Positions 1 through 64,000 of a DNA stretch of 64,000 nt are shown in pieces. Position 1 is the stretch's first letter. The number at the start of each line of letters is the position of its first letter. A program made the translations under genes and the position numbers. The notes under the pieces are model-generated. The model had not been told where the DNA came from and did not search any database. It saw only the letters and a list, made by a program, of their open reading frames with translations. This stretch comes from Ardenticatenaceae bacterium (GTDB taxonomy: Bacteria > Chloroflexota > Anaerolineae > Promineifilales > Promineifilaceae): contig JASJCR010000008.1 of assembly GCA_030065875.1 (NCBI GenBank), positions 16,833 through 80,832 on the forward strand, read 5' to 3'.

Positions 1-2599
1 CGTCGCGCAGATGATATTTTTCCAGCATGTAGAGATGATTTTTGATTTCCCAACTGCGCTGACAGGCGGTATGCCACCAGTTTGAACCAAAGAGGCCGTG
101 CCAGGCCACCGCTTCAACGGCCGAAAATTCTTGCTGTTTGGTGGCGTTTTGAAACGCCAGGACAACCATATCCGACAGGACGATCAGGAGGGTGCGATCG
201 TCTTCATTTAAACCGTCTAGATCCTGATGTTCGACATTGAGAACACCAATCGGCCGGCCGTTTTCTCGCAGGACAACCGCCAGCTCGGATCGCGTGCGGC
301 GATGGTAGGGGGTCATAAAATGGTTGTCGAGGCTGACGTCCCCAACCAGCTTGGCATCGTTATCGCGCGCGGCCCAGGTGGTAATCCCCGGTCCGTTCAG
401 CGGCATGCGGCCGTGGATTCGCTTCATTTCTTCCAGCTCCCCCTGAGGGGAAGTGGCGATAAACTCCAGATATTTACCGTTTTCATCTTCCCGCAGCATT
501 TGCAGCGTGCCTAAATAGCTGCCGGTAGCCTGGGTCGCATCTTTGAGAATCGCCTGAAAGACAAGCTCCGGATCTTTGCCGGCGTGATTGATCATGTTTT
601 GAGCGACTCGATTAAGGGTCCGAATTTGGCCAATTGCCCGAGCGTTGCGAATGGCAATATCGGCGCGCACCGCCAACTGCTCGATAAACGCTTCATCATG
701 GGCGTCAAAAGCGCGCACCTGATCGCTTTTGAGGTGAATAATGCCCACGATTTCTTCACTGCGGCCGCGCCGAATCAAAGTAGCCAAAACCGAGCGGGTT
801 GGGGTTTGATCGGTTACCAGATGCTTGAATGTGGGGTTGTGATGCAAATCGAGTATGCGTACGGTTTGCCGGTGTTTGGTAATCCACGACACGATGGCCT
901 GTGTTACCGGCGATGCGCTGGGATCCTGCTCTTCGCGGAACCCCAGGCTGACGTGAAAGCGCCACTGCTGCCGGTCCCGCAAAATGATGTTGCCGCGTTC
1001 TGCACCGGTTAATGTTTGGGCTCGCTGCAAAATGCGGGTCCAGGTTTTCTGCTCCAAATTCCAATCGGTTTGCAAGTTAAGCGCTACCTCATCCCATATT
1101 TCCTGCTCAACCAGGGCACGGTTGTAAAGATAAGCGCGTTCCAGAGCGGCCGCGGCCAGGTTGGCGTACAGTCGCAGCTGGTAAATTTCTGTGTCTTTGT
1201 CCGCCGCACTCAGCCCGTCAACCTGAGCGTAATTCACAAAAAGAATGCCGATCGGTTCTTCACTGGTTTTGAGCCGCAAACCCAAAAACCCGTGGATGCC
1301 CATGTCGCGTAAATTTCGCTGCACGCGCGGGGAGAGCCGCTGAAACCCGGCCGGGTTCAGACAGTCGATTAAATCATTTCCCTGGCTCATATCGAGAATT
1401 GAATTTAAACGCGGCCGTTCAAACGTAGGCAGCACCATTTGCCCGCCGCCCAACCCCCAACCGGCTGATTTTTCCGGTTCAAACAGATCGGTGGCAAAAT
1501 TATAAAAGCAGGTGAGTGCGCCATCAGCAAGCTGCGATATCTTGCTGACGTTACGCGTGATCGTTTCCAGCGCTTCATCGAGCTTGTAGACTCGGGCCAG
1601 CGCTTCCCCGGCCTCTTCCAGCCGCTGTTTTGAGCGGTTGAGAGTCTCCAACTGCTGGATGTATCTGGTATTTCCCATGGCGGCACTGGCCTCCAGGGTT
1701 AAGGAGCTGAGAATACTTTCATCTTCGATGGTAAATACGTTGGTGTGTTGGCGGCTGTATATTTCCAGGGACCCCAAAAGGTGCCCATCTCGAAAAATGG
1801 GAGCGATCACCGCAGACATTAATCCTTCTTGATTAAAGAAGTTTTGCTTGCTATCTGACAAATTGGTGATGGTGATCGGCTGGCCCTCCCGGATCGCTTC
1901 CCGGCCGACATATTCTTTTAGATCAACTTTGGCTGGGCGTAAAGGGTCGATTTTTGTCTTGAGGCCCCACTGCCCTTCAAGCGTCAACCGCGTTTCCTTT
2001 TCAACAAGCCATAAACACACTGCGTCAACCTCTAGAACTTCAGCCGTTCGCCGGCAAATCCGGCTCAGAAGCACGTCAAAATTTTGTTCGAGGCTCAGAC
2101 TTTGGGTGATCCGAGACAGCGTTTTGAGCCGTCGTTGATATCGAGCGTGACGAATTGTGTTGGTGACCGGCATGGCGAATAAAGTCAGGGTGTTTAAATC
2201 CACAGACGTCAAAAGCGATCGCGAACCCCGTGCTTCGATGGCCACGTATATAATGCCCAGCAAGATTTGCTGGTCAAACATTGGCACGACCATCGATCGA
2301 TGGTCGCTTGCTAGAAGCGGCGATTGCTCCGCCACCGCCTGAGCGGCCAGCCCCAAAGTTTTGACCTGCAGGAAATCCGGCCGGTTGGTGATTTCCATCT
2401 GTATCCCGTTTGACGTTTGGGTGCGGCTGTATACTCGAATCATGACGACCACGTCCGGCCCAAAGGTAGTGGCCAGATGATCAACGGCAAATTTTAATAA
2501 GGCTTTTTTATCTTTAGGCTGATTTAATCCCTGAAGGAAGGAGGGGAGATCGCCAAAGGGGTTGGGTGATAATCCCTTGATCGATTTGAGCTGCTCCAT
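1..2599 (-). CDS. Multi-GAF-domain signalling protein, C-terminus beyond left edge
   Basis: Open minus-strand frame from ATG at 2599 (MEQLKSIKGLSPNPFGDLPSFLQGLNQPKDKKALLKFAVDHL...) running off base 1; absent from ORF track because it has no stop in the window. Several GAF-like segments (e.g. REGQPITITNLSDSKQNFFNQEGLMSAVIAPIFRDGHLLGSLEIYSRQ). Confidence 0.85.
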   Translation of the reverse strand, partial: MEQLKSIKGLSPNPFGDLPSFLQGLNQPKDKKALLKFAVDHLATTFGPDVVVMIRVYSRTQTSNGIQMEITNRPDFLQVKTLGLAAQAVAEQSPLLASDHRSMVVPMFDQQILLGIIYVAIEARGSRSLLTSVDLNTLTLFAMPVTNTIRHARYQRRLKTLSRITQSLSLEQNFDVLLSRICRRTAEVLEVDAVCLWLVEKETRLTLEGQWGLKTKIDPLRPAKVDLKEYVGREAIREGQPITITNLSDSKQNFFNQEGLMSAVIAPIFRDGHLLGSLEIYSRQHTNVFTIEDESILSSLTLEASAAMGNTRYIQQLETLNRSKQRLEEAGEALARVYKLDEALETITRNVSKISQLADGALTCFYNFATDLFEPEKSAGWGLGGGQMVLPTFERPRLNSILDMSQGNDLIDCLNPAGFQRLSPRVQRNLRDMGIHGFLGLRLKTSEEPIGILFVNYAQVDGLSAADKDTEIYQLRLYANLAAAALERAYLYNRALVEQEIWDEVALNLQTDWNLEQKTWTRILQRAQTLTGAERGNIILRDRQQWRFHVSLGFREEQDPSASPVTQAIVSWITKHRQTVRILDLHHNPTFKHLVTDQTPTRSVLATLIRRGRSEEIVGIIHLKSDQVRAFDAHDEAFIEQLAVRADIAIRNARAIGQIRTLNRVAQNMINHAGKDPELVFQAILKDATQATGSYLGTLQMLREDENGKYLEFIATSPQGELEEMKRIHGRMPLNGPGITTWAARDNDAKLVGDVSLDNHFMTPYHRRTRSELAVVLRENGRPIGVLNVEHQDLDGLNEDDRTLLIVLSDMVVLAFQNATKQQEFSAVEAVAWHGLFGSNWWHTACQRSWEIKNHLYMLEKYHLRD

Positions 2600-2756
2600 G
2601 CCGCTACTCCTTGAAGCAATGATGCGTTGAGGCGTGCAGTGGTGAATGTGGATGAAGGGCTGCCTACTGGTTCTCGATGTAGTATGTCACAAAATTGCGG
2701 CCGACCGGTCAACAATTGGTCACAATTCGGTAACGGAGGTCACGCGATGGTGCGCC

Positions 2757-3770
2757 TCACCGATTGGGCAGCGGCCAAATTTGCGTGCTGTCCAAAAAAC
2801 CGCGAAACGGCCCCAGGGAGGGTTTGGGAGCCGGAAGTTCAAAAATAAAATTGTGGTGGTTGGTCGTGAAAGCTACTTGATAAAAGCGACCGCGAAATGT
2901 GACGGCCGTAATTGTACCATGAATGGGGATCCCATGGTCGGGATTATCTGAAGAAAGGGCGGTGGGGCGAATCAAAACGTCGACAGGGCCATTGCCCGGC
3001 TGATAAGAGAGATCGAACGCGCCGAGCGGCGTATCCAGGCGGCCGTTTTCAAGCCAGCGGCCGGGCACGATATTGGAAAACCCCAGGAAGCGGGCCACAA
3101 AGGGGGTGCGTGGTTCAGAAAACAGGATTTCTGGTGGAGAGAGCTGCTCAATTTGACCGTGATTCATGACCGCAATTTGATCGGCGATGGCAAACGCCTC
3201 ACTCTGATCGTGGGTCACACTAATGGCGGTGACCCCAACCTGTTTTAAAATGAGCCGCAAATCAATCATCAGCTTTTCGCGCAGCGCCCGATCCAGGGAA
3301 CCCAGAGGTTCATCTAAAAGAAGGAGGCGTGGCTGCGTGGCCAGCGAGCGGGCCAGAGCAACACGCTGCTGCTCACCCCCGGAGAGCTGGTCGATGGTGC
3401 GCTTTTCATAGCCGGTTAAGGCCACAAGCTCAAGCATTTCGGCCACTCGCCGGTCGATATCAGACATGCCGCGGATCAACAGCCCAAAGGCCACGTTGTC
3501 GAAGACATTTTTATGCGGGAAGAGGGCAAAATTTTGGAACATCATCCCAAAATCTCGTTCATGCGGCTGAACGGCCGGTGGCTGCCCATCAATGGTAAGG
3601 CGGCCGCTGTCGGCCGTTTCCAGCCCGGCAATTAAGCGCAGCAGGGTCGTTTTGCCACATCCTGATGGACCCAGCAAGCACAAAATATCTCCTTCTTTTA
3701 CGGAAAAGGAGACATCGTTGACGGCGATCGTGTCGCCAAAGGTTTTTGTGAAGTGATGAACGGACAACAT
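2757..3770 (-). CDS. ABC transporter ATP-binding protein (FbpC/ThiQ/PotA-like)
   Basis: Walker A GPSGCGKTT, signature LSGGEQQR, Walker B LLLLDEPLG, C-terminal TOBE-like region. Confidence 0.93.
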   Translation of the reverse strand: MLSVHHFTKTFGDTIAVNDVSFSVKEGDILCLLGPSGCGKTTLLRLIAGLETADSGRLTIDGQPPAVQPHERDFGMMFQNFALFPHKNVFDNVAFGLLIRGMSDIDRRVAEMLELVALTGYEKRTIDQLSGGEQQRVALARSLATQPRLLLLDEPLGSLDRALREKLMIDLRLILKQVGVTAISVTHDQSEAFAIADQIAVMNHGQIEQLSPPEILFSEPRTPFVARFLGFSNIVPGRWLENGRLDTPLGAFDLSYQPGNGPVDVLIRPTALSSDNPDHGIPIHGTITAVTFRGRFYQVAFTTNHHNFIFELPAPKPSLGPFRGFLDSTQIWPLPNR

Positions 3771-3779
3771 TGCTAATCG

Positions 3780-3857
3780 TCAATGGTCAATAATCAATGG
3801 TCAATGGTCAATGAACTGTACTTGACCGTTGATAATTGACCATTAGCAATTGATTAT
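3780..3857. repeat. Heptamer repeat (TCAATGG) with inverted right half
   Basis: TCAATGG TCAATAA TCAATGG TCAATGG TCAATGA ... TTGACCGTTGATAATTGACCATTA. Confidence 0.9.
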
Positions 3858-5522
3858 TTAAAACTCTCCTTCATCCCCGATTCTGAAGCGCTCGATCAGC
3901 AAGAAACCGGCTGTGCAAATCCCCATCAGCAGGGTGCTCATGGCCAGGGCTCGGCCGAAATTGAGACTCCCCGGCTGGCTGAGAAAGCGGGCGATGGCCA
4001 CCGGCATCGTGGGAGAATTGGGGCGGGTTACAAAAACAGACGCGCCAAATTCACCCATGCTTATCGTGAAGGCAAAAACCGCGCCGACGAGCAGGGCGGA
4101 GCGAATCAGCGGCCAGATAATTTCCCGTGAGGCCTGCCAGGGGGAAGCGCCCAGCATAGCTGCCGCTTCCGGCAAAGAGGGAGGAATGCGGCGCAAGGCC
4201 GGTAAGACCGCCCGGATTACAAACGGCAGGGCCACGAGCGTATGGGCGATGGGCACGAGAATCAGGGAGCGCCTTAAATCAAACGGCGGCCGATTTAGAG
4301 CAATGATAAATCCGAATCCCAGGGTTACCGCTGAAGTGGCCAGCGGCAGCATCATGAGGGGATCAAGCCATTTTTTGAGCCCCGGCCACTGATCGCTGTG
4401 GCTCAGGAAAACGGCGCTCAACAATCCTAGAAGAACCGCCATAACCATGGTCACGAGGGCGATCCCAGCGGAGTTGACGGCCGCCCAGATTGGGGGAACA
4501 AAGAAAATCGAGTTGCGGTCGTTGACAAACAGCTGCGTATAATAAAGAAGTGAATAGCCGCTGTCGGTTTGCAGGGAGCGCATAATCAGGGCCAGCAAGG
4601 GAGCACCAAGGAGGAGAATCATGAGGGTCAAGTTGGCGGCCAGCATAATTCTCTGCCCGGTAGTGTGGGGGTGCTGCTGCTGCGTTTCGGCCGCCCGCAG
4701 GGAACTGGCCGTGCTTAAACGGGCCTGTGTGCGAGTATAAACCACCATCAAGACAAAGGTAAAGGCGATTTGCAGGAGGGATAGCGTGGCGGCAACTGGC
4801 AAATTAAACAGGTTGGCCGCCTGCCGATAAATTTCAGTTTCCAGGGTGGAGAAGCGGGGGCCACCGAGTATTAAGATGACCCCAAAGCTGGTGAACGTGA
4901 AGATAAAAACAAGCACGGCCGCGGCGTTGACGGCCGGCTGCAGGCGAGGCAGCGTCACCCGCCACCAAATTTGGCGAGGATTCGCCCCCAGCATGGCGGC
5001 CGCCTCTTCTACCTCCGGGCTGAGGTTTTGCCAGTAGCTGCTGATCATGCGCAGGGCGACGCTGTAATTGTAGAAAATGTGGGCCAGGAGAATGATCCAC
5101 ACGGTATTTTGCAGATCGATGGGAGGGGACTGGAGGTTGAAGAGGACCATCAATCCTTCATTTAGCACGCTGCGCGGCCCCAGCAGGGCTGAAAAGGCAC
5201 TGGCCACCACCACGGTGGGCAGCACAAATGGCAGGGTGCTCATCGCTTTGAGCGTGCTTTTTCCCCAAAAGCGATAGCGGGCAAAGACGTACGCTCCCGG
5301 CAGCGCCAGGGCGATCGTCAATATCGTTGAAGCGGTGGCCTGCCAGAGGGTAAACCAGGCGATTTGGCGATAATATGGCCGGGTCACCAAAGCCTGTAAC
5401 CCCTCATTAACCAGCCGGCCGTCCTCAAATAAACTTACGCCTAAAATGGCGCTTAAAGGATAAAAGAAGAAAATAAGCAGGAAAAGAAAGGGGAGGAGGA
5501 AGAGCCAGGGATAACGGAACAT
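3858..5522 (-). CDS. ABC transporter permease with two fused permease domains (FbpB/ThiP-like)
   Basis: 554 aa, about 12 TM segments, two EAA loops (EEAAAMLGANPRQIWWRVTLPRL; EAAAMLGASPWQASREIIWPLI). Confidence 0.92.
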   Translation of the reverse strand: MFRYPWLFLLPFLFLLIFFFYPLSAILGVSLFEDGRLVNEGLQALVTRPYYRQIAWFTLWQATASTILTIALALPGAYVFARYRFWGKSTLKAMSTLPFVLPTVVVASAFSALLGPRSVLNEGLMVLFNLQSPPIDLQNTVWIILLAHIFYNYSVALRMISSYWQNLSPEVEEAAAMLGANPRQIWWRVTLPRLQPAVNAAAVLVFIFTFTSFGVILILGGPRFSTLETEIYRQAANLFNLPVAATLSLLQIAFTFVLMVVYTRTQARLSTASSLRAAETQQQHPHTTGQRIMLAANLTLMILLLGAPLLALIMRSLQTDSGYSLLYYTQLFVNDRNSIFFVPPIWAAVNSAGIALVTMVMAVLLGLLSAVFLSHSDQWPGLKKWLDPLMMLPLATSAVTLGFGFIIALNRPPFDLRRSLILVPIAHTLVALPFVIRAVLPALRRIPPSLPEAAAMLGASPWQASREIIWPLIRSALLVGAVFAFTISMGEFGASVFVTRPNSPTMPVAIARFLSQPGSLNFGRALAMSTLLMGICTAGFLLIERFRIGDEGEF

Positions 5523-5527
5523 AGCAA

Positions 5528-5612
5528 ATAATCAATAGTCAATATTCAATGATCAATTGTCAATGTCGGTGGTTGACCATTAATAATTGATCATTGAATA
5601 TTGATTATTGAA
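5528..5612. repeat. Heptamer repeat forming long near-perfect inverted repeat
   Basis: TCAATAGTCAATATTCAATGATCAATTGTCAA ... TTGACCATTAATAATTGATCATTGAATATTGATTATTGA. Confidence 0.92.
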
Positions 5613-6132
5613 CTCTCCAATATCGGCCGCCTTCCCGCATCATCAGCCCGTAATCAACCAGGTAGCGGCGCAAGGAAGCGTAATCTTCGTTGATTTCCGC
5701 CAGGAGATCGCTAATTTCGCCTTCTGAATAAATTTTTTCCGGATCGATGCGCGTGAGCACCCAGTTCAGCATCAGCAGACGATGGCTTTCTTTTGTCGGA
5801 AATTTAACCAGCCGGCCGTCTCGCACAAAACGGGCCAAAATCGCTTCATCTCCCTCTTTTTTGGGTTGGTTGGCCGTCATGGTTGACCACAGATCGCGAT
5901 TGAGCTGTTCGAGATAGGCGATGTCGGCCCAGTAGTGAGTTTCATCTCCAGCAACCAGCCCACTGTACTCCAACAAACTGAGATGCCGCAGGAGCGACAT
6001 TTCTTTTAAGCCGCTGGCGGCCGCCAGCTCTGGCACGGTCATGCGCTGCTGGGTAAGCAGCCCCATAATAATCAGCCGCTCTTTTTGCCCCAGGGCCTTG
6101 AAAAATTCTAGGAGTATATCTTGAGGATCCAT
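5605..6132 (-). CDS. ArsR-like HTH regulator with DUF2087-type C-terminus
   Basis: HTH MTVPELAAASGLKEMSLLRHLSLLEYSGLV; C-term ARFVRDGRLVKFPTKESHRLLMLNWVL...YSEGEISDLLAEINEDYASLRRYLVDYGLMMREGGRYW. Start moved to internal Met at 6132. Confidence 0.8.
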   Translation of the reverse strand: MDPQDILLEFFKALGQKERLIIMGLLTQQRMTVPELAAASGLKEMSLLRHLSLLEYSGLVAGDETHYWADIAYLEQLNRDLWSTMTANQPKKEGDEAILARFVRDGRLVKFPTKESHRLLMLNWVLTRIDPEKIYSEGEISDLLAEINEDYASLRRYLVDYGLMMREGGRYWRVQ

Positions 6133-6164
6133 AGGGACGTATTGTATCAAACAAGGCCAAAGAG

Positions 6165-6229
6165 AAATAATCAATGGTCAATTACTATCATTGATTATTG
6201 ACTATTGACCATTAATTATTGACTATTTT
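6165..6229. repeat. Heptamer-family inverted repeat upstream of response regulator
   Basis: AATAATCAATGGTCAATTA ... TTGATTATTGACTATTGACCATTAATTATTGACTATT. Confidence 0.85.
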
Positions 6230-6251
6230 GTAATCCTGTCGTAAGAATTTT
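6230..6251 (+). promoter_or_regulatory. Two 11-bp GTAA-N7 direct repeats upstream of response regulator
   Basis: GTAATCCTGTC GTAAGAATTTT; TACAAT at 6256-6261. Confidence 0.5.
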
Positions 6252-6267
6252 CCGCTACAATAGGCGC

Positions 6268-7002
6268 ATGACGCAGCTCAGTAACGAAAAAGAAAAAATT
6301 CTGGTTGTTGACGATGAGCCTTCGGTTGTAGAGGTGGTGGCCATTTATCTACGCAAAGAAGGTTATGAAGTGTTGACAGCCCATACCGGACCGGCCGCCC
6401 TGGAGCAAATTCGCGATCACCAGCCAACGCTTGTCGTTCTGGATATCATGATTCCGGAGATCGACGGGTTGGCAATTTTGTCAACGATTCAGCAGGATTT
6501 TGCCAAAACGGCCGTGATTGTGCTGTCGGCCCGCCGCCAGGAAGTAGACCGCATCTACGGCCTCGAGCTGGGTGCGGATGATTACATGACCAAACCTTTT
6601 TCCCCGGCGGAGCTGGTCGCCCGCGTTAAGGCGGTCCTGCGCCGCCTCAAGGCACCAGCCCCCGAGGCGATCGATCAGCCGCTAACCTTTGAAAATATGG
6701 CCTTAACGATCAATCCGGACAGCCACCAGGTACAGGTAAATGGCGAGTTGGTTGAATTAACGGCAACCGAATTTAACCTGCTGTGGTTTATGGCCACCCA
6801 TCCCAATCAGGTCTTTTCGCGCGACCAAATGCTTGAAAACGTGTGGGGGTACGCCGATTACGTTGATCCCAACACCGTCACGGTCCATATGCGCCGCATT
6901 CGCGAAAAAATCGAACCCAACCCGGCCGATCCCCAATGGCTGCAAACGGTGTGGGGGGTGGGCTATAAATTTGTCGCCCGGCGCGATCAGGGAGGGAGCT
7001 AA
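6268..7002 (+). CDS. OmpR/PhoB-family response regulator
   Basis: Receiver (VVDDEPS, LDIMIPEIDG, KPFSPAEL) plus winged helix (TATEFNLLWFMATHPNQVFSRDQMLENVWGY). Confidence 0.95.
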   Translation: MTQLSNEKEKILVVDDEPSVVEVVAIYLRKEGYEVLTAHTGPAALEQIRDHQPTLVVLDIMIPEIDGLAILSTIQQDFAKTAVIVLSARRQEVDRIYGLELGADDYMTKPFSPAELVARVKAVLRRLKAPAPEAIDQPLTFENMALTINPDSHQVQVNGELVELTATEFNLLWFMATHPNQVFSRDQMLENVWGYADYVDPNTVTVHMRRIREKIEPNPADPQWLQTVWGVGYKFVARRDQGGS

Positions 7003-8267
7003 TGAACGAGAGCGCCCTCCGTTTTCGACCTTATTCGAGCCGCGTGTCGCTGGGTTTGCTGTTTGGCGGTTTGATTCTGGCCCTGTTCATTGGCATGATC
7101 ATGGCCAGCTGGCTGCTGTCGGCTACCTACAGCGAAATGATCGATCTGGCCTGGCTGCTGAGTTCAACCGCTTTTATTTCACTGGGGGTTGGCTTTGTCA
7201 TTTACTACTTCTTTGCCCGGGTCAGCCCGTCACTGCTGCTCACCTTGGCCCTGGCGTATTTGTGGACCGCCCTGCTGATGATCCTCAACGTTTGGAACGG
7301 GGCCCGGCTGATGTTTTTTAACGGGGAACACGATTTACCGCTGGCGGTTGTCCTGCTGATTTTTGCTTCGGTGATTGCCACCACCTTTGGATTGGCCGTT
7401 TCGGTGCGGGTTGTTGGCGATTTACGAGAGCTTTCCCGCTCGGCCGAGCAGATCGCCCACGGCAACTTGCAAACCCGGGCTGAGGTCAACGGCCGAGATG
7501 AAGTTTCCCAGGTGGCTTCGTCGTTTAACGACATGGCGGATAAGCTGCAGGAGGCGGAGAGAGTGCGTCAGGAGGTCGAACAGCTCCGCCGCGACCTGGT
7601 TTCCTGGACGTCGCACGATTTGCGGACCCCGTTAACCAGCGTGCGGGCGATGATCGAAGCGCTGCGCGACGGCATGGTGACCGACGAGGCCACGATCCAG
7701 CGGTATTATAAAAATATTTTGAACGATATTGGATCGCTAAATTCACTGATGAATGATTTGTTTGAGCTGGCCCAGCTTGAATCCGGCGGTATGGAAATCG
7801 TCCGTGAGCCGCAGACGATGAGCGATCTGATTTCTGATACGGTCGAACAATTTCACGCGATGGCCGCTCAAAATAATATTCGCATTCACGGCCGGGCGGC
7901 GGAAGGGCTTGATCCGGTGACGATGGACGGGCCGCTTATCGGCCGAGTCCTTTCCAATTTAATCAGCAACGCCCTGCGCTATACGCCGGCCGGTGGTGAA
8001 ATCGCCATCGAGGCCCAGCTGATTAACGATGGACAAGCGGTGCAGTGTGTCGTATGGGATTCCGGCCCGGGTTTTCAGCCGCAGGATTTGGGGCGGGTTT
8101 TTGAGCAATTTTATCGGGGGGAACAATCTCGCAGCCGGGCGACCGGCGGTGGGGGGTTGGGGTTGGCCATCGCCCGGGCGATCATCGAGGGGCATCAGGG
8201 AAGCATCACGGCCGCCAATCGGCCGGAGGGTGGGGCGTTAATTTCGTTTGTGATTCCGCGAGAGTAG
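7002..8267 (+). CDS. HAMP-domain sensor histidine kinase
   Basis: TM segments, HAMP, HisKA (SWTSHDLRTPLTSVRAMIEAL), HATPase; overlaps response regulator stop (TAATGA). Confidence 0.95.
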   Translation: MNESALRFRPYSSRVSLGLLFGGLILALFIGMIMASWLLSATYSEMIDLAWLLSSTAFISLGVGFVIYYFFARVSPSLLLTLALAYLWTALLMILNVWNGARLMFFNGEHDLPLAVVLLIFASVIATTFGLAVSVRVVGDLRELSRSAEQIAHGNLQTRAEVNGRDEVSQVASSFNDMADKLQEAERVRQEVEQLRRDLVSWTSHDLRTPLTSVRAMIEALRDGMVTDEATIQRYYKNILNDIGSLNSLMNDLFELAQLESGGMEIVREPQTMSDLISDTVEQFHAMAAQNNIRIHGRAAEGLDPVTMDGPLIGRVLSNLISNALRYTPAGGEIAIEAQLINDGQAVQCVVWDSGPGFQPQDLGRVFEQFYRGEQSRSRATGGGGLGLAIARAIIEGHQGSITAANRPEGGALISFVIPRE

Positions 8268-8268
8268 T

Positions 8269-8301
8269 AAAGTTCAACTTCTTCAAGAAGTTGAACTTTT
8301 T
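8269..8301. terminator. Bidirectional hairpin terminator between convergent genes
   Basis: AAAGTTCAACTTCTTCAAGAAGTTGAACTTTTT, perfect stem with A/T tails, overlapping 3' end of proS. Confidence 0.85.
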
Positions 8302-10028
8302 ACATGATCGAGCAGCCCTTCAAGCGGCACAATTTCGCGCTCGCTGCTGCTGCGCCGCTTAACTTCCGCTCCGCCATTTTCCAGGCTGCGCTTGCCAACG
8401 GAGACCCGCAGGGGAATACCGATCAGATCGGCATCTTTAAATTTAACGCCGGGGCTGACGTTTCGATCGTCATACAAAACCTCAAACCCGGCCGCCTGCA
8501 GCTCCTGATAGATATTTTGGGCAATGGTTTCCAGCTCTTCCCCTTTGCCAACGTGCATCAAGTGAACGTCATAGGGGGCGATGGAGCTGGGCCAAATAAT
8601 CCCGTCTTTATCATGATGGGCTTCAACCACCACGGCCATAAGCCGATCAAGGCCGATCCCGTACGATCCCATATAAATGAGCTGCGGTTTGCCGTTTGGA
8701 TCGAGGGCGGTGGTATTGGTGGGCTCGCTGTAGCGGGTGCCCAGCTTAAAGCAGTGGCCGCATTCGATCGCTCTGCGGGATACAAGGGTGCCTTCATGGC
8801 AGTTGCCGCAAATATAGCCGGTTTGGGCTTCGGCCAGGTCGGCCTTCAGGGTGACGGCAAAATCGCGCGGGTAGTTGGCCCCGGTATAGTGATACCCTTC
8901 ATCATTGGCCCCAAATACGTAGTTGCCGCCAAAATTGAGCGACTCATCGGCTACCACCAGAACCCCATCGCTCTGGAAATCCGCAGCGACCTGGAGGCCG
9001 ATGGGGGAGGCATAGCCTGGCTCAGCACCGGCCGCCCGAATTTCCCCGTCGCTGGCCGCCCGTACCTCGCCGCCGCCGAGGGCGTTGATTAATTTTACTT
9101 CGTTGACGTCCAGATCACCGCGGATAATGACGAAGACGAACCGGCCGTCTTTTTCCAGCTTTCCGGCCGGCGTTTGCCAGTAAAAAACCGCTTTTAAGGT
9201 TTGACTAGTAGAGACGCCAATAAAATCAGCCACGTCCTGAATCGTTTTGCAATCTGGAGTAGCGACCTTTTTAAGGGGAGTCTCCTCTTGGGGTTTATCA
9301 CCCTGGTGAACAAACAGGGCCGCTTCGACATTGGCCGCATAACCGCAGCTGTCGCACTCGATAAAGGAATCTTCACCCTGTTCGTGCGGGAAAACAAATT
9401 CATGTGATGATTTACCACCCATCGCCCCGACGTCGGCATTAACCTGGATGACCGGAACTCCGCACCGCCCGAAGATATTCAGATACGCCTGAACCATACT
9501 GGGATAAAATTTGTCCAGCCCTTCTTCGGTTAAATTCAGGCTGTAGGCATCTTTCATGATAAATTCGCGCAGGCGTATCATGCCGCCGCGCGGCCGGGCT
9601 TCGTCGCGATATTTTTTGTTGACGTGATAAATGACCTGGGGCATATCCCGATAGCTTTCGATTTCACGCGTGGCCAGATCCACTACCACTTCTTCGTGAG
9701 TGGGGGACATGCCGTATTCTCGGCTCCCACCGGCCTGGATGCGATACATAATGTTGCCCCATTCTTCCCAGCGGCCGGTTGCTTCCCAGATGGCGGCCGG
9801 GTGCAGATTGGGCATTAACATTTCCTGCCCGCCAATCGCATCCATTTCTTCGGACATGATGCGATGAATCTTGGTTAGAACTCGAAAACCGAGCGGCATA
9901 AAGGTATAGATACCTGCCCCCAGCGGTCGCACAAAGTTGGCGCGAATTAAAAGCTGGTGGCTGATCATTTCCGCATCGGCCGGGGCATTTCGTAGGGTTT
10001 TGCCAAAGGATTGGGATAAACGCATCAA
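8283..10028 (-). CDS. proS: Prolyl-tRNA synthetase
   Basis: Full-length class II ProRS with insertion domain; MRLSQSFGKTLRNAPADAEMISHQLLIRANFVRPLGAGIYTFMPLGFRVL; GMSPTHEEVV; YMGSYGIGLDRLMAVVVEAHHD. Confidence 0.97.
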   Translation of the reverse strand: MMRLSQSFGKTLRNAPADAEMISHQLLIRANFVRPLGAGIYTFMPLGFRVLTKIHRIMSEEMDAIGGQEMLMPNLHPAAIWEATGRWEEWGNIMYRIQAGGSREYGMSPTHEEVVVDLATREIESYRDMPQVIYHVNKKYRDEARPRGGMIRLREFIMKDAYSLNLTEEGLDKFYPSMVQAYLNIFGRCGVPVIQVNADVGAMGGKSSHEFVFPHEQGEDSFIECDSCGYAANVEAALFVHQGDKPQEETPLKKVATPDCKTIQDVADFIGVSTSQTLKAVFYWQTPAGKLEKDGRFVFVIIRGDLDVNEVKLINALGGGEVRAASDGEIRAAGAEPGYASPIGLQVAADFQSDGVLVVADESLNFGGNYVFGANDEGYHYTGANYPRDFAVTLKADLAEAQTGYICGNCHEGTLVSRRAIECGHCFKLGTRYSEPTNTTALDPNGKPQLIYMGSYGIGLDRLMAVVVEAHHDKDGIIWPSSIAPYDVHLMHVGKGEELETIAQNIYQELQAAGFEVLYDDRNVSPGVKFKDADLIGIPLRVSVGKRSLENGGAEVKRRSSSEREIVPLEGLLDHVKSSTS

Positions 10029-10353
10029 TTTCTCCTGAAAAACAGTAAATAGTGACCGCTGAGTATATCAACCTCAAAAAGGAGCGTCAAAAGAGGTTTT
10101 ATGCTTAGAAAATCCTATTAATTTCCTCATTTTTATAGTACTTAAGTACTTTAAGGTTGCTTCTCTCTCTGTAATCCCCTAATATTCTTGCAGCCTCTTG
10201 ATGAGGTTTTACCAGTCTGCGCCATCTCAGTCACTCGCTCGCGGAAGTAAATAGACGGGCATAATTAGCGGAGGAAAAATCCCTACTGCAATTTAACTGA
10301 GACGCTGTCGCAAAAAGAAACGAAATAAAACGAATTAATAGGAAGGTAAAAAT

Positions 10354-10551
10354 ATGGCATTTTCATATACCAACTCAAAAGACAGAACTTACTTTTTGCA
10401 TTCAAAAACGACCACGCTTAAAAATGGAAATACACAGACCATTTACTTCTTTGCCAAAGAAGTAAAAGACGGATCTCTGGACGCAGTTCCCGATGGTTAC
10501 ATGGTGTCTGAGAGCAAAAACGGTCTGCCTGTTTTGAAAAAAGCTAAATAA
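10354..10551 (+). CDS. Small conserved-looking hypothetical protein (65 aa)
   Basis: Good RBS (AGGAAGGT) 5' of ATG, strong terminator just downstream. Confidence 0.75.
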   Translation: MAFSYTNSKDRTYFLHSKTTTLKNGNTQTIYFFAKEVKDGSLDAVPDGYMVSESKNGLPVLKKAK

Positions 10552-10575
10552 GTTTTCGATAACTTTACATCTTAT

Positions 10576-10613
10576 TAAAAAAAAGAGCTCCAGAATTTCT
10601 GGAGCTCTTTTTT
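10576..10613. terminator. Rho-independent hairpin terminator
   Basis: AAAAAAAGAGCTCCAGAATTTCTGGAGCTCTTTTTT. Confidence 0.9.
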
Positions 10614-10640
10614 AATGACAACCGATTTTGCGTCGCGTGA

Positions 10641-11525
10641 TTAGCTGCGACGGCCTCCTTTGAGGCCATCCTGCATCTCTTTCAGCTCGTCCCATTTTCC
10701 TTCAGCGGCGAGAGCGGCTTGCTCCGGCCAGGTTTCCGGGTTGGCGATTGAGATGCCAGCATCCTGGCGGACGATTTTATCAAGCTCTTCCACCGAAGCG
10801 GAAGCCACTTGGGCAAAGGTTTCGATCCCGGCGTCAGCGAGCACGCTGGCGATTTTTGGACCAACCCCTTCGAGCTTCTTCAAATTGTCTTTCTTGGATT
10901 TTTTGGCAGCCTTGGGCTTTGCTTCTTTGGCTGGTGCGGGAGGGGCCTCAACCGGCGCCTCAGCTTCAGCAGCCACCTCTTCTAAGACCGGTTCAGCAAC
11001 GGTTTCTTCAACCGCTGCTTCAACGGCCGGTGCGGGGGCTTCTTCAGCTTTTGGCGCTTCTTCTTTAGCTTTGGCTTTTTTCTCTTTTGGAGAAATATCA
11101 GCCGCTTTGCCCACAGAGCCCGGACGGGAGACGCCAATCTCCACAACCTTGCGTGATCCACCACCGTTTTGCAGAGCGTCGCTGGCTACGGTTACCAAAG
11201 CGGCAAACGCAGCGGCGTCGCGTACGGCGATATCGGCCAGGGCCTTGCGGTCGATCCCGACATTGGCCATTTTCAGGCCGTGCATAAAGCGACTGTAGCT
11301 CAGCCCGTTGAGGCGAGCGGCCGCATTGATGCGGGTAATCCACAGACGACGAAATTCACGGCGGCGTACACGACGGTCGCGATACGCATACCAGTACGAT
11401 TTCATCATCGCTTCATTTCCGCGACGGAACAGTTTGGAGCGCGTGCCCCACTGCCCCTTCACCATTTTCAGGATTTTTTTGTGTCGCCGTTGGGTAACGG
11501 CACCACCTTTTACTCTCATAGTCAA
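10641..11525 (-). CDS. rplT: 50S ribosomal protein L20 with long low-complexity linker and C-terminal helix-hairpin-helix domain
   Basis: N-term about 118 aa canonical L20 ([58 protein letters not shown]); then A/E/P/K-rich linker and [27 protein letters not shown]. Confidence 0.93.
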
Positions 11526-11596
11526 ATACCTCGCATTTGTTGGGCTCCGGCGCTCAAGCGATCTGGTGATCTACCGAGGCCGGGCAGCGAATTGAG

Positions 11597-11857
11597 TTAA
11601 TTTTTGCTACCGGCTGGCGGGTGGGCTTTGTATTTTTTCAAATACGGAGCCATCCGTTTGATCCGGCGCTTGTCACCAGCGCAGGTGACTTCGTGCATTT
11701 TATCCAGCTGGTTCAAAGCCCGTTTGGATTTCCGACGGCGCAAGTGGGACTTGCCTTGTTTGGTTCGCAGTATTTTCCCATTTTTGGTTACTTTGAACCG
11801 CTTGGCAGCCGACTTGTACGTCTTGAGCTTGTACTTCTTCTTTTTTGCCTTAGCCAT
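11597..11857 (-). CDS. rpmI: 50S ribosomal protein L35
   Basis: KLKTYKSAAKRFKVTKNGKILRTKQGKSHLRRRKSKR; infC-rpmI-rplT order. Confidence 0.93.
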   Translation of the reverse strand: MAKAKKKKYKLKTYKSAAKRFKVTKNGKILRTKQGKSHLRRRKSKRALNQLDKMHEVTCAGDKRRIKRMAPYLKKYKAHPPAGSKN

Positions 11858-11981
11858 GCTTACCTCTACTCAAAATCGGTTGTCACCGGCGGCATTTGCA
11901 CACCGCCTAACGACACAAACAGCACCCGTCTAACAACGCGTGCTGCAGAATCACAAATTTACAGTTATCAACTAATCGGGA

Positions 11982-12530
11982 TTATTCAGTCTTCGGACTT
12001 AGCATCATCACCATCGACCACCCTTCCATATTGGGCTTCTGCTCGATGATGGAGACATCTTCTAAATCTTGGGCGACCCCTTCGATCAGTTCACGGCCGA
12101 TTTCGGGATATTGAATCTCCCGGCCGGAAAACCGCACGGCAACCCTAACTTTTTTCCCACTTTCCAACCATTTGCGGGCGTTACGTACCCGGATGTCCCG
12201 ATGGAATTCAGCAATTTTTGGCTTGAGTTTTAGCGTCTTGATCTCAACTTTTTTCTGATTTTTGCGCGCTTCGCGCTCTTTGCGCGTTTTCTCATAGGCA
12301 AATTTGCCGTAATCCATAATCCGACACACCGGCGGCTTGGCGTTTGGCGCCACTTCAACTAAATCAAGGCCGGCCTCGCGAGCCAGCGCCTGCGCTTCCT
12401 GAATGGAAACGACACCGTGATTTTCATTGTCAGCACCAACCAACCGAACCTGTCTGGCGCGGATTTGGCGATTTGTTCGATAATTCGCCGAAACGGGCTT
12501 TCTTGCAATTGCTCTCTTTGCTCTTCTAAT
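11982..12530 (-). CDS. infC: Translation initiation factor IF-3, predicted ATT start
   Basis: ORF-track start (TTG, 12443) truncates the conserved N-terminus. Same frame extends upstream as (I)RRAKRAIARKPVSANYRTNRQIRARQVRLVGADNENHG with no ATG/GTG/TTG; ATT at 12530-12528 preceded by AGAGAGG with 8-nt spacing gives 182 aa. Confidence 0.85.
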   Translation of the reverse strand: MRRAKRAIARKPVSANYRTNRQIRARQVRLVGADNENHGVVSIQEAQALAREAGLDLVEVAPNAKPPVCRIMDYGKFAYEKTRKEREARKNQKKVEIKTLKLKPKIAEFHRDIRVRNARKWLESGKKVRVAVRFSGREIQYPEIGRELIEGVAQDLEDVSIIEQKPNMEGWSMVMMLSPKTE

Positions 12531-12605
12531 CTGATTAGCCTCTCTGTTATATATCTAAAAACTGGTACACGTAATTGGGCCCTTTCTGAACGGACCGCGG
12601 GATTT

Positions 12606-12634
12606 ATGTTAGCATACAGACGGGGGTGTGTCAA
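12606..12634 (-). promoter_or_regulatory. Predicted sigma70-type promoter of infC operon
   Basis: TTGACA (12634-12629), 17-bp spacer, TAACAT (12611-12606). Confidence 0.7.
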
Positions 12635-12661
12635 CCGAATTACCAGAGAGAAAAGAGGGAT

Positions 12662-13663
12662 TTAAGACGATTTTTGTATTATCCAGTCGACCTCTTTTTT
12701 GAGGAATTGAGGGCTGATTTCGCTCGCGCGAGCGACTTTTTTCGGCTCGCCTGCATTTTTGTAGAGGGCGGCCATTTCTTTTTTGGTGCCGGTTAGCGGA
12801 TGACCTTCCTGCCATACAAAGGTGATCGGCCGGGGAGCGATACGGGCGGCCGCTTTTTCCAGGTCGAACATCTTTCCTGCTTGACGGCCAAATATATGTG
12901 AGGCTTTGAACGCGGCGTGCATTTGGCCAATGGCGATCACCCCCTTGATTTCCGGTATGAGCGTGGTCCAAAACAGGGCCAAACCGGCCCCCAGGGGTTG
13001 ACCAATTAGAATCGGAGAAGCGCCGATAATATCGAGCATAATCCGCAAATCGGCCAAAAGATCGGCCGGGGTCACCGGTCGAACCGCACTGGCGTGCAGC
13101 AGGTAGCGAAAGGGATCAAGCCCATACACCTCATACCCAAGATGGGCCAATGCCCCACAGCGCACATCGTCAACCCGATCAAACGTACCAAAGGTTGAAA
13201 GATAAATAAGGGGTGGGTTGGCGGTAATCTCACTGGGTGGGTAGTAGGTTGATTCCATGACCACTCCGCTGCGGAGGGGCATTAAATTTACCCGGCCGTA
13301 GCGGCTGAGCGGCAAGCCCAAAAAAGTGAGCTTGATTTCTGCGCCAAACCGTTCTTCGGCCCAGAGACGGATGCCCTGTAAATCCATTTTAAAGTCGATA
13401 TTGCCACCGTCTCCATCGCTAAGACCGGTGCCGCGCAAATCAAATACGAGGTGAGCGGTTTTTGAACGGGAAGAGAGGTTTTTTACCTCCTGCCGGGCAC
13501 AAATAATGGTGCTTGTCTTGGTCAGAGGGAAATGGGGGACCCACACGCGCAGCGATTTGAGATCATCATCGGAGATCCCCGCGGGGCGAATTAAAATGCT
13601 GTCAAGATACAAATCGTCATCGGTTAAAATGCCGAAATGTTCTTCTTCTGGCGTATGTGACAT
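12662..13663 (-). CDS. Alpha/beta-hydrolase-like protein
   Basis: Fold-like pattern (HLVFDLRGTGLSDGDGGN, LIYLSTFGTFDRVDDVRCGALAHLGYEVYGLDPFRY, ILIGQPLGAGLALFW). Confidence 0.65.
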   Translation of the reverse strand: MSHTPEEEHFGILTDDDLYLDSILIRPAGISDDDLKSLRVWVPHFPLTKTSTIICARQEVKNLSSRSKTAHLVFDLRGTGLSDGDGGNIDFKMDLQGIRLWAEERFGAEIKLTFLGLPLSRYGRVNLMPLRSGVVMESTYYPPSEITANPPLIYLSTFGTFDRVDDVRCGALAHLGYEVYGLDPFRYLLHASAVRPVTPADLLADLRIMLDIIGASPILIGQPLGAGLALFWTTLIPEIKGVIAIGQMHAAFKASHIFGRQAGKMFDLEKAAARIAPRPITFVWQEGHPLTGTKKEMAALYKNAGEPKKVARASEISPQFLKKEVDWIIQKSS

Positions 13664-13695
13664 GGGGATTCAATTCCCGTTGCATAAGTGGACAT

Positions 13696-15303
13696 TTAGC
13701 CGCTATCATCGGCCGGCTCGGGCGTTTCATCAGGTGGTGCCGGCTCAATATAATAGGCGTAGTCGGGAATCAGGTCAACTATCCTTTGGTACCCCTCGAT
13801 AATCGCCTGGCTGCTGGTGAAATAGCCGCTGAGCATCTCCTGCAGGACAATCGACATGGTGAATTCTTCATGGATGTTGGTAACCAGCGCTCCGTACCCT
13901 TCGCTAAACCCCCACCGGCTGCTGTTGGCGATGGCCGCGGTCATTTGAGCGACGGTTTCTTCTCCGTATGCATCAACCAGGGTAGGCCCATTTGGCCGCA
14001 GGGGTAATTCTTGCCAGGAGCTGCGGAACTGCTGCGGGTCGGCAGGTGTCCCCAGACGCAGGGGAATTTTGCGTTCCGGCTCTTCCGCCAGCCACGTTTC
14101 ATATCCTTCGTTTAGCCAATAGTTGATGACCGTTTTGCTCAAATCGGGATCGGCCTGCTGGGTAACGCCCAAATAGGTGTAGTGGCTAAATGCGATTGGG
14201 TCAGCTTCACCACCGCTTAATCTCGTGACAATCCCCGTGTTTTGGGCCAAAAATTGAGCGTTATCCTGACATTCCGGGCAGATCGGAACGAGCTGATTGT
14301 CTAGACCGGCCAGTAAAACCAGCGTTTCCGGATCGGTGGTGATCATCCCTGTGCGGCCGGCCAGGTACGCGTTGACGGCGCTGATGTCGGTTTGAATATC
14401 GCTGGGACTGTAGCTGTTGATCGCCAGGCGATAAAAATCAAGCGCAGCCAGACAGTCGGGGTGTAAAATTAAAATCTCACCTTTTTCATCAATTAAATTG
14501 CAGTTGTTGGCCAGCGCCCAATATTCAAAGACGTGATGGGTGGCCACCAGACCTGATTCGGTAGGAATGACGAGGCCGGAAATGAGGCTGCTGGAGATGC
14601 TGGTTTGCGCGCTCAAGGTTTCGGAGCGATAAATTTGGGAAGCCGCATCGAGAATATTGGCGTATGAATCGGGCGGATCGAGGTTGAGGGTGTTAAACCA
14701 ATCTTGCCGATAAATCGTCAGCTGCGGCCAGCCATCAGAGGGAACCGCCGCCGTTTGGTTTTCGACCTGCACCAGTTCAAGCGCCAACGGCTCGAAGGTC
14801 TCGGGATTCAGTTCCTCGACGAGCTGATCGGCCGCAGAGGGGTTGAGAATGCCGCGCTCCACCCAGCCGGCCGTAAATTCGACGGGGTGCAAAATCAAAT
14901 CGGGCAGCGTGCCGGACAAAACGGCCGTTTCGACCAGATCCGGCAGGCGCGACTGCTCCACCAAAATAAATTCCAGGTAGATCCCGTGCTGCTCGATAAG
15001 GTCCTGCTGCATCGTGGTTAACGTTTCCCGATGCTCAGCAGAGGTTTCATTGACCCACAAGGTGACCACCGGATTGGGATCAACCTGTTCAATGAGCTCG
15101 GGAGGGGCGGCGATCGGCTCACCGGTTGAATCCGGGACGGTCAAAATGACCTGGGTGGGTGTGGGTGGTGGTGGGGCATCTTGATTGGCCAGGCGGGGAG
15201 GGGTGGGCACCAGCCCCTGACAGGCGGCCAAAGTAAGAAGAATGAGACCAGAGACCAGAGACCAGAGACGGGAGACGAGAGACGAGAGACGAGAGAGTTT
15301 CAT
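13696..15303 (-). CDS. Extracellular solute-binding lipoprotein
   Basis: Signal peptide with lipobox LTLAACQG; SBP family 1-like body; signal peptide encoded by heptamer repeat. Confidence 0.8.
   Translation of the reverse strand: MKLSRLSSLVSRLWSLVSGLILLTLAACQGLVPTPPRLANQDAPPPPTPTQVILTVPDSTGEPIAAPPELIEQVDPNPVVTLWVNETSAEHRETLTTMQQDLIEQHGIYLEFILVEQSRLPDLVETAVLSGTLPDLILHPVEFTAGWVERGILNPSAADQLVEELNPETFEPLALELVQVENQTAAVPSDGWPQLTIYRQDWFNTLNLDPPDSYANILDAASQIYRSETLSAQTSISSSLISGLVIPTESGLVATHHVFEYWALANNCNLIDEKGEILILHPDCLAALDFYRLAINSYSPSDIQTDISAVNAYLAGRTGMITTDPETLVLLAGLDNQLVPICPECQDNAQFLAQNTGIVTRLSGGEADPIAFSHYTYLGVTQQADPDLSKTVINYWLNEGYETWLAEEPERKIPLRLGTPADPQQFRSSWQELPLRPNGPTLVDAYGEETVAQMTAAIANSSRWGFSEGYGALVTNIHEEFTMSIVLQEMLSGYFTSSQAIIEGYQRIVDLIPDYAYYIEPAPPDETPEPADDSG
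15243..15297 (-). repeat. 7-bp tandem repeat (CTCTSGT) inside coding sequence
   Basis: Minus strand CTCTCGT x3, CTCCCGT, CTCTGGT x3. Confidence 0.95.
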
Positions 15304-15349
15304 AGAGCGGAAACTTTACCTTTGAACTTAAATCTTTTTACTCAGAACT

Positions 15350-16129
15350 TTATTGGTTTCTTTCCGCCACGATCTTCAACCCTTCCAGGGTAAGCCATGG
15401 ATCGTAGGTTTTGATCATATCGGTGTGGGGGGCGATGACGTTGATCCATCCCCCGGTACCCACAATGTGGACATCATCACCGAGGGGGTCATAATTTTTA
15501 AGATCGTCGATGAGACGCGGAATCAACCCTTCAACCAAACCCAGATATCCAAAAACCAGACCGGATTGGATGGCGTGGGCGGTATTTCGACCAAGGGTTG
15601 CTGGTGGGGCCTGGTAATCGACCGGGCTTAATTTAGCAGCGCGTTTAAAAAGCGCGTCGGCCGTGATGCCCAATCCGGGGGAAATGACCCCACCAATCAT
15701 ATCTCCCTGCGATGTGACCACGTCGAGCTTGGTTGCGGTGCCCATGTCAACAATGATGCACGCCTTTTTAAAGCGCTCGTAAGCGGCCGAGGCGTTGAGC
15801 AAACGATCGGTGCCGACCTGGCCGGGAACGTCGGTGCAGTTGCGGATCCCCAAATCAAGCCCGGTATGAACGAACAGGGGATTGTGATGCAGATAGTGAA
15901 TGCTGACCGTCATGAAGGTTTGGGTCAGCTGGGGCACAACACTTGACATAATAACGCGAGTAATTTCTTCTTCAAGCTCATGCTCTCGCAAGAGCCCCTT
16001 CAGATAAATCCCCAGCTCGTCGGCCGTGCGATCGTGAACCGTCCGCAGACGCCAGTGCGCGCGCCATTTATCGCCACCCCACACCCCCAGCACAATATTG
16101 GTATTGCCGATATCAATGGCCAGTAACAT
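15350..16129 (-). CDS. coaX: Type III pantothenate kinase
   Basis: MLLAIDIGNTNIVLGVW, CIIVDMGTATKLDVV, GGVISPGLGI. Start at 16129; the longer ORF to 16306 reads through heptamer repeats. Confidence 0.95.
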   Translation of the reverse strand: MLLAIDIGNTNIVLGVWGGDKWRAHWRLRTVHDRTADELGIYLKGLLREHELEEEITRVIMSSVVPQLTQTFMTVSIHYLHHNPLFVHTGLDLGIRNCTDVPGQVGTDRLLNASAAYERFKKACIIVDMGTATKLDVVTSQGDMIGGVISPGLGITADALFKRAAKLSPVDYQAPPATLGRNTAHAIQSGLVFGYLGLVEGLIPRLIDDLKNYDPLGDDVHIVGTGGWINVIAPHTDMIKTYDPWLTLEGLKIVAERNQ

Positions 16130-16242
16130 AACGGCCGATTGTATAGCGAGAAACCGGCGAAGAAAAGCGGCATTAATGTTTGCAAATGGGCACAAAATGG
16201 AAAAACTGCGTTTTATATGGTAGGAGAAGGGAAATGGGAAGT

Positions 16243-16285
16243 ACGAAATACGAAGTACGAAATAGGATTTACGATTTACGATTGA
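16243..16285. repeat. Degenerate 7-bp tandem repeat (TACGAAR / TTTACGA)
   Basis: TACGAAA TACGAAG TACGAAA ... TTTACGA TTTACGA. Confidence 0.85.
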
Positions 16286-16310
16286 ACTATTGAGAGACGA
16301 TACCATTAAT

Positions 16311-16384
16311 CAATAGTCAATAACCAATATACCAATACACCAATCGACCAATCGAACTAATCGACAAATCGTTGATAATTGACG
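16311..16384. repeat. Degenerate 7/8-bp tandem repeat, ends mutually inverted
   Basis: TCAATAGTCAATAACCAATATACCAATACACCAATCGACCAATCG ... GTTGATAATTGAC. Confidence 0.8.
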
Positions 16385-16394
16385 AGGTACCTGC

Positions 16395-17927
16395 ATGTTA
16401 GCAAAGGTTTTGAGCTGTGCGACGATCGGGCTGGAGGCGGAAACGATCCAGGTTGAGGTGGATATCGCCAAGGGGCTGCCCGGAGTAACAATCGTGGGAC
16501 TGCCGGATGCGGTGGTGCGTGAAAGTCGGGATCGGGTGCAGGCGGCGATTAAAAACAGCGGTCTGACGTATCCGGCAACGAAGCGATTAACCGTCAATTT
16601 GGCCCCGGCCGATTTGCGCAAGGAGGGACCGGCGTTTGATTTGCCGATCGCCATCGGCATTTTGGCCGCCACCCAGCAAATATGGCATGGGCCGCTTGCC
16701 AAAAGCTACTTTATCGGTGAGCTGTCGCTTGATGGGGCGATTCGGCCGGTGCGAGGGTCCCTGCTGATGACCGCTCTGGCCCGCGAAAAGGGGATTGAGC
16801 AGGTGTTTGTGCCCTTGATTAACGCCGGAGAGGCAGCCCTGGTGCCGGATGTCGATGTAATCCCGGTGACTTCCTTGGCCCAGGTGGTGGGGCATTTAAC
16901 CGATTTGTCACCGATCACCCCGTACCAGGCTGAATGGGATGAGATCTTTGCTTATGAGCCGCAGGTGGCGGCCGATTTTGCCGACATCATGGGGCAGGAG
17001 CACGTCAAACGGGCGCTGGAAGTGGCCGCGGCCGGGGCCCACAACGTGCTGCTCACCGGTCCGCCGGGCACGGGAAAAACGCTGCTGTCCAAGTCGCTGC
17101 CGGGCATCTTGCCCCCGATGACCCTCGATGAATCGCTCTCTGTCACCAAGGTTTACAGCGTGGCCGGGCTGCTCCCGGCCGACCGGCCGCTGATCCAGGA
17201 TCGGCCGTTTCGCGCGCCCCACCACACCATCAGCTACGCCGGGCTGGTCGGTGGTGGGGTGTGGCCCCGGCCAGGAGAAGTGTCGCTGGCCCATCGTGGA
17301 GTCATGTTTCTCGATGAGCTGCCGGAGTTTGGCTCACGATTGATCGAAGTGCTGCGCCAGCCGCTGGAAGGGCTACCGCGGGAGGTGTCGATTTCCCGAG
17401 CCAGCGGCACGATTACTTTTCCGGCCAGCTTTATGCTGGTGGCGGCCCAAAATCCGTGTCCCTGCGGCTACTTCGGCGATCCAACACGTCGCTGCAGCTG
17501 CTCCAATTCGATGATTACTCGCTACCAGAAGCGAGTTTCCGGACCGCTGTTGGATCGCATCGATATTCACGTGCAGGTGCCGCGCATCGATTACGAGAAG
17601 CTGAGCGGCAGCACCATTCCGGAACGCTCGGCCGTCATCCGCCGGCGGGTGGAGGAAGCACGGCGGCGGCAGGTCGAACGGCTGGCGCCGTGCCAGATGA
17701 GCGCCAATGCGGATATGGGACCGGCCGAAATTCGGCAGTATTGTCAGGTGGACCCGGCCGGGCAGCAGTTGATGAAAAGCGCCATGGCCCAAATGCAGCT
17801 TAGCGCTCGCTCGTTTCACCGGGTGCTCAAGCTGGCCCGCACCATCGCCGATTTGGCTCAGGAGGCACACATCATGCCGGCTCATCTGGCGGAGGCGCTG
17901 CAGTACCGGCCGCGCGAAAATGGATAG
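16395..17927 (+). CDS. YifB/ComM-family Mg-chelatase-like AAA ATPase
   Basis: GLPGVTIVGLPDAVVRESRDRVQAAIKNSG; GPPGTGKTLLSKSLPGILP; FRAPHHTISYAGLVGGG. Confidence 0.95.
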   Translation: MLAKVLSCATIGLEAETIQVEVDIAKGLPGVTIVGLPDAVVRESRDRVQAAIKNSGLTYPATKRLTVNLAPADLRKEGPAFDLPIAIGILAATQQIWHGPLAKSYFIGELSLDGAIRPVRGSLLMTALAREKGIEQVFVPLINAGEAALVPDVDVIPVTSLAQVVGHLTDLSPITPYQAEWDEIFAYEPQVAADFADIMGQEHVKRALEVAAAGAHNVLLTGPPGTGKTLLSKSLPGILPPMTLDESLSVTKVYSVAGLLPADRPLIQDRPFRAPHHTISYAGLVGGGVWPRPGEVSLAHRGVMFLDELPEFGSRLIEVLRQPLEGLPREVSISRASGTITFPASFMLVAAQNPCPCGYFGDPTRRCSCSNSMITRYQKRVSGPLLDRIDIHVQVPRIDYEKLSGSTIPERSAVIRRRVEEARRRQVERLAPCQMSANADMGPAEIRQYCQVDPAGQQLMKSAMAQMQLSARSFHRVLKLARTIADLAQEAHIMPAHLAEALQYRPRENG

Positions 17928-18192
17928 CGGGTCTTATAACCGAAACACAGGTGTGACTATCCTTACAAAATGGCTTGACAATTGCTGGGGATTCAACTAT
18001 ATCAATAAGAGTGTTGGCTCTCTTATTAGTTACTTCATTTATCCACCGAATTATTTCAATTAAATAGTCAATCTTGCCAGAAATGGTGAAATTTTGCTTT
18101 GCTTCCCCAGCAATTCTTTTTGGTGTTGAAGCAAGGTTAAAGCAATCTGTGTGAAGAGTCGTGGACAGAATACATGCACAAGGAGTAGGCGC

Positions 18193-19827
18193 ATGCAACC
18201 AAAACAAGACATGGATCGGCGGTCGTTTTTGCAATTGAGTTTGGCTGGAGCGGCCGGTGTGTCTGCACGAGCACTGCCGGGTGATGGCGTATTATATGGA
18301 GGAGGCCACCACAGCCCCCGGGTACCCTACAGCTGGTTAGAAGAAATTACTATCGGCGAGCTGCAATATTTGATGGATGCGGGCAAGCTAACCGCCCGCA
18401 AGCTGGTGCGCCAATACCTGCGGCGCATCCACGCCCTGGATATTCGGGGACCTAAACTGCGGTCCGTTATGGAATTAAATCCGGATGCGCTGTATATCGC
18501 CAAGGAGTTAGACCGCGAGCGACGGAAACAGGGTCCGCGTGGTCCCCTGCACGGGATTCCTATTTTGATTAAAGACAATATTGGCACGGCCGATGAGATG
18601 GAAACCACAGCCGGGTCACTTTCTCTTGTCGGCCACCCTCCAACAGAAGACGCTACTGTGGCCGCCAAGCTGCGCGAGGCAGGGGCGATTATTTTGGGTA
18701 AAACCACGTTGAGTGAATGGGCCAATTTCCGCTCTTTCCAATCATCTAGCGGCTGGAGCGGCCGAGGGGGACAGTGCAAAAACCCATATGTGCTCGATCG
18801 CAATCCGTGCGGCTCCAGCTCTGGTTCCGGCGCGGCGGCGGCTGCCAACCTGGCCGTGGCCACTTTGGGGACCGAAACAGACGGGTCGATTGTCTGCCCG
18901 GCAACCGCCAACGGGGTCGTGGGGATCAAACCCACCGTTGGTTTGACCAGCCGTTTCAACGTCATACCGATATCCGATACCCAGGACACAATCGGCCCGC
19001 TGGCCCGCACCGTGACCGATGCTGCCATCGTCCTGGGTGCCCTGACCGGTGTAGATCCGAACGATGCGGCCACCGCCAAGAGCGCCGGGCAATCTTACAC
19101 TGATTACACTCAGTTCCTTGATGCCGGAGCGCTTAACGGAGCTCGAATTGGGATTCCGCGAGGTTTGTTCTTCTTTAGCCCGGAGACCGATGATGTATTT
19201 GCCGGAGCGTTGACAGCCCTGCAAAATGCCGGGGCCACCTTGGTTGATCCGGTTGATGTGCCGGCCGAAGTAGCGGGCGGCAACGCGGAACTGGAGGTGC
19301 TGTTGTTTGAATTTAAAGATGGGGTCAATAAATATTTGAGTCGTCTGGGTCCGGGCGCGCCGCAGACCCTGGCCGACCTCATCGCCTTTAACAACGCCAA
19401 CGCCGACAGCGAACTCAAATTCTTTGGTCAGGAGCTTTTTGACCTGGCCGAAGCCAAGGGTCCGTTGACCAGTCAGGAGTATCTCGATTTTCTGGCGGCC
19501 AGCGTTCAGCCGGCGGTAGAGTGGTTTGATACCGTGATGGATGGTTTAAACTTGGACGCCATGGTGGCCCCCACCGGCAGCCCGGCATGGCCAATCGACT
19601 TGATTAACGGGGATCACTTTTTGGGCGGAACGTCAAGCCCGGCCGCCCGGGCCGGCTATCCGTTGGTGAGTGTCCCGGCCGGATTTTCTTTTGGTTTGCC
19701 GGTTAACATCAGCTTTATGGGTCGGGCTTTTAGCGAACCGACCCTGATCGCGTTGGCGTATGCGTTTGAACAGGCGACGATGGTACGGACCAGCCCCAGC
19801 TTTATTCCAACGCTGTCGTTCAGCTGA
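18193..19827 (+). CDS. Amidase-family protein with Tat-like signal
   Basis: N-term MQPKQDMDRRSFLQLSLAGAAG after AGGAG RBS; amidase signature NPCGSSSGSGAAAAANLAVATLGTETDGSIVCPA. Confidence 0.92.
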   Translation: MQPKQDMDRRSFLQLSLAGAAGVSARALPGDGVLYGGGHHSPRVPYSWLEEITIGELQYLMDAGKLTARKLVRQYLRRIHALDIRGPKLRSVMELNPDALYIAKELDRERRKQGPRGPLHGIPILIKDNIGTADEMETTAGSLSLVGHPPTEDATVAAKLREAGAIILGKTTLSEWANFRSFQSSSGWSGRGGQCKNPYVLDRNPCGSSSGSGAAAAANLAVATLGTETDGSIVCPATANGVVGIKPTVGLTSRFNVIPISDTQDTIGPLARTVTDAAIVLGALTGVDPNDAATAKSAGQSYTDYTQFLDAGALNGARIGIPRGLFFFSPETDDVFAGALTALQNAGATLVDPVDVPAEVAGGNAELEVLLFEFKDGVNKYLSRLGPGAPQTLADLIAFNNANADSELKFFGQELFDLAEAKGPLTSQEYLDFLAASVQPAVEWFDTVMDGLNLDAMVAPTGSPAWPIDLINGDHFLGGTSSPAARAGYPLVSVPAGFSFGLPVNISFMGRAFSEPTLIALAYAFEQATMVRTSPSFIPTLSFS

Positions 19828-19970
19828 TTGGTAAGACGGACCGCTTCGATTCAGCCATGAGGCCGGGTAGGTAACAAATTGTCGGTATAACAGATCAAAA
19901 AGCATCTCTCTCCGATGCGGGTTCAGGGGTGGACAGGTCTTCAATTACCCGATTCATCGTTCGCCAACCA

Positions 19971-20150
19971 CCTGTCATCCTGAGCCCTTAGACTTCGCTC
20001 AGGACAGGCTTCGCGAAGGATCCCGTCCACATACATGAAGGTGAAGATGGTTATGAATGGGTTTTCATCGCTTCAAATCCGCCTTCTTTCACTCAAACTT
20101 GACGAGATTCTTCACGTCGCTGCGCTCCGTTCTGAATGACAAGTGGTTTA
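19971..20150. repeat. Intergenic palindromic-type repeats
   Basis: TGTCATCCTGAGCCCTTAGACTTCGCTCAGGACAGGCTTCGCGAAGGATCC; GAGATTCTTCACGTCGCTGCGCTCCGTTCTGAATGACA. Confidence 0.6.
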
Positions 20151-20195
20151 CACCCTACCTGTCCGCCCTTGAACCGACGCGGGAGGGGGTTAGGG

Positions 20196-20290
20196 GGTGG
20201 CCAAGATGAAACCAAAGCCTTGGTGTAAGGGCTTGGCTAGTAGGGGCTTGGCTAGCCAAGCCCTACACATGTTGATGGGTTAAATCGCCT
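20196..20290. repeat. Dispersed palindromic element, copy A
   Basis: GGTGGCCAAGATGAAACC...TAGGGGCTTGGCTAGCCAAGCCCTA...TTAAATCGCC; shared with 31098-31170 and 34531-34600. Confidence 0.85.
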
Positions 20291-20380
20291 TCGGACCACC
20301 TTTCCTTTTACCATACAAGGATCCCGTCAACTGATAGGATTGAGGGCCGAGCTCAGCACTTCTTTTGGTACTAAACTCCT

Positions 20381-20424
20381 GTAATCATTTGGTAATAACT
20401 TTGTAACTTCGGCGTAAGAACTCC
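20381..20424 (+). promoter_or_regulatory. Four 11-bp direct repeats GTAA-N7, OmpR/PhoB-type operator candidate
   Basis: GTAATCATTTG GTAATAACTTT GTAACTTCGGC GTAAGAACTCC; GTAA at 20381, 20392, 20403, 20414. Confidence 0.65.
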
Positions 20425-20489
20425 CTGTCAACCTAAAAGCGTTGCAACAACTTTTCCCACCCCCAAATTATCACTATCAGGAGGTTTTT

Positions 20490-21791
20490 GTGAACCAAAA
20501 AATGGTTTGGTCACGGAGAATTTTTATAGTTATGTTGTTCGCTTTGTTTCTCGCCGGAATCAGTTCGGTAGCCAGGGCAGACAATCATACTCAACGATTT
20601 GTCGTTTCAGTTGAAAACGTGTCGGATTTTACCCATCGCTATCTCGATGTATTTAACACCCCCCGCCGGGCTGAGGCGCCAGGCCCACTGCTGCCACGCC
20701 AGACCTATCGGGTTGATTTTTACGCGGAGCCGGGTGATTATCTTTCTTTTGCCACTATGTTGGTGCAGACAAACGATTACTTTTTGGCTCCGGATGAAAT
20801 GGGGATTCCGCTCTATGACGATTGGGGTGAGCCAATTTATGGGGACGTAGGACATTATGTCAAGCTTTGGGACAACGGTACGGAGGCGGATGAGCCGTTT
20901 GGCGAAGGACCCAATCAGGCACCACGGCAGGGGGGCCCCAATACCGGCCCTGCGGATCCCAACAACCTGGTTCGGGAAGTGATGTTGGATGAGTACGTCG
21001 AGCCGTATCAGTTGATTCGGGTCAGGATCAAGCCCCGCAAAAACGGCCGTTTTACCCTGTTCCTGCGCAATATTTCCCATAAAACCGAGTTTGAATCACC
21101 GCTGGCTCCCGGTGTAGTGGTAATTCACAACACCCCCGCCCCACTATTTACTGAAGGACAGCCCGATTACGGCCAGGGTTTAGAACAAATTTCTGAAGAT
21201 GGCAACCCGGCCGTGCTTTATGAGTCGCTGCGCCCTATTAGCGGTGTCAATACCCCTCTGGCCCCTGTAGCCTGGGCCGTCCACCAAAATCCGGATGCCC
21301 TATTTACCCCGGGCACGATGGCCTCACCCGGTCTTGAAATGCTCGCTGAGGATGGTGGCCCGGCGTTGCTGGTTGAAGAAATTGCCGTGGACAATAAAGG
21401 AGCGGCCGCCATTCCCACCGGTGGCACAGAGCCGGGGCCGATTTTTGGCCCAGACGGCAGCTACACGTTCGAAATTGAGGCTGCACCTGGGGATCACCTG
21501 TCCCTGGCCAGTATGCTGGTGCAGTCAAACGACTGGTTTTACAGTCTGAGAAATCTGCCTCTGTTTGGCGGAGATGGCCAGCCGATTTCTGGTGACCAAA
21601 CGATGTATGTCCAGGTCTATGACGCCGGCACTGAGGTCGATCAAGAGCCCGGTTTTGGCTCAAAACAAGCCCCTCGTCAACGTCGGCCAGGTGCCGGCCG
21701 TGCGGAAAATGGGGTGATAGAAATGGCCGATCACCCAGCTTATAATGACGTAACCAGAGTGATTCGGGTGACCATCTCACCGGTGGAATAA
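20490..21791 (+). CDS. Secreted protein with two Spondin_N-like domains
   Basis: Signal peptide; paired segments YRVDFYAEPGDYLSFATMLVQTNDYFLAP and YTFEIEAAPGDHLSLASMLVQSNDWFYS; GTG start after AGGAGG. Confidence 0.8.
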   Translation: MNQKMVWSRRIFIVMLFALFLAGISSVARADNHTQRFVVSVENVSDFTHRYLDVFNTPRRAEAPGPLLPRQTYRVDFYAEPGDYLSFATMLVQTNDYFLAPDEMGIPLYDDWGEPIYGDVGHYVKLWDNGTEADEPFGEGPNQAPRQGGPNTGPADPNNLVREVMLDEYVEPYQLIRVRIKPRKNGRFTLFLRNISHKTEFESPLAPGVVVIHNTPAPLFTEGQPDYGQGLEQISEDGNPAVLYESLRPISGVNTPLAPVAWAVHQNPDALFTPGTMASPGLEMLAEDGGPALLVEEIAVDNKGAAAIPTGGTEPGPIFGPDGSYTFEIEAAPGDHLSLASMLVQSNDWFYSLRNLPLFGGDGQPISGDQTMYVQVYDAGTEVDQEPGFGSKQAPRQRRPGAGRAENGVIEMADHPAYNDVTRVIRVTISPVE

Positions 21792-21989
21792 CCGCTCAAT
21801 GATCTAATTAATTTGTCAACATGCGCTTTTCAGTCCAACAAATTCCCCCTCCCGCGTCTGTATAGATTCGGGAGGGGGTTAGGGGGTGGGTCTATTGACG
21901 GTCATCTTACCCCTCCCCGACAAGGATTCGGGGGCGGACAGGTTCAAGCCTATAATAAAACAGGACATTGTGGATCAATCTTGCATCTT

Positions 21990-22130
21990 AGGGCCGCAGC
22001 ATGCTGCGGCCGATCCATCTTCCCTGACGGGGAATTTGGCGGTTAAACATTCAATCATTCAATCATTCACCATGGAGCGGAAGGGTTTGGAAGGCGATCC
22101 CACGGCCGCAGCATGCTGCGGCCTTACCAA
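21990..22130. repeat. Two copies of the palindrome GGCCGCAGCATGCTGCGGCC
   Basis: gGGCCGCAGCATGCTGCGGCCgatcc and acGGCCGCAGCATGCTGCGGCCttacc, about 110 bp apart. Confidence 0.85.
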
Positions 22131-22679
22131 TTGGCGATGTAGTGTCACAACAGCACTTGGACGGCCACGAATCCGTGCCGGGGTGGGGTTGGGGGAGGGG
22201 GAAGGGTAAATAACCAAATCAACAGAGCAAATGAAGGTAATATGAGGGACTGATGAACAAAATGATGAGATTGTTTGGGCCGTACGGCCTTGTTTAGATG
22301 GACTGTAAGATAATCTCGTTATGATTTCTGTATTAATTTTGGCAGAAGTGCACAAAAATTGTAGATCAACCATTTTAAGGCGATGGTGATTGGCCTGACA
22401 AAGGCACGCGCTTTTGAAAAAATTGATGTAAGAGAAGGAAGAGGAACGGGAAAAGGTTATCTCTACGGCCGTATTTATCCGGCTAGAGATATAAAGGCCA
22501 TACAATTTGGTCTGGATAGACTCCATTTAAATCGATCACCGCATGGGGTGGGTTGACTTGAACGTCAACTTCATGATGGTCAAACCTTGCGTTCCAATTA
22601 GATAAAACCGCTACATCTCTAGCAAATCAAAAAGGAGCAGAAGCGCCGAGGAACTCTCCGCGCTGTTTTCCAACTTTTT

Positions 22680-23582
22680 GTGGAAATAAGTAAAGGAATG
22701 ACACAAGCCAATAACTCTCCACTACAGCAAGTGGAAATTCAAGCCTGGAGTGATGAGCTCCTCCAAAGCCTCCGGCCGCTGGCCGCGAAGAAAGAGATCA
22801 GTATCGTTAGCGAAATTGATTCTCGAATTCGCGATGTGGCCATGGAGAAAGATCAGCTTACCCATCTGGTGCGCGCCTTAATCGGGAGCGCCATTTTTAC
22901 TTCCCCCAGCGGCAGTATGGTCGGTTTAGAAGTTACGGGCGATTTACGTCACGATACGGTTCACATGACTATTTGGGATTCCGGCCCAGGAATCCAATCG
23001 TATGACGTGATGCGTTTGTTTATGGGGGAGAATCTCGACGGATTTCAGGAAGAGGTTTTTAAATCACTGCCCGAGCTGGTTTTCCAGCATGAGGGGTTAA
23101 TGACTGTGAACAACTCTTCCGGGTACGGCACGCGGGTGACTCTCTCTCTTCCCTGGCAGGAGCCACTGCTGCAAATGGGTCAGAAACGGCCGGCCAAAGG
23201 CAGCGGGCATATTCTCCTGGTTGATGATGATGAATTAAATATTTTCACCGTGGCCAGCTACCTAAAATCGATGGGATTCAAGGTATCTACCGCTTACAAC
23301 GGCCGGGAAGGGCTTGACAAACTGCTCAATAGCCGGCCGGATCTGGTGCTGATGGATGTCAATATGCCGATTATGAACGGATTAGACGCCATTCGGCATA
23401 TTCGCAGTTTAGGTGAACGGGAACTCTCTCAGGTGCCGGTCATCGCTTTTTCCGCTTACTCAATGTCCAGTGATGAACACGATTGTTTGGCGGCCGGGGC
23501 CAATGAATTTATCAGCAAACCGGTCAGCATGCGCTGGCTGCGGCAAAAAGTGCACCAATATTTGCCCTCACTGGCCAACTAA
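22680..23582 (+). CDS. HATPase domain fused to response-regulator receiver, no evident HisKA
   Basis: HATPase N/G boxes (IWDSGPGIQSYD, GYGTRVTLSLPW) then receiver HILLVDDDELNIFTVASYLKSMG...LMDVNMPIMNG. Confidence 0.85.
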   Translation: MEISKGMTQANNSPLQQVEIQAWSDELLQSLRPLAAKKEISIVSEIDSRIRDVAMEKDQLTHLVRALIGSAIFTSPSGSMVGLEVTGDLRHDTVHMTIWDSGPGIQSYDVMRLFMGENLDGFQEEVFKSLPELVFQHEGLMTVNNSSGYGTRVTLSLPWQEPLLQMGQKRPAKGSGHILLVDDDELNIFTVASYLKSMGFKVSTAYNGREGLDKLLNSRPDLVLMDVNMPIMNGLDAIRHIRSLGERELSQVPVIAFSAYSMSSDEHDCLAAGANEFISKPVSMRWLRQKVHQYLPSLAN

Positions 23583-24818
23583 TTGGCGCTTTGACCGCCG
23601 CAGCGGCCACATGACACCCACACCCAACAAAGCGAGCAAACCCGAAAAAGAAAACGCCGCAGCCCAACGGTAAGCTTCCGGAGCGCTGTCGAGTAAAAAG
23701 CCGGCCAACACGGGCATCATCGCCCCCAATGAAAATCCAATTAATGATTGGACCCCCTGAGCCGATCCCAGCCTGTTTTCCGGGGCCAGCTCCGTTACCG
23801 CCGTGCTGTAGATTGCTGAATCTGCAGCGGTGGTGAAACCCAATATAAATCCCACCGCAATTATCCACCCGGAGGGCAGGTTGAGTAGCCAACCTGCTAA
23901 AAACGCGCTGCCTCCACTCAAAATAAAAATGATGATGGCGGTTCTTGGCCGTCCCCAACGATCTGAAAGTCGTCCCCCCAAATAAACCGAGGCGATACTG
24001 GTGACAAACATCAGCCCGGCCAGGGATGCGGCTCGGGCGGTGGCTTCCAGCAGGGGCCAACCCCGACCGGTGAAGTGAGCGGTTAACAGCTGCGGATACC
24101 ATAGCCGAGCCAGATACAGTTCGGCGGTGTGCAGCGCGTAAGCGAAGACCATCAGCCGCAGCGGGCGGTTGCTCAAAATAGACACATCGAGCAGATTGAC
24201 CCGGCCGCCTTTTTCAATAGGAACGGCCGGTTTGATCCCCTGTTGATCCACCGGTACCAAAAAAATCAGCCCAATTCCAATTAACCCCGGAAGAGCCGTG
24301 GCCCCGTATGCCCAACGCCACGTCGAAAACCAGTTGAGCATGAGCCCCATAAAGGAAAAAGAAAGTGTGGTCCCCGCATAACCCAGGCTGACTAAAATAC
24401 CGATTGACCTGCCCCTTTGAGCGGCCGAGGTGTGGCGGGCGATCCACTGCACGGCCGATATGTAGGCGGCAATATGCCCGATCCCCATGATAAACCGCAG
24501 CAGCGAGCCGATTATCTGATTATGAGCGGTTAACGCAAAAAGCAGATGACCGCTGACCAGGGTGATCAAGCCACCGCGGATAAGAACAAGCGGCGATAAG
24601 CGATCGGTCAGTGGAATGAGAAACAGGGCTGCGGTCGCGTTCCCCACCAGATAAATTGAAAAAAGAACGCTCGATACGGTATTACTCATTCCCCACTCGA
24701 CCCGAATTAATTCGAGGGCTGCGTTATAGCTTGCGTGGGGCAGGAGGGCCAGGAAAAGCGCCCCGGTGACGATAATAAGGGAGCGGCGATCTGACCTTTG
24801 ATCTTGAGAGGGAACCAT
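23568..24818 (-). CDS. MFS transporter
   Basis: 416 aa, about 12 TM segments, MFS-type loops (YLGGRLSDRWGRPRTAI). Confidence 0.9.
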   Translation of the reverse strand: MVPSQDQRSDRRSLIIVTGALFLALLPHASYNAALELIRVEWGMSNTVSSVLFSIYLVGNATAALFLIPLTDRLSPLVLIRGGLITLVSGHLLFALTAHNQIIGSLLRFIMGIGHIAAYISAVQWIARHTSAAQRGRSIGILVSLGYAGTTLSFSFMGLMLNWFSTWRWAYGATALPGLIGIGLIFLVPVDQQGIKPAVPIEKGGRVNLLDVSILSNRPLRLMVFAYALHTAELYLARLWYPQLLTAHFTGRGWPLLEATARAASLAGLMFVTSIASVYLGGRLSDRWGRPRTAIIIFILSGGSAFLAGWLLNLPSGWIIAVGFILGFTTAADSAIYSTAVTELAPENRLGSAQGVQSLIGFSLGAMMPVLAGFLLDSAPEAYRWAAAFSFSGLLALLGVGVMWPLRRSKRQLVGQ

Positions 24819-24963
24819 TCTGAAGTGTAAGCAATACTATTCCAGAAGGCCACAACAAGCCCACCGCGCCTGTTGGCAATGCAGAAAAAACCGAATATGA
24901 TACTTTTATGCTTACCACAATTCAGATTTTAGAACATCCTGCTGAAAATACAGAGAGAATTAA

Positions 24964-25932
24964 ATGCACTACCGACGTCTAGGTAAAACCGGGTTAAAGG
25001 TCTCCACCCTTTGTTTGGGAACGATGCAGTTTGGCTGGTCTGCTGATCAATCAACTTCCTTTGCGGTGATGGATGCCGCGGTCGCGGCCGGCTGCAATTT
25101 TTTTGATACGGCCGATATCTACTCGAGCTGGGCGGAGGAAAGTCACCCCGGAAAGAGTGAGACCATTATCGGCGAATGGCTGTCCCAATCCGGCCTTCGC
25201 CGTGGGGACATCATTTTGGCGACCAAGGTTCGGGGAAAAATGGGAGACCAGCCGACCCAACAGGGATTGTCACGACATCACATTTTAGATGAAGTGGCCC
25301 GCAGTTTAGAGCGTTTGCAAACCGACTACATCGATCTATACCAGGTTCACTTTCCAGATGAAGAAACCCCCCTGGAAGAAACGCTGACCGCCTTGAACGA
25401 CCTCGTTCGCCAGGGAATGGTGCGATATATCGGCTGCTCAAATTTTCCGGCCTGGTTGCTAACCAAATCATTGTGGATCAGCGATCGTTTGCATTTGGCT
25501 CGATTTGACACGCTGCAGCCGCACTACAATCTGGTGCACCGGGCCGAGTTTGAGCGTGAACTGTGGCCTCTTTGCCAGGATCAACAGATCGGGGTGATTC
25601 CGTACAGCCCGCTGGCGGGTGGTTTCCTGACCGGCAAATACCGAGAAGGGCAATCCCTACCGGACTCAAAACGGGCTCAATCGATCATCAAGCGCTATGG
25701 AAACGAGCGCGGTTTTGCCCTGATCCAGCGCCTTGATGAACTGGCCCAGCAAACCGGTCACTCGATCGCTCAACTATCTCTGGCCTGGTTGCTGTCGCGC
25801 GAAACAATTTCATCCGTCATCGTGGGGGCCAACTCAGTTTCTCAGCTCTCTGAAACATTGCCGGCCGTCGAGATCCAGCTGGAACCAGAAGCCCTCGACC
25901 AGCTAAACCTGCTTTCCCATTGGCAGGATTAG
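24964..25932 (+). CDS. Aldo/keto reductase
   Basis: MHYRRLGKTGLKVSTLCLGTMQFG; FFDTADIYS; DYIDLYQVHFPD; RYIGCSNF. Confidence 0.95.
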   Translation: MHYRRLGKTGLKVSTLCLGTMQFGWSADQSTSFAVMDAAVAAGCNFFDTADIYSSWAEESHPGKSETIIGEWLSQSGLRRGDIILATKVRGKMGDQPTQQGLSRHHILDEVARSLERLQTDYIDLYQVHFPDEETPLEETLTALNDLVRQGMVRYIGCSNFPAWLLTKSLWISDRLHLARFDTLQPHYNLVHRAEFERELWPLCQDQQIGVIPYSPLAGGFLTGKYREGQSLPDSKRAQSIIKRYGNERGFALIQRLDELAQQTGHSIAQLSLAWLLSRETISSVIVGANSVSQLSETLPAVEIQLEPEALDQLNLLSHWQD

Positions 25933-25985
25933 CTCAATCCTTTACAATTGTGAAATAACCAGATGTTGACATAAATGGTGATAAG

Positions 25986-26366
25986 ATGAGCAAACAGAAA
26001 AAACAATCCGATCCGTTGTCAAACGAACTTGAACGACTGCGCGATATTCTCTACGGGGAATATGCTCGTGATACGGCCTCCCAGCTGACCGTTCTCGAGG
26101 CACAGCTGCTTGAGTTTCGCCAGCAAACCCACCAATCCCTGGAGTCTCAATCAAATGCTCAGGCGAATCAGCTTGAGGTAACGCGACAGGATATAGAGGA
26201 TAAACTGACCAAATTGACGAACAACATGAATCAGGAGTTCGCCAAATTGCGTAAGGAAATGTCCGATCATATTGCGCGCATTGAAGAAGCGATGACCAAT
26301 CGGCGCGTTCTGGGTCAGCTGCTCAGCGATTTATCGACTGAATTAATGAGCGATCGCGACGCTTAA
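25986..26366 (+). CDS. Coiled-coil protein of putative GTPase module
   Basis: 126 aa predicted coiled coil (LERLRDILYGEYARDTASQLTVLEAQLLEFRQQTHQSLE). Confidence 0.75.
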   Translation: MSKQKKQSDPLSNELERLRDILYGEYARDTASQLTVLEAQLLEFRQQTHQSLESQSNAQANQLEVTRQDIEDKLTKLTNNMNQEFAKLRKEMSDHIARIEEAMTNRRVLGQLLSDLSTELMSDRDA

Positions 26367-26436
26367 CCGCTCTTTTATGGCTTTTTACCTTTGCCTGCAT
26401 ACAAGCAGGGGTAAATGATGATCTACCTCTCGGCAT

Positions 26437-27924
26437 ATGAGTGATCCTGTATTTGACCAGGAGCCCAACCGCCCACCTTCCCCGTCTGATGACGCTGCTC
26501 TTTGGGCTGATTTGCAAAGCCTGCTGCTGGCGCAGGAGCGTGCACGCGTCCATGAATTGGAAGAGCTGGTTGAATCACTGCAGGAAGAGATAGACCATTT
26601 ACAGAAGCAGTTGGGGGTTCAGAGGGAATTGGTTGTTCCCACTGTCACCAACTCATTAAGTCGGATCGCAAATGATGCGGTCGAGCAGGATCGGCGGGGA
26701 ATGGCAGGCGCCCTGGGACCGATTATCGGCGAGGCTACGCGCATTCAAATTCGGGACTCTAAAGATGAAATGGTCGAAGCCCTGTACCCCATTATTGGAG
26801 ACAGCGTGGTGCGGGCGGTGACGGAAAGATTCCGCGAATTTCAGCGGCAGATTGACGCTCGCATTCGGCCGCGTGGGGGAGTTTTGGACAACGTTGCCCT
26901 GCGGCTGCGGGGAGTTAATCCCTCAGACGTGGCCTTGCGCGATGCCCTGCCGTTTGAAATTACCCAGCTGTTTCTCATTCAGCACGACACCGGTTTTGTG
27001 CTCGAACATTTTGCCCTGGATTCCTCACAGGCGGCCGATAGCGATCTGATCAGCGGCATGTTGACCGCCATTCGCTCCTTTATGGAGGATTCATTTGACC
27101 CAACACATGAGTCCGATGAAGATCTTGATTCAATTTATCATGGGGACGCCAACGTCATTTTGCAATCCGGATCGGTGGTTTATGCGGCCGCTGTGGTCAA
27201 TGGAACAGAGCCGGCCGGGTTTCGGGCCGCTTTGCGTGGATTGCTGACCGATCTTAATCTCGAATACCGCGATGATTTTGAGGCGTATGATGGGGATCCG
27301 GAAACCCTGCCACCCCTCGAACATCATTTAGAAACGTGGGTTGAAGAAATTGAAGCCGGGTTATCGGAAAAGTCACCTTCAACCGATAGCAGCAAAAAGG
27401 TTCTGACCCGTCTGGCTGTTGCTCTTATGGTGATTTTGGTGCTCCTCTGCGGGTTTATGTCCTGGTTTGTCTGGCGGTTGATGCCCACGGCGCTCGGTCT
27501 TACCGAACCACCACCGACCGTGGTGGCTACGGTCGTGGTGACCGCCACGCCCACGGCTACGCTCCCGCCAACCGCGACCATCACCCCATCCGTTACCCCG
27601 TCACCCACCCCGACCGTCACCCCTTCAGCGACCCCAACGACCACCCCGACAGCTACGCGCACGCCAACGGTTACCCCCCAGCCAACCGGCAGTCCTTTTT
27701 CTCGAATAAACGGCCCGGTATGGAGTCGCGTGGTCCCGGATCTCGATGAGCCGCCCTGGATTGCCCTGATTGAGGGAACGGAAGTGGATGTTCTGATTGT
27801 GCAGGGAGAATGGACGCAAATTCGCTGGAATGATCCGATTGTTGGTGAAGTTGAAGGTTGGGTTCCCAATGGATGGGTTGATTTATCTCCATCCGATACA
27901 ATAGGGAGCGATGCGGACTCCTGA
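26437..27924 (+). CDS. Membrane protein: N-terminal cytosolic domain, one TM, Thr/Pro-rich stalk, C-terminal SH3b-like domain
   Basis: LGPIIGEATRIQIRDSKDEMVEALYPIIGDSVVRAV; TM LAVALMVILVLLCGFMSWFVW; TPT-rich linker; WIALIEGTEVDVLIVQGEWTQIRWNDPIVGEVEGWVPNGWVDL. Confidence 0.82.
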   Translation: MSDPVFDQEPNRPPSPSDDAALWADLQSLLLAQERARVHELEELVESLQEEIDHLQKQLGVQRELVVPTVTNSLSRIANDAVEQDRRGMAGALGPIIGEATRIQIRDSKDEMVEALYPIIGDSVVRAVTERFREFQRQIDARIRPRGGVLDNVALRLRGVNPSDVALRDALPFEITQLFLIQHDTGFVLEHFALDSSQAADSDLISGMLTAIRSFMEDSFDPTHESDEDLDSIYHGDANVILQSGSVVYAAAVVNGTEPAGFRAALRGLLTDLNLEYRDDFEAYDGDPETLPPLEHHLETWVEEIEAGLSEKSPSTDSSKKVLTRLAVALMVILVLLCGFMSWFVWRLMPTALGLTEPPPTVVATVVVTATPTATLPPTATITPSVTPSPTPTVTPSATPTTTPTATRTPTVTPQPTGSPFSRINGPVWSRVVPDLDEPPWIALIEGTEVDVLIVQGEWTQIRWNDPIVGEVEGWVPNGWVDLSPSDTIGSDADS

Positions 27925-28008
27925 GGTTTGGTCTGATATAAAAATCTTTGCAATCTTAGCTGATTTTTCTTTAATTTTAAGTAGTTTACAAAGAGAATTG
28001 TTAAAAAA

Positions 28009-28113
28009 AGCCACGGATTAACACGAATTTTCACGGATTTCTCTCTAGCTCCTGCGGAGCTCTGCGAAAATCTGCGTAATCTGCGGACACCTTCTTCAGA
28101 AAACTTTTTGTAA
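28009..28113. repeat. Dispersed intergenic repeat, copy 1 of 2
   Basis: CACGGATTAACACGAATTTTCACGGATTT...TCTGCGGACACCTTCTTCAGAAAACTTTTTGTAA. Confidence 0.8.
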
Positions 28114-28139
28114 CTTACCTAAGACATCAATTTGAATTT

Positions 28140-28652
28140 ATGAAAACGGTGCAGCGCAAAATATGCCTCTTGGGTGACTTTTCGGTTGGAAAAACCAGCC
28201 TGGTGCGGCAGTTTGTCGAGGGCCGTTTTGATGACCGTTATCTCAGCACCATTGGGGTCAAGATTTCCCGCCGTCAAATTTCCCGTCCTGATTATTTGCT
28301 CAATTTGCTGATTTGGGATTTAGCTGGAGGAGATGACTATGATGATGTCACTTCCGGGTATTTGCGCGGGGCGGCCGGCATTTTGATGGTGTGTGATTTG
28401 ACGCGTCCGCTGACCCTGCACACGCTCAGAAAATATCGCAAACAGTTAGATGAGATTAAACTTGACCCGGTGGTGGTCATCGCTGCCAATAAGGTAGACC
28501 TGGTTGCCGAGCGGGCGGTTGATGACTCATTATTGGAGGAGTTATCCCAACAAATCAACGCTCCTTATTTATTGAGCAGTGCAAAAACAGGAGAAGGTGT
28601 CGCGGCCGCCTTTGATCAAATTGCAGGACTGCTTGAGAAGAAAAAATCATGA
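28140..28652 (+). CDS. Ras/Rab-like small GTPase
   Basis: G1 GDFSVGKTS, G3-like WDLAGGDDY, G4 ANKVDL, G5 SSAKTG. Confidence 0.92.
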   Translation: MKTVQRKICLLGDFSVGKTSLVRQFVEGRFDDRYLSTIGVKISRRQISRPDYLLNLLIWDLAGGDDYDDVTSGYLRGAAGILMVCDLTRPLTLHTLRKYRKQLDEIKLDPVVVIAANKVDLVAERAVDDSLLEELSQQINAPYLLSSAKTGEGVAAAFDQIAGLLEKKKS

Positions 28653-28653
28653 T

Positions 28654-29853
28654 ATGAAAGATTCCAAGCTGCCTCCCAATCTAATTGAGAAACGGGTTGT
28701 TGAACATCTGGGCACCCGTTTTGCTTATGCCCTCCTAGACCCTCAGTTCAAAATAAAATCAACCAGCTTTAACTTCAACGAACTTGCTGCCCCTGAAGGG
28801 GAAGGTTTGCAGGGAATGCCGTTAGCGGATCTTTTTCCCGAATTAATCGGGCTTGAAGAAAGTATGGGCGAATTATTAAGCGGTGATTTGGAAGCGTTAA
28901 ATTTGGACGCGGTGAATCGGCTTGTTCAGAACGGCAGTGAAGGGGAAGAGGTCGTTCAATATTTTAATTTCACTCTCTTTCCTGCGGATCGACGACGGCC
29001 GGGAGAGGGGCTGATTTTTTTAATTGAAGAGGTATCGGATCAAGCCAATCTCCGGCAAGATCTGGTGCAGGAACGCAATCAGCTGCGATTAACCCAGGGG
29101 GAGCTGGCCCGGGCAAACCGGGAGCTGCAGCGTCTCGACCAAATTAAAACCCTCTTTCTATCGATGGCGGCCCACGATATGCGCACTCCATTGAGCGTGA
29201 TTTCCGGCTATATTGAATTGATCCAGGATATGATTCGGGATGACGAGCCACAAGATAAATCTCTGATTAACAGAGATCTGACCATTATGCAGGATCAGGT
29301 TCACTGGTTAAATCGCCTGATTTTGAACGTTCTGGATTTAAATTTAATCGAAAACGAACTGCTGGTTGTTGACCGGCAGCCGTTTGACATGCGTCTGGCG
29401 GTGGAGCAGGTTGCCCGTTCGACGCAAAATATGTTCAAAAACGCCCGGCAGCATCTATCCTATCACGTTCCAACAGCCGACGTTTTTGTTTTAGCGGAGT
29501 CGGATCGCATCAAGCAGGTGCTGTTTAATTTGGTGGGCAACAGCTTTAAATTTATATCGAGAGGCGGCCGGGTCCACATCGACCTGCGTAGTGACATTGA
29601 TCGTCAGAAAGCGATTTTGGCGATCGAAGATGATGGACCAGGCATCGATAAGGCATATCAAAAGCACCTGTTTAAGCTGCATTATCGCACGCCCGAATCA
29701 AATGAGGTTCAGGGAACCGGTCTTGGTTTGTACATCGTAAAAAAACTGGTTGATCAGCATGAGGGCACCATTTGGGTGGAAAGCGAGGTAGGGCAGGGCA
29801 CGCGCTTTGTCATTGAACTGCCATTATTAAGTAATTTGCAAAAAGTCTCATAA
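28654..29853 (+). CDS. Sensor histidine kinase, PAS-like N-terminus
   Basis: HisKA SMAAHDMRTPLSVISGYIELIQDM, HATPase IEDDGPGIDKAY/GTGLGLYIVKKLVDQH; start one nt after GTPase stop. Confidence 0.92.
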   Translation: MKDSKLPPNLIEKRVVEHLGTRFAYALLDPQFKIKSTSFNFNELAAPEGEGLQGMPLADLFPELIGLEESMGELLSGDLEALNLDAVNRLVQNGSEGEEVVQYFNFTLFPADRRRPGEGLIFLIEEVSDQANLRQDLVQERNQLRLTQGELARANRELQRLDQIKTLFLSMAAHDMRTPLSVISGYIELIQDMIRDDEPQDKSLINRDLTIMQDQVHWLNRLILNVLDLNLIENELLVVDRQPFDMRLAVEQVARSTQNMFKNARQHLSYHVPTADVFVLAESDRIKQVLFNLVGNSFKFISRGGRVHIDLRSDIDRQKAILAIEDDGPGIDKAYQKHLFKLHYRTPESNEVQGTGLGLYIVKKLVDQHEGTIWVESEVGQGTRFVIELPLLSNLQKVS

Positions 29854-29862
29854 TTAATATTA

Positions 29863-29976
29863 TCCGCAGATTACACAGATTTTCGCAGATTACAGAGAAA
29901 AATCTGTGGCCATCTGCGAACCTCTGGTTCTGCGCTCCGCGCTCTGCGGACACCTTCTTCAGAAAAATTTTTGTAA
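29863..29976. repeat. Dispersed intergenic repeat, copy 2 of 2
   Basis: CCGCAGATTACACAGATTTTCGCAGATT...CTCTGCGGACACCTTCTTCAGAAAAATTTTTGTAA. Confidence 0.8.
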
Positions 29977-30016
29977 ACGACTTAATCAATCAAACAACCG
30001 CATAAGGAAGTTGGAA

Positions 30017-30910
30017 ATGAGCGAACGGCTGGGATTTATTGGATTGGGTATTATGGGGCAGGGAATGGCCCTAAATCTGTTACGGGCCGGGTATGACCTG
30101 GCGGTGTGGAATCGGACGGCCAGCAAGTGTGCAGATGTTGTCTCGGCTGGAGCAGCCGCCTGCGACACCCCACGCGAGGTTGCTGAAAAAAGCGACATCA
30201 TTTTTATTTGCGTGAGCAATACGGCCGATGTCGAGGCGGTTATTTTTGGCGAAAACGGTTTGTTTGATGGCTTGACGGCCGGCAATCTCGTGGTTGATCA
30301 CAGCACCATCAGCCCCCACGGCACGCGAGAGATCGCCAATCGCCTATCTGAACGCAGCGTGAGGATGCTCGATGCGCCGATCAGCGGCGGCAGCGAAGGG
30401 GCCGCAAAAGGGACCCTCAGCATCATGATCGGTGGGGATGCTGACCAGGTCGAGCGAGCGCGGCCGTATTTAGAGGTGATGGGTAAAACGATTACCCACG
30501 TTGGCGGTCAGGGAGATGGTCAATCGGTTAAATTGGTCAATCAAATTTTGGTGGCCGGGACCATGCTTTCGATGGGGGAAGCGCTTCTATTTGCCCAGGC
30601 CAGCGGCTTAAATTTAGAGAAGACCCTGGCGGCCGTTTCCGGAGGCGCAGCCGGGAGCTGGACCCTCAGCAATCGCGGGCCGCAGGTCATCGAGCGGGAT
30701 TGGCGGCCGGGGTTTACTATCGACCTGCAGCAAAAAGATTTGCGATTGGTTCAGGAAGCGGCCGATCACGTGGGAGCGCCGATACCGGCAACCAGCCTCG
30801 CTTTTCAACTTTATCGTACCCTGCAAAAACTGGGGCTTGGCCACGAAGGGAACCACGCCATCGTCCGGGCTCTCGAACACCTGATCGATGTGGAAATCGG
30901 AAGTGAATAA
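30017..30910 (+). CDS. NAD(P)-dependent beta-hydroxyacid dehydrogenase family
   Basis: LGFIGLGIMGQGMALNLLRAGYDLAVWNRT; DAPISGGSEGAAKGTLSIMIGG; start moved to ATG 30017. Confidence 0.93.
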   Translation: MSERLGFIGLGIMGQGMALNLLRAGYDLAVWNRTASKCADVVSAGAAACDTPREVAEKSDIIFICVSNTADVEAVIFGENGLFDGLTAGNLVVDHSTISPHGTREIANRLSERSVRMLDAPISGGSEGAAKGTLSIMIGGDADQVERARPYLEVMGKTITHVGGQGDGQSVKLVNQILVAGTMLSMGEALLFAQASGLNLEKTLAAVSGGAAGSWTLSNRGPQVIERDWRPGFTIDLQQKDLRLVQEAADHVGAPIPATSLAFQLYRTLQKLGLGHEGNHAIVRALEHLIDVEIGSE

Positions 30911-30934
30911 GTGTCGCCTGAAAACCATCTTCCA

Positions 30935-31026
30935 AAACAGGCTCGTCATCCTGGCCCCCGTCAACACGGGGGTAAACGACGGCGGGGATCCATCAGTGGC
31001 AATCCAATGGATTCCCGCGAATACGC
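30935..31026. repeat. Dispersed palindromic element, copy 1 (with 53452-53535)
   Basis: CAAAACAGGCTCGTCATCC...GGGGATCCATCAGTGGCAATCCAATGGATTCCCGC. Confidence 0.75.
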
Positions 31027-31097
31027 CGTAGCAAAGAGACATCAGCTTGCGCTTCTCCACAATGCCGACCGTCCTTGCCACGTTTAAGTTGTCGACA

Positions 31098-31170
31098 GGT
31101 GGCTAGGATGAAACCGGTGTAGGGGCTTGGCTAGCCAAGCCCTTACTAGTGTGGATTGATTAAATCGCCC
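31098..31170. repeat. Dispersed palindromic element, copy B
   Basis: GGCTAGGATGAAACCGGTGTAGGGGCTTGGCTAGCCAAGCCC...TTGATTAAATCGCC. Confidence 0.85.
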
Positions 31171-31343
31171 TCAACCCTCAAATATTTATTTTTTATTAAA
31201 TCGCCCATATCCGATATGGGAAGTTATGTAGAATAATTTCACCTGCACAGATATTATCCAGAAAAAACATCGACAAAATATTTACAAACGCCTAAGAATT
31301 TATGATTCCTGGGTAATTTGAGGAGGCTGATGAGCGTAAGATC

Positions 31344-33017
31344 ATGAATACAAAATTTTACGACATGCGAAATTTGAAAGGGGATTTAACCGGTGGACTG
31401 GTTGCCGGTGTCGTGGCCTTGCCCCTGGCGCTGGCTTTTGGTGTTCAATCGGGTCTGGGTGCCATTTATGGCTTGTACGGAGCGATCATGCTCGGTATAT
31501 TGGCGGCGGTTTTTGGCGGGACCGCAACGCAGGCTAGCGGCCCTACCGGTCCGATGACCGTGGTTTCGGCCTCGTTGGTTGCTTCCGCGATCGCTTTGAC
31601 GGGCAGTCTCGAAAACGCCTGGGGAATTATCGTCATCACTTTTTTGTTGGGTGGCGCGTTCCAGATTGTTTTTGGATTTCTCAACATCGCCCGCTATATT
31701 AAATTTTTCCCTTATCCGGTTATATCCGGCTTTATGAGCGGCGTTGGCCTGATTATTGTCCTGCTCCAGATCTATCCTTTTATGGGAGTTACTTCTCCCT
31801 CCAGCACGCTGGGGGTATTGTTAGAAATCCCTCGACTGATAGAGAATCTGAACTGGTCAGCTCTCGGTCTCGGTCTACTAACGGTGGCCATTTACTATTT
31901 ATTCCCCCGGTTGACCAAGGCGATTCCCAGTGCGTTGGTGGCCCTGATTGTGGCTTCGGTCGTAGGCTACATCCTGCAGCTTGATGCACCGCTTATCGGG
32001 GATATTCCTTCCGGTTTACCCGCTATTCAGCTGGGCACCATTTTAACAATTGACTCATCGGCCTACCTGCTTATTCTCGAATACGCCGTCGTTCTGGCCG
32101 TGCTTGGCTCGATCGATTCCCTTTTGACCTCGGTCATTGCCGACAACATCACCAAAACAAAGCACAACAGCAATCGAGAGTTAATTGGTCAGGGTATCGG
32201 CAACATGGCGGCCGCCGTATTTGGCGGTATTCCTGGTGCCGGAGCAACAAAGGGCACGGTTGTTAACATCAATTCAGGCGGTAGGACTCGCCTATCCGGC
32301 ACCATACACGGCTTGTTTTTGCTGGCTGTTCTATTAGGTCTGGGTCAGCTTGCTGCGTTTATTCCCCTGGCCGTTCTGGCCGGCATTTTGATTCCGATCG
32401 GCTTCAATATTATCGACATGAGGGGCCTCAGACATCTGTTTGATGTACCCCGTGCGGATGCGGTTGTCTTAGTCGTCGTCTTCGCGGTCACAACCTTTGG
32501 CAGCCTGATTAATGCTGTCGCGTTGGGAATCATCCTGGCGTCGATTTTATTTATGAAGCGCTCGAGCGATCTGGCCGAAGAAGGCACCAATGTGGCTACC
32601 CTGGCGGGAGTCGATGGCGAGAAGCTGTGGGATGATGAGATTGCCCACTATGATGATTTCAAAGACACAGTCTATGTCAAACATCTGTATGGTCCCCTCT
32701 TCTTTGGCTTCACTTCACATTTCCAGGAGCTCGTTAAAGATTTGGATGAGAACATCAGCGCGCTCATTATTCGCATGGACAGGGTTCCCCATATCGATCA
32801 AACCGGCCTTTATGCCATGGAGGAAACGGCGTTCGAGCTTGAACAAAAGGGGGTTCCCGTCATCTTAACCGGCCTGCAGTCACAGCCGGCCGACATGCTC
32901 GAAAGAATCGACATCATTCCCGATTTGATTCCGCGGGAACAGCTGTTTGATACTTTTGAGGACAGTATCGACTGGCTCCAGCTGCAGCTTCCTGAAAGAA
33001 GCAAAGTTGCCGTTTGA
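31344..33017 (+). CDS. SulP-family anion transporter with STAS domain
   Basis: GDLTGGLVAGVVALPLALAFGVQSG; C-terminal STAS-like IRMDRVPHIDQTGLYAMEET. Confidence 0.95.
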   Translation: MNTKFYDMRNLKGDLTGGLVAGVVALPLALAFGVQSGLGAIYGLYGAIMLGILAAVFGGTATQASGPTGPMTVVSASLVASAIALTGSLENAWGIIVITFLLGGAFQIVFGFLNIARYIKFFPYPVISGFMSGVGLIIVLLQIYPFMGVTSPSSTLGVLLEIPRLIENLNWSALGLGLLTVAIYYLFPRLTKAIPSALVALIVASVVGYILQLDAPLIGDIPSGLPAIQLGTILTIDSSAYLLILEYAVVLAVLGSIDSLLTSVIADNITKTKHNSNRELIGQGIGNMAAAVFGGIPGAGATKGTVVNINSGGRTRLSGTIHGLFLLAVLLGLGQLAAFIPLAVLAGILIPIGFNIIDMRGLRHLFDVPRADAVVLVVVFAVTTFGSLINAVALGIILASILFMKRSSDLAEEGTNVATLAGVDGEKLWDDEIAHYDDFKDTVYVKHLYGPLFFGFTSHFQELVKDLDENISALIIRMDRVPHIDQTGLYAMEETAFELEQKGVPVILTGLQSQPADMLERIDIIPDLIPREQLFDTFEDSIDWLQLQLPERSKVAV

Positions 33018-33078
33018 TTTTTTAAACAACCGGTGGAATACCGTTTACAACGACACTCAATAAAAAAAGGAGATTGGT

Positions 33079-33678
33079 ATGATTACACAAACTGAGCAAT
33101 CTTTGTCAACGATGACCCCTGAGAAGGCGTTAAACCTCTTAAAAGAAGGAAACAACCGATTTGTCGACGGGCAAAATGACGACCGGAATTTACTAAAGCA
33201 GGTGGAAACCACGAGCGGCGGCCAATATCCGTTTGCCGTCATCCTTGGTTGTGTTGATTCACGCGTGCCGCATGAGCTGATTTTTGACCTGGGGATTGGC
33301 GATGTTTTTAGCGTGCGGATCGCCGGCAACCACATCAACGAGGATATTTTGGGCAGCATGGAGTTTGCCTGCCATGTGGTTGGTTCCAAACATATATTGG
33401 TATTGGGTCATACCAGCTGCGGCGCGATTCAGGGCGCGGCCGGAAAGGTCGAGCTGGGTCATTTAACCCAGCTGCTCGACAAGCTTCAGCCGGCCGTCAC
33501 GGCTGCTGGAAGCGAGGCTACGGTCGATCAAATCGCGGCCGCCAACGTGAAATTGACGGTGGAAGAGATCAAAGCTCAGAGCCCGACCTTAAGGGCGCTG
33601 GTAGAAAGTGGTGATCTTTCCATCTCTGGTGCGATGTATGATGTTTCCAGCGGACAGGTAACGTTTGACATCGCCTAA
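33079..33678 (+). CDS. Beta-class carbonic anhydrase
   Basis: VILGCVDSRVPHELIFDLGIGDVFSVRIAGN; LVLGHTSCGAIQGA. Confidence 0.95.
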   Translation: MITQTEQSLSTMTPEKALNLLKEGNNRFVDGQNDDRNLLKQVETTSGGQYPFAVILGCVDSRVPHELIFDLGIGDVFSVRIAGNHINEDILGSMEFACHVVGSKHILVLGHTSCGAIQGAAGKVELGHLTQLLDKLQPAVTAAGSEATVDQIAAANVKLTVEEIKAQSPTLRALVESGDLSISGAMYDVSSGQVTFDIA

Positions 33679-33682
33679 ACCC

Positions 33683-34417
33683 CTATTCCGGCGGGCAGGG
33701 CACATCTGACCAAAAAGAGACGCTGCTGCCCTGCTCCGCCGTTCCGGTGACGTAGGTACACCAGAAGCTGGTCCGATCGGGGAGATCATCACCGCTTCGC
33801 CGGCCGAAATTGACAACCCAGTAATGGCCAAAATCGCCTGAGGAAGCCCCATAACCGACGCCCAAATCGTGTGCATCAGTTGAAAGAATATTGGCGCGAT
33901 GGATTGAGCTGTTCATCCACCAGTTGACCGCCCCGGCCGCATCGGGAAAGCCCCAGGCGATGATTTCTCCATGCCAGGAAGGGTTATAGCCGGCTTCTTC
34001 GATGCGCTGTTTGACAGTTGAGCCATCGGTTCCGGTGTGGCTGGTGTTGTTGTGGGTAGCCATGTCGTCGCTGTGCCGCCGGGCTGACTGGACCAGCTGC
34101 TCTTCCGTTACCAACGGGTTGAGGGTGTGGCTGCTCCGATTTTGGTTGATTAAGGCGATGACCTCGTTTTCTCGGGCGGCATCAACAGCCGGATAGCCGT
34201 TTGGGGTGGCCGATGGCACGGGGGTAGGGGTTTCATTCAAGACCACGGCCGGTAAATAAACTTCTGCTGTGACGGTGATTTGAACGATATCCACAACGGC
34301 CGCGACCGGTTGATTGAACCACACCCCCCCCAAGATTAACCCTAATGCCAGTGTGAGGGTTCCCAAAATCAAGTAATTGCCGTTTTTCCAGTTATGCGTG
34401 CTGCGATGTTTAGACAT
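33683..34417 (-). CDS. Secreted CAP/SCP-domain protein (YkwD-like)
   Basis: N-term TM/signal; NEVIALINQNRSSHTLNPLVTEEQLVQSARRHSDDMATHN, WMNSSIHRANIL. Confidence 0.88.
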   Translation of the reverse strand: MSKHRSTHNWKNGNYLILGTLTLALGLILGGVWFNQPVAAVVDIVQITVTAEVYLPAVVLNETPTPVPSATPNGYPAVDAARENEVIALINQNRSSHTLNPLVTEEQLVQSARRHSDDMATHNNTSHTGTDGSTVKQRIEEAGYNPSWHGEIIAWGFPDAAGAVNWWMNSSIHRANILSTDAHDLGVGYGASSGDFGHYWVVNFGRRSGDDLPDRTSFWCTYVTGTAEQGSSVSFWSDVPCPPE

Positions 34418-34530
34418 GCCGGAAAGATTAACATACTCGCCGCTGGGTCACTATATTTTCGGCCGCAGATTCACCCTTTTTCACCCCTTGTTTATCGTTG
34501 TTTTTACCCCGACCCCGTCAGACAGCAGCC

Positions 34531-34600
34531 ATGGCCAGGATGAAACCGTGTAGGGGCTTGGCTAGTAGGGGCTTGGCTCGCCAAGCCCGCGCATTGACCG
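34531..34600. repeat. Dispersed palindromic element, copy C
   Basis: GGCCAGGATGAAACCGTGTAGGGGCTTGGCTAGTAGGGGCTTGGCTCGCCAAGCCC. Confidence 0.85.
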
Positions 34601-34625
34601 ATCGGTGTCATTTCCTTTTCAACCA

Positions 34626-35966
34626 TTAACCCCACACCTTAAACGGCGTGGCCCCCACCCCCGGCCAAATGCGAATGACCCCGGCGATGCTGCGGACCAA
34701 AATCCACAGCCCGGTGGCTACCCAAATCCAGTTGAGCGCGCCAGGGGATTCGGAATTAATCAGCAAAAGGGCTGCTCCACCACAGAGGCTGGCCGCAATC
34801 ATCCCGTTGCGCAGATAGCGATAATCCCCCGTGCCCCAGTGAAGACCGTCGGTAATAAAGGCGACGGCATTGATCGGCTGCGTCAGAGCGGCGATTAACC
34901 ACGCCGGCCGAAAAACAGCCACCGCATCAGGGGGGACCATGGTGCGGATGATGAGCGGCCCCAGAGCGATCATGGCCAGCGCTAACAGGACGCCGGTGGC
35001 CATGCTCCATTGGGTGGCCACGGCGGCAACTCGCCGCGCCTGGAGAATGTCGTTCGCCCCAACAAAGTAGCCGACCAGACTTTGACCGGTGATGGCGAAC
35101 GCCTCCATCGTCAGGGCTGAAAAAATCCACACCTGGCGAATTACCTGATACGCGGCGCCGCTTTCATCACCGCTCTGAGTGGCTACCCGAGTCGCCAGCA
35201 GCAAAAAGAGCATCAGCATCCCGGTGCGAATAAAGAGGTCGCGGCCGACGCGCAGCAGACCGATCATCTCCCACAGGCGGAGCTGCTGCGGAACGCCCAG
35301 CCTGTACAGCGTAATCGTCAAAACCAGCACGGCGCCCACCCATTGGCTAAGGGCGCTGGCCAGGGCGGCTCCGGCCACGCCCATCGCCGGCAGCGGACCC
35401 AGCCCAAAAATAAATGGCCAGTCGAGCAAAATATTGAGGGCGTTGACCAATAAAGCGATCCACAACGGGGTTTTCATATCCTGCAAACCGCGCAGGGAGC
35501 CCATGGTGGTCAGCGTAATCAGCACCGCCGGTGCTCCAAAAAGGCGCACCTGCATATACCGTTCGGCTTCAAGAAGGACCTCGCCTCCAGCCCCCAACGC
35601 AACGGCCAGCTGCGTGGCCAGCGGATAGCCAATCACGATGAGCAAAATACCCAAAGCAAGCGCCAGGCTGACCGCCACGCCGTTTATATCGCGCGCTCTT
35701 TGACTTTCACCGCGACCCAGCGCCTGGGCGATTCCGGTTTGAGTACCGATCCCCAAAAAATTAAAGACCCAAAACGTGCTTGATAAGGCGATCGTGCCCA
35801 CCCCCAGGGCCGCCAGGGGAACAGACCCGGATTGAGCCACAAACGCCGTGTCGATCAATCCGGTTAACGGCTCCGCAATGAGCGAAAATAAAACCGGGAT
35901 TGAGAGCGAGATCAGGGTTTTGTGCGGTGATTGTTTGAAAGTGGATTCAGAAGCAAGATCAGACAT
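34626..35966 (-). CDS. MATE-family efflux transporter (DinF-like)
   Basis: About 12 TM; LSIPVLFSLIAEPLTGLIDTAFVAQSGSVPLAALGVG; start moved to ATG 35966. Confidence 0.92.
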   Translation of the reverse strand: MSDLASESTFKQSPHKTLISLSIPVLFSLIAEPLTGLIDTAFVAQSGSVPLAALGVGTIALSSTFWVFNFLGIGTQTGIAQALGRGESQRARDINGVAVSLALALGILLIVIGYPLATQLAVALGAGGEVLLEAERYMQVRLFGAPAVLITLTTMGSLRGLQDMKTPLWIALLVNALNILLDWPFIFGLGPLPAMGVAGAALASALSQWVGAVLVLTITLYRLGVPQQLRLWEMIGLLRVGRDLFIRTGMLMLFLLLATRVATQSGDESGAAYQVIRQVWIFSALTMEAFAITGQSLVGYFVGANDILQARRVAAVATQWSMATGVLLALAMIALGPLIIRTMVPPDAVAVFRPAWLIAALTQPINAVAFITDGLHWGTGDYRYLRNGMIAASLCGGAALLLINSESPGALNWIWVATGLWILVRSIAGVIRIWPGVGATPFKVWG

Positions 35967-35983
35967 GGTGCTAAGTTTACTGT

Positions 35984-36067
35984 AGACCGCAGACCACAGA
36001 CCACAGACATCAGATAACAAAGGATCTCTTTTGATGTCTGTCGTCTGAAGTCTGAAGTCTTTTGTCT
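35984..36067. repeat. Inverted heptamer-repeat pair (AGACCAC / GTCTGAA)
   Basis: AGACCGC AGACCAC AGACCAC AGACATC ... ATGTCTG TCGTCTG AAGTCTG AAGTCTT. Confidence 0.85.
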
Positions 36068-36159
36068 AAATTGTCCCGGTTCATTTAAGCCGATTGTCCC
36101 TTGCGAGGGCAAATTGTACTAGTACAATATGAGCAGTTCTTGAATATCTAAGGTAAATT

Positions 36160-37584
36160 ATGTTATCCCTGCAGCTAAACCGCCATGAAACCCGATCGCT
36201 CTACCAGCAAATTGCTGAAGAGATCAAGACCCGCATCAGCGACGGTCGATTACCGGCCGGGGCGCGCCTGCCAACGGTGCGTAAACTGGCCGAAGAGCTG
36301 CAGGTGACCCGTTTGACGATCCAAAGCGCGTATGCCGAGCTCCAGGCTGACGGCTGGATCGAAGGCATTGTTGGTCGAGGCACGTTTGTCTCCAACGATG
36401 TGAAGCCGGTTGCCCTGCACGACTCAGTTGGCGTTGCCCTGACTTCCGAAGGCATTTTGAGCGACATTTTGACGATCAACCGCGTTTTAGGAATGCGCTC
36501 GATGGCCATTGCCGAACCGGATGCCGCCCTTTTCCCCATCGATGAGTTTTGGGGGTATTTAACTCGCCTGCGCCCCAAAGCGGCCGATCTCCTCGGCTAT
36601 GGTGACTCCCAGGGAGATCCCGATTTGCGTATCGAAGTGGTGCGTGAACTGCAGGAGTTGGAAATAGACGGTAATCCCAGCGACGTGGTCATCACCAATG
36701 GGGTGATGCAGGGACTTAATTTGGTGACCCAGGCCCTCAGCCGGCCGGGAGGGACGGTTATTGTAGAACAGCCCACGTTTATCGGCTATCTCAATATTTT
36801 GAAGAGCCAGGGTTTGCAGCCGCTGCCGGTTCATCTCGATGAGGAGGGGCCGCGTCTGGATGAATTTGAGGCGCTGGCGGCCCGAGAACGGCCGGCTTTC
36901 TTCTACGCGATTCCCAATTTTCACAACCCGACCGGCCGCTCCTGGTCGATGCAGCGGCGGCACGATATTTTGCAGATCGCCGGCCAATACGGCCTGCCAA
37001 TTTTGGAAGATGATATTTACGGCCGCATCGCCTATGACACATCGCCGGCACCTACGCTCAAATCGCTCGACAGGGATGATCGGGTCTTTTATATGAGCGG
37101 CTACTCTAAAGTATTTATGCCCGGGCTGCGCCTCGGTTATCTGCTGCCCCCCCGCGCGTTCCGCGAACAGATCCTGATGCTTCGCCGGTCCGCGGACGTA
37201 TGCGGGTCGGGCGTGACCCAGCGGGGTCTGGCCCACTTCTTGCGCGACAACGGGTTAAAGCGTCATTTGCGCCGGGTGCTGCCCATCTACCGCCAGCGGC
37301 GCGATACGATCCTGCAAAGTTTACGACGGGAAATGCCGCCAGGGGTCTCCTGGACCGAGCCGGAAGGCGGATTTTCAACCTGGCTAACCCTGCCGCGCTT
37401 TTTCGGCCGTGGGGAGCTGTATCGGCGGGCGCTCAAACAGCGGTTCGCCTTCACGGCCGGTGAAGCGTACGACATGGATGATGCGGATGAACTCGATCAT
37501 CTGCGCCTCTGCTACGGCAATCAGCGGCCGGAAGGGATCGAAGCCGGGGTAAAGCTCCTGGCCCAGCTTATCTCAAATCATTAG
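36160..37584 (+). CDS. MocR/GntR-type regulator with aminotransferase-like domain
   Basis: GntR HTH SLYQQIAEEIKTRISDGRLPAGARLPTVRKLAEELQVTRLTIQSAYAEL; PLP fold FFYAIPNFHNPTGRSW, YMSGYSKVFMPGLRLGYLL. Confidence 0.93.
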   Translation: MLSLQLNRHETRSLYQQIAEEIKTRISDGRLPAGARLPTVRKLAEELQVTRLTIQSAYAELQADGWIEGIVGRGTFVSNDVKPVALHDSVGVALTSEGILSDILTINRVLGMRSMAIAEPDAALFPIDEFWGYLTRLRPKAADLLGYGDSQGDPDLRIEVVRELQELEIDGNPSDVVITNGVMQGLNLVTQALSRPGGTVIVEQPTFIGYLNILKSQGLQPLPVHLDEEGPRLDEFEALAARERPAFFYAIPNFHNPTGRSWSMQRRHDILQIAGQYGLPILEDDIYGRIAYDTSPAPTLKSLDRDDRVFYMSGYSKVFMPGLRLGYLLPPRAFREQILMLRRSADVCGSGVTQRGLAHFLRDNGLKRHLRRVLPIYRQRRDTILQSLRREMPPGVSWTEPEGGFSTWLTLPRFFGRGELYRRALKQRFAFTAGEAYDMDDADELDHLRLCYGNQRPEGIEAGVKLLAQLISNH

Positions 37585-37592
37585 GAGGTTTT

Positions 37593-38975
37593 GTGTATCC
37601 ACAACTGCAATACGACCTGGAACATATTGAGGATATGCTGCAGCGGGTGCAGGAAATTAGCCTGGCTTACTATCAAAATGTAGGTGAATCCCCGGCCGCG
37701 GTCGCACCGCCCTCCCGCAAAAACCAGACGCTTCCCAAGCAGGGGATGGGGGGGCTGGCGGTCGTCAATCACTTTCTGAAGAAGGTCGCTCCACATCTGG
37801 CGGCCAGCGGCGGTCCGCGCTACCTTGGATTTGTCACCGGTGGCGCCACCCCGGCCGCATTAATTGGAGATTGGCTGACGTCAACTTTTGATCAAAATGT
37901 GGCTTCTGACATCGACTCCATTGCCCCTCTCATCGAAGATGAAGCCATCGACATGCTGCGCACGCTTTTTGGGCTGCCGGATGAGTTTTCCGGATCGTTT
38001 GTCAGTGGGGCTACCATGTCAAATTTTGCAGCGTTGGCCATTGGCCGCCAATGGTGCGCCAAACAAATTCGATACGACGTGGCCAAACTGGGTCTTTATG
38101 GGCTGCCCCAGATTCGGGTTCTGGCGGCCACGCCCCACTCAAGCATTTATAAAGCGCTTTCGATGTTGGGCATGGGGCGCAGCAGCCTGATTAAAATTAA
38201 GACAATTCCCGGCCGGGAAGCGATTGATATCGATCATTTGCGTTTTGAGCTGGCCGCTGCCCGCGCTGAACTTATCCCGGCCATTGTGGTTGGCAGCGGG
38301 GGAACGGTCAACACCGTTGACTTTGATGATTTGACCGCCATTGGGGCACTCAAGAAGGAATTTACTTTCTGGTATCACGTTGATGCGGCCTTTGGCGGGT
38401 TTGCGGCGTGTACCAAAGAGACCGCCCGCTTAACCAAAGGGATGGATTCGGCCGATTCGATCACCATTGACGCCCACAAATGGCTAAATGTCCCTTATGA
38501 TTCGGCGATGGTTTTTACACGCCATCCGGATATTGGCCTGCAGGTGTTTCAAAACAGCGCCGCTTACCTGGGTGACGTGCAGGACGTCCCGGCATACGTG
38601 CACCGGACGCCGCAAAACTCCCGCCGTTTTCGAGCGCTGCCGGCCTGGTTCTCACTCCTGGCTTACGGGGCGGCCGGATACGAAGAAATTGTGACCCGCT
38701 GCTGCCGTCTGGCTCAGAGAATCGGCGAAAAAATAGCCGGGAACGACCGCTACGATCTACTGGCGCCGGTAAACCTCAACGTGGTTTGTTTTGCCCCTGC
38801 TTCACATGAAGTTGATGTGGGTGCCCTACTGATGCGTTTGCGTGACGACGGCCGGGTCTTTGCTACGCCAACTGAATATGGCGGCCGGTCGGCGATTCGC
38901 CTGGCCTTTTCTAACTGGCGCACCACCGACGATGATGTGGAGCTGGTTTGGCAGGCGCTGCAAGAGTGTCTTTGA
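37593..38975 (+). CDS. PLP-dependent group II amino acid decarboxylase
   Basis: WYHVDAAFGGFAACTKE; DSITIDAHKWLNVPYDSAMVF. Confidence 0.93.
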   Translation: MYPQLQYDLEHIEDMLQRVQEISLAYYQNVGESPAAVAPPSRKNQTLPKQGMGGLAVVNHFLKKVAPHLAASGGPRYLGFVTGGATPAALIGDWLTSTFDQNVASDIDSIAPLIEDEAIDMLRTLFGLPDEFSGSFVSGATMSNFAALAIGRQWCAKQIRYDVAKLGLYGLPQIRVLAATPHSSIYKALSMLGMGRSSLIKIKTIPGREAIDIDHLRFELAAARAELIPAIVVGSGGTVNTVDFDDLTAIGALKKEFTFWYHVDAAFGGFAACTKETARLTKGMDSADSITIDAHKWLNVPYDSAMVFTRHPDIGLQVFQNSAAYLGDVQDVPAYVHRTPQNSRRFRALPAWFSLLAYGAAGYEEIVTRCCRLAQRIGEKIAGNDRYDLLAPVNLNVVCFAPASHEVDVGALLMRLRDDGRVFATPTEYGGRSAIRLAFSNWRTTDDDVELVWQALQECL

Positions 38976-39018
38976 AGAAGAGAGAAAAGAGAATAGAGAA
39001 GAGAGAAAAGAGAAGCGA
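38972..39018. repeat. 7-bp purine repeat (AAGAGAG / AAAAGAG) at gene junction
   Basis: AAGAGAG AAAAGAG AATAGAG AAGAGAG AAAAGAG AAGCGA-ATG. Confidence 0.85.
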
Positions 39019-40236
39019 ATGACCTTTAAGAGATACAGGGTGGTTGAGTACGGGGCGTTGATTTTGATCATCAGCATGGGTACCCGGCAAAGTTTTGGCA
39101 TCTTTCTCCCTGAAATCAGCCGTGATTTGGGTATCGGCCGCGAATTGTTCAGCCTGGCGATCGCCGTTCAGAACATTATCTTTGGCTTGCCAATTGTCGG
39201 GGTTCTGGCTGACCGCTACGGCTCCCGCTGGGTCGCCATCGGCGGCGGAATCTTGTATGCCCTAGGTATTTTTCTGCTGGCTGTCGGGCAATCCCCGGCC
39301 ATGCTGTTTGGCTCGCTGGGTATTTTGGTGGGTATCGCCCTCAGCGCAACGTCGTTTGTGGTGGTTTTAGGCGCGGCCGCCCAGGTGGTCCCCGCCGGTC
39401 GCAGAACGGTCATGTTTGGTCTGCTGACCGCGGCCGGGTCTATCGGCATGTTTGCCGTTGTGCCGGCGCTGCAGTGGCTGCTCGATCTGATCGGCTGGGT
39501 GTCCACGTTTTATATTATGGCCGGTATGGCCCTGGTGATCTCCCTGCTGGCCATCGCTTTTCCGGCCGGCCGGCGGTCCCAGGAACCAGGCACCACCTCA
39601 GCGGGTGAGGGTGAATATGAAGACGAGGGAATTATTTCGATTTTGAAGAAAGCCAGCGGTCACTCCGGCTATTGGCTTCTTACGGCCGGTTTCTTTGTCT
39701 GCGGTTTCCACGTGGCTTTTATCGCCACCCACCTGCCGGCTTATCTTCAGGACAACGGCCTTTCAACTCAGGTCAGCGCCTTTGCCCTGGCGATGATCGG
39801 TTTATTTAACCTGATTGGCTCATCCTCATTTGGGTATTTGGGTGATCGGTACCGCAAAAAGTACCTGCTTTGTTTTATTTATCTCGGCCGCGCGGTCGTC
39901 ATTTCCGCCTTTATCTGGCTGCCGCTTACCGCCACGTCCGCCATTCTGTTTGGGGCGGCGATTGGATCGCTGTGGCTGGCGACAGTCCCCTTGACCAGCG
40001 GGGCCGTGGCCCATATTTTTGGCTCGCGATATTTATCAACACTCTACGGCGTTGTCTTCTTTAGCCATCAAATTGGCGCGTTTCTCGGTGTTTGGCTTGG
40101 CGGCCGGGTCTTTGATACCCTTGGCTCGTATCAGCCGATCTGGATCGCCGGGATTATCCTGGCGGTTATTGCCGGGTTAATCCATTTACCCATGATCGAC
40201 ACCCCGGTTGCCCGCAGGGCGGTCACCGCCGATTAA
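39019..40236 (+). CDS. MFS transporter
   Basis: 12-TM MFS; start at ATG 39019; the longer ORF overlaps the decarboxylase and reads through the repeat. Confidence 0.92.
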   Translation: MTFKRYRVVEYGALILIISMGTRQSFGIFLPEISRDLGIGRELFSLAIAVQNIIFGLPIVGVLADRYGSRWVAIGGGILYALGIFLLAVGQSPAMLFGSLGILVGIALSATSFVVVLGAAAQVVPAGRRTVMFGLLTAAGSIGMFAVVPALQWLLDLIGWVSTFYIMAGMALVISLLAIAFPAGRRSQEPGTTSAGEGEYEDEGIISILKKASGHSGYWLLTAGFFVCGFHVAFIATHLPAYLQDNGLSTQVSAFALAMIGLFNLIGSSSFGYLGDRYRKKYLLCFIYLGRAVVISAFIWLPLTATSAILFGAAIGSLWLATVPLTSGAVAHIFGSRYLSTLYGVVFFSHQIGAFLGVWLGGRVFDTLGSYQPIWIAGIILAVIAGLIHLPMIDTPVARRAVTAD

Positions 40237-40260
40237 CGGTCAACTCGTATATCTTAATTC

Positions 40261-40320
40261 GCATTTCGCATTTCGTATCTCGTATCTCGTAACTCGTATC
40301 TCGTATCTCGTATCTCGTAG
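40261..40320. repeat. 7-bp tandem repeat (GCATTTC x2, GTATCTC x6)
   Basis: GCATTTC GCATTTC GTATCTC GTATCTC GTAACTC GTATCTC GTATCTC GTATCTC GTAG. Confidence 0.95.
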
Positions 40321-40326
40321 GTCTTT

Positions 40327-41307
40327 ATGAAATTTGTAAGCAATCGTCACATAACCGATCCCCGCCTGAATTTGGCCCTGGAAGAGTATTTACTGCGCGA
40401 ATTGGAGATGGAAACCCCGCTTCTCCTGTTTTACGTCAATGAACCGGCGGTCATCATCGGTCGGAACCAAAACACCATCGAAGAAATTGACCCGGATTTT
40501 ATCAAGCAGAACGACATTCACGTCGTGCGTCGCCTGTCCGGAGGAGGTGCGGTGTTTCACGATCTTGGCAACCTCAATTTCAGCTTTATTACCAACGACA
40601 ATCGGGACATCCACAATTTTGCCAAATTTATTAATCCGGTTGCTGCTGTCTTAAAAAAGCTGGGCGTGCCTGCGGAACTGCACGGCAGCAGCGATGTTTT
40701 TGTGGACGGCAAGAAAATTTCGGGCAACGCTCAATTTTCCGCCCGCGGCCGCCTGTTTAGCCACGGCACAATTTTGTTTGATACCGACATCGAAACGATG
40801 CTGCGGGCCTTAAACCCGCGTCAAATTGAAATTGAATCAAAGGCGGTCCAGTCGGTGCGCAATTTTGTGACCAACATCAAGGAGTGGCTGCCCCGAGAAA
40901 TGACCCTCAAAGATTTAAAGCAGGCGATCTTGGATGAATTGTTCGGGTCAGACCCGCCTACGCTTCCCCTGTCGGCCGATCAATGGGGGGATATCGAGAA
41001 GCTGGCTGAGGAACGATACGACACCTGGGAGTGGAATTACGGCCGTTCTCCCCGCTTTAACGTGCAAAAAACCGTCGCGCTTGGTCGGGTCACCTTTAAC
41101 GCCCGCCTATGGGTCGATAAAGGATTAATCGAAGAGGTTACCCTTTACGGCAACTTTGAGGCCAAGCGAGAAATTAAAGAACTCCTCGACCGCCTGATTG
41201 GCGTTCGCTATGAGCCGGAGGCGATACGCTATGCCCTACAGGATGTTGAACTGGTCCCCTATGTCGGTTCGGTTTCACTCGATGAATTTGTGACCGTACT
41301 TTATTGA
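40327..41307 (+). CDS. lplA: Lipoate--protein ligase A
   Basis: EPAVIIGRNQNTIEEI; VVRRLSGGGAVFHDLGNLNFSF; HGSSDVFVDGKKISGNAQF. Confidence 0.95.
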   Translation: MKFVSNRHITDPRLNLALEEYLLRELEMETPLLLFYVNEPAVIIGRNQNTIEEIDPDFIKQNDIHVVRRLSGGGAVFHDLGNLNFSFITNDNRDIHNFAKFINPVAAVLKKLGVPAELHGSSDVFVDGKKISGNAQFSARGRLFSHGTILFDTDIETMLRALNPRQIEIESKAVQSVRNFVTNIKEWLPREMTLKDLKQAILDELFGSDPPTLPLSADQWGDIEKLAEERYDTWEWNYGRSPRFNVQKTVALGRVTFNARLWVDKGLIEEVTLYGNFEAKREIKELLDRLIGVRYEPEAIRYALQDVELVPYVGSVSLDEFVTVLY

Positions 41308-41460
41308 ATTTACCCCCGTCAAATAAATAGCGGCCGCTGAATGGGCGGCAAAATGTTTCTTATGTGACAGCCCTTAACTGCGCTCAGGATTATTCACCCT
41401 GCAAGCAAGGGCTGAGAAAGTGGTGCGATTATGGTTTTTTTTGGAAATTAGGTAAATTTT

Positions 41461-42204
41461 ATGACTCAACAGAATGACACCACCACCCCTAAAAGTGAAT
41501 TCTGGGCCGGCGTCAAGGCGGAACTGCCCATCCTTTTTGGCGTGATCCCTTTTGGCCTCATTTTCGGGGTTCTGGCGACGACGGCCGGGCTGCCTCCGCT
41601 GGTGGCCTGGAGCACTTCGTCCCTGGTTTTTGCCGGATCCGCTCAATTTTTGGCCCTGCCGTTGTTTTCAGCTGGGGCTCCGGCCGTGATTTTGATTATG
41701 ACGACGTTTATTATCAATCTGCGTCATCTCCTCTACAGCGCCTCGCTGGCTCCTTTTGCTCAACCGCTTTCCCGCGGCTGGAAAACGCTGTTAGCTTACC
41801 TCCTGACGGATGAGGCGTTTGTTCCCACAATTTTGCACTATCATCAATCGGATCAACCGTCTACCCATAAACATTGGTTTTGGCTGGGAGCCGGGCTGAC
41901 GCTGTGGCTCAACTGGCAAATTGTCACCGGTATCGGAATTTTAGTCGGGCAGCAGCTGCCGTCCGGGTTAGGATTGGAATTTACGCTATCCCTGACCTTT
42001 ATCGGCATGATTGTCCCCACGCTCAAAAAATGGCCGGAGATCGGGGCGGCCGTTTCAGCCGGAGTCACGGCGGTGGCGGTCAGCGGCCTGCCCTATCGTC
42101 TGAACCTGATGGTGGCCGCAGTTGTGGGAATTTTCACCGGGCTTCTGCTTGAATCCCTGACGCGCCGGGAGAGTATCGGTCAAACTCAGGAGGTTCAATT
42201 ATGA
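41461..42204 (+). CDS. azlC: AzlC-family branched-chain amino acid export protein
   Basis: ELPILFGVIPFGLIFGVLATTAGLPP; FAGSAQFLALPL; TTFIINLRHLLYSASLAP. Confidence 0.95.
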   Translation: MTQQNDTTTPKSEFWAGVKAELPILFGVIPFGLIFGVLATTAGLPPLVAWSTSSLVFAGSAQFLALPLFSAGAPAVILIMTTFIINLRHLLYSASLAPFAQPLSRGWKTLLAYLLTDEAFVPTILHYHQSDQPSTHKHWFWLGAGLTLWLNWQIVTGIGILVGQQLPSGLGLEFTLSLTFIGMIVPTLKKWPEIGAAVSAGVTAVAVSGLPYRLNLMVAAVVGIFTGLLLESLTRRESIGQTQEVQL

Positions 42205-42530
42205 TGACCCCCCTGCAGCTCATGTTGACGATTCTGGCCATGGGATTGGTCACATTTTTGATTCGGTTAAGCTTTATCGCTCTTTCCGATCGGATCGCCC
42301 TGCGGCCGCTTGTGCGCCGCGGGTTGACGTATGTGCCCCCGGCCGTTCTGGCCGCCATCGTTTTCCCTGATATGCTGCTGTCAGAAGGGGTGCTCAATCT
42401 CTCATGGCAAAATCCGTTTCTCCTGGCCGGCTTGGGAGGGATCCTGGCGGCCTGGTGGAGTAAAAATGTGTTGGTCACCATGGTGGTCGGCATGTTGATA
42501 TTGTGGGGAATCCAGTGGATTACAGCCTGA
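42201..42530 (+). CDS. azlD: AzlD-family transporter subunit
   Basis: Overlaps azlC by ATGA; GLVTFLIRLSFIALSDRIALRPLVRRGLTYVPPAVLAAIVFPDML. Confidence 0.93.
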   Translation: MMTPLQLMLTILAMGLVTFLIRLSFIALSDRIALRPLVRRGLTYVPPAVLAAIVFPDMLLSEGVLNLSWQNPFLLAGLGGILAAWWSKNVLVTMVVGMLILWGIQWITA

Positions 42531-42607
42531 AGACAAGAGACCAGAGAGGACTTTTTTTCGGCGTGTCCCATCTCTCGTCTCCTGTCTCTTGTCTCCCGTC
42601 TTTCTTT
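42530..42607. repeat. Inverted heptamer-repeat pair (AGACAAG / TGTCTCT)
   Basis: AGACAAG AGACCAG AGAGGA ... TCTCTCG TCTCCTG TCTCTTG TCTCCCG TCTTTC. Confidence 0.85.
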
Positions 42608-42619
42608 TAGGAGGTTTTA

Positions 42620-43342
42620 ATGAAGGAAATTGCTCGCGTCAGTGAAATTTGGCGTTATCCGGTCAAGTCGATGGCCGGAGAATCAATTGAGAAAAGTGAT
42701 GTTTACTGGTACGGTTTGGAAGGTGATCGCCGCTATGGGTTTGTGCAGAACGGTCATCCGGGCAGCTTCCCGTGGCTGACCGCCCGAGAGATTCCTCAAA
42801 TCGTCAAATTTCAGCCGCGATTGATCGGAAATGATCTGGTGCACGGCCCTGTTGAAGTGACAACACCGGCCGGGGAAACATTCCCCATCGGTGATGAACG
42901 GCTCCGACAGGCGCTTCTGGCGCATCGCTCTGGCTTTGACGCCCATCTGATGCAGCTCAACCGGGGGACGTTTGACGCGGCCCCTGTATCGCTGATGAGT
43001 CTGGCCACGATCCGCCAGGTGGATCAAACATTTGGACAATCGCTTGATACCCGCCGCTATCGGCAAAATTTGATCATCGAGACAATTGAGGACAAACCTT
43101 ATATCGAAGACAGCTGGTGCGAACAAATTATTCGGTTTGGGGACCGGCCCGACAGCGCACAGGTGCTTTTGAACCGGCCGATCCAGCGCTGCCAGATGAT
43201 CAACGTCGATCCGGATCATGGGCAGGTCGATGCCGGGGTATTAAAAGCGGTGGTGCGCAGTCGAGACAACTGCCTGGGCGTGTATGCCGCCGTGGTGCGC
43301 CCGGGAACGATTTATGCGGGTGATTCAATCTATCAACTTTGA
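42620..43342 (+). CDS. MOSC-domain protein
   Basis: WRYPVKSMAGESIEKSDVYWYGLEGDRRYGFV; RPIQRCQMINVDPDHGQVD. Confidence 0.9.
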   Translation: MKEIARVSEIWRYPVKSMAGESIEKSDVYWYGLEGDRRYGFVQNGHPGSFPWLTAREIPQIVKFQPRLIGNDLVHGPVEVTTPAGETFPIGDERLRQALLAHRSGFDAHLMQLNRGTFDAAPVSLMSLATIRQVDQTFGQSLDTRRYRQNLIIETIEDKPYIEDSWCEQIIRFGDRPDSAQVLLNRPIQRCQMINVDPDHGQVDAGVLKAVVRSRDNCLGVYAAVVRPGTIYAGDSIYQL

Positions 43343-43373
43343 TTAGAGCCTCTGTCTCGGTCAAAGGAACAGC

Positions 43374-43430
43374 GTAGGCGTGATTTCCTAATTACGCCGA
43401 TAGCTGACGCGATTGGGAAATCGCGTCTAC
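43374..43430. repeat. REP-like imperfect palindrome
   Basis: GTAGGCGTGATTTCCTAATTACGCC...CGCGATTGGGAAATCGCGTCTAC. Confidence 0.75.
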
Positions 43431-43485
43431 ATCATCTGTGACTTTTAAATAGTAACCTACTTCAGGGAAAAAGGAGGATGCAAAG

Positions 43486-43917
43486 GTGGATAATTCATAT
43501 CAGGAACTGAACCGGCAGTCTACAGAACGGATGCGAAATCTGGCGGCCAAGCTGACAGATGAAGATCTTGAACTCCCCCTGGGAGAATATTGGACCATCG
43601 CGGCCGCGTTTGCCCATATCGCCTTTTGGGATGCCCGCGTGCTAAAAATTTTAGAAGATTCTGAAAGCAACAATCAGGTGATTATTCACCCGTTTGATTT
43701 GGTCGTCAATGACATTTCGCTCCCATTCTGGCTAGCCATTCCTCCCCGGCAGGCGGTGGAACTGGCTATCGCCACCGCGGAAGAGTTGGATCAATCTCTC
43801 GAATCGTTTTCGCCCATACTGCTTGAGAAAATCGCTTCCGCCAATTTGCGCTTTATTCGCCGGGATTACCATCGTTTGGCGCATCTTGACGAGATCGAAG
43901 AGGCGTTGAACTATTAA
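43486..43917 (+). CDS. DinB-like protein
   Basis: 143 aa helical; GEYWTIAAAFAHIAFWDARVLKILE; start codon GTG. Confidence 0.7.
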   Translation: MDNSYQELNRQSTERMRNLAAKLTDEDLELPLGEYWTIAAAFAHIAFWDARVLKILEDSESNNQVIIHPFDLVVNDISLPFWLAIPPRQAVELAIATAEELDQSLESFSPILLEKIASANLRFIRRDYHRLAHLDEIEEALNY

Positions 43918-43970
43918 GAAAGGTCGAGACCCAATTCTCCCCAACCAAAGTCATCAGGAGGGATTTTTGT

Positions 43971-44729
43971 ATGAAAAAGATGTGTTTTTTCACTCAGAAC
44001 GATTTGACGAGCCACCAGCGCTCAACCGGTCAACGTTACTTTGAATTTCTGCGGGTGCCCGATATGAGCGCCGGTCTGTATGTTTTACCGGCCGGTAGTG
44101 TAGATGGGCAGCAGCCACACAGTGAAGATGAAATATATGTCATCATGGTCGGTCGAGGAGAGTTTACCTGTGAAGGCGAAACCAGACCGGTTGCTCCTGG
44201 AGACGTGATCTATGTGCCGGCCCATGCGGACCATCGTTTTCACGATATCGCAGAAGACCTGGAAATACTGGTTTTCTTTGCGCCGGCCGAGGGTGTGCTT
44301 CATCAGCGGCGGCAGATCGTGCAGGAAGGTGAGATAGAAGTTGACACTGATCGCACCCGCCTCGATATCGAGTTGATCCACCAATTTTTGACCACCTCTT
44401 ATTGGGCAAAAGGGTGCGATCGCGATCTGGTGGTCCGCTCGATTCAAAATTCGCTTTGTTTTGGTGCTTATGAGGGGGACAATCAAATCGCTTTTGGCCG
44501 CGTCATTACCGACTTTGCTACCTTTGCCTATATGTCTGATGTGTTTGTGATAGAAACCCGTCGCGGCCGGGGAATTGCAAAGATGTTGGTGGCGGCAATG
44601 ATGGCCCACCCCGATCTCCAGGGGGTGCGCAAGTGGAATTTGCACACGCGCGATGCGCACGGGCTGTATACCGAATTTGGGTTTTTTGCGCCCGGTGAAA
44701 TTTCCAGCTATATGGAGTTCCGTCCGTGA
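43971..44729 (+). CDS. Cupin-GNAT acetyltransferase fusion
   Basis: Cupin QPHSEDEIYVIMVGRGEFTCEGETRPVAPGDVIYVPAHADHRF, then GNAT YMSDVFVIETRRGRGIAKMLVAAMMAHPDLQGV. Confidence 0.88.
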   Translation: MKKMCFFTQNDLTSHQRSTGQRYFEFLRVPDMSAGLYVLPAGSVDGQQPHSEDEIYVIMVGRGEFTCEGETRPVAPGDVIYVPAHADHRFHDIAEDLEILVFFAPAEGVLHQRRQIVQEGEIEVDTDRTRLDIELIHQFLTTSYWAKGCDRDLVVRSIQNSLCFGAYEGDNQIAFGRVITDFATFAYMSDVFVIETRRGRGIAKMLVAAMMAHPDLQGVRKWNLHTRDAHGLYTEFGFFAPGEISSYMEFRP

Positions 44730-44909
44730 CGGCCGCAGATAAAACGACAGGGCCTCACTAGAAGGGGGTGGTGATGTTTGTTGGACACGCCAATTGATCC
44801 GCTGTGGGTTTGAGGCCACGCTACGGCCGTTAAATGATGAAGCAGCGGCCCTGTTGTAAACCGTTTGTCCATTTATTTATGTAAAACAGTACTTTTTTCT
44901 CATATTTGC

Positions 44910-44938
44910 TTTACAAAATATGGACAGGCGTGTATAAT
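44910..44938 (+). promoter_or_regulatory. Near-consensus sigma70-type promoter
   Basis: TTTACA (44910-44915), 17 bp, TATAAT (44933-44938). Confidence 0.7.
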
Positions 44939-45011
44939 TCCCGTTAGTAATTCTGGGCAGTATTTAAATGGGAGCCGGGTTTACCAGGTTTAAAATGATT
45001 GAGAGGTTACG

Positions 45012-45692
45012 ATGGTAGAATCGTTGGTTTTAACATCATTGGAAATGGTGGAAAGCTCATTTACCCGCTATGAACTACCACCAGAGGGGATCACTTCTTT
45101 AGGGTATGTGGTGCGCCGGATGCATAAAACGGCTATTCTAGCCGACGTGCCTCAGATGGTTGAGCAGGGAGAATTTGCTCAAGCGCTTTCTCAAATCGCC
45201 TATTATGCCGCTGCTGCGGCCGTTTCCTTTGGCTCGCTTTATTATGAGCCGCTAAAAGATGAGGTTGGTTCGACCGTCACTGAACGCGATCCGGAAACCG
45301 GTGCCCTGGTGACGGCCACGCTGGTTGACGTTGCTCCGAATGACAAACACAAAGCCGAAGTTCGTCTAAAAGACGGCTCCCGTTTTTCGGGTCATGAATT
45401 TACCAGCGATTCCCGATTTGGCGTACGCGGATGGGTCTTACCGGCGACCACCAGCTTTACGTTTGTTTCGGCTGATGAATCGTATCAGGCTGAATGTCAC
45501 GGCACCATTTCCCGTGAAGTCGTTCCGCGAATTGCCGGCCCCTGGCACAGCCGGGCGCTGGGCAGTCTAAAGATAAAAGACAGTCAAGGTAACGTCGGTC
45601 ATTTAACGCTCCAGCGCAACGCCAAAGCAATTATTACCGTGAGCTGCTGTTCCGGGAAAACGATCTTGCACCGCGAGGTGTCAGTTTCCTAA
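45012..45692 (+). CDS. Hypothetical protein (226 aa), no family recognised
   Basis: Intact ORF with promoter, GAGAGG RBS and terminator. Confidence 0.75.
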   Translation: MVESLVLTSLEMVESSFTRYELPPEGITSLGYVVRRMHKTAILADVPQMVEQGEFAQALSQIAYYAAAAAVSFGSLYYEPLKDEVGSTVTERDPETGALVTATLVDVAPNDKHKAEVRLKDGSRFSGHEFTSDSRFGVRGWVLPATTSFTFVSADESYQAECHGTISREVVPRIAGPWHSRALGSLKIKDSQGNVGHLTLQRNAKAIITVSCCSGKTILHREVSVS

Positions 45693-45717
45693 ACTGAATA
45701 ATCTTCAGCTTAAATTT

Positions 45718-47028
45718 TTAGAAGCCCGCGTGTTTGAGAGAAATCAGACTCGCGGGCTTTTTTTTATCAAAATAAGATTCGATCAGGTGCACTGCCCACG
45801 TTACCCCATTTTCTTCCTGCAGGTGTTGGCCAACCGCTGCCGCCTTCTTTTGCATTTGTTTGTCGTTTAACGCCTGATGCAAAGCCGCAGTCAAATTTTC
45901 TTCACTGAGGGATTTTCGAGGAATGGGTAATGGCCCGACACCCAGCTGCCTGACCCGACTACCCCAAAAATGTTGATCAGCAAAGTAAGGAATGACCACA
46001 TTGGGCTTTCCCGACCTCAAACCGGCCGCCGTCGTTCCTGCCCCTCCGTGATGAACAACGGCGCGCATCCGTGGAAAGAGCCATTCGTGGGGAGCTTGAT
46101 CAACGGCCAAAATATGATCGTGATCGGCAAAATCTGCCCTTAGCCCGGCCCATCCTTTTAAAATGACCGCCCGCTGGTTGAGATTGCCAACCGCATTTAG
46201 CACCATCTCCTGAAGGCGCTGCGGGTGGCGGTCGGTCATGCTGCCAAATCCAATGTAAATAGGTGGCTTTCCCCGATCGACAAACCGCCGTAGAGCCGGT
46301 GATGGTGCCTCCGCGGGCTGGGTCCAATAGCCGGTGACGTGATACTGGTCGGGCCAGTCAGCCGGTGGCGGCATGACGAGATCACTATAAGCGTACAAAA
46401 ATGGCAAGCGATTGGCCTGAAGCTGACGATAAGGTCCGGCAAAAGGAAGCTTTGGTAAACCAAGCGTTTTCCGCCAGCGCTGCACTTGAGAGCGATAAGG
46501 CTGCCAAAAAACCTGTTCGGCTACAAAAAAAGTGAGCCAATTATACAATTTACCAAGTAGGGGGATGTGAGACGGCCAGCCGGGGGAGCCAGGCACCGGA
46601 AATGCGGTGGTTCTTCCCATCACCGGCTGTAGGTGAACCATGATCGAGGGCAAGTTTTTTGCTTCGGCCAGATGATAAGCCAAATTGCCAAAGAGAGAAA
46701 AAACGACGCCATCGGTGTCGGTCAGGGCGGCTGTCGTTTCCTCGATCAGCTGCTCGATCAGCGGCCGCCCCAAGCGAATCATATTGCTGACGAGAGCAAG
46801 GGGGTTTTGTCCGGAATCCAGCCATGCTTGCCCGGCTGATGATTGCAGCATCTGCAGGGGATCAGCTCCCAGGGGAAAAAATTCAATCGTATTCGTATCA
46901 GCCAGCGAGGCGAATCGCGCGTGGGTGGCCAGACGGACTCGATGTCCTCGCTGCTGCAGCGCTTTAGATAAGTTCAGAAAAGGCTGCACATCCCCACGAG
47001 ATCCAACGGTTAGGCAGGTGATGTGCAT
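45718..47028 (-). CDS. GT1-family glycosyltransferase (UGT/MGT-like)
   Basis: MHITCLTVGSRGDVQPFLNLSKALQQRGHRVRLATHARF; PRMRAVVHHGGAGTTAAGLRSGKPNVVIPYFADQHFWG. Confidence 0.93.
   Translation of the reverse strand: MHITCLTVGSRGDVQPFLNLSKALQQRGHRVRLATHARFASLADTNTIEFFPLGADPLQMLQSSAGQAWLDSGQNPLALVSNMIRLGRPLIEQLIEETTAALTDTDGVVFSLFGNLAYHLAEAKNLPSIMVHLQPVMGRTTAFPVPGSPGWPSHIPLLGKLYNWLTFFVAEQVFWQPYRSQVQRWRKTLGLPKLPFAGPYRQLQANRLPFLYAYSDLVMPPPADWPDQYHVTGYWTQPAEAPSPALRRFVDRGKPPIYIGFGSMTDRHPQRLQEMVLNAVGNLNQRAVILKGWAGLRADFADHDHILAVDQAPHEWLFPRMRAVVHHGGAGTTAAGLRSGKPNVVIPYFADQHFWGSRVRQLGVGPLPIPRKSLSEENLTAALHQALNDKQMQKKAAAVGQHLQEENGVTWAVHLIESYFDKKKPASLISLKHAGF
45722..45764. terminator. Hairpin terminator for 45012-45692, overlapping 3' end of glycosyltransferase gene
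   Basis: AAGCCCGCGTGTTTGAGAGAAATCAGACTCGCGGGCTTTTTTTT. Confidence 0.8.
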
Positions 47029-47088
47029 TTTATATCTGAGACGTGATGGTTGAAACTAAATTTCGATACAACGGATATTGGAGAAAGT

Positions 47089-48084
47089 TTAGTTCAGGCG
47101 TGAACGAGAAAGGTAAATTTCGCGACTGCGCCACCAAATACTGGGCAGGCGCCGCAGCTTACCGGTGGTACTCACAAAAGAGCGACGTGAAAAGACATCG
47201 TAATTATGTCGTTCAATATCATCGAGAATCCCTTGATACAGGTCTGCGGCGGCCGCAATGGAGAAGCGACCGTTGGGAGAAAGCAGGGAAATTCCCGACC
47301 ACGCTTCGGCATAGAGACGTCGATTGCGATCTATTTGAAACTGCATAAACTGCTGCCACCGGTCGTCAACTTCTGCGCGATCGATATCCTCTTCCATTAG
47401 GTCAAAGGCAGCCAATTCATCCTGGGGGAGATAAAGACGGCCGTTTCGCCAATCTTCACCCACATCCCGCAAAATGTTTGTAAGCTGCAGCGCAACACCG
47501 AGCTTAATGGCATACGGAATCGCATCTTGATCGCTAAAACCGATAATGTGCATGCTCATCAACCCCACCGTTGAGGCCACACCATAAGCATAGGCCGCAA
47601 GCTCATCAAACGTTGCATATCGCTTTTTGGTCAGATCGGTTAAAACCCCGTTGATCAACTGCTCTCCATATTTAACAGGTACGTTAAAGCGGGTGCGCGT
47701 ATCGGCCCAGGCCAGAGCAACCAGATCGTCCTTGGGCGGATTGTGAGTAAACGATGCCTGCCGCCACTGCTCCAGTTTATGTTTGATCATTTCATTTTGC
47801 GAGGTGAAATCGGGGGTCAGGGGGGAAGGATGATCGACAATATCATCGGTGATGCGGCAAAATGCATACAGTGCCCGTACCGCACGCCGCTTCGGTCCAG
47901 GAAGAAGCTGGGAGGCCCAATAAAATGAGCGACTGTGAATCGCCGTCAAATGATCACAATAATCATACGCGGCCTGCAGGGTTGGATGATCTACCCCCCA
48001 CAATTCAGACAAACCTTCCTGTGAATGAGTGGCCTCCTGGGCCAACGATAACAGCGTGCTTTCCCAAGTTTGAGAAAGAGTCAT
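47089..48084 (-). CDS. crtB: Phytoene/squalene synthase family, likely phytoene synthase
   Basis: [65 protein letters not shown]. Confidence 0.93.
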
Positions 48085-48208
48085 TTTCCACCCCTTTTAT
48101 TGTGACTGGTCGGTTTCCTCTGCCTAATAACTATCAACCAACCTTGGTTTACTAAATCTGATTTTGCCACGTATCGTGAGGATCTGTAAAAACTGTGCAA
48201 TCCATTAA

Positions 48209-48237
48209 ACTATAGTAAGAAATCTATGTTTTGTCAA
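48209..48237 (-). promoter_or_regulatory. Predicted promoter for crtB
   Basis: Minus strand TTGACA (48237-48232), 17 bp, TATAGT (48214-48209). Confidence 0.65.
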
Positions 48238-48268
48238 CATATTATCCAATAAATACTTGTGCAAATGA

Positions 48269-48297
48269 TTGACATCACGAGTGCATTATGCTATATT
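48269..48297 (+). promoter_or_regulatory. Predicted promoter for MerR/B12 regulator
   Basis: TTGACA (48269-48274), 17 bp, TATATT (48292-48297). Confidence 0.65.
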
Positions 48298-48569
48298 TTC
48301 CTTTGTAATTTGTTAACAAACACTAACTTCTGTAATCAATCACAACTGCTTGATTTTTAACGGGTGAGAAGCTTCTCTGCTAATCTAAATATCAACCTTG
48401 TGAGCCATTGTCTCAGGTAGCTGTTTTCGTCACCATATATTATTACGAAAAATAAAGGATCTCGTCGTAAAAGTAACTTCGAGAAGGTGCCTAGAGCGGA
48501 GTTAGTTAACTGCAAATCGGCTTGGAGCGATTTTGTTTCTCCTGGCCTGTTGCGCAATGAGATTCAATC

Positions 48570-49991
48570 ATGGCAGGCAAGAACAATAAACATTTATCGA
48601 CCCACCACACGCATGTAGAGCAAGGGAAGAATGGCGATCAGGGTGTAAAAGAGCGCCAATCCAATTCCCCTTCACAATCTGAATTTCTAACCCCAACGTT
48701 CAACCTCAAAGCGGTTGTCACCGAAACCGGCTTAAAGCCGGATACGCTGCGAGCCTGGGAAAGACGCTACGGTCTTCCTCAGCCTGATCGTACGGCCGGA
48801 GGCCATCGTCTTTACTCACAGCGCGACATCGATTTAATTAAGTGGTTGATCGCTCGGCAGGAAGAGGGGATGAGTATCAGCCATGCGGTATCTCTATGGA
48901 AACAAATAGAAGAGAGTGGTGAAGATCCACTCCAAAACCGGGGGAAGGGGATGGGTGAAGTTTCTCCCTCGGTGGCCTCGGTCCGCTCAGGTGATAATTT
49001 GGCCATGCTTCGCCAAGCGTGGATCGATGCCTGTAAAGAGTTTGACGAACGAAAGGCGGACAATATTTTGGCAGAAGCTTTCTCCTTGTTTCCAACAGAG
49101 ACGGTTTGCTTTGAATTGCTACAGCGTGGATTGGCCGAAGTGGGAATGGGGTGGTACGAAGGTCGAATTACGGTCCAGCAGGAGCATTTTGCCTCTGCTT
49201 TGGCCATCCGCCGATTGGAGACGATGGTTGCTTCCACTCCTCCACCCAGCCGAAACGGCCGCATTTTAGCTGCGTGTCCTCCTGAAGAGCGTCATACGTT
49301 TGCCTTGCTGCTGCTTACCTTGCTTCTCCGTCGAAACGGTTGGGACGTCGTTTATTTAGGGGCCAACGTCCCGGCGGCCCGTTTGGAATCAACGCTTTCT
49401 GCCGCTGACCCCCATTTGGTGATTTTGTCGGCTCAAACCCTCTACACCGCCAGCACCATGCTGCCGATGGCGATGCTGCTCCAGCGAGAGCGGGTGGTTT
49501 CTACATATGGTGGGGCCGTCTTCTCGCACATCCCCGCCCTGCGACAGTATATGCCGGGTTACTTCCTTGGCAATCGGCTGGAACAGGTGCCGACAGTGGT
49601 TGAACAACTGCTGACCTCTCCGCCTCCGATGCCGATGTACGACCAACCGAGTCGCTCTTACCGGCTGGCCCTGCAGCATTTTCAAGAACGACAGGCCGCG
49701 ATTGATGCCCGAGTTTGGGAATCTTTATCCCATACCAATCAAGGCATGTATTTAAAAAATGCCAATTCTGATTTAGGCCAAAACATTGTGGCTGCCCTGA
49801 CATTTGGCGATATGAATTTGCTCAGCTCAAATTTGGATTGGGTCGAAGGGTTGCTCGTCAACTATCATTATCGGCTGCCGGCTCAGATGTTGCGGGAGTA
49901 TATAAAAGCTTACCATGATGCTGCCAAAGAAGCGATGGATGAGCGCGGTGACGTCATTACCCAATGGCTGCAAAAAGTCGTTGAATCATAA
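48570..49991 (+). CDS. CarH/LitR-type MerR regulator with cobalamin-binding domain
   Basis: MerR HTH NLKAVVTETGLKPDTLRAWERRYGLPQPDRTAGGHRLYSQRDIDLIKWL; W-x9-EH (WYEGRITVQQEH); PPEERHTFALLLLTLLLRRNGWDVVYLGANVP. Confidence 0.92.
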   Translation: MAGKNNKHLSTHHTHVEQGKNGDQGVKERQSNSPSQSEFLTPTFNLKAVVTETGLKPDTLRAWERRYGLPQPDRTAGGHRLYSQRDIDLIKWLIARQEEGMSISHAVSLWKQIEESGEDPLQNRGKGMGEVSPSVASVRSGDNLAMLRQAWIDACKEFDERKADNILAEAFSLFPTETVCFELLQRGLAEVGMGWYEGRITVQQEHFASALAIRRLETMVASTPPPSRNGRILAACPPEERHTFALLLLTLLLRRNGWDVVYLGANVPAARLESTLSAADPHLVILSAQTLYTASTMLPMAMLLQRERVVSTYGGAVFSHIPALRQYMPGYFLGNRLEQVPTVVEQLLTSPPPMPMYDQPSRSYRLALQHFQERQAAIDARVWESLSHTNQGMYLKNANSDLGQNIVAALTFGDMNLLSSNLDWVEGLLVNYHYRLPAQMLREYIKAYHDAAKEAMDERGDVITQWLQKVVES

Positions 49992-50055
49992 ATAACCTCG
50001 TTTTAACCAAATTTATAAGTTTAAAAGAAAGTTTCCAACTATTTGGAGAGTATAA

Positions 50056-50970
50056 ATGCGCGTACTTATCACGGGCGGGTCTGGTCTAATCGGCCGCGCC
50101 CTCACGCCCTACTTAACCGCAAAAAATTATGAAGTCATCATCTTAAGCCGCCATCCCCAGCGGGTAAAGGGATTGCCGGAAGGTGCCTCGGCGGTTGAGT
50201 GGGATGGTAAATCCGCTGACGGATGGGGCCATCTGGCAGATGGGGCCAAGGCGATCATCAACCTGGCCGGTGCCGGTATAGCGGATAAGCGATGGACCCC
50301 CGAGCGGAAAAGGATCATTGTCGACAGCCGCATTTCGGCCGCTCAAGCGGTGATTGAGGCGGTGGAGAAGGCCGCGGTTAAGCCGGAGCTGGTGATTCAA
50401 TCTTCGGCCGTTGGGTTTTATGGCGATCGAGGGGATGAAACCGCAACCGAAAGCTCGGCCGCGGGCAGCGGTTTTCTGGCGGACGTATGCGTTAAATGGG
50501 AGGAGGCGGCCAAACCACTGGCTGACCTGACCCGCCTGGTCACGATCCGAACCGGGGTGGTATTAACCACGACTGGTGGGGCACTCCCGCAAATGATGCT
50601 GCCTTTTAAATTTTTCGCCGGTGGGCCGCTTGGTGGCGGTAAGCAGTGGGTACCCTGGATCCATCTTGACGATGAGGTGCGGGCCATCAGCTGGCTTATT
50701 GAAAATGAGGACGCTGCCGGCGTTTACAATCTGTCGGCGCCCAATATCGTGCGAAACAAAGAGCTTGTAAAAATTATCGGTCAGGCGCTTGGACGGCCGT
50801 CTTTCGCCCCTGCCCCGGCCTTTGCCCTCAAGCTGGCCTTGGGCGAAATGGCTGCCGTCGTTCTAGAAAGTCAAAAAGCGATCCCCGCCAAGCTGCAAGA
50901 AGAAGGGTTTGAATTTCAATTTCCCTACCCCGCACCGGCGCTTAAAGACCTGATCTACAATAAGAAGTAG
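50056..50970 (+). CDS. TIGR01777-type NAD-dependent epimerase
   Basis: RVLITGGSGLIGRALTPYL; NLAGAGIADKRWTPERKR; WVPWIHLDDEVRAISWLIE. Confidence 0.93.
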   Translation: MRVLITGGSGLIGRALTPYLTAKNYEVIILSRHPQRVKGLPEGASAVEWDGKSADGWGHLADGAKAIINLAGAGIADKRWTPERKRIIVDSRISAAQAVIEAVEKAAVKPELVIQSSAVGFYGDRGDETATESSAAGSGFLADVCVKWEEAAKPLADLTRLVTIRTGVVLTTTGGALPQMMLPFKFFAGGPLGGGKQWVPWIHLDDEVRAISWLIENEDAAGVYNLSAPNIVRNKELVKIIGQALGRPSFAPAPAFALKLALGEMAAVVLESQKAIPAKLQEEGFEFQFPYPAPALKDLIYNKK

Positions 50971-51004
50971 CCTGCATAGTGATGTCAGAGGCAGCCCGTT
51001 AACA

Positions 51005-51853
51005 ATGGAATTTTTTAAAGACCCATCTCACGATCCATTTCAATTTATCCACCACGGAGAGGTGGGTGCCTTGATGATTCACGGGTTCCCAGGCACGCCG
51101 GCCGAAGTGCGCATCCTGGGTCAGGCTTTGGCAGAAAATCAAATTTCCACCAACGGAATTTTGCTCCCCGGTTTTGGATCACAAATCGCCAAGCTTGGCG
51201 AAAAAACGCGCCACGATTGGCTGCAGGCGGCCGAGGAAGCGTGGCATGAGATGCAGCACCATCACGAGAAGACGATCCTGGTCGGTTATTCGATGGGTGC
51301 GGCCATTGCCCTCCAGCTGGCAATCAAAAGACCGCCCGACCGTCTCATACTTCTGGCCCCATTTTGGCGATTTTCGCTGTGGGTTGCCCATCAATTTATG
51401 CCGGTTATCCGTCATCTAAAATCCCAGGTTTCTCCCCTGGATATGGGAGGTGATTTAGACGATCCGGCGTTTCAGGCAGAGCTTAAACGCTTTATTCCCG
51501 ATCTGGATTTTGAGGATGAAGAAAATCGGCGAATGATTCGCGAAGAAATGGCTTTGCCAACCGCCATCATTGAAGAAGTGTGGCGGCTGGGTCGTGAAGC
51601 ATTTGAGCGAGCCCAATCGGTGGAGATACCGGTTTTGGTTGTCCAGGGATTAGAAGATCAGGTGGTGCTGCCGCAGCATACCCGACAGTTGGTCAAAAAA
51701 ATGAGGCAGGGGACATCGGTTTCCCTTTTTGAAATCCCGGGCGAACACAACTTCACCAAGCAAAGCGGACCTTACCTCAATTTGGTAAAAACCTTTCTTA
51801 ATCCGCTGGTGGTCGATTTCCAAAATGATAGGTCCCGGGAATCACTCCCATAA
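51005..51853 (+). CDS. Alpha/beta-hydrolase / carboxylesterase
   Basis: ALMIHGFPGTPAEVRILGQAL; ILVGYSMGAAIALQLA; C-terminal EHNF. Confidence 0.88.
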   Translation: MEFFKDPSHDPFQFIHHGEVGALMIHGFPGTPAEVRILGQALAENQISTNGILLPGFGSQIAKLGEKTRHDWLQAAEEAWHEMQHHHEKTILVGYSMGAAIALQLAIKRPPDRLILLAPFWRFSLWVAHQFMPVIRHLKSQVSPLDMGGDLDDPAFQAELKRFIPDLDFEDEENRRMIREEMALPTAIIEEVWRLGREAFERAQSVEIPVLVVQGLEDQVVLPQHTRQLVKKMRQGTSVSLFEIPGEHNFTKQSGPYLNLVKTFLNPLVVDFQNDRSRESLP

Positions 51854-51913
51854 CAATAATTTGCCATTCTGAACCTGCTTCAAAAGGTAGAAATGATTTA
51901 GAAGGAGTTTGCT

Positions 51914-53326
51914 ATGACCACATCGGCAATCTGGTGGATTAGACGCGATTTGCGCCTGCACGATAACCCAGCACTGACGGCCGCCCTCCAGTTTGAACAG
52001 GTCATTCCCCTGTTTATTCTTGATGACCACCTGCTTGAGAAGTACAAAAAAGCTGAGCGGCGGCTGGCATTTTTGTTTGATGGGCTGCGCCGGCTCGATG
52101 AAGATCTGCGCAAACGTGGCAGCTATCTGGTGGTGCGACGTGGTAACCCGGATCAGGTTCTACCCCAAATCGTTAGCGAGCTCAACGCCCATTCGGTATT
52201 TGCCCAAGATGATACGAACCCCTACGCTCGCCAGAGAGATCAGCTGCTGGCCGAAGAAGTGCGTCTGATTTTTACGGCGGGCACCTTAATTTGCCCGGCC
52301 GGTTCGGTGTTGAAAGACGATCAAACCCCATATACGGTGTTTACGCCCTTTAAGAAAAACGCCATCGCTCGGGGCTTGCCGCAGGAACATGATTTGGACT
52401 CCCTTCCGATTCACATCCCCACACCGCCCGGTATTCAAACAAAATCCCTTGATGACCTCCCTCAGCAAACGGCCGCCGCGCTATTCCCGGCCGGAGAGGC
52501 GGAAGCGCGCCGGCGGCTGGAGACATTTTTGGCAGACGGGATTGCTGATTACAGTGCCAAGCGAAATTTTATGGGGATACCCGGCACCTCTCAGCTTTCT
52601 GCATATTTGCGTTTTGGGATGGTCTCAGCTCGAGAAGCGGCCGTTAAGGCGATTGCGGCCCGAGAGGCAGCCGTCAATGCGGAAGGAAAAAAAGGCGCCG
52701 ACACCTGGCTGAGCGAACTCTTGTGGCGTGATTTTTTTAACCACGTTGAATTCCATTTCCCTCACGTACAGGAGAAAAATTTTAATCCGACTTATGATTC
52801 TCTGGAGTGGCTCAACAACGCCGAGGATTTTGAAGCATGGTGCACGGGTCATACCGGTTATCCGGTTGTGGATGCGGCCATGCGTCAATTAAATGAGACC
52901 GGCTGGATGCACAATCGCACCCGCATGATTGTGGCCTCCTTCCTGGTGAAAGATTTGCTGATTGATTGGCGCTGGGGTGAAAAATATTTTATGGAAAAGC
53001 TGGTTGATGGGGATCCGGCGTCCAACAACGGCGGGTGGCAGTGGTCGGCCGGTACGGGCACCGATGCCGCTCCTTATTTCCGCATCTTTAATCCGATCTC
53101 CCAGAGTCAGAAGTTTGATCTCCAGGGAGATTATATTCGCCGGTGGATACCTGAATTGGCACCCTTAAACGATAAGCTGATCCACGCCCCGTGGGAAGTT
53201 TCAGCGGTGGATCAGCAGGCGGCTGGGGTCATCATTGGCCGGGATTATCCGGAGCCGATTATTATCCATAAATTCGCCCGACAGCGAACGCTGGATGCGT
53301 ATAAACAGGCCCGGGAAAACGGTTAA
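51914..53326 (+). CDS. phrB: Deoxyribodipyrimidine photolyase
   Basis: IWWIRRDLRLHDNPALTAAL; TWLSELLWRDFFNHVEFHFPHV; RTRMIVASFLVKDLLIDWRWGEKYFMEKLVDGDPASNNGGWQWSAGTGTDAAPYFRIFNP. Confidence 0.95.
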   Translation: MTTSAIWWIRRDLRLHDNPALTAALQFEQVIPLFILDDHLLEKYKKAERRLAFLFDGLRRLDEDLRKRGSYLVVRRGNPDQVLPQIVSELNAHSVFAQDDTNPYARQRDQLLAEEVRLIFTAGTLICPAGSVLKDDQTPYTVFTPFKKNAIARGLPQEHDLDSLPIHIPTPPGIQTKSLDDLPQQTAAALFPAGEAEARRRLETFLADGIADYSAKRNFMGIPGTSQLSAYLRFGMVSAREAAVKAIAAREAAVNAEGKKGADTWLSELLWRDFFNHVEFHFPHVQEKNFNPTYDSLEWLNNAEDFEAWCTGHTGYPVVDAAMRQLNETGWMHNRTRMIVASFLVKDLLIDWRWGEKYFMEKLVDGDPASNNGGWQWSAGTGTDAAPYFRIFNPISQSQKFDLQGDYIRRWIPELAPLNDKLIHAPWEVSAVDQQAAGVIIGRDYPEPIIIHKFARQRTLDAYKQARENG

Positions 53327-53376
53327 TAATTACTAATAACTAATTGCTAATTACTAATTGCTAATTACTAATTCTC
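53323..53376. repeat. 7-bp tandem repeat (TAATTAC/TAATTGC)
   Basis: TAATTAC TAATAAC TAATTGC TAATTAC TAATTGC TAATTAC TAATTCT. Confidence 0.9.
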
Positions 53377-53451
53377 TGTAACTTAAGCTTTCTTAATTAC
53401 TTTTGCCGATGAATAATGAAGATTTACAAATAATTGTGGAGATGAATCGAC

Positions 53452-53535
53452 TTTCAAAACAGACTTGTCATCCCCGCGCAGGCGGGGATCCATCGGTGGC
53501 CATCCAGTGGATTCTCGCTTTCGCGGGAATGACGT
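53452..53535. repeat. Dispersed palindromic element, copy 2
   Basis: CAAAACAGACTTGTCATCCCCGCGCAGGCGGGGATCCATCGGTGGCCATCCAGTGGATTCTCGC. Confidence 0.75.
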
Positions 53536-53648
53536 TTCGCTATGGGTGTTTGTTTGTCAAAACTAAAACCTCATCGGCTGTCGCAGAAAATAACTAGAAA
53601 TAAGAAGTAAAAAATAGTTCTGTTACAGGGTACTAATTGTTTAAGGCA

Positions 53649-54140
53649 TTATTTAAAGAGCGGCGGATTTGGAATAACCACAAACCAGATGATATACACC
53701 AAAATTCCAAGGGCCGTAGCGGCCATGTACAATCCGTACGCCCAGCGCATATACGGTTTGTAATTGTTAAACTTCAGCTGGGGAATCATCAGGTTATGCC
53801 CCCGTAGGACCACAAAATTTCCAAATACCAGAGCGATGAAGCCGATGGTGGCGTGGGCGATTGTGACGTAATAAAAAATATCTGGCCGCGGCCGAGGGGG
53901 AGATATATCCTGCACCACAAAATCGCGGAATGGCAAAACCATCATCCATAAAACCAAAATGATGTTGAGAAGCGCCCCGGCCGTTTGAATCCATCCATGA
54001 AGGGTGTATTTGTGCTGGCGGGCGGCCCAGAAGCCAACGGAAAACGTGATGGCCACCACAATTGATAAAAGCAGCGTCATATCGGCCGCAAAATTCCCAG
54101 CCGTTCCCAAAAAACCGGGTTGATGAAGAATGTCGCCCAT
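53649..54140 (-). CDS. DUF420/cytochrome-b561-like small membrane protein
   Basis: 163 aa, 4-5 TM, conserved-looking His residues (KYTLHGWIQTAG, TIAHATIGFIAL). Confidence 0.7.
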   Translation of the reverse strand: MGDILHQPGFLGTAGNFAADMTLLLSIVVAITFSVGFWAARQHKYTLHGWIQTAGALLNIILVLWMMVLPFRDFVVQDISPPRPRPDIFYYVTIAHATIGFIALVFGNFVVLRGHNLMIPQLKFNNYKPYMRWAYGLYMAATALGILVYIIWFVVIPNPPLFK

Positions 54141-54258
54141 GAAACCTTCCTTTATGTATGATGTAAGTGATTAAAAGCTTGGGTCCAATGCTCTTTCCAC
54201 ATTATCCTTGCACATTATAAGGTGAACTTCTGCTCTCGTAAGTCACCCATTCAGCCTA

Positions 54259-54978
54259 TCAATAGTTAGAGGTTGCCTTCTCAGGCTTTTTGGCGATCAT
54301 CACCGTGCAGACGCTGCGAGGGTGATTAACGGTGTTGATTTCAACCGCAAAACCGGCCGTTTGAAAGTGATTTTTCCACGGCTGCCAAACCTCATCGATC
54401 GTGCGGGCTGTATTGGTGGTGGCCACACTTTGACCGGTAATCCAAAAGAGCCAGGCGATCGCCCGATGAAGGATTGAGCGGCCGGTCAGATGCCCTTCCG
54501 GTAAGACGATTAAGCGGCCGCCCGGCTTGAGCACCCGGAAAATCGCTGCGGCCGTGGCCGGCTCCAAAATATAGGGGGTCGGAAACTGAGACAGTACGCA
54601 GTCAAACGATTGGCTTTGAAAGGGCAACGCCGGTATGGCGGTGCGCACTACTGCGGCCGCATTCCCCAACCCCTCCTGATCAATCCGCGCCTGAGCCAGG
54701 CGGCCCATAAACGGTGATAAATCGATACCAACTGCCCTATATCCTCGTTTGACTACCTCGGAGATCATGTGGCCCGGCCCATGACCGAGTTCCAGCAAGG
54801 TTTTTTTTGTCGATGACGGCTGATTTGGCAAAAATGTGAGCGAAGAAAGCTGCCATCGTCGCCATTCTCCCAGAGAAACCAGCCAGCTGACAAGATCATA
54901 ACTCCAGGCCATTTCATAATAGAGCAAGCGGAAGCCAAATCGAATTAATTTACCCCACCATCTATTTATTAAATTCAT
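54259..54978 (-). CDS. Class I SAM-dependent methyltransferase
   Basis: LLELGHGPGHMISEVVKRGYRAVGIDLSPFM; VLKPGGRLIVLPEG. Confidence 0.9.
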   Translation of the reverse strand: MNLINRWWGKLIRFGFRLLYYEMAWSYDLVSWLVSLGEWRRWQLSSLTFLPNQPSSTKKTLLELGHGPGHMISEVVKRGYRAVGIDLSPFMGRLAQARIDQEGLGNAAAVVRTAIPALPFQSQSFDCVLSQFPTPYILEPATAAAIFRVLKPGGRLIVLPEGHLTGRSILHRAIAWLFWITGQSVATTNTARTIDEVWQPWKNHFQTAGFAVEINTVNHPRSVCTVMIAKKPEKATSNY

Positions 54979-55109
54979 GCGGTCATTGTATACTAGGTGG
55001 GGGAAATAGAAGAGAGCAAGAGACGAGAGGAAGAAAAGTAGAGAGGAGAGAGTCGAGGTTCCAATAGATCTTGTCTTTTAACTTTTCACCCAAATTGGAG
55101 AGATAAACC

Positions 55110-56207
55110 ATGAAAATCGTTTTAAATACAGGTGGGGGAGATGCACCCGGGCTCAACGCGGTAATCCGTTCAGTCGTACTTTCTTCTGAGAAACGCGGCT
55201 GGGAGGTTTTCGGGATTCACGAAGGGTATCGCGGTATCCTCGAGCCGGAGGCTTATCCGGACGGTGGGATTGTGCGATTAGACCGACAGGCGGTGCGCGG
55301 CATTACCCACGTGGGCGGCACAATTTTAGGATCGACCAATCGGGGAAATCCGCTGAGCTACCCCATTCTAGACGACAAAGGGGAGTGGACGACCATAGAC
55401 CGCTCAGGTGAACTTGATGCCGCTTTTAAAGAGCACGGCTTTGATGCCCTGGTAGCCATCGGAGGGGATGGCTCGTTATCAATCGCCAATGAAATTGGCA
55501 AACGCACCGGAATCAACGTGATTGGGGTGCCTAAAACAATCGACAATGATTTAAAACATACGATATCCACATTTGGATTTGACACGGCCGTTTCGTTTGC
55601 CACAGAGTGTCTGGATCGGCTTCATACCACGGCGGAATCCCACAGCCGCATCATGGTGGTTGAGGTGATGGGTCGATATGCCGGATGGATCGCCCTGTTC
55701 TCCGGCATTGCTTCAACGGCCGACGTCATCTTGATCCCGGAAATTCCCTACGACCTCAAATGCGTGGCGGATAAATGCAACTGGCGCGTGGGTATCGGGG
55801 CCAAATTTACGATTGTCGTTGTTGCTGAAGGGGCCAAGCCACAGGGTGGCGAAATATCGATTGTTGGGAAGTCGGTTGGGCAGGCGGAGCGGTTGGGCGG
55901 CGTCGGTCAGAAGGTTGCGGCAGCGCTGGAGGCGATGACCGGCCAGGAGAGCCGCTGCGTGGTGTTGGGTCATCTTCTTCGGGGCGGCTCGCCAACAGCC
56001 CAGGACCGGATATTGTCGCTGCGTTATGGTGCGGCGGCCGTGCGCGCTCTTGAAGAAGGGGTGGAGAACGTGATGGTTGCCCTCCAGCCGCCTTTTGTGA
56101 AGTACGTACCGCTTTCTGCTGTGGCCGATGCGATGAAACCGGTTCCTCTTGATGGCGATATTATCGCCACGGCGCGGGATTTGGGTGTGTGTTTTGGGGA
56201 TGACTGA
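55110..56207 (+). CDS. pfkA: 6-phosphofructokinase
   Basis: NTGGGDAPGLNAVIRSVV; ALVAIGGDGSLSIA; GVPKTIDNDL; VEVMGRYAGWIALFSG. Confidence 0.95.
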   Translation: MKIVLNTGGGDAPGLNAVIRSVVLSSEKRGWEVFGIHEGYRGILEPEAYPDGGIVRLDRQAVRGITHVGGTILGSTNRGNPLSYPILDDKGEWTTIDRSGELDAAFKEHGFDALVAIGGDGSLSIANEIGKRTGINVIGVPKTIDNDLKHTISTFGFDTAVSFATECLDRLHTTAESHSRIMVVEVMGRYAGWIALFSGIASTADVILIPEIPYDLKCVADKCNWRVGIGAKFTIVVVAEGAKPQGGEISIVGKSVGQAERLGGVGQKVAAALEAMTGQESRCVVLGHLLRGGSPTAQDRILSLRYGAAAVRALEEGVENVMVALQPPFVKYVPLSAVADAMKPVPLDGDIIATARDLGVCFGDD

Positions 56208-56262
56208 GTGTCGTGCTAAGTCCTGAGTTGAAAGTCCTGAGTGAGAAGATTTGCCAGGGGAC

Positions 56263-56290
56263 TTGACAATGATTGGACGGGGCTTATGCT
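56263..56290 (+). promoter_or_regulatory. Predicted promoter upstream of tgt
   Basis: TTGACA (56263-56268), 16 bp, TATGCT (56285-56290). Confidence 0.55.
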
Positions 56291-56293
56291 ATT

Positions 56294-56348
56294 TTAGCAA
56301 TTAGCAATTAGCAATTAGCAATTAGCAATTAGCAATTAGCAATTAGCA
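56294..56348 (+). repeat. 7-bp perfect tandem repeat TTAGCAA, 7 full copies plus partial running into tgt ATG
   Basis: Units at 56294, 56301, 56308, 56315, 56322, 56329, 56336; next unit TTAGCA merges with ATG at 56348. Confidence 0.97.
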
Positions 56349-57445
56349 TGTTTGAATTCGAAATAACGGCTCAGGACGACAGCGGCGCGCGAACCGGCCT
56401 GTTTCATACGCCTCATGGCGTTTTAGAGACGCCGGTTTTTGCGCCGGTGGGAACGGCCGCCACGGTCAAGGCCCTGCAGCCGCGAGACCTGCGCGAGCTG
56501 GGTTCAACCCTCGTGCTTAGCAACACGTATCATCTGTACCTGCGGCCGGGTGACCAGTTGGTTCGCGATTTGGGGGGACTCCATCAATTTATGCAGTGGG
56601 ATGGCCCCATGTTGACCGACAGCGGTGGTTTTCAGGTGTTTAGCCTGAGCGACACCCGCAAAATCGATCAGGATGGGGTTACCTTTCAATCCCACATCGA
56701 CGGCTCGTATCATCGGTTTACACCGGAGAGCAGCGTGGCCATCCAGGAGAATTTGGGGGCCGACATCATCATGGCTTTTGATGAGTGCCCTCCGCCGCGT
56801 GATTATAATTATGTCAAGCAATCCCTGACCCGCACCCATCCCTGGCTGACGCGCTGTTTGGCCGCCAAAACCCGGCCGGACCAGGCGCTGTTTGGCATCG
56901 TCCAGGGCGGTATTTTTCGCGATTTACGTGAGGAAAGCGCCCGCTTCATGATCCCGCTTGATTTGCCGGGTTATGCCATTGGGGGGCTGGCCGTCGGAGA
57001 AAGCAAGGAGGAGATGTATGAGGTGCTCGAATGGCTGCAGCCGGTTTTACCCGCAAATAAACCGCGCTATCTGATGGGTGTCGGTGCGCCGGAAGATTTG
57101 GTGCACGCCGTGCTGCGCGGGGTAGATATTTTTGACTGTGTGCTCCCGACACGGCTAGCCCGTCACGGCACCGCCCTGGTACGCGGTGGCAGGCTGAATT
57201 TGCGCAACGCAAAATTTGCTCGGGATGAACGGCCGCTGGCCCCCGACAGCCCGGTCGCACAGTACAGCCGAGCCTATTTGCGCCACCTGGTAAAAGCCAA
57301 CGAAATTTTGGGGCACATCCTCTTATCTTTACATAATGTAGGGTTTCTGCATCAAATTATGGGCGAGATGCGTCAGGCAATTCGCAAGAATAACCTGCAA
57401 CAATGGGGGGCTGAGTTTTTAAAACCATACGGAAAAGAGTCCTGA
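56348..57445 (+). CDS. tgt: Queuine/preQ1 tRNA-ribosyltransferase
   Basis: MLTDSGGFQVFSLSDTRKI; DIIMAFDECPPP; GGLAVGESKEEMYEVL; GVDIFDCVLPTRLARHGTAL. Confidence 0.96.
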   Translation: MFEFEITAQDDSGARTGLFHTPHGVLETPVFAPVGTAATVKALQPRDLRELGSTLVLSNTYHLYLRPGDQLVRDLGGLHQFMQWDGPMLTDSGGFQVFSLSDTRKIDQDGVTFQSHIDGSYHRFTPESSVAIQENLGADIIMAFDECPPPRDYNYVKQSLTRTHPWLTRCLAAKTRPDQALFGIVQGGIFRDLREESARFMIPLDLPGYAIGGLAVGESKEEMYEVLEWLQPVLPANKPRYLMGVGAPEDLVHAVLRGVDIFDCVLPTRLARHGTALVRGGRLNLRNAKFARDERPLAPDSPVAQYSRAYLRHLVKANEILGHILLSLHNVGFLHQIMGEMRQAIRKNNLQQWGAEFLKPYGKES

Positions 57446-57525
57446 GTCCTAAGTGCTGAGTCCTGAGTCAAAAAGCTGAACATGATCGGCCACTCAGGAC
57501 CTTTAACTAAGGACTTAGGACTACT
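57437..57525. repeat. Inverted heptamer-repeat pair (GAGTCCT / AGGACTC-like)
   Basis: GAGTCCT GAGTCCT AAGTGCT GAGTCCT GAGTCAA ... CACTCAGGACCTTTAACTAAGGACTTAGGACT; overlaps tgt stop. Confidence 0.85.
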
Positions 57526-57553
57526 TCAACATTGTTCAGGTGACAACGAATTG

Positions 57554-58369
57554 ATGACCATTTTTGAAGCCCTCATCCTCGGCATCTTACAGGGTGCCAC
57601 TGAATTTTTGCCCGTCTCCAGCTCAGGCCACCTCGTCCTGATCCCCGCGGTCTTTAACCTACAGCCGGCCGGCCTGACCGCCGTGGCCATCGCCCATCAA
57701 GGGACGCTGCTAGCGGTTTTGCTCTACTTCTATAAAGATTTATGGCAAATTGTAACCGGTGTCCTGCGCGGTTTGGCTGATCGACGGCCGGTGGACAACC
57801 CCAACGCCAAATTGGGCTGGCTGATCGTCTTTGGTTCGATCCCGGCCGCTTTTCTGGGTTTGCTGTTTGAAGATTTTTTTGAAGAGCTCTTTGGCGAGCC
57901 AGCCTGGGCGGCCGGTTTTTTACTGGTTACTGCCGCCCTCTTGGTGATCGGTGAACGGATGCGCTCCGGGCACAAACCTCAGGAAGAGATGACCTGGCTC
58001 GACACGTTTATCATCGGCCTTTTTCAGGGGCTGGCCCTGTTTCCGGGCATATCCCGCAGCGGCAGCACCATTGTCGGGGGTCTGCTGCGCGGTTTTGATC
58101 GCTCGACGGCCGCTCGCTACAGCTTTCTGTTGGGGATTCCCGCAATTTTGGGTGCCGGCCTGCTTTCGATCCTCGACTTACTCACCGCTCCCGATCTGGC
58201 CACTCAAATTACCCCCCTCATCGTTGTTTTTGTGGCGGCGGCCGTCAGCGGATACGCCTGTATTCATTGGCTGCTGCAGTGGGTCAAAGTTCGCGGTTTG
58301 ATCCCTTTTGCCGTTTACTGCGCCCTGTTTGGCGTGTTTTACCTCGTTGTTTATGTGGCCCTTGGCTAA
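57554..58369 (+). CDS. uppP: Undecaprenyl-diphosphatase
   Basis: MTIFEALILGILQGATEFLPVSSSGHLVLIP; GLFQGLALFPGISRSGSTIVGGLLRG. Confidence 0.96.
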   Translation: MTIFEALILGILQGATEFLPVSSSGHLVLIPAVFNLQPAGLTAVAIAHQGTLLAVLLYFYKDLWQIVTGVLRGLADRRPVDNPNAKLGWLIVFGSIPAAFLGLLFEDFFEELFGEPAWAAGFLLVTAALLVIGERMRSGHKPQEEMTWLDTFIIGLFQGLALFPGISRSGSTIVGGLLRGFDRSTAARYSFLLGIPAILGAGLLSILDLLTAPDLATQITPLIVVFVAAAVSGYACIHWLLQWVKVRGLIPFAVYCALFGVFYLVVYVALG

Positions 58370-59165
58370 ACAAGCGATTTTTTGGCTGGCCATCGGGCTG
58401 ATCCTGGTCAGCTGCCAATTTGTCGAGCCGGAAATTCCGGCCGAACCCACCAAGTCGGTGCCGATCCACGTCTGGATCGGTGTCAGTTCAGATACCCCCT
58501 ATCTTGGCGAAGTAGCGGAAACCTTTGAAGCTGAGGGGGTCATTGTTCATGTGGTCAGCGCCCCGGCAGCTGATTTGGCTGATGATCTGACGGCCGGGCA
58601 AATCGACGCGGTTATCGGCCATGAGATACCTGAAGGGGCGGCATGGTTTAACCCGCTGGCGGTGGATGGGTTGAGCTTTGTCGTTCATCCGCAGAACCCG
58701 CTTGCCGGCATTGATCTGCAGCAGGCCCGACAGCTGCTAACCGGCCGCACGACCAACTGGTCGGAGTTGGGAAACCCGGCTCAAGCGGTCACTTTGATCG
58801 TTCGGGAGCGGGAAAGTGCCGGCCGCGTGCTGCTGGCTGACCAACTGCTGACCGGCCAGCCGGTGCCGGTAACCGCGCGTACCCTCACGTCAGATATCGC
58901 CCTGCGGAGCGAGGTGGCGGCCGATCCGTCAGCTCTGGGGATTATCTGGTTTGGGAATCAAAGTGAGGAAATTCGCCTGCTGGCGGTTGATGGGGTGGAG
59001 CCCTCTACACAAACGTTGGCTGAACAAACATCTCCGTTGACCGTCCCGATTTATTTCACTGCCGATGGTGAACCGCAGGGAGCCTTGCGGCTGCTGCTGT
59101 CGTGGCTGCAGGGCCCAGATGGGCAAACGCTCATCGGTGAGCGATACGGCCGGGTTGATCGTTAA
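58353..59165 (+). CDS. PstS-like substrate-binding lipoprotein
   Basis: Lipobox LILVSCQF; IDAVIGHEIPEGAAWFNPLAVDGLSFVVHPQNPLAGIDLQQARQLLTGRTTNWSEL. Confidence 0.78.
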   Translation: MWPLAKQAIFWLAIGLILVSCQFVEPEIPAEPTKSVPIHVWIGVSSDTPYLGEVAETFEAEGVIVHVVSAPAADLADDLTAGQIDAVIGHEIPEGAAWFNPLAVDGLSFVVHPQNPLAGIDLQQARQLLTGRTTNWSELGNPAQAVTLIVRERESAGRVLLADQLLTGQPVPVTARTLTSDIALRSEVAADPSALGIIWFGNQSEEIRLLAVDGVEPSTQTLAEQTSPLTVPIYFTADGEPQGALRLLLSWLQGPDGQTLIGERYGRVDR

Positions 59166-59260
59166 CATTAAACCGGGTTGCTGCATTGCCCTTCTTATGA
59201 ATAAGGCTGTGGAGAAGGCAAAATGCTGAAGAATGACCGGTTTTGTATTAAAATATTTAT

Positions 59261-61120
59261 ATGAGCGTGAACTTTGACTGGCAAATCGATGAAGACGAAC
59301 AGGAGTTGGGGCGTAAAAATAAACGCGGTCAACCTGGAAAAACGTGGCTGCGCTGGCTTTTTTTGGCCATGTGCACTGCGATTCTGATCGTTTGGGGATG
59401 GGGTCAATGGCAAATCATTCGGGAGCAGCAGCAAACGCGCCTGGCACTGCAAACGGTGGTTGATGAACAGGCCGCCTTTTGGCAAATTGGGGCCGTCGCT
59501 GAGTTTTTGGCTCAGGCACCTCCCAATGCGGTGTGGCAGGCCGATCAATTTCGGTCGGAAAATATCAACTTCTGGTTAGGGAACCCGCAGATTACCGATT
59601 TTGAACGCCAGGAAGGGGAGATTTGGGCCAACGCCACATGGGAACTGCCAGGCGGCGAGACACGACAGCGCGCCCTGTTCTTTGAGGAAAGGCCGAGCGG
59701 TATCGTTCTTCGCGACAGCGCCTATCAATTTTGGGGAATTCCTCGCCGAGAAGTGACCCCCTGGGGCACCATGCGGCTATATGAAGCGGACCGGGTATGG
59801 CGCGAAACATTTTTGACGGTTTTGCAGGAAGCTGCCCAATCCACCTGCGCGGCCGACTGCCCCCCGCTGAGTGTCGAGATTTCCAGCCGTTTTGCGGTCA
59901 AGGCCGATGTTTTTACCTGGCCATCGCCCCGCTTGTGGGGATTAGACGAGCAGGGAAACCCGCCTGTGGCTTACTGGCAGGGCTTGCGTCAGGCGGTTAC
60001 CAGTTATATGGCCCCGGCCGACATTACTTTTGCCGTCCCCGCCGGGCAGGTAAATCTTTATCAAGAGCTGGCCGCTGTTTACGAGACTGAAAGCGGCCGG
60101 CGAGTTGAAATTGTATCTCAGGACCAGTGGGCGGATCCGGCCGAAATGGTGGCTCAGGTTGATGGCGCGGCCATCACGCCTACGCTAGAGATGATTCAAA
60201 GCGGATCAATCCAGGAATTGACCGATTTGGCTTATTCGGACGGAGATTTTGATAACGCCGACTACTACGAGCAAATTTGGCAGGGCGGCTTTTGGCGTGA
60301 GAGGATGTGGATGCTTCCGCAAAGTGCCCGGCTGTCGCTCCTCTATGTTGATCGAGAGCTGTATCGGGCGTTTGAGCAACCTCTCCCAACGAACACGTGG
60401 ACATGGGATCAACTTTGGGCGGATTCAGAGGTATTTTTAGACGCCGGTCAGGTGACCTGGGCGCTGGCGACCCCCAACCAGGATTGGCTTTATTCGCTGG
60501 CCTACAATGCCGGAAATCGCTGTGTAGAGCGGGTGACGATTAACTGCAGCCCCCGCCTGCGGCAGCAGGATGTGGCGGCCGCCCTGGAGCAATTTGCCAT
60601 TTATCACGACCAGGTACCTCAATACAGCGGTCTTTCCGCCCGAGACGTGGCCATCGCCTATCAAAATGAAATTTCGCTGCAAACCCGCCGCTCTGCCGTG
60701 TGGGTTGATGAGCCACTCCAGTACGAACAAAATTTTCTTTCGCGAGCAGCCCGCGTTTTGCCTTACCCTGGCACAGGCGATTTCCCCGGCGTGACCCCGC
60801 TGTGGGTTGATGGGTATATCATCACCTCTGCGGCCGATTCTCCTCAAGCGGTTTGGGATTGGCTCACCTTTTTAAGCTACCGCTATCTGGTGCGCACATC
60901 GCGCCACATTCCGGCGCGGCCGTCGGTGGCGGCTGCGGTCGGGTATTGGGATGGCTTGCCAAAACCGTTGGCCGACACCATGATTGCCGGTTTCCCCTAC
61001 GCCCGGCCGGTTCTCCTGGCCGAGCGGGAAATTTTTACTGATGATTTGCTCGACCAGGTTGGTGAAGGGCAATTATCCCCCACCGAAGCGGCCGCCCAGT
61101 GTGAGTGGTGTATCAGATAG
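59261..61120 (+). CDS. Membrane-anchored extracellular solute-binding-like protein
   Basis: N-terminal TM (LFLAMCTAILIVWGWGQW); YQELAAVYETESGRRVEIVSQDQWADPAEMVAQ, NTWTWDQLWADSEVFLDAG. Confidence 0.78.
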   Translation: MSVNFDWQIDEDEQELGRKNKRGQPGKTWLRWLFLAMCTAILIVWGWGQWQIIREQQQTRLALQTVVDEQAAFWQIGAVAEFLAQAPPNAVWQADQFRSENINFWLGNPQITDFERQEGEIWANATWELPGGETRQRALFFEERPSGIVLRDSAYQFWGIPRREVTPWGTMRLYEADRVWRETFLTVLQEAAQSTCAADCPPLSVEISSRFAVKADVFTWPSPRLWGLDEQGNPPVAYWQGLRQAVTSYMAPADITFAVPAGQVNLYQELAAVYETESGRRVEIVSQDQWADPAEMVAQVDGAAITPTLEMIQSGSIQELTDLAYSDGDFDNADYYEQIWQGGFWRERMWMLPQSARLSLLYVDRELYRAFEQPLPTNTWTWDQLWADSEVFLDAGQVTWALATPNQDWLYSLAYNAGNRCVERVTINCSPRLRQQDVAAALEQFAIYHDQVPQYSGLSARDVAIAYQNEISLQTRRSAVWVDEPLQYEQNFLSRAARVLPYPGTGDFPGVTPLWVDGYIITSAADSPQAVWDWLTFLSYRYLVRTSRHIPARPSVAAAVGYWDGLPKPLADTMIAGFPYARPVLLAEREIFTDDLLDQVGEGQLSPTEAAAQCEWCIR

Positions 61121-61124
61121 GTGT

Positions 61125-61274
61125 TTAGCCACCAATAACCGGGGACATGATAATCCAGGCGATGAGTGTGCCGACCACGCCCATGGCTACGGCAACCCCG
61201 GCCGCGCACCCGCACCCCCCGGTGAGGCTCAGTAACCCCAACATTCCTGTACTGTTGTCTTGTTCTTCTTCCAT
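61125..61274 (-). CDS. Short 49-aa Gly/Cys-rich membrane miniprotein
   Basis: ATG 61274 to TAA 61125: MEEEQDNSTGMLGLLSLTGGCGCAAGVAVAMGVVGTLIAWIIMSPVIGG; AGAGG just upstream; below the ORF-track cutoff. Confidence 0.55.
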   Translation of the reverse strand: MEEEQDNSTGMLGLLSLTGGCGCAAGVAVAMGVVGTLIAWIIMSPVIGG

Positions 61275-61286
61275 AATACCTCTGTA

Positions 61287-61334
61287 AGACGACAGACCTC
61301 AGACTAGAGACCAGAGACTGGAGACCAGAGAAGG
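61287..61334. repeat. 7-bp tandem repeat (AGACNNN)
   Basis: AGACGAC AGACCTC AGACTAG AGACCAG AGACTGG AGACCAG AGAAGG. Confidence 0.9.
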
Positions 61335-61359
61335 ATCTGAGTGGTCGTCAAATTTTTAC

Positions 61360-63708
61360 TTAAAGTTTTTCCAGCTTGGCGATGCTTGCCGCCAGGCGCT
61401 TCACCCCGACATCGGAAAAGGCCACGGTCACTTCTTCATCGCTGCCGGTTAATTTGCTTGACATCACAATCCCGCTGCCAAATTTTACATGATGCACTTT
61501 GTCACCGGTGTGAAACGATAGTTCCGATTTTCGAGCAAGCGGTTCAAGCGCTTCCGGCATCTCTTCCGCCCGCGGTTTCGGCAGATTTTTTGGCGGAGGC
61601 ACGCTGGCCGTCACCCGTTTTTTCGGCCGTGAGCGATCATCTCCTTTAGCGCGCTGCCAGCTGCTACCCGACGAGCGGGAGGAACGGCCGCCGCCGGAGC
61701 GCGAGACGCGGCTTCTACTGCTGCCGCCACCGCTCCACGACCACTCGCTGACGCGAGCTTTGGTGGCCTGCCTCCGGGAGCGATTTGATTGAAAGCGACT
61801 ATCGACGAGATGTTCGGGAATGTCGTTCAAAAAGCGGGAGGGGGTACTTGTCTCCAGCCGCCCCCAGGCCATCCGCTGAAAAGCATACGACATGTACAAA
61901 CGGTCTTGAGCGCGGGTAATCCCGACATAGAAAAGACGGCGCTCTTCAGCCATTTCCTCCGGATCGGAGCTGCCGATCGAGCGGCTGTGGGGCAGCAGGC
62001 CATCTTCCAGCCCGACGATAAAGACCACCGGATACTCTAACCCTTTGGCTGCATGAAGGGTGAGCAGCGTTGCCCCTTCATTGCCATCGGTGAAGTCGGC
62101 ATCGGCCACGAGGGCGATCTCTTCAAGAAATTGATCCAGCGGCATTTCGGCCGCCAGCAGGGTCACGTTCCGGAACTCCATGACGTTGTCCCAGCGATCC
62201 TGCCCTTCCTGCGTCCCGTCGTTTAAATAACCGGTAAAGTTGATGTCTTCCAGAATCAGGTCGAGCAGTTCAACCAGCGGCATCTGATCCTTGAGATCAA
62301 ACCATTTGCGATAAAGCATGGCAAAAGAAAGCAGCGCCTTTAGCGCCCGGCCGCTCAGCGGAGATTGTTCCGGTTGGGCCGCCAGCTCGAGCAGTGCTTC
62401 ACCCGGCTGCCAACCGTTCCGCAACCCCCAATCGCGCAGCTGGTTAAAGGTTTTATCGCCGATGCTGCGGCGAGGAACGTTGATAATGCGCTTTAAGCTA
62501 AATTCATCTGCTGGATTGTGCAGCACGCGCAGGTAGGCGATGATATCCTTGATCTCCCGCCGGCCGTAGAAGCGGGTGGCCCCGACCAGCCGATAGGGGA
62601 TACCGGCGCGCACAAAAGCTTCTTCCATGACCCGGGATTGGGCGTTGGTGCGATACATGATGGCACAATCACCTGGAAGATAGCTGTCGAGGCGCAAATT
62701 TTGAATGGCGGTGATGACCATGTCCGCCTCTTCAAGATCGTTGTACGCCTCACGCACGATAATTTGATTCCCATCCTCGCGCGTGGTGAAAAGATCCTTG
62801 TGTACCCGGTTGGGATTTTGCTGGATGATCGCTTTGGCGCCGTCCAGGATGATCTGAGTCGAGCGATAATTTTGTTCGAGCAAAATTTCGGTGGGGTTGG
62901 GGAAATCTTGCCGAAAACGCATCAAGTTGCGCACGTCCGCTCCCCGCCATTTGTAAATTGATTGATCGGCGTCACCGACGATGAAGATGTTGTTATCGCC
63001 GATAAGCTGGCTAATGATGCCGTATTGGGTCAGGTTGGTGTCCTGAAACTCATCCACCAAAATGTGCTGGAAGCGCTGTTGATAGTTGAGGGCCACGTGT
63101 GGAGATTGTTCAAACATCGTGACCGTATTCATGAGCAGATCGTCAAAATCCATGGCGTTATTGGCGATCAAAATTTCCTGATAGCGACGATAAATCCGGC
63201 CGATTAATTCCCCCACATAATTGTTCGCTTCATACTCATCCGGCCGGATCAGGGCGCTCTTCGCCTGGCTGATCCCGCTGCGCATGTTGCTGGGATTAAA
63301 TTTTTTGGTATCGATGTTGAGGTCTTTCATCGCCTGTTCGACGGCCGATTTTTGGTCGTCCACATCAAAAATGACAAAATCACGCGTAAAATTGGGTAAA
63401 TTCTCGGCGACCTCACGACGCAAAATTCGGGCACAGGTGGCGTGAAAGGTCCCCACCTGCAGCCCCCGCAAATCTTCACCCAGGATTCCTTCGATCCGCT
63501 CGCGCATTTCTTTGGCGGCTTTATTGGTAAAGGTGACCGCCAGGATTTGCCACGGCCGGATCCCTTTTTCCTCGATTAGCCAGGCGATGCGGTGGGTTAA
63601 CACGCGAGTTTTGCCGGAGCCTGGACCGGCCAACACGATAACCGGACCATCTGGTGCGGTGACGGCGGCAACCTGCTGTTCATTTAAGCCAAGTAAGAGT
63701 TGATTCAT
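61360..63708 (-). CDS. UvrD/PcrA-family DNA helicase
   Basis: NEQQVAAVTAPDGPVIVLAGPGSGKTRVLTHRIAWL; DEFQDTN; VGDADQSIYKWRGAD; TLHAAKGLEYPVVFIVGLEDGLLPH. Confidence 0.95.
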   Translation of the reverse strand: MNQLLLGLNEQQVAAVTAPDGPVIVLAGPGSGKTRVLTHRIAWLIEEKGIRPWQILAVTFTNKAAKEMRERIEGILGEDLRGLQVGTFHATCARILRREVAENLPNFTRDFVIFDVDDQKSAVEQAMKDLNIDTKKFNPSNMRSGISQAKSALIRPDEYEANNYVGELIGRIYRRYQEILIANNAMDFDDLLMNTVTMFEQSPHVALNYQQRFQHILVDEFQDTNLTQYGIISQLIGDNNIFIVGDADQSIYKWRGADVRNLMRFRQDFPNPTEILLEQNYRSTQIILDGAKAIIQQNPNRVHKDLFTTREDGNQIIVREAYNDLEEADMVITAIQNLRLDSYLPGDCAIMYRTNAQSRVMEEAFVRAGIPYRLVGATRFYGRREIKDIIAYLRVLHNPADEFSLKRIINVPRRSIGDKTFNQLRDWGLRNGWQPGEALLELAAQPEQSPLSGRALKALLSFAMLYRKWFDLKDQMPLVELLDLILEDINFTGYLNDGTQEGQDRWDNVMEFRNVTLLAAEMPLDQFLEEIALVADADFTDGNEGATLLTLHAAKGLEYPVVFIVGLEDGLLPHSRSIGSSDPEEMAEERRLFYVGITRAQDRLYMSYAFQRMAWGRLETSTPSRFLNDIPEHLVDSRFQSNRSRRQATKARVSEWSWSGGGSSRSRVSRSGGGRSSRSSGSSWQRAKGDDRSRPKKRVTASVPPPKNLPKPRAEEMPEALEPLARKSELSFHTGDKVHHVKFGSGIVMSSKLTGSDEEVTVAFSDVGVKRLAASIAKLEKL

Positions 63709-63843
63709 AGGGGGAACCTCACGGCCAACTATACCGAATGATGGGGGAGAATCCAAGGAAATTTACGATTATTCGATTAATCGATTGATTCGATTAGCCG
63801 ATTTGTTCGATTATGCGATTGAGCCGAAAGGGGCGAAAAAAAC

Positions 63844-63872
63844 TTGACATAAAGTGAGGTAAGATTTATATT
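63844..63872 (+). promoter_or_regulatory. Near-consensus promoter directed out of right edge
   Basis: TTGACA (63844-63849), 17 bp, TATATT (63867-63872). Confidence 0.65.
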
Positions 63873-63886
63873 TTTTGAAGTTGGGA

Positions 63887-63970
63887 TCGAACCAATCGAA
63901 CCAATCGAACCAATCGAACCAATCGAACCAATCGAACCAATCGAACCAATCGAACCAATCGAACCAATCG
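63887..63970 (+). repeat. 9-bp tandem repeat TCGAACCAA, 9 exact copies plus partial
   Basis: (TCGAACCAA)9 then TCGAAAATC. Confidence 0.97.
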
Positions 63971-64000
63971 AAAATCATCTATATGTGACATCTGACCCCT

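Follow-up and report, generated by a model that had tools for sequence, protein, structure and literature searches.

The window analyzed here, a stretch of 64,000 nucleotides from an Ardenticatenaceae genome, carries on its minus strand a gene for a lipoprotein whose signal peptide is written in tandem heptanucleotides, with the pantothenate kinase gene coaX as its upstream neighbor (Table 1).

The lipoprotein gene and its repeat-encoded signal peptide

Profile and domain comparisons identify the 535-residue product as an orphan ABC-type sugar-binding lipoprotein resembling SBP_bac_1 and SBP_bac_8. A family profile searched against the PDB matched solved sugar-binding proteins, among them YcjN (8vqk_A, E 3.1e-39), and of 20 family members, 12 match SBP_bac_1 and 13 match SBP_bac_8 in Pfam. 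This relationship is visible only through the family alignment: scans of Pfam and NCBIfam with the single protein returned nothing at their thresholds (SBP_bac_1 reached E 0.0014, under the Pfam cut-off). A first contig scan with the single lipoprotein as query gave no match. In many orthologous loci, too, the lipoprotein gene directly follows the end of coaX. In the window, the coaX open reading frame spans 15350-16306, being artificially lengthened through a stop-free heptamer array (16238-16283), and its likely start, MLLAIDIGNTN, lies at about 16132.

Table 1. Features at the lipoprotein locus, in window coordinates.
Feature	Position	Strand	Evidence
Sugar ABC solute-binding lipoprotein, 535 aa (SBP_bac_1/SBP_bac_8 type)	13696..15303	-	Family profile against PDB; Pfam on relatives
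Heptamer array (CTCTCGT)3 CTCCCGT (CTCTGGT)3 CTC, 7.6 units	15244..15296	-	TRF and lag-7 scan
ATG start codon of lipoprotein	15301..15303	-	Sole upstream ATG/GTG/TTG, in any frame, with stop-free reading into the array
Lipoprotein signal peptide and lipobox MKLSRLSSLVSRLWSLVSGLILLTLAAC; Cys28 codon at 15220-15222	15220..15303	-	Cys28 invariance; sequence
coaX, type III pantothenate kinase (upstream neighbor)	15350..16132	-	Pan_kinase, 2.2e-66
GAAATAC / GATTTAC heptamer arrays preceding coaX; same repeat type with other units	16231..16283	.	TRF and lag-7 scan

Read on the minus strand from position 15303, the lipoprotein gene begins ATGAAA-CT-(CTCTCGT)3-CTCCCGT-(CTCTGGT)3-CTC-ATT, the units appearing on the plus strand as GAGACGA/GAGACCA. 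The array thus sets in 4-5 nt past the ATG, placing a 7-nt unit, which is not a multiple of three, within the 5' coding region. The repeat is confirmed as real: TRF reports period 7, 7.6 copies, 93% matches and a score of 78, the lag-7 scan gives a score of 37, and at a threshold of 12 no period-7 segment occurred in 20 block-shuffles of the window or in one block-shuffle of a 666 kb genome sample. It is also interrupted, with a longest pure run of 3.7 units. The first-pass annotation, made from the letters alone, had read the repeat and its translation (MKLSRLSSLVSRLWSLVSGLILLTLAACQG) correctly but omitted the CT between AAA and the array.

Residues 3-20 are encoded by the array, immediately N-terminal to ILLTLAAC, so that, as that annotation had proposed, the heptamers by sequence make up the n-region together with a large part of the h-region. 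Its placement of the start and lipobox is likewise borne out by the orthologues, Cys28 being invariant in 20 of 20 aligned relatives. The stretch from the array to the lipobox offers no ATG, GTG or TTG usable as a start, so translation must begin upstream of or within the array, and the ATG is the sole in-frame candidate there. In the other two frames, the sequence preceding the array contains stops and no starts. An AAAGG about 15 nt before the ATG has poor spacing for a Shine-Dalgarno sequence, which counts against this reading.

Heptanucleotide arrays in the window and genome

The idea that such an array is unique to the lipoprotein gene was rejected, as both window and genome are full of them. 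Eleven heptamer arrays with differing units (AATGGTC, GAAATAC, AGACCAC, TATCTCG, TTAGCAA and others) occur in the window, an abundance that the first-pass annotation had overlooked, and no other period is found there in comparable number. In sampled regions totaling 1.45 Mb of this genome we found about 99 heptamer arrays per Mb, with other periods at or below 9 per Mb (harmonics 14 and 21 apart), which extrapolates to more than 700 heptamer arrays in the 7.42 Mb genome. Unit classes and locations were determined in a 666 kb subset, where 80 arrays fall into 32 unit classes. By a simple ORF caller, whose N-terminal, C-terminal and internal array calls include artificial ORF extensions, 33 of these 80 are wholly intergenic and 20 lie at gene edges, although ORFs make up 88% of the sample; many arrays sit at the 3' ends of genes.

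Dispersed, far more frequent than chance and predominantly intergenic, these arrays correspond to the genome-wide heptanucleotide LSSRs described by Mrazek et al. (2007), the STRR of heterocystous cyanobacteria, the GGGAATC repeats of Xanthomonas and the TAACTGA repeats of Beggiatoaceae, and as in those genomes they are mostly short, with the heptamer as the dominant length. The published accounts emphasize a single unit or a handful per genome, whereas here tens of unit classes occur, at roughly 100 arrays per Mb and in Chloroflexota. Our search of the open-access literature on heptamers in Chloroflexi yielded nothing relevant. The arrays point to a repeat process that acts across the genome and on many units, strictly with a 7-base period.

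The plus-strand unit of the signal-peptide array, GAGACNA, has 141 matches genome-wide vs 4 for its reversed control, and 0 or 1 in each of four relatives of the same genus. Relatives carry heptamer units of their own; the unit vocabulary is therefore species-specific. Pure long tracts lie elsewhere in the genome, such as GAGACGA at C28:35399-35494, and reach 17 units in one array. Two of the long pure tracts consist of about 15 units of AATCGTA (L072, 13928-14036) and 17 units of ACCCATC (L084, 2026-2144), and both units recur at dozens of dispersed sites. In many arrays, variation is concentrated in two adjacent columns beside a constant five-base core, as in TCAATNN, CAGACNN and TACGANN (L063-L102; window 5527-5564). 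This pattern would suggest units with a fixed core and two variable bases but is statistically weak, the best adjacent column pair accounting for 72% of variants vs 63% expected. In two related genera, g5 and g22, a secondary 8-base period reaches 57-73 arrays per Mb vs 8 per Mb here (loci L043-L048, L051, L053, L054 and L163-L182).

Arrays often stand just before start codons (in the window at 38976-39014, 40258-40319 and 56294-56348), and a regulatory role has been proposed, as a precedent, for the TAACTGA repeats that precede start codons in Beggiatoaceae. That the signal-peptide array is kept as a protein- or RNA-binding element serving the junction of coaX and the lipoprotein gene is nevertheless scarcely credible, since the units differ completely across loci and species, making a single common binding protein unlikely, and many arrays occupy 3' ends. 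The purine-rich array at 38976-39014 (AGAAGAG/AGAAAAG) ends directly at the ATG that probably starts an MFS transporter gene, whose ORF is artificially extended through this stop-free stretch, and may serve as the ribosome-binding region of that gene.

Other repeats in the window include a palindromic element formed by GTARGGGCTTGGCTA and its reverse complement (20225-20255, 31119-31146 and 34550-34578); GTARGGGCTTGGCTA half-sites number 137 in the genome vs 0 for the reversed control, in keeping with an intergenic REP-like or MITE-like repeat dispersed through the genome. At 63886-63972 lies a perfect 9-mer array of ATCGAACCA with 9.7 copies, an unusual non-heptamer tract; next to it, at 63766-63822, is a degenerate array resembling CGATTATT.

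Recurrence and frame among orthologues

We examined 48 orthologous loci, about 45 of which have a readable N-terminus, some being truncated N-terminally (e.g., G001 and G043); the named relatives are MAGs labeled Promineifilum, Ardenticatenaceae and Anaerolineae. In eight of the roughly 45, this genome included, the signal peptide is built from heptamer arrays, and these eight belong to three genera and use different units. The other carriers are G028, G039 and G044 in genus g5, with GGCAAGT, ACCTGCA, ACTTTTC, TTACTGC and related units, and G025, G037, G045 and G049 in genus g22, with CATCACG, TTACCGA and CACTGCT, the arrays of both genera being longer than the one here; in G018 an array lies just upstream and is not counted among the eight. 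No such array was detected within the signal peptides of the remaining readable orthologues, and a second genome collection contributed no further case. The check suggested at the outset, whether orthologues lack the repeat, thus came out divided: most do, but seven others have an array of different sequence in its place.

On an orthologue tree built without the first 60 residues, the distribution of arrays needs four changes, of which at least three are forced by well-supported branches. The simplest reading of this tree would be three gains and one loss, the latter in G047, which lies within g22 and has a short, array-free peptide. Elsewhere in g22 a conserved GTG and the lipobox Cys stand 48 codons apart in G025, 55 in G045 and G049, and 62 in G037, the steps being exactly 7 codons or three heptamers, so that copy number differs by exactly three or six units; in G049, where the frame of this GTG is broken, translation probably starts at an ATG lying 24 nt beyond it. 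Across all eight array-carrying species, each represented by one assembly, the start codon is in frame with the body of the protein. Together, peptides with no array, with arrays of different units, and with arrays differing by exactly three units form a natural series for microsatellites becoming signal peptides.

These orthologues also bear on whether the heptamer region is instead non-coding leader or regulatory DNA, with the protein starting elsewhere and the peptide reading accidental. Most arrays in the genome are, after all, intergenic or at gene ends, and ORFs do extend artificially through stop-free arrays, both upstream of coaX and at the MFS gene. Such a reading is nonetheless largely refuted, and we regard it as quite improbable: no start separates the array from a lipobox whose Cys is invariant in 20 relatives, and arrays of differing length in g22 all leave the start upstream of them and the n-region (GEKV[TK]KxIIQN) in frame with the lipobox.

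Recurrence at one gene in three genera is somewhat above what random capture would give and could indicate that repeats are favored here. No other heptamer-made signal peptide of the lipobox type was found in the 1.45 Mb of this genome, which contains 33 lipoprotein-like ORFs (about 32 besides this gene), or in the g5 and g22 samples, which contain fewer; any estimate of a hot spot is rough, as the 8 of about 45 orthologues are non-independent, the sample is small and the g5 and g22 sampling was partly centered on the lipoprotein gene. The coaX junction is also a short intergenic gap and, as such, a typical array site. In a stronger form, the signal peptide would be a favored landing place that unrelated heptamers have taken over at least three times, the unit number of a hypermutable microsatellite setting its length and frame and allowing the population to tune or switch a surface receptor. 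We consider this form rather unlikely.

Probable capture and possible switching of the array

The array is probably an exapted intergenic microsatellite, captured as a signal peptide and thereafter constrained to its reading frame by selection. It is one copy of the genome-wide heptanucleotide population typical of Promineifilaceae-like Chloroflexota (Anaerolineae), presumably generated by slippage, and, lying in the short junction after coaX, would have become coding sequence for the n- and h-regions of the lipoprotein signal peptide. Such a capture may be easy: because 7 equals 1 modulo 3, a stop-free heptamer tract encodes the same seven-residue cycle in all three frames, and hydrophobic and basic units (CTCTCGT and CTCTGGT here, TTACTGC and ACTTTTC in relatives) could therefore readily yield a working signal peptide. 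The encoded peptide probably functions in export. Copy number would then shift by whole units, with selection probably retaining only alleles that keep the ON frame, in steps of three units, and any phase variation would be incidental. Nothing relevant on repeats within the signal peptides of lipoproteins came from a search of the open-access literature.

Phase variation of the lipoprotein gene is possible, and the first-pass annotation had proposed a contingency locus. Its premise, that the gain or loss of one unit shifts the frame, holds in silico: full-length ORFs result from 4, 7 and 10 units (528, 535 and 542 residues, respectively), alleles of 5, 6, 8 and 9 units give truncated ORFs of 51-63 residues, and no ATG, GTG or TTG in the other frames would rescue them. 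A true contingency locus would combine high-rate slipped-strand mispairing, subpopulations that are ON (4, 7 or 10 units) or OFF, and selection for variability itself. In addition to the truncating effect of single units, such a locus is suggested by the recurrence of arrays in this gene in three genera, by the variation in copy number between sister species, and by neuO of phage CUS-3 in Escherichia coli K1, a demonstrated case of phase variation that switches in exactly this manner. However, the proposal is not supported so far, and we judge it unlikely. The array is one of a genome-wide set found mostly between genes or at gene ends; its tract is short and interrupted, while the long pure tracts lie elsewhere in the genome; and eight of eight species are in frame (p ~0.0002 at 1/3 ON if independent, although the species are related and MAGs report the majority allele only). 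The gene is a testable candidate for surface-receptor phase variation in filamentous wastewater-type Chloroflexota, with a frame-constrained array, in which any switching would be incidental, being the reading that we prefer.

The coding VNTR of neuO, (AAGACTC)n, begins two nucleotides past the start codon, with RLKTQDS as the product of three units; similarly, the array described here is a heptanucleotide tract right after the start codon, in which three units correspond to seven residues and one copy-number class modulo 3 is read through. The neuO repeat, however, forms the N-terminal tail of an O-acetyltransferase rather than a signal peptide, and its tract is pure, long (2-93 copies) and OFF in most genomes (65.6% are out of frame), unlike the array here, which is short and interrupted and, as in all eight species, in frame. 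Similarly, hmw1A and hmw2A of Haemophilus influenzae tie a heptamer repeat to a surface protein, with copy number that varies along with variable expression, but there the heptamers lie in the promoter, whereas those of the lipoprotein gene lie in the coding sequence.

Follow-up and report, generated by a model that had tools for sequence, protein, structure and literature searches.

A Rab-Like GTPase Module of Chloroflexota Related to Group 1 Rup Systems, with a Membrane Protein Predicted to Carry a Longin-Like Domain

Introduction

Group 1 Rup GTPases were defined in 2014 as a family in which the glutamine of the G3 motif is absent, with taxa that include Chloroflexi and Cyanobacteria, and were described as lying closer to Rab, Ras, Rho, and Ran than other prokaryotic proteins do; the defining paper reports no function for them (PMC4316618). 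Their gene neighborhoods encode a coiled-coil protein, a protein in which an unknown conserved domain is joined to a transmembrane helix and often to OmpA, and an output enzyme whose N-terminal part contains an invariant glutamine, the typical outputs being diguanylate cyclase/phosphodiesterase fusions or histidine kinases (PMC4316618). The scheme is a prediction from gene neighborhoods, and given the missing G3 glutamine its authors flagged the glutamine of the output protein and suggested a catalytic role for it (PMC4316618). Our literature search, which covered few subscription papers, found no experimental study of Group 1 Rup systems.

We analyzed a window of 64,000 nucleotides, the whole stretch of DNA under study, from Ardenticatenaceae bacterium (GCA_030065875.1 JASJCR010000008.1:16833-80832). 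Judged from its sequence, the four-gene module described here is a Chloroflexota variant of the Group 1 Rup system, and every feature that we tested was found. The GTPase has a length of 170 residues, within the 150–240 residues that define the group, carries Ras/Rab-type motifs with the G3 aspartate, belongs to a family without the G3 glutamine, and has a coiled-coil gene nearby. The membrane protein combines a conserved domain, a transmembrane helix, and a predicted wall-binding C terminus, and the output protein has an invariant glutamine (84 of 84 sequences), presumably the one described in 2014. The module is not coupled to MglB, as roadblock genes occur only on contigs C24 and C49 and not on C140. 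It differs from the 2014 description in having SH3b rather than OmpA at the tip of the membrane protein, and our analysis adds class III cyclase and GAF-HD-GYP outputs as well as split loci.

Organization of the Module

The locus consists of genes for a coiled-coil protein, a membrane protein, a GTPase, and a histidine kinase, all on the plus strand between positions 25986 and 29853 (table 1). A sequence-only reading had claimed these four same-strand genes, and their coordinates, order, and domains were borne out. The G1, G3, G4, and G5 motifs that it listed for the GTPase were all found (GDFSVGKT, DLAGG, NKVD, and SAKT, respectively), and the kinase does begin 1 nt past the TGA stop codon of the GTPase, at position 28654. 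The module is single-copy in the window's own genome. Given that the membrane-protein gene and the GTPase gene are separated by a 215-nt spacer containing a copy of a dispersed repeat, a single transcript for all four genes is not assured in this genome. A partial related copy of the repeat is also present after the kinase gene.

Table 1. Positions of the module genes and their features in the window
Feature	Position	Strand	Support
Coiled-coil cytoplasmic protein, 126 aa, first module gene	25986..26366	+	Same-position homologue in 15/19 loci
Longin-like/TM/P-T-rich stalk/SH3b membrane protein, 495 aa	26437..27924	+	Orthologues adjoin GTPase in nearly all loci
Longin-like core domain (predicted), aa 174-290	26956..27306	+	AlphaFold2 models and Foldseek; no Pfam family
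Single transmembrane helix, aa 325-349	27409..27483	+	Kyte-Doolittle maximum 2.6, sole segment >1.6
External Thr/Pro-rich stalk, aa 356-423	27502..27705	+	24 T and 17 P in 68 residues
SH3b-like tip	27706..27894	+	Aligned orthologues match Pfam SH3_3, 10/10 scanned, E down to 7e-10
Dispersed intergenic repeat copy	28010..28125	.	Between membrane-protein gene and GTPase; at least 40 copies in genome
Group 1 Rup (Rab-like) small GTPase, 170 aa	28140..28652	+	Pfam Ras E 9.5e-36
G3 motif DLAGG	28317..28331	+	Gly (aa 64) where Ras/Rab carry catalytic Gln
PAS-Gln histidine kinase, 399 aa	28654..29853	+	Orthologues in all but few loci
PAS-like plus helix (PAS-Gln) domain of kinase	28696..29142	+	Profile in 87 proteins, several output kinds
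Invariant Gln139 codon (QERNQLRL), helix after PAS-like domain	29068..29070	+	84/84 sequences
HisKA phosphoacceptor domain (AAHDMRTP)	29146..29355	+	Pfam PF00512 E 2.2e-12
HATPase_c catalytic domain	29500..29826	+	Pfam PF02518 E 6.5e-29

The coiled-coil protein has no Pfam family of its own in a Pfam scan and shares with its homologues a conserved C-terminal motif around R.xLGxLLxxLG. Among PDB sequences the best match to the GTPase is Rab1 (E 1.4e-25), and 798 distinct sequences were matched; the G3 glutamine is missing in all 75 readable GTPases of the 77 collected.

For the membrane protein, the single membrane span and the external Thr/Pro-rich stalk that had been read from the sequence agree with the hydropathy profile, which has one strong transmembrane segment, and with the composition of the segment that follows it. 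Four Lys/Arg residues flank the helix on its N side and none on its C side; based on this positive N side and the P/T-rich stalk on the C side, the N-terminal part should be cytosolic and the tip outside. The SH3b-like tip, also part of that reading, is supported by its orthologues, with SH3_3 above the curated cut-off in 5 of the 10 scanned, and the tip of the window protein itself lies below Pfam detection. The tip is SH3b in Chloroflexota and OmpA in the Nostoc and Mesorhizobium plasmid copies that were scanned for it. Chloroflexota are mostly regarded as monoderm, and the groups of Nostoc and Mesorhizobium as diderm, so the type of wall-binding tip may track the type of envelope. Contact with the wall is not universal, since three members (L099, L124, and L126) are without stalk and tip.

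Conservation and Distribution

We searched 40 related genomes for the GTPase and called genes in the extended loci. Neighborhoods were counted in 49 informative loci, those with 2.5 kb of flank on both sides. A coiled-coil gene was detected by profile search in 47 of these loci, the GTPase in 45, and a kinase or PAS-Gln gene in 47, with all of them within 5 kb in 41. The order coiled-coil protein, membrane protein, GTPase, kinase is kept in most of the window's family, and the GTPase gene comes first in the Chloroflexus and Thermoflexus loci. The same four-gene order recurs on plasmids of Nostoc, Rhizobium, and Mesorhizobium and is thus common to three phyla, so the neighborhood check that the sequence-only reading had proposed came out in its favor: the four families are kept together in Chloroflexota and in these three genera. 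We conclude that the four genes are a conserved unit and not chance neighbors.

Presence of the longin-like protein and of a close GTPase match agrees in 39 of the 40 related genomes: both occur in 17, the longin-like protein only in 1, the GTPase only in 0, and neither in 22. In the single exception the contig ends at the locus. Fisher's test of this co-occurrence gives p ~1e-10, a value computed with 23 rather than 22 genomes having neither. Some genomes have more distant GTPases (32–40% identity) and no longin gene. Four loci (L083, L091, L102, and L103) suggested loss of the GTPase, a reading that we rejected for three of the four genomes, in which the GTPase is encoded elsewhere, beside a PAS-Gln cyclase; in the L102 genome no GTPase match was found.

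Scanning GTDB genomes with a profile made from the membrane protein's inner domain yielded 188 candidates, and we retained the best 80. Wherever a lineage is named among these best 80, it belongs to Chloroflexota; Anaerolineae, Chloroflexus, Oscillochloris, Thermoflexus, and Promineifilum are all represented. Of 400 genomes sampled across the phylum, 21 contain the domain, so that the system has a patchy distribution.

A Predicted Longin Fold in the Membrane Protein

The inner domain of the membrane protein has no Pfam match, and a profile search of the PDB returned only one unrelated match; these searches thus give no sequence homology to known longins, and we therefore turned to structure comparison. 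Two AlphaFold2 models, built from alignments of 18 and 78 sequences, reached pTM values of 0.45 and 0.66. DSSP assignments of both models give the element order b-b-a-b-b-b-a-a, which is the longin-type topology. When the models were compared with the PDB by Foldseek, all of the top 50 matches were longin- or roadblock-fold proteins for each model, with a best E value of 8e-4. The matches include Sec22b (TM score 0.72), a TRAPP subunit (0.69), Mon1-Ccz1, zeta-COP, sigma-adaptins, VAMP7, LAMTOR, and bacterial roadblock proteins, all of which we assign to the longin or roadblock fold. The models thus predict a longin fold for the conserved inner domain, and we make this assignment at the level of fold and not of homology, because the Foldseek E values are near 1e-3 and the pTM values moderate. 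The 2014 paper on Group 1 Rup GTPases makes no mention of longins (PMC4316618), and the predicted longin fold of this previously unnamed domain of Rup systems appears to be new within the literature searched.

An Output Domain with an Invariant Glutamine

The Pfam scan of the kinase returned PAS-like, HisKA, and HATPase_c regions only, with PAS_4 below and the other two above the Pfam cut-off, and gave no sensor or membrane domain; the kinase appears to be soluble. Its N-terminal 160 residues recur with HisKA kinases, a HisKA_3 kinase, class III nucleotidyl cyclases, and a GAF-HD-GYP protein. Across these differing outputs Gln139 is the sole fully invariant column of the PAS-Gln domain. In Chloroflexus and Nostoc the PAS-Gln domain is joined to hybrid kinases, those of Chloroflexus containing a receiver, and in Mesorhizobium to a cyclase. 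Inspection by eye suggests that the Nostoc (FQGANE) and Mesorhizobium (QQKAYE) proteins keep the glutamine, with a change in the adjacent Arg or Asn.

Promineifilum-like genomes have split loci. In these genomes the longin-like protein is encoded beside a short kinase that does not contain the PAS-Gln domain, and the GTPase gene lies away from the longin locus, convergent with an adjacent gene for a PAS-Gln class III cyclase. As the GTPase stays with the PAS-Gln domain when the locus is split, gene order suggests that this domain probably faces the GTPase. The fusion of PAS-Gln to varied outputs and the retention of the GTPase with PAS-Gln in split loci are new within the literature searched, as is the contrast between SH3b tips in Chloroflexota and OmpA tips in the Nostoc and Mesorhizobium copies.

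Discussion

The explanation that we consider best, and moderately probable, is that the SH3b/longin protein reads the state of the wall and sets the state or place of the GTPase, which in turn gates the kinase through the PAS-Gln domain; the interactions, the wall signal, and the direction are ones that we infer. The SH3b tip on its external stalk would probably touch peptidoglycan or another wall polymer. By analogy with longin and roadblock proteins, the cytosolic longin-like domain would bind the Rab-like GTPase and set its nucleotide state or location, and the coiled-coil protein would be a probable scaffold of the complex beneath the membrane. The GTPase, having no catalytic glutamine of its own, would target the PAS-Gln domain in the output protein, which in this module is a histidine kinase, and the invariant glutamine may complete GTP hydrolysis or belong to a helix that relays the signal to the kinase. 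The sequence-only reading had proposed a relay from a wall sensor through the GTPase to the kinase: the domains fit a wall-facing input and a kinase output, and the steps between them are ones that we too can only infer. That reading knew of no described pathway of this composition; the composition is in fact already on record as that of the Group 1 Rup system, and the idea of a wall sensor acting on a kinase is a reasonable fit to the published prediction (PMC4316618).

The same complex could operate in the opposite direction, the kinase controlling the GTPase and the GTPase being the output, as the 2014 authors proposed for the actinobacterial conservons (PMC4316618) and as would suit a module inside which no response-regulator gene was recognized. 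We think this quite unlikely given that the outputs vary (HisKA kinase, hybrid kinase, class III cyclase, and GAF-HD-GYP) while PAS-Gln is constant, as expected of a docking domain for effectors; moreover, cyclases and HD-GYP enzymes, by which second messengers are produced or degraded, would naturally serve as outputs, and the Chloroflexus hybrid kinase bears its own receiver. Alternatively, the longin-like protein and the GTPase could be a system that marks position or polarity beneath the wall, like MglA/MglB, with the kinase as a separate reader and no wall signal passing through the GTPase. In Myxococcus, cell polarity is reported to be established by Ras-like GTPases that have roadblock partners (PMC2907295), and both the wall-binding tips, which suit a positional anchor, and the coiled-coil partner are consistent with such a system. 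The presence of a kinase or other PAS-Gln output gene in nearly every informative locus (47 of 49) argues against it, and we regard it as rather unlikely. That the genes are unlinked and adjacent by chance, an idea to which the differing flanking genes of different genera lend some color, is refuted by the 45 of 49 informative loci that place the GTPase close to the longin gene, where a number near zero would be expected, and by a gene order common to three phyla.

One further alternative contests a single step of the favored scheme. The invariant glutamine could be part of a coiled coil similar to an S-helix instead of a GAP residue, in which case the longin-like protein or another protein would be the GAP. 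The segment sits exactly where an S-helix would, between PAS and a kinase, cyclase, or HD-GYP domain, and its Q-x-R-N-E pattern resembles the ERT signature of S-helices (PMC1592074). We take this to be a credible reading but lean slightly against it, since the glutamine is conserved in 84 of 84 sequences while the neighboring Arg and Asn vary, and since it was singled out in 2014 on account of the missing G3 glutamine (PMC4316618).

Returning to our preferred scheme, a longin-like partner with a wall-binding tip offers a concrete and testable role for Group 1 Rup GTPases, and the exchangeable outputs behind one PAS-Gln domain indicate the part that the GTPase probably touches. The longin-like domain, the missing G3 glutamine, and the exchangeable outputs are points that the sequence-only reading did not contain. 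The partnership of Rabs and longins is a foundation of eukaryotic membrane traffic, and the longin-like partner bears on the origin of this mode of regulation. A more speculative view, which we regard as doubtful, is that the longin domain in the SH3b/OmpA protein shares true ancestry with the longins of eukaryotes and acts as a regulator of the GTPases nearest to Rab among bacteria; if so, bacteria have the Rab–longin partnership in the form of a wall-sensing receptor. Eukaryotic longins have been traced to MglB roadblock domains (PMC3521125), an origin for which an existing pairing of a longin-like domain with the Rab-like GTPases of bacteria would be relevant.

Among the other known systems, the conservons (CvnA–D) are similar in bringing together a histidine kinase, a Ras-like GTPase, and a partner of the longin/roadblock superfamily in one operon. 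However, theirs are an MglA-type GTPase and an MglB-type roadblock partner, with sensing in the membrane kinase CvnA, whereas in the window the kinase may be soluble and the putative membrane receptor is the longin-like protein; we rejected membership in the conservons because no MglB-type roadblock gene is found near the module. In MglA/MglB systems, too, a bacterial Ras-like GTPase has a partner whose fold is related, but the window GTPase is Rab/Ras-like with the G3 aspartate, and membership was rejected as the MglB-type roadblock genes of this genome are only on other contigs. The eukaryotic Rab–longin pairs (Mon1-Ccz1/Ypt7 and TRAPP/Ypt1) also join a Rab-like GTPase to a longin-fold protein, and their structures are among the top Foldseek matches; this likeness is one of fold, and the window system differs from them in having a bacterial membrane receptor, a wall-binding tip, and a kinase output.

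Surroundings of the GTPase–kinase pair

The Rab-like GTPase and the histidine kinase of the Group 1 Rup module are flanked by copies of an intergenic repeat that is present in at least 40 copies across the genome. Elsewhere in the window, a Pfam scan of the 300-aa protein gave no match to HisKA.

Features in the window and at compared loci (L-numbers; coordinates are those of each locus)
Sequence	Position	Feature
Window	20442-21791	Secreted-looking protein; Spondin_N domain, apparently two repeats
Window	22680-23582	300-aa protein; HATPase_c and receiver domain
Window	28010-28125; 29863-29993	Dispersed repeat, ~110 nt, either side of the pair
Window	31344-33678	SulP-like transporter gene, then carbonic-anhydrase-like gene (read by eye from translation)
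L042	18641-19999	Leucine-rich-repeat protein
L056	5367-6440	Two tandem PAS-Gln output genes
L063	10909-11937	Two tandem PAS-Gln output genes
L064	5961-7049	Two tandem PAS-Gln output genes
L142	4789-10118	Operon on a Mesorhizobium plasmid with genes for a coiled-coil protein, a longin-OmpA protein, a 'Rab family GTPase' and an adenylate/guanylate cyclase

Variation in Rup systems

Rup systems can be divided between two loci (seen among L136-L139, L134 and L135), one encoding, in convergent genes, a GTPase and a class III cyclase with the PAS-Gln domain (PAS-like, with an invariant glutamine), and the other a kinase lacking PAS and the longin-like membrane protein. Close to a Rup module, the leucine-rich-repeat protein of L042 weakly matches the GTPase profile and is possibly Roc/COR-like.

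Given that PAS-Gln output genes are paired in tandem at three loci, in L063 as a kinase followed by a class III cyclase, a single GTPase may feed two outputs there. The Mesorhizobium operon is a Group 1 Rup system whose output is a cyclase.
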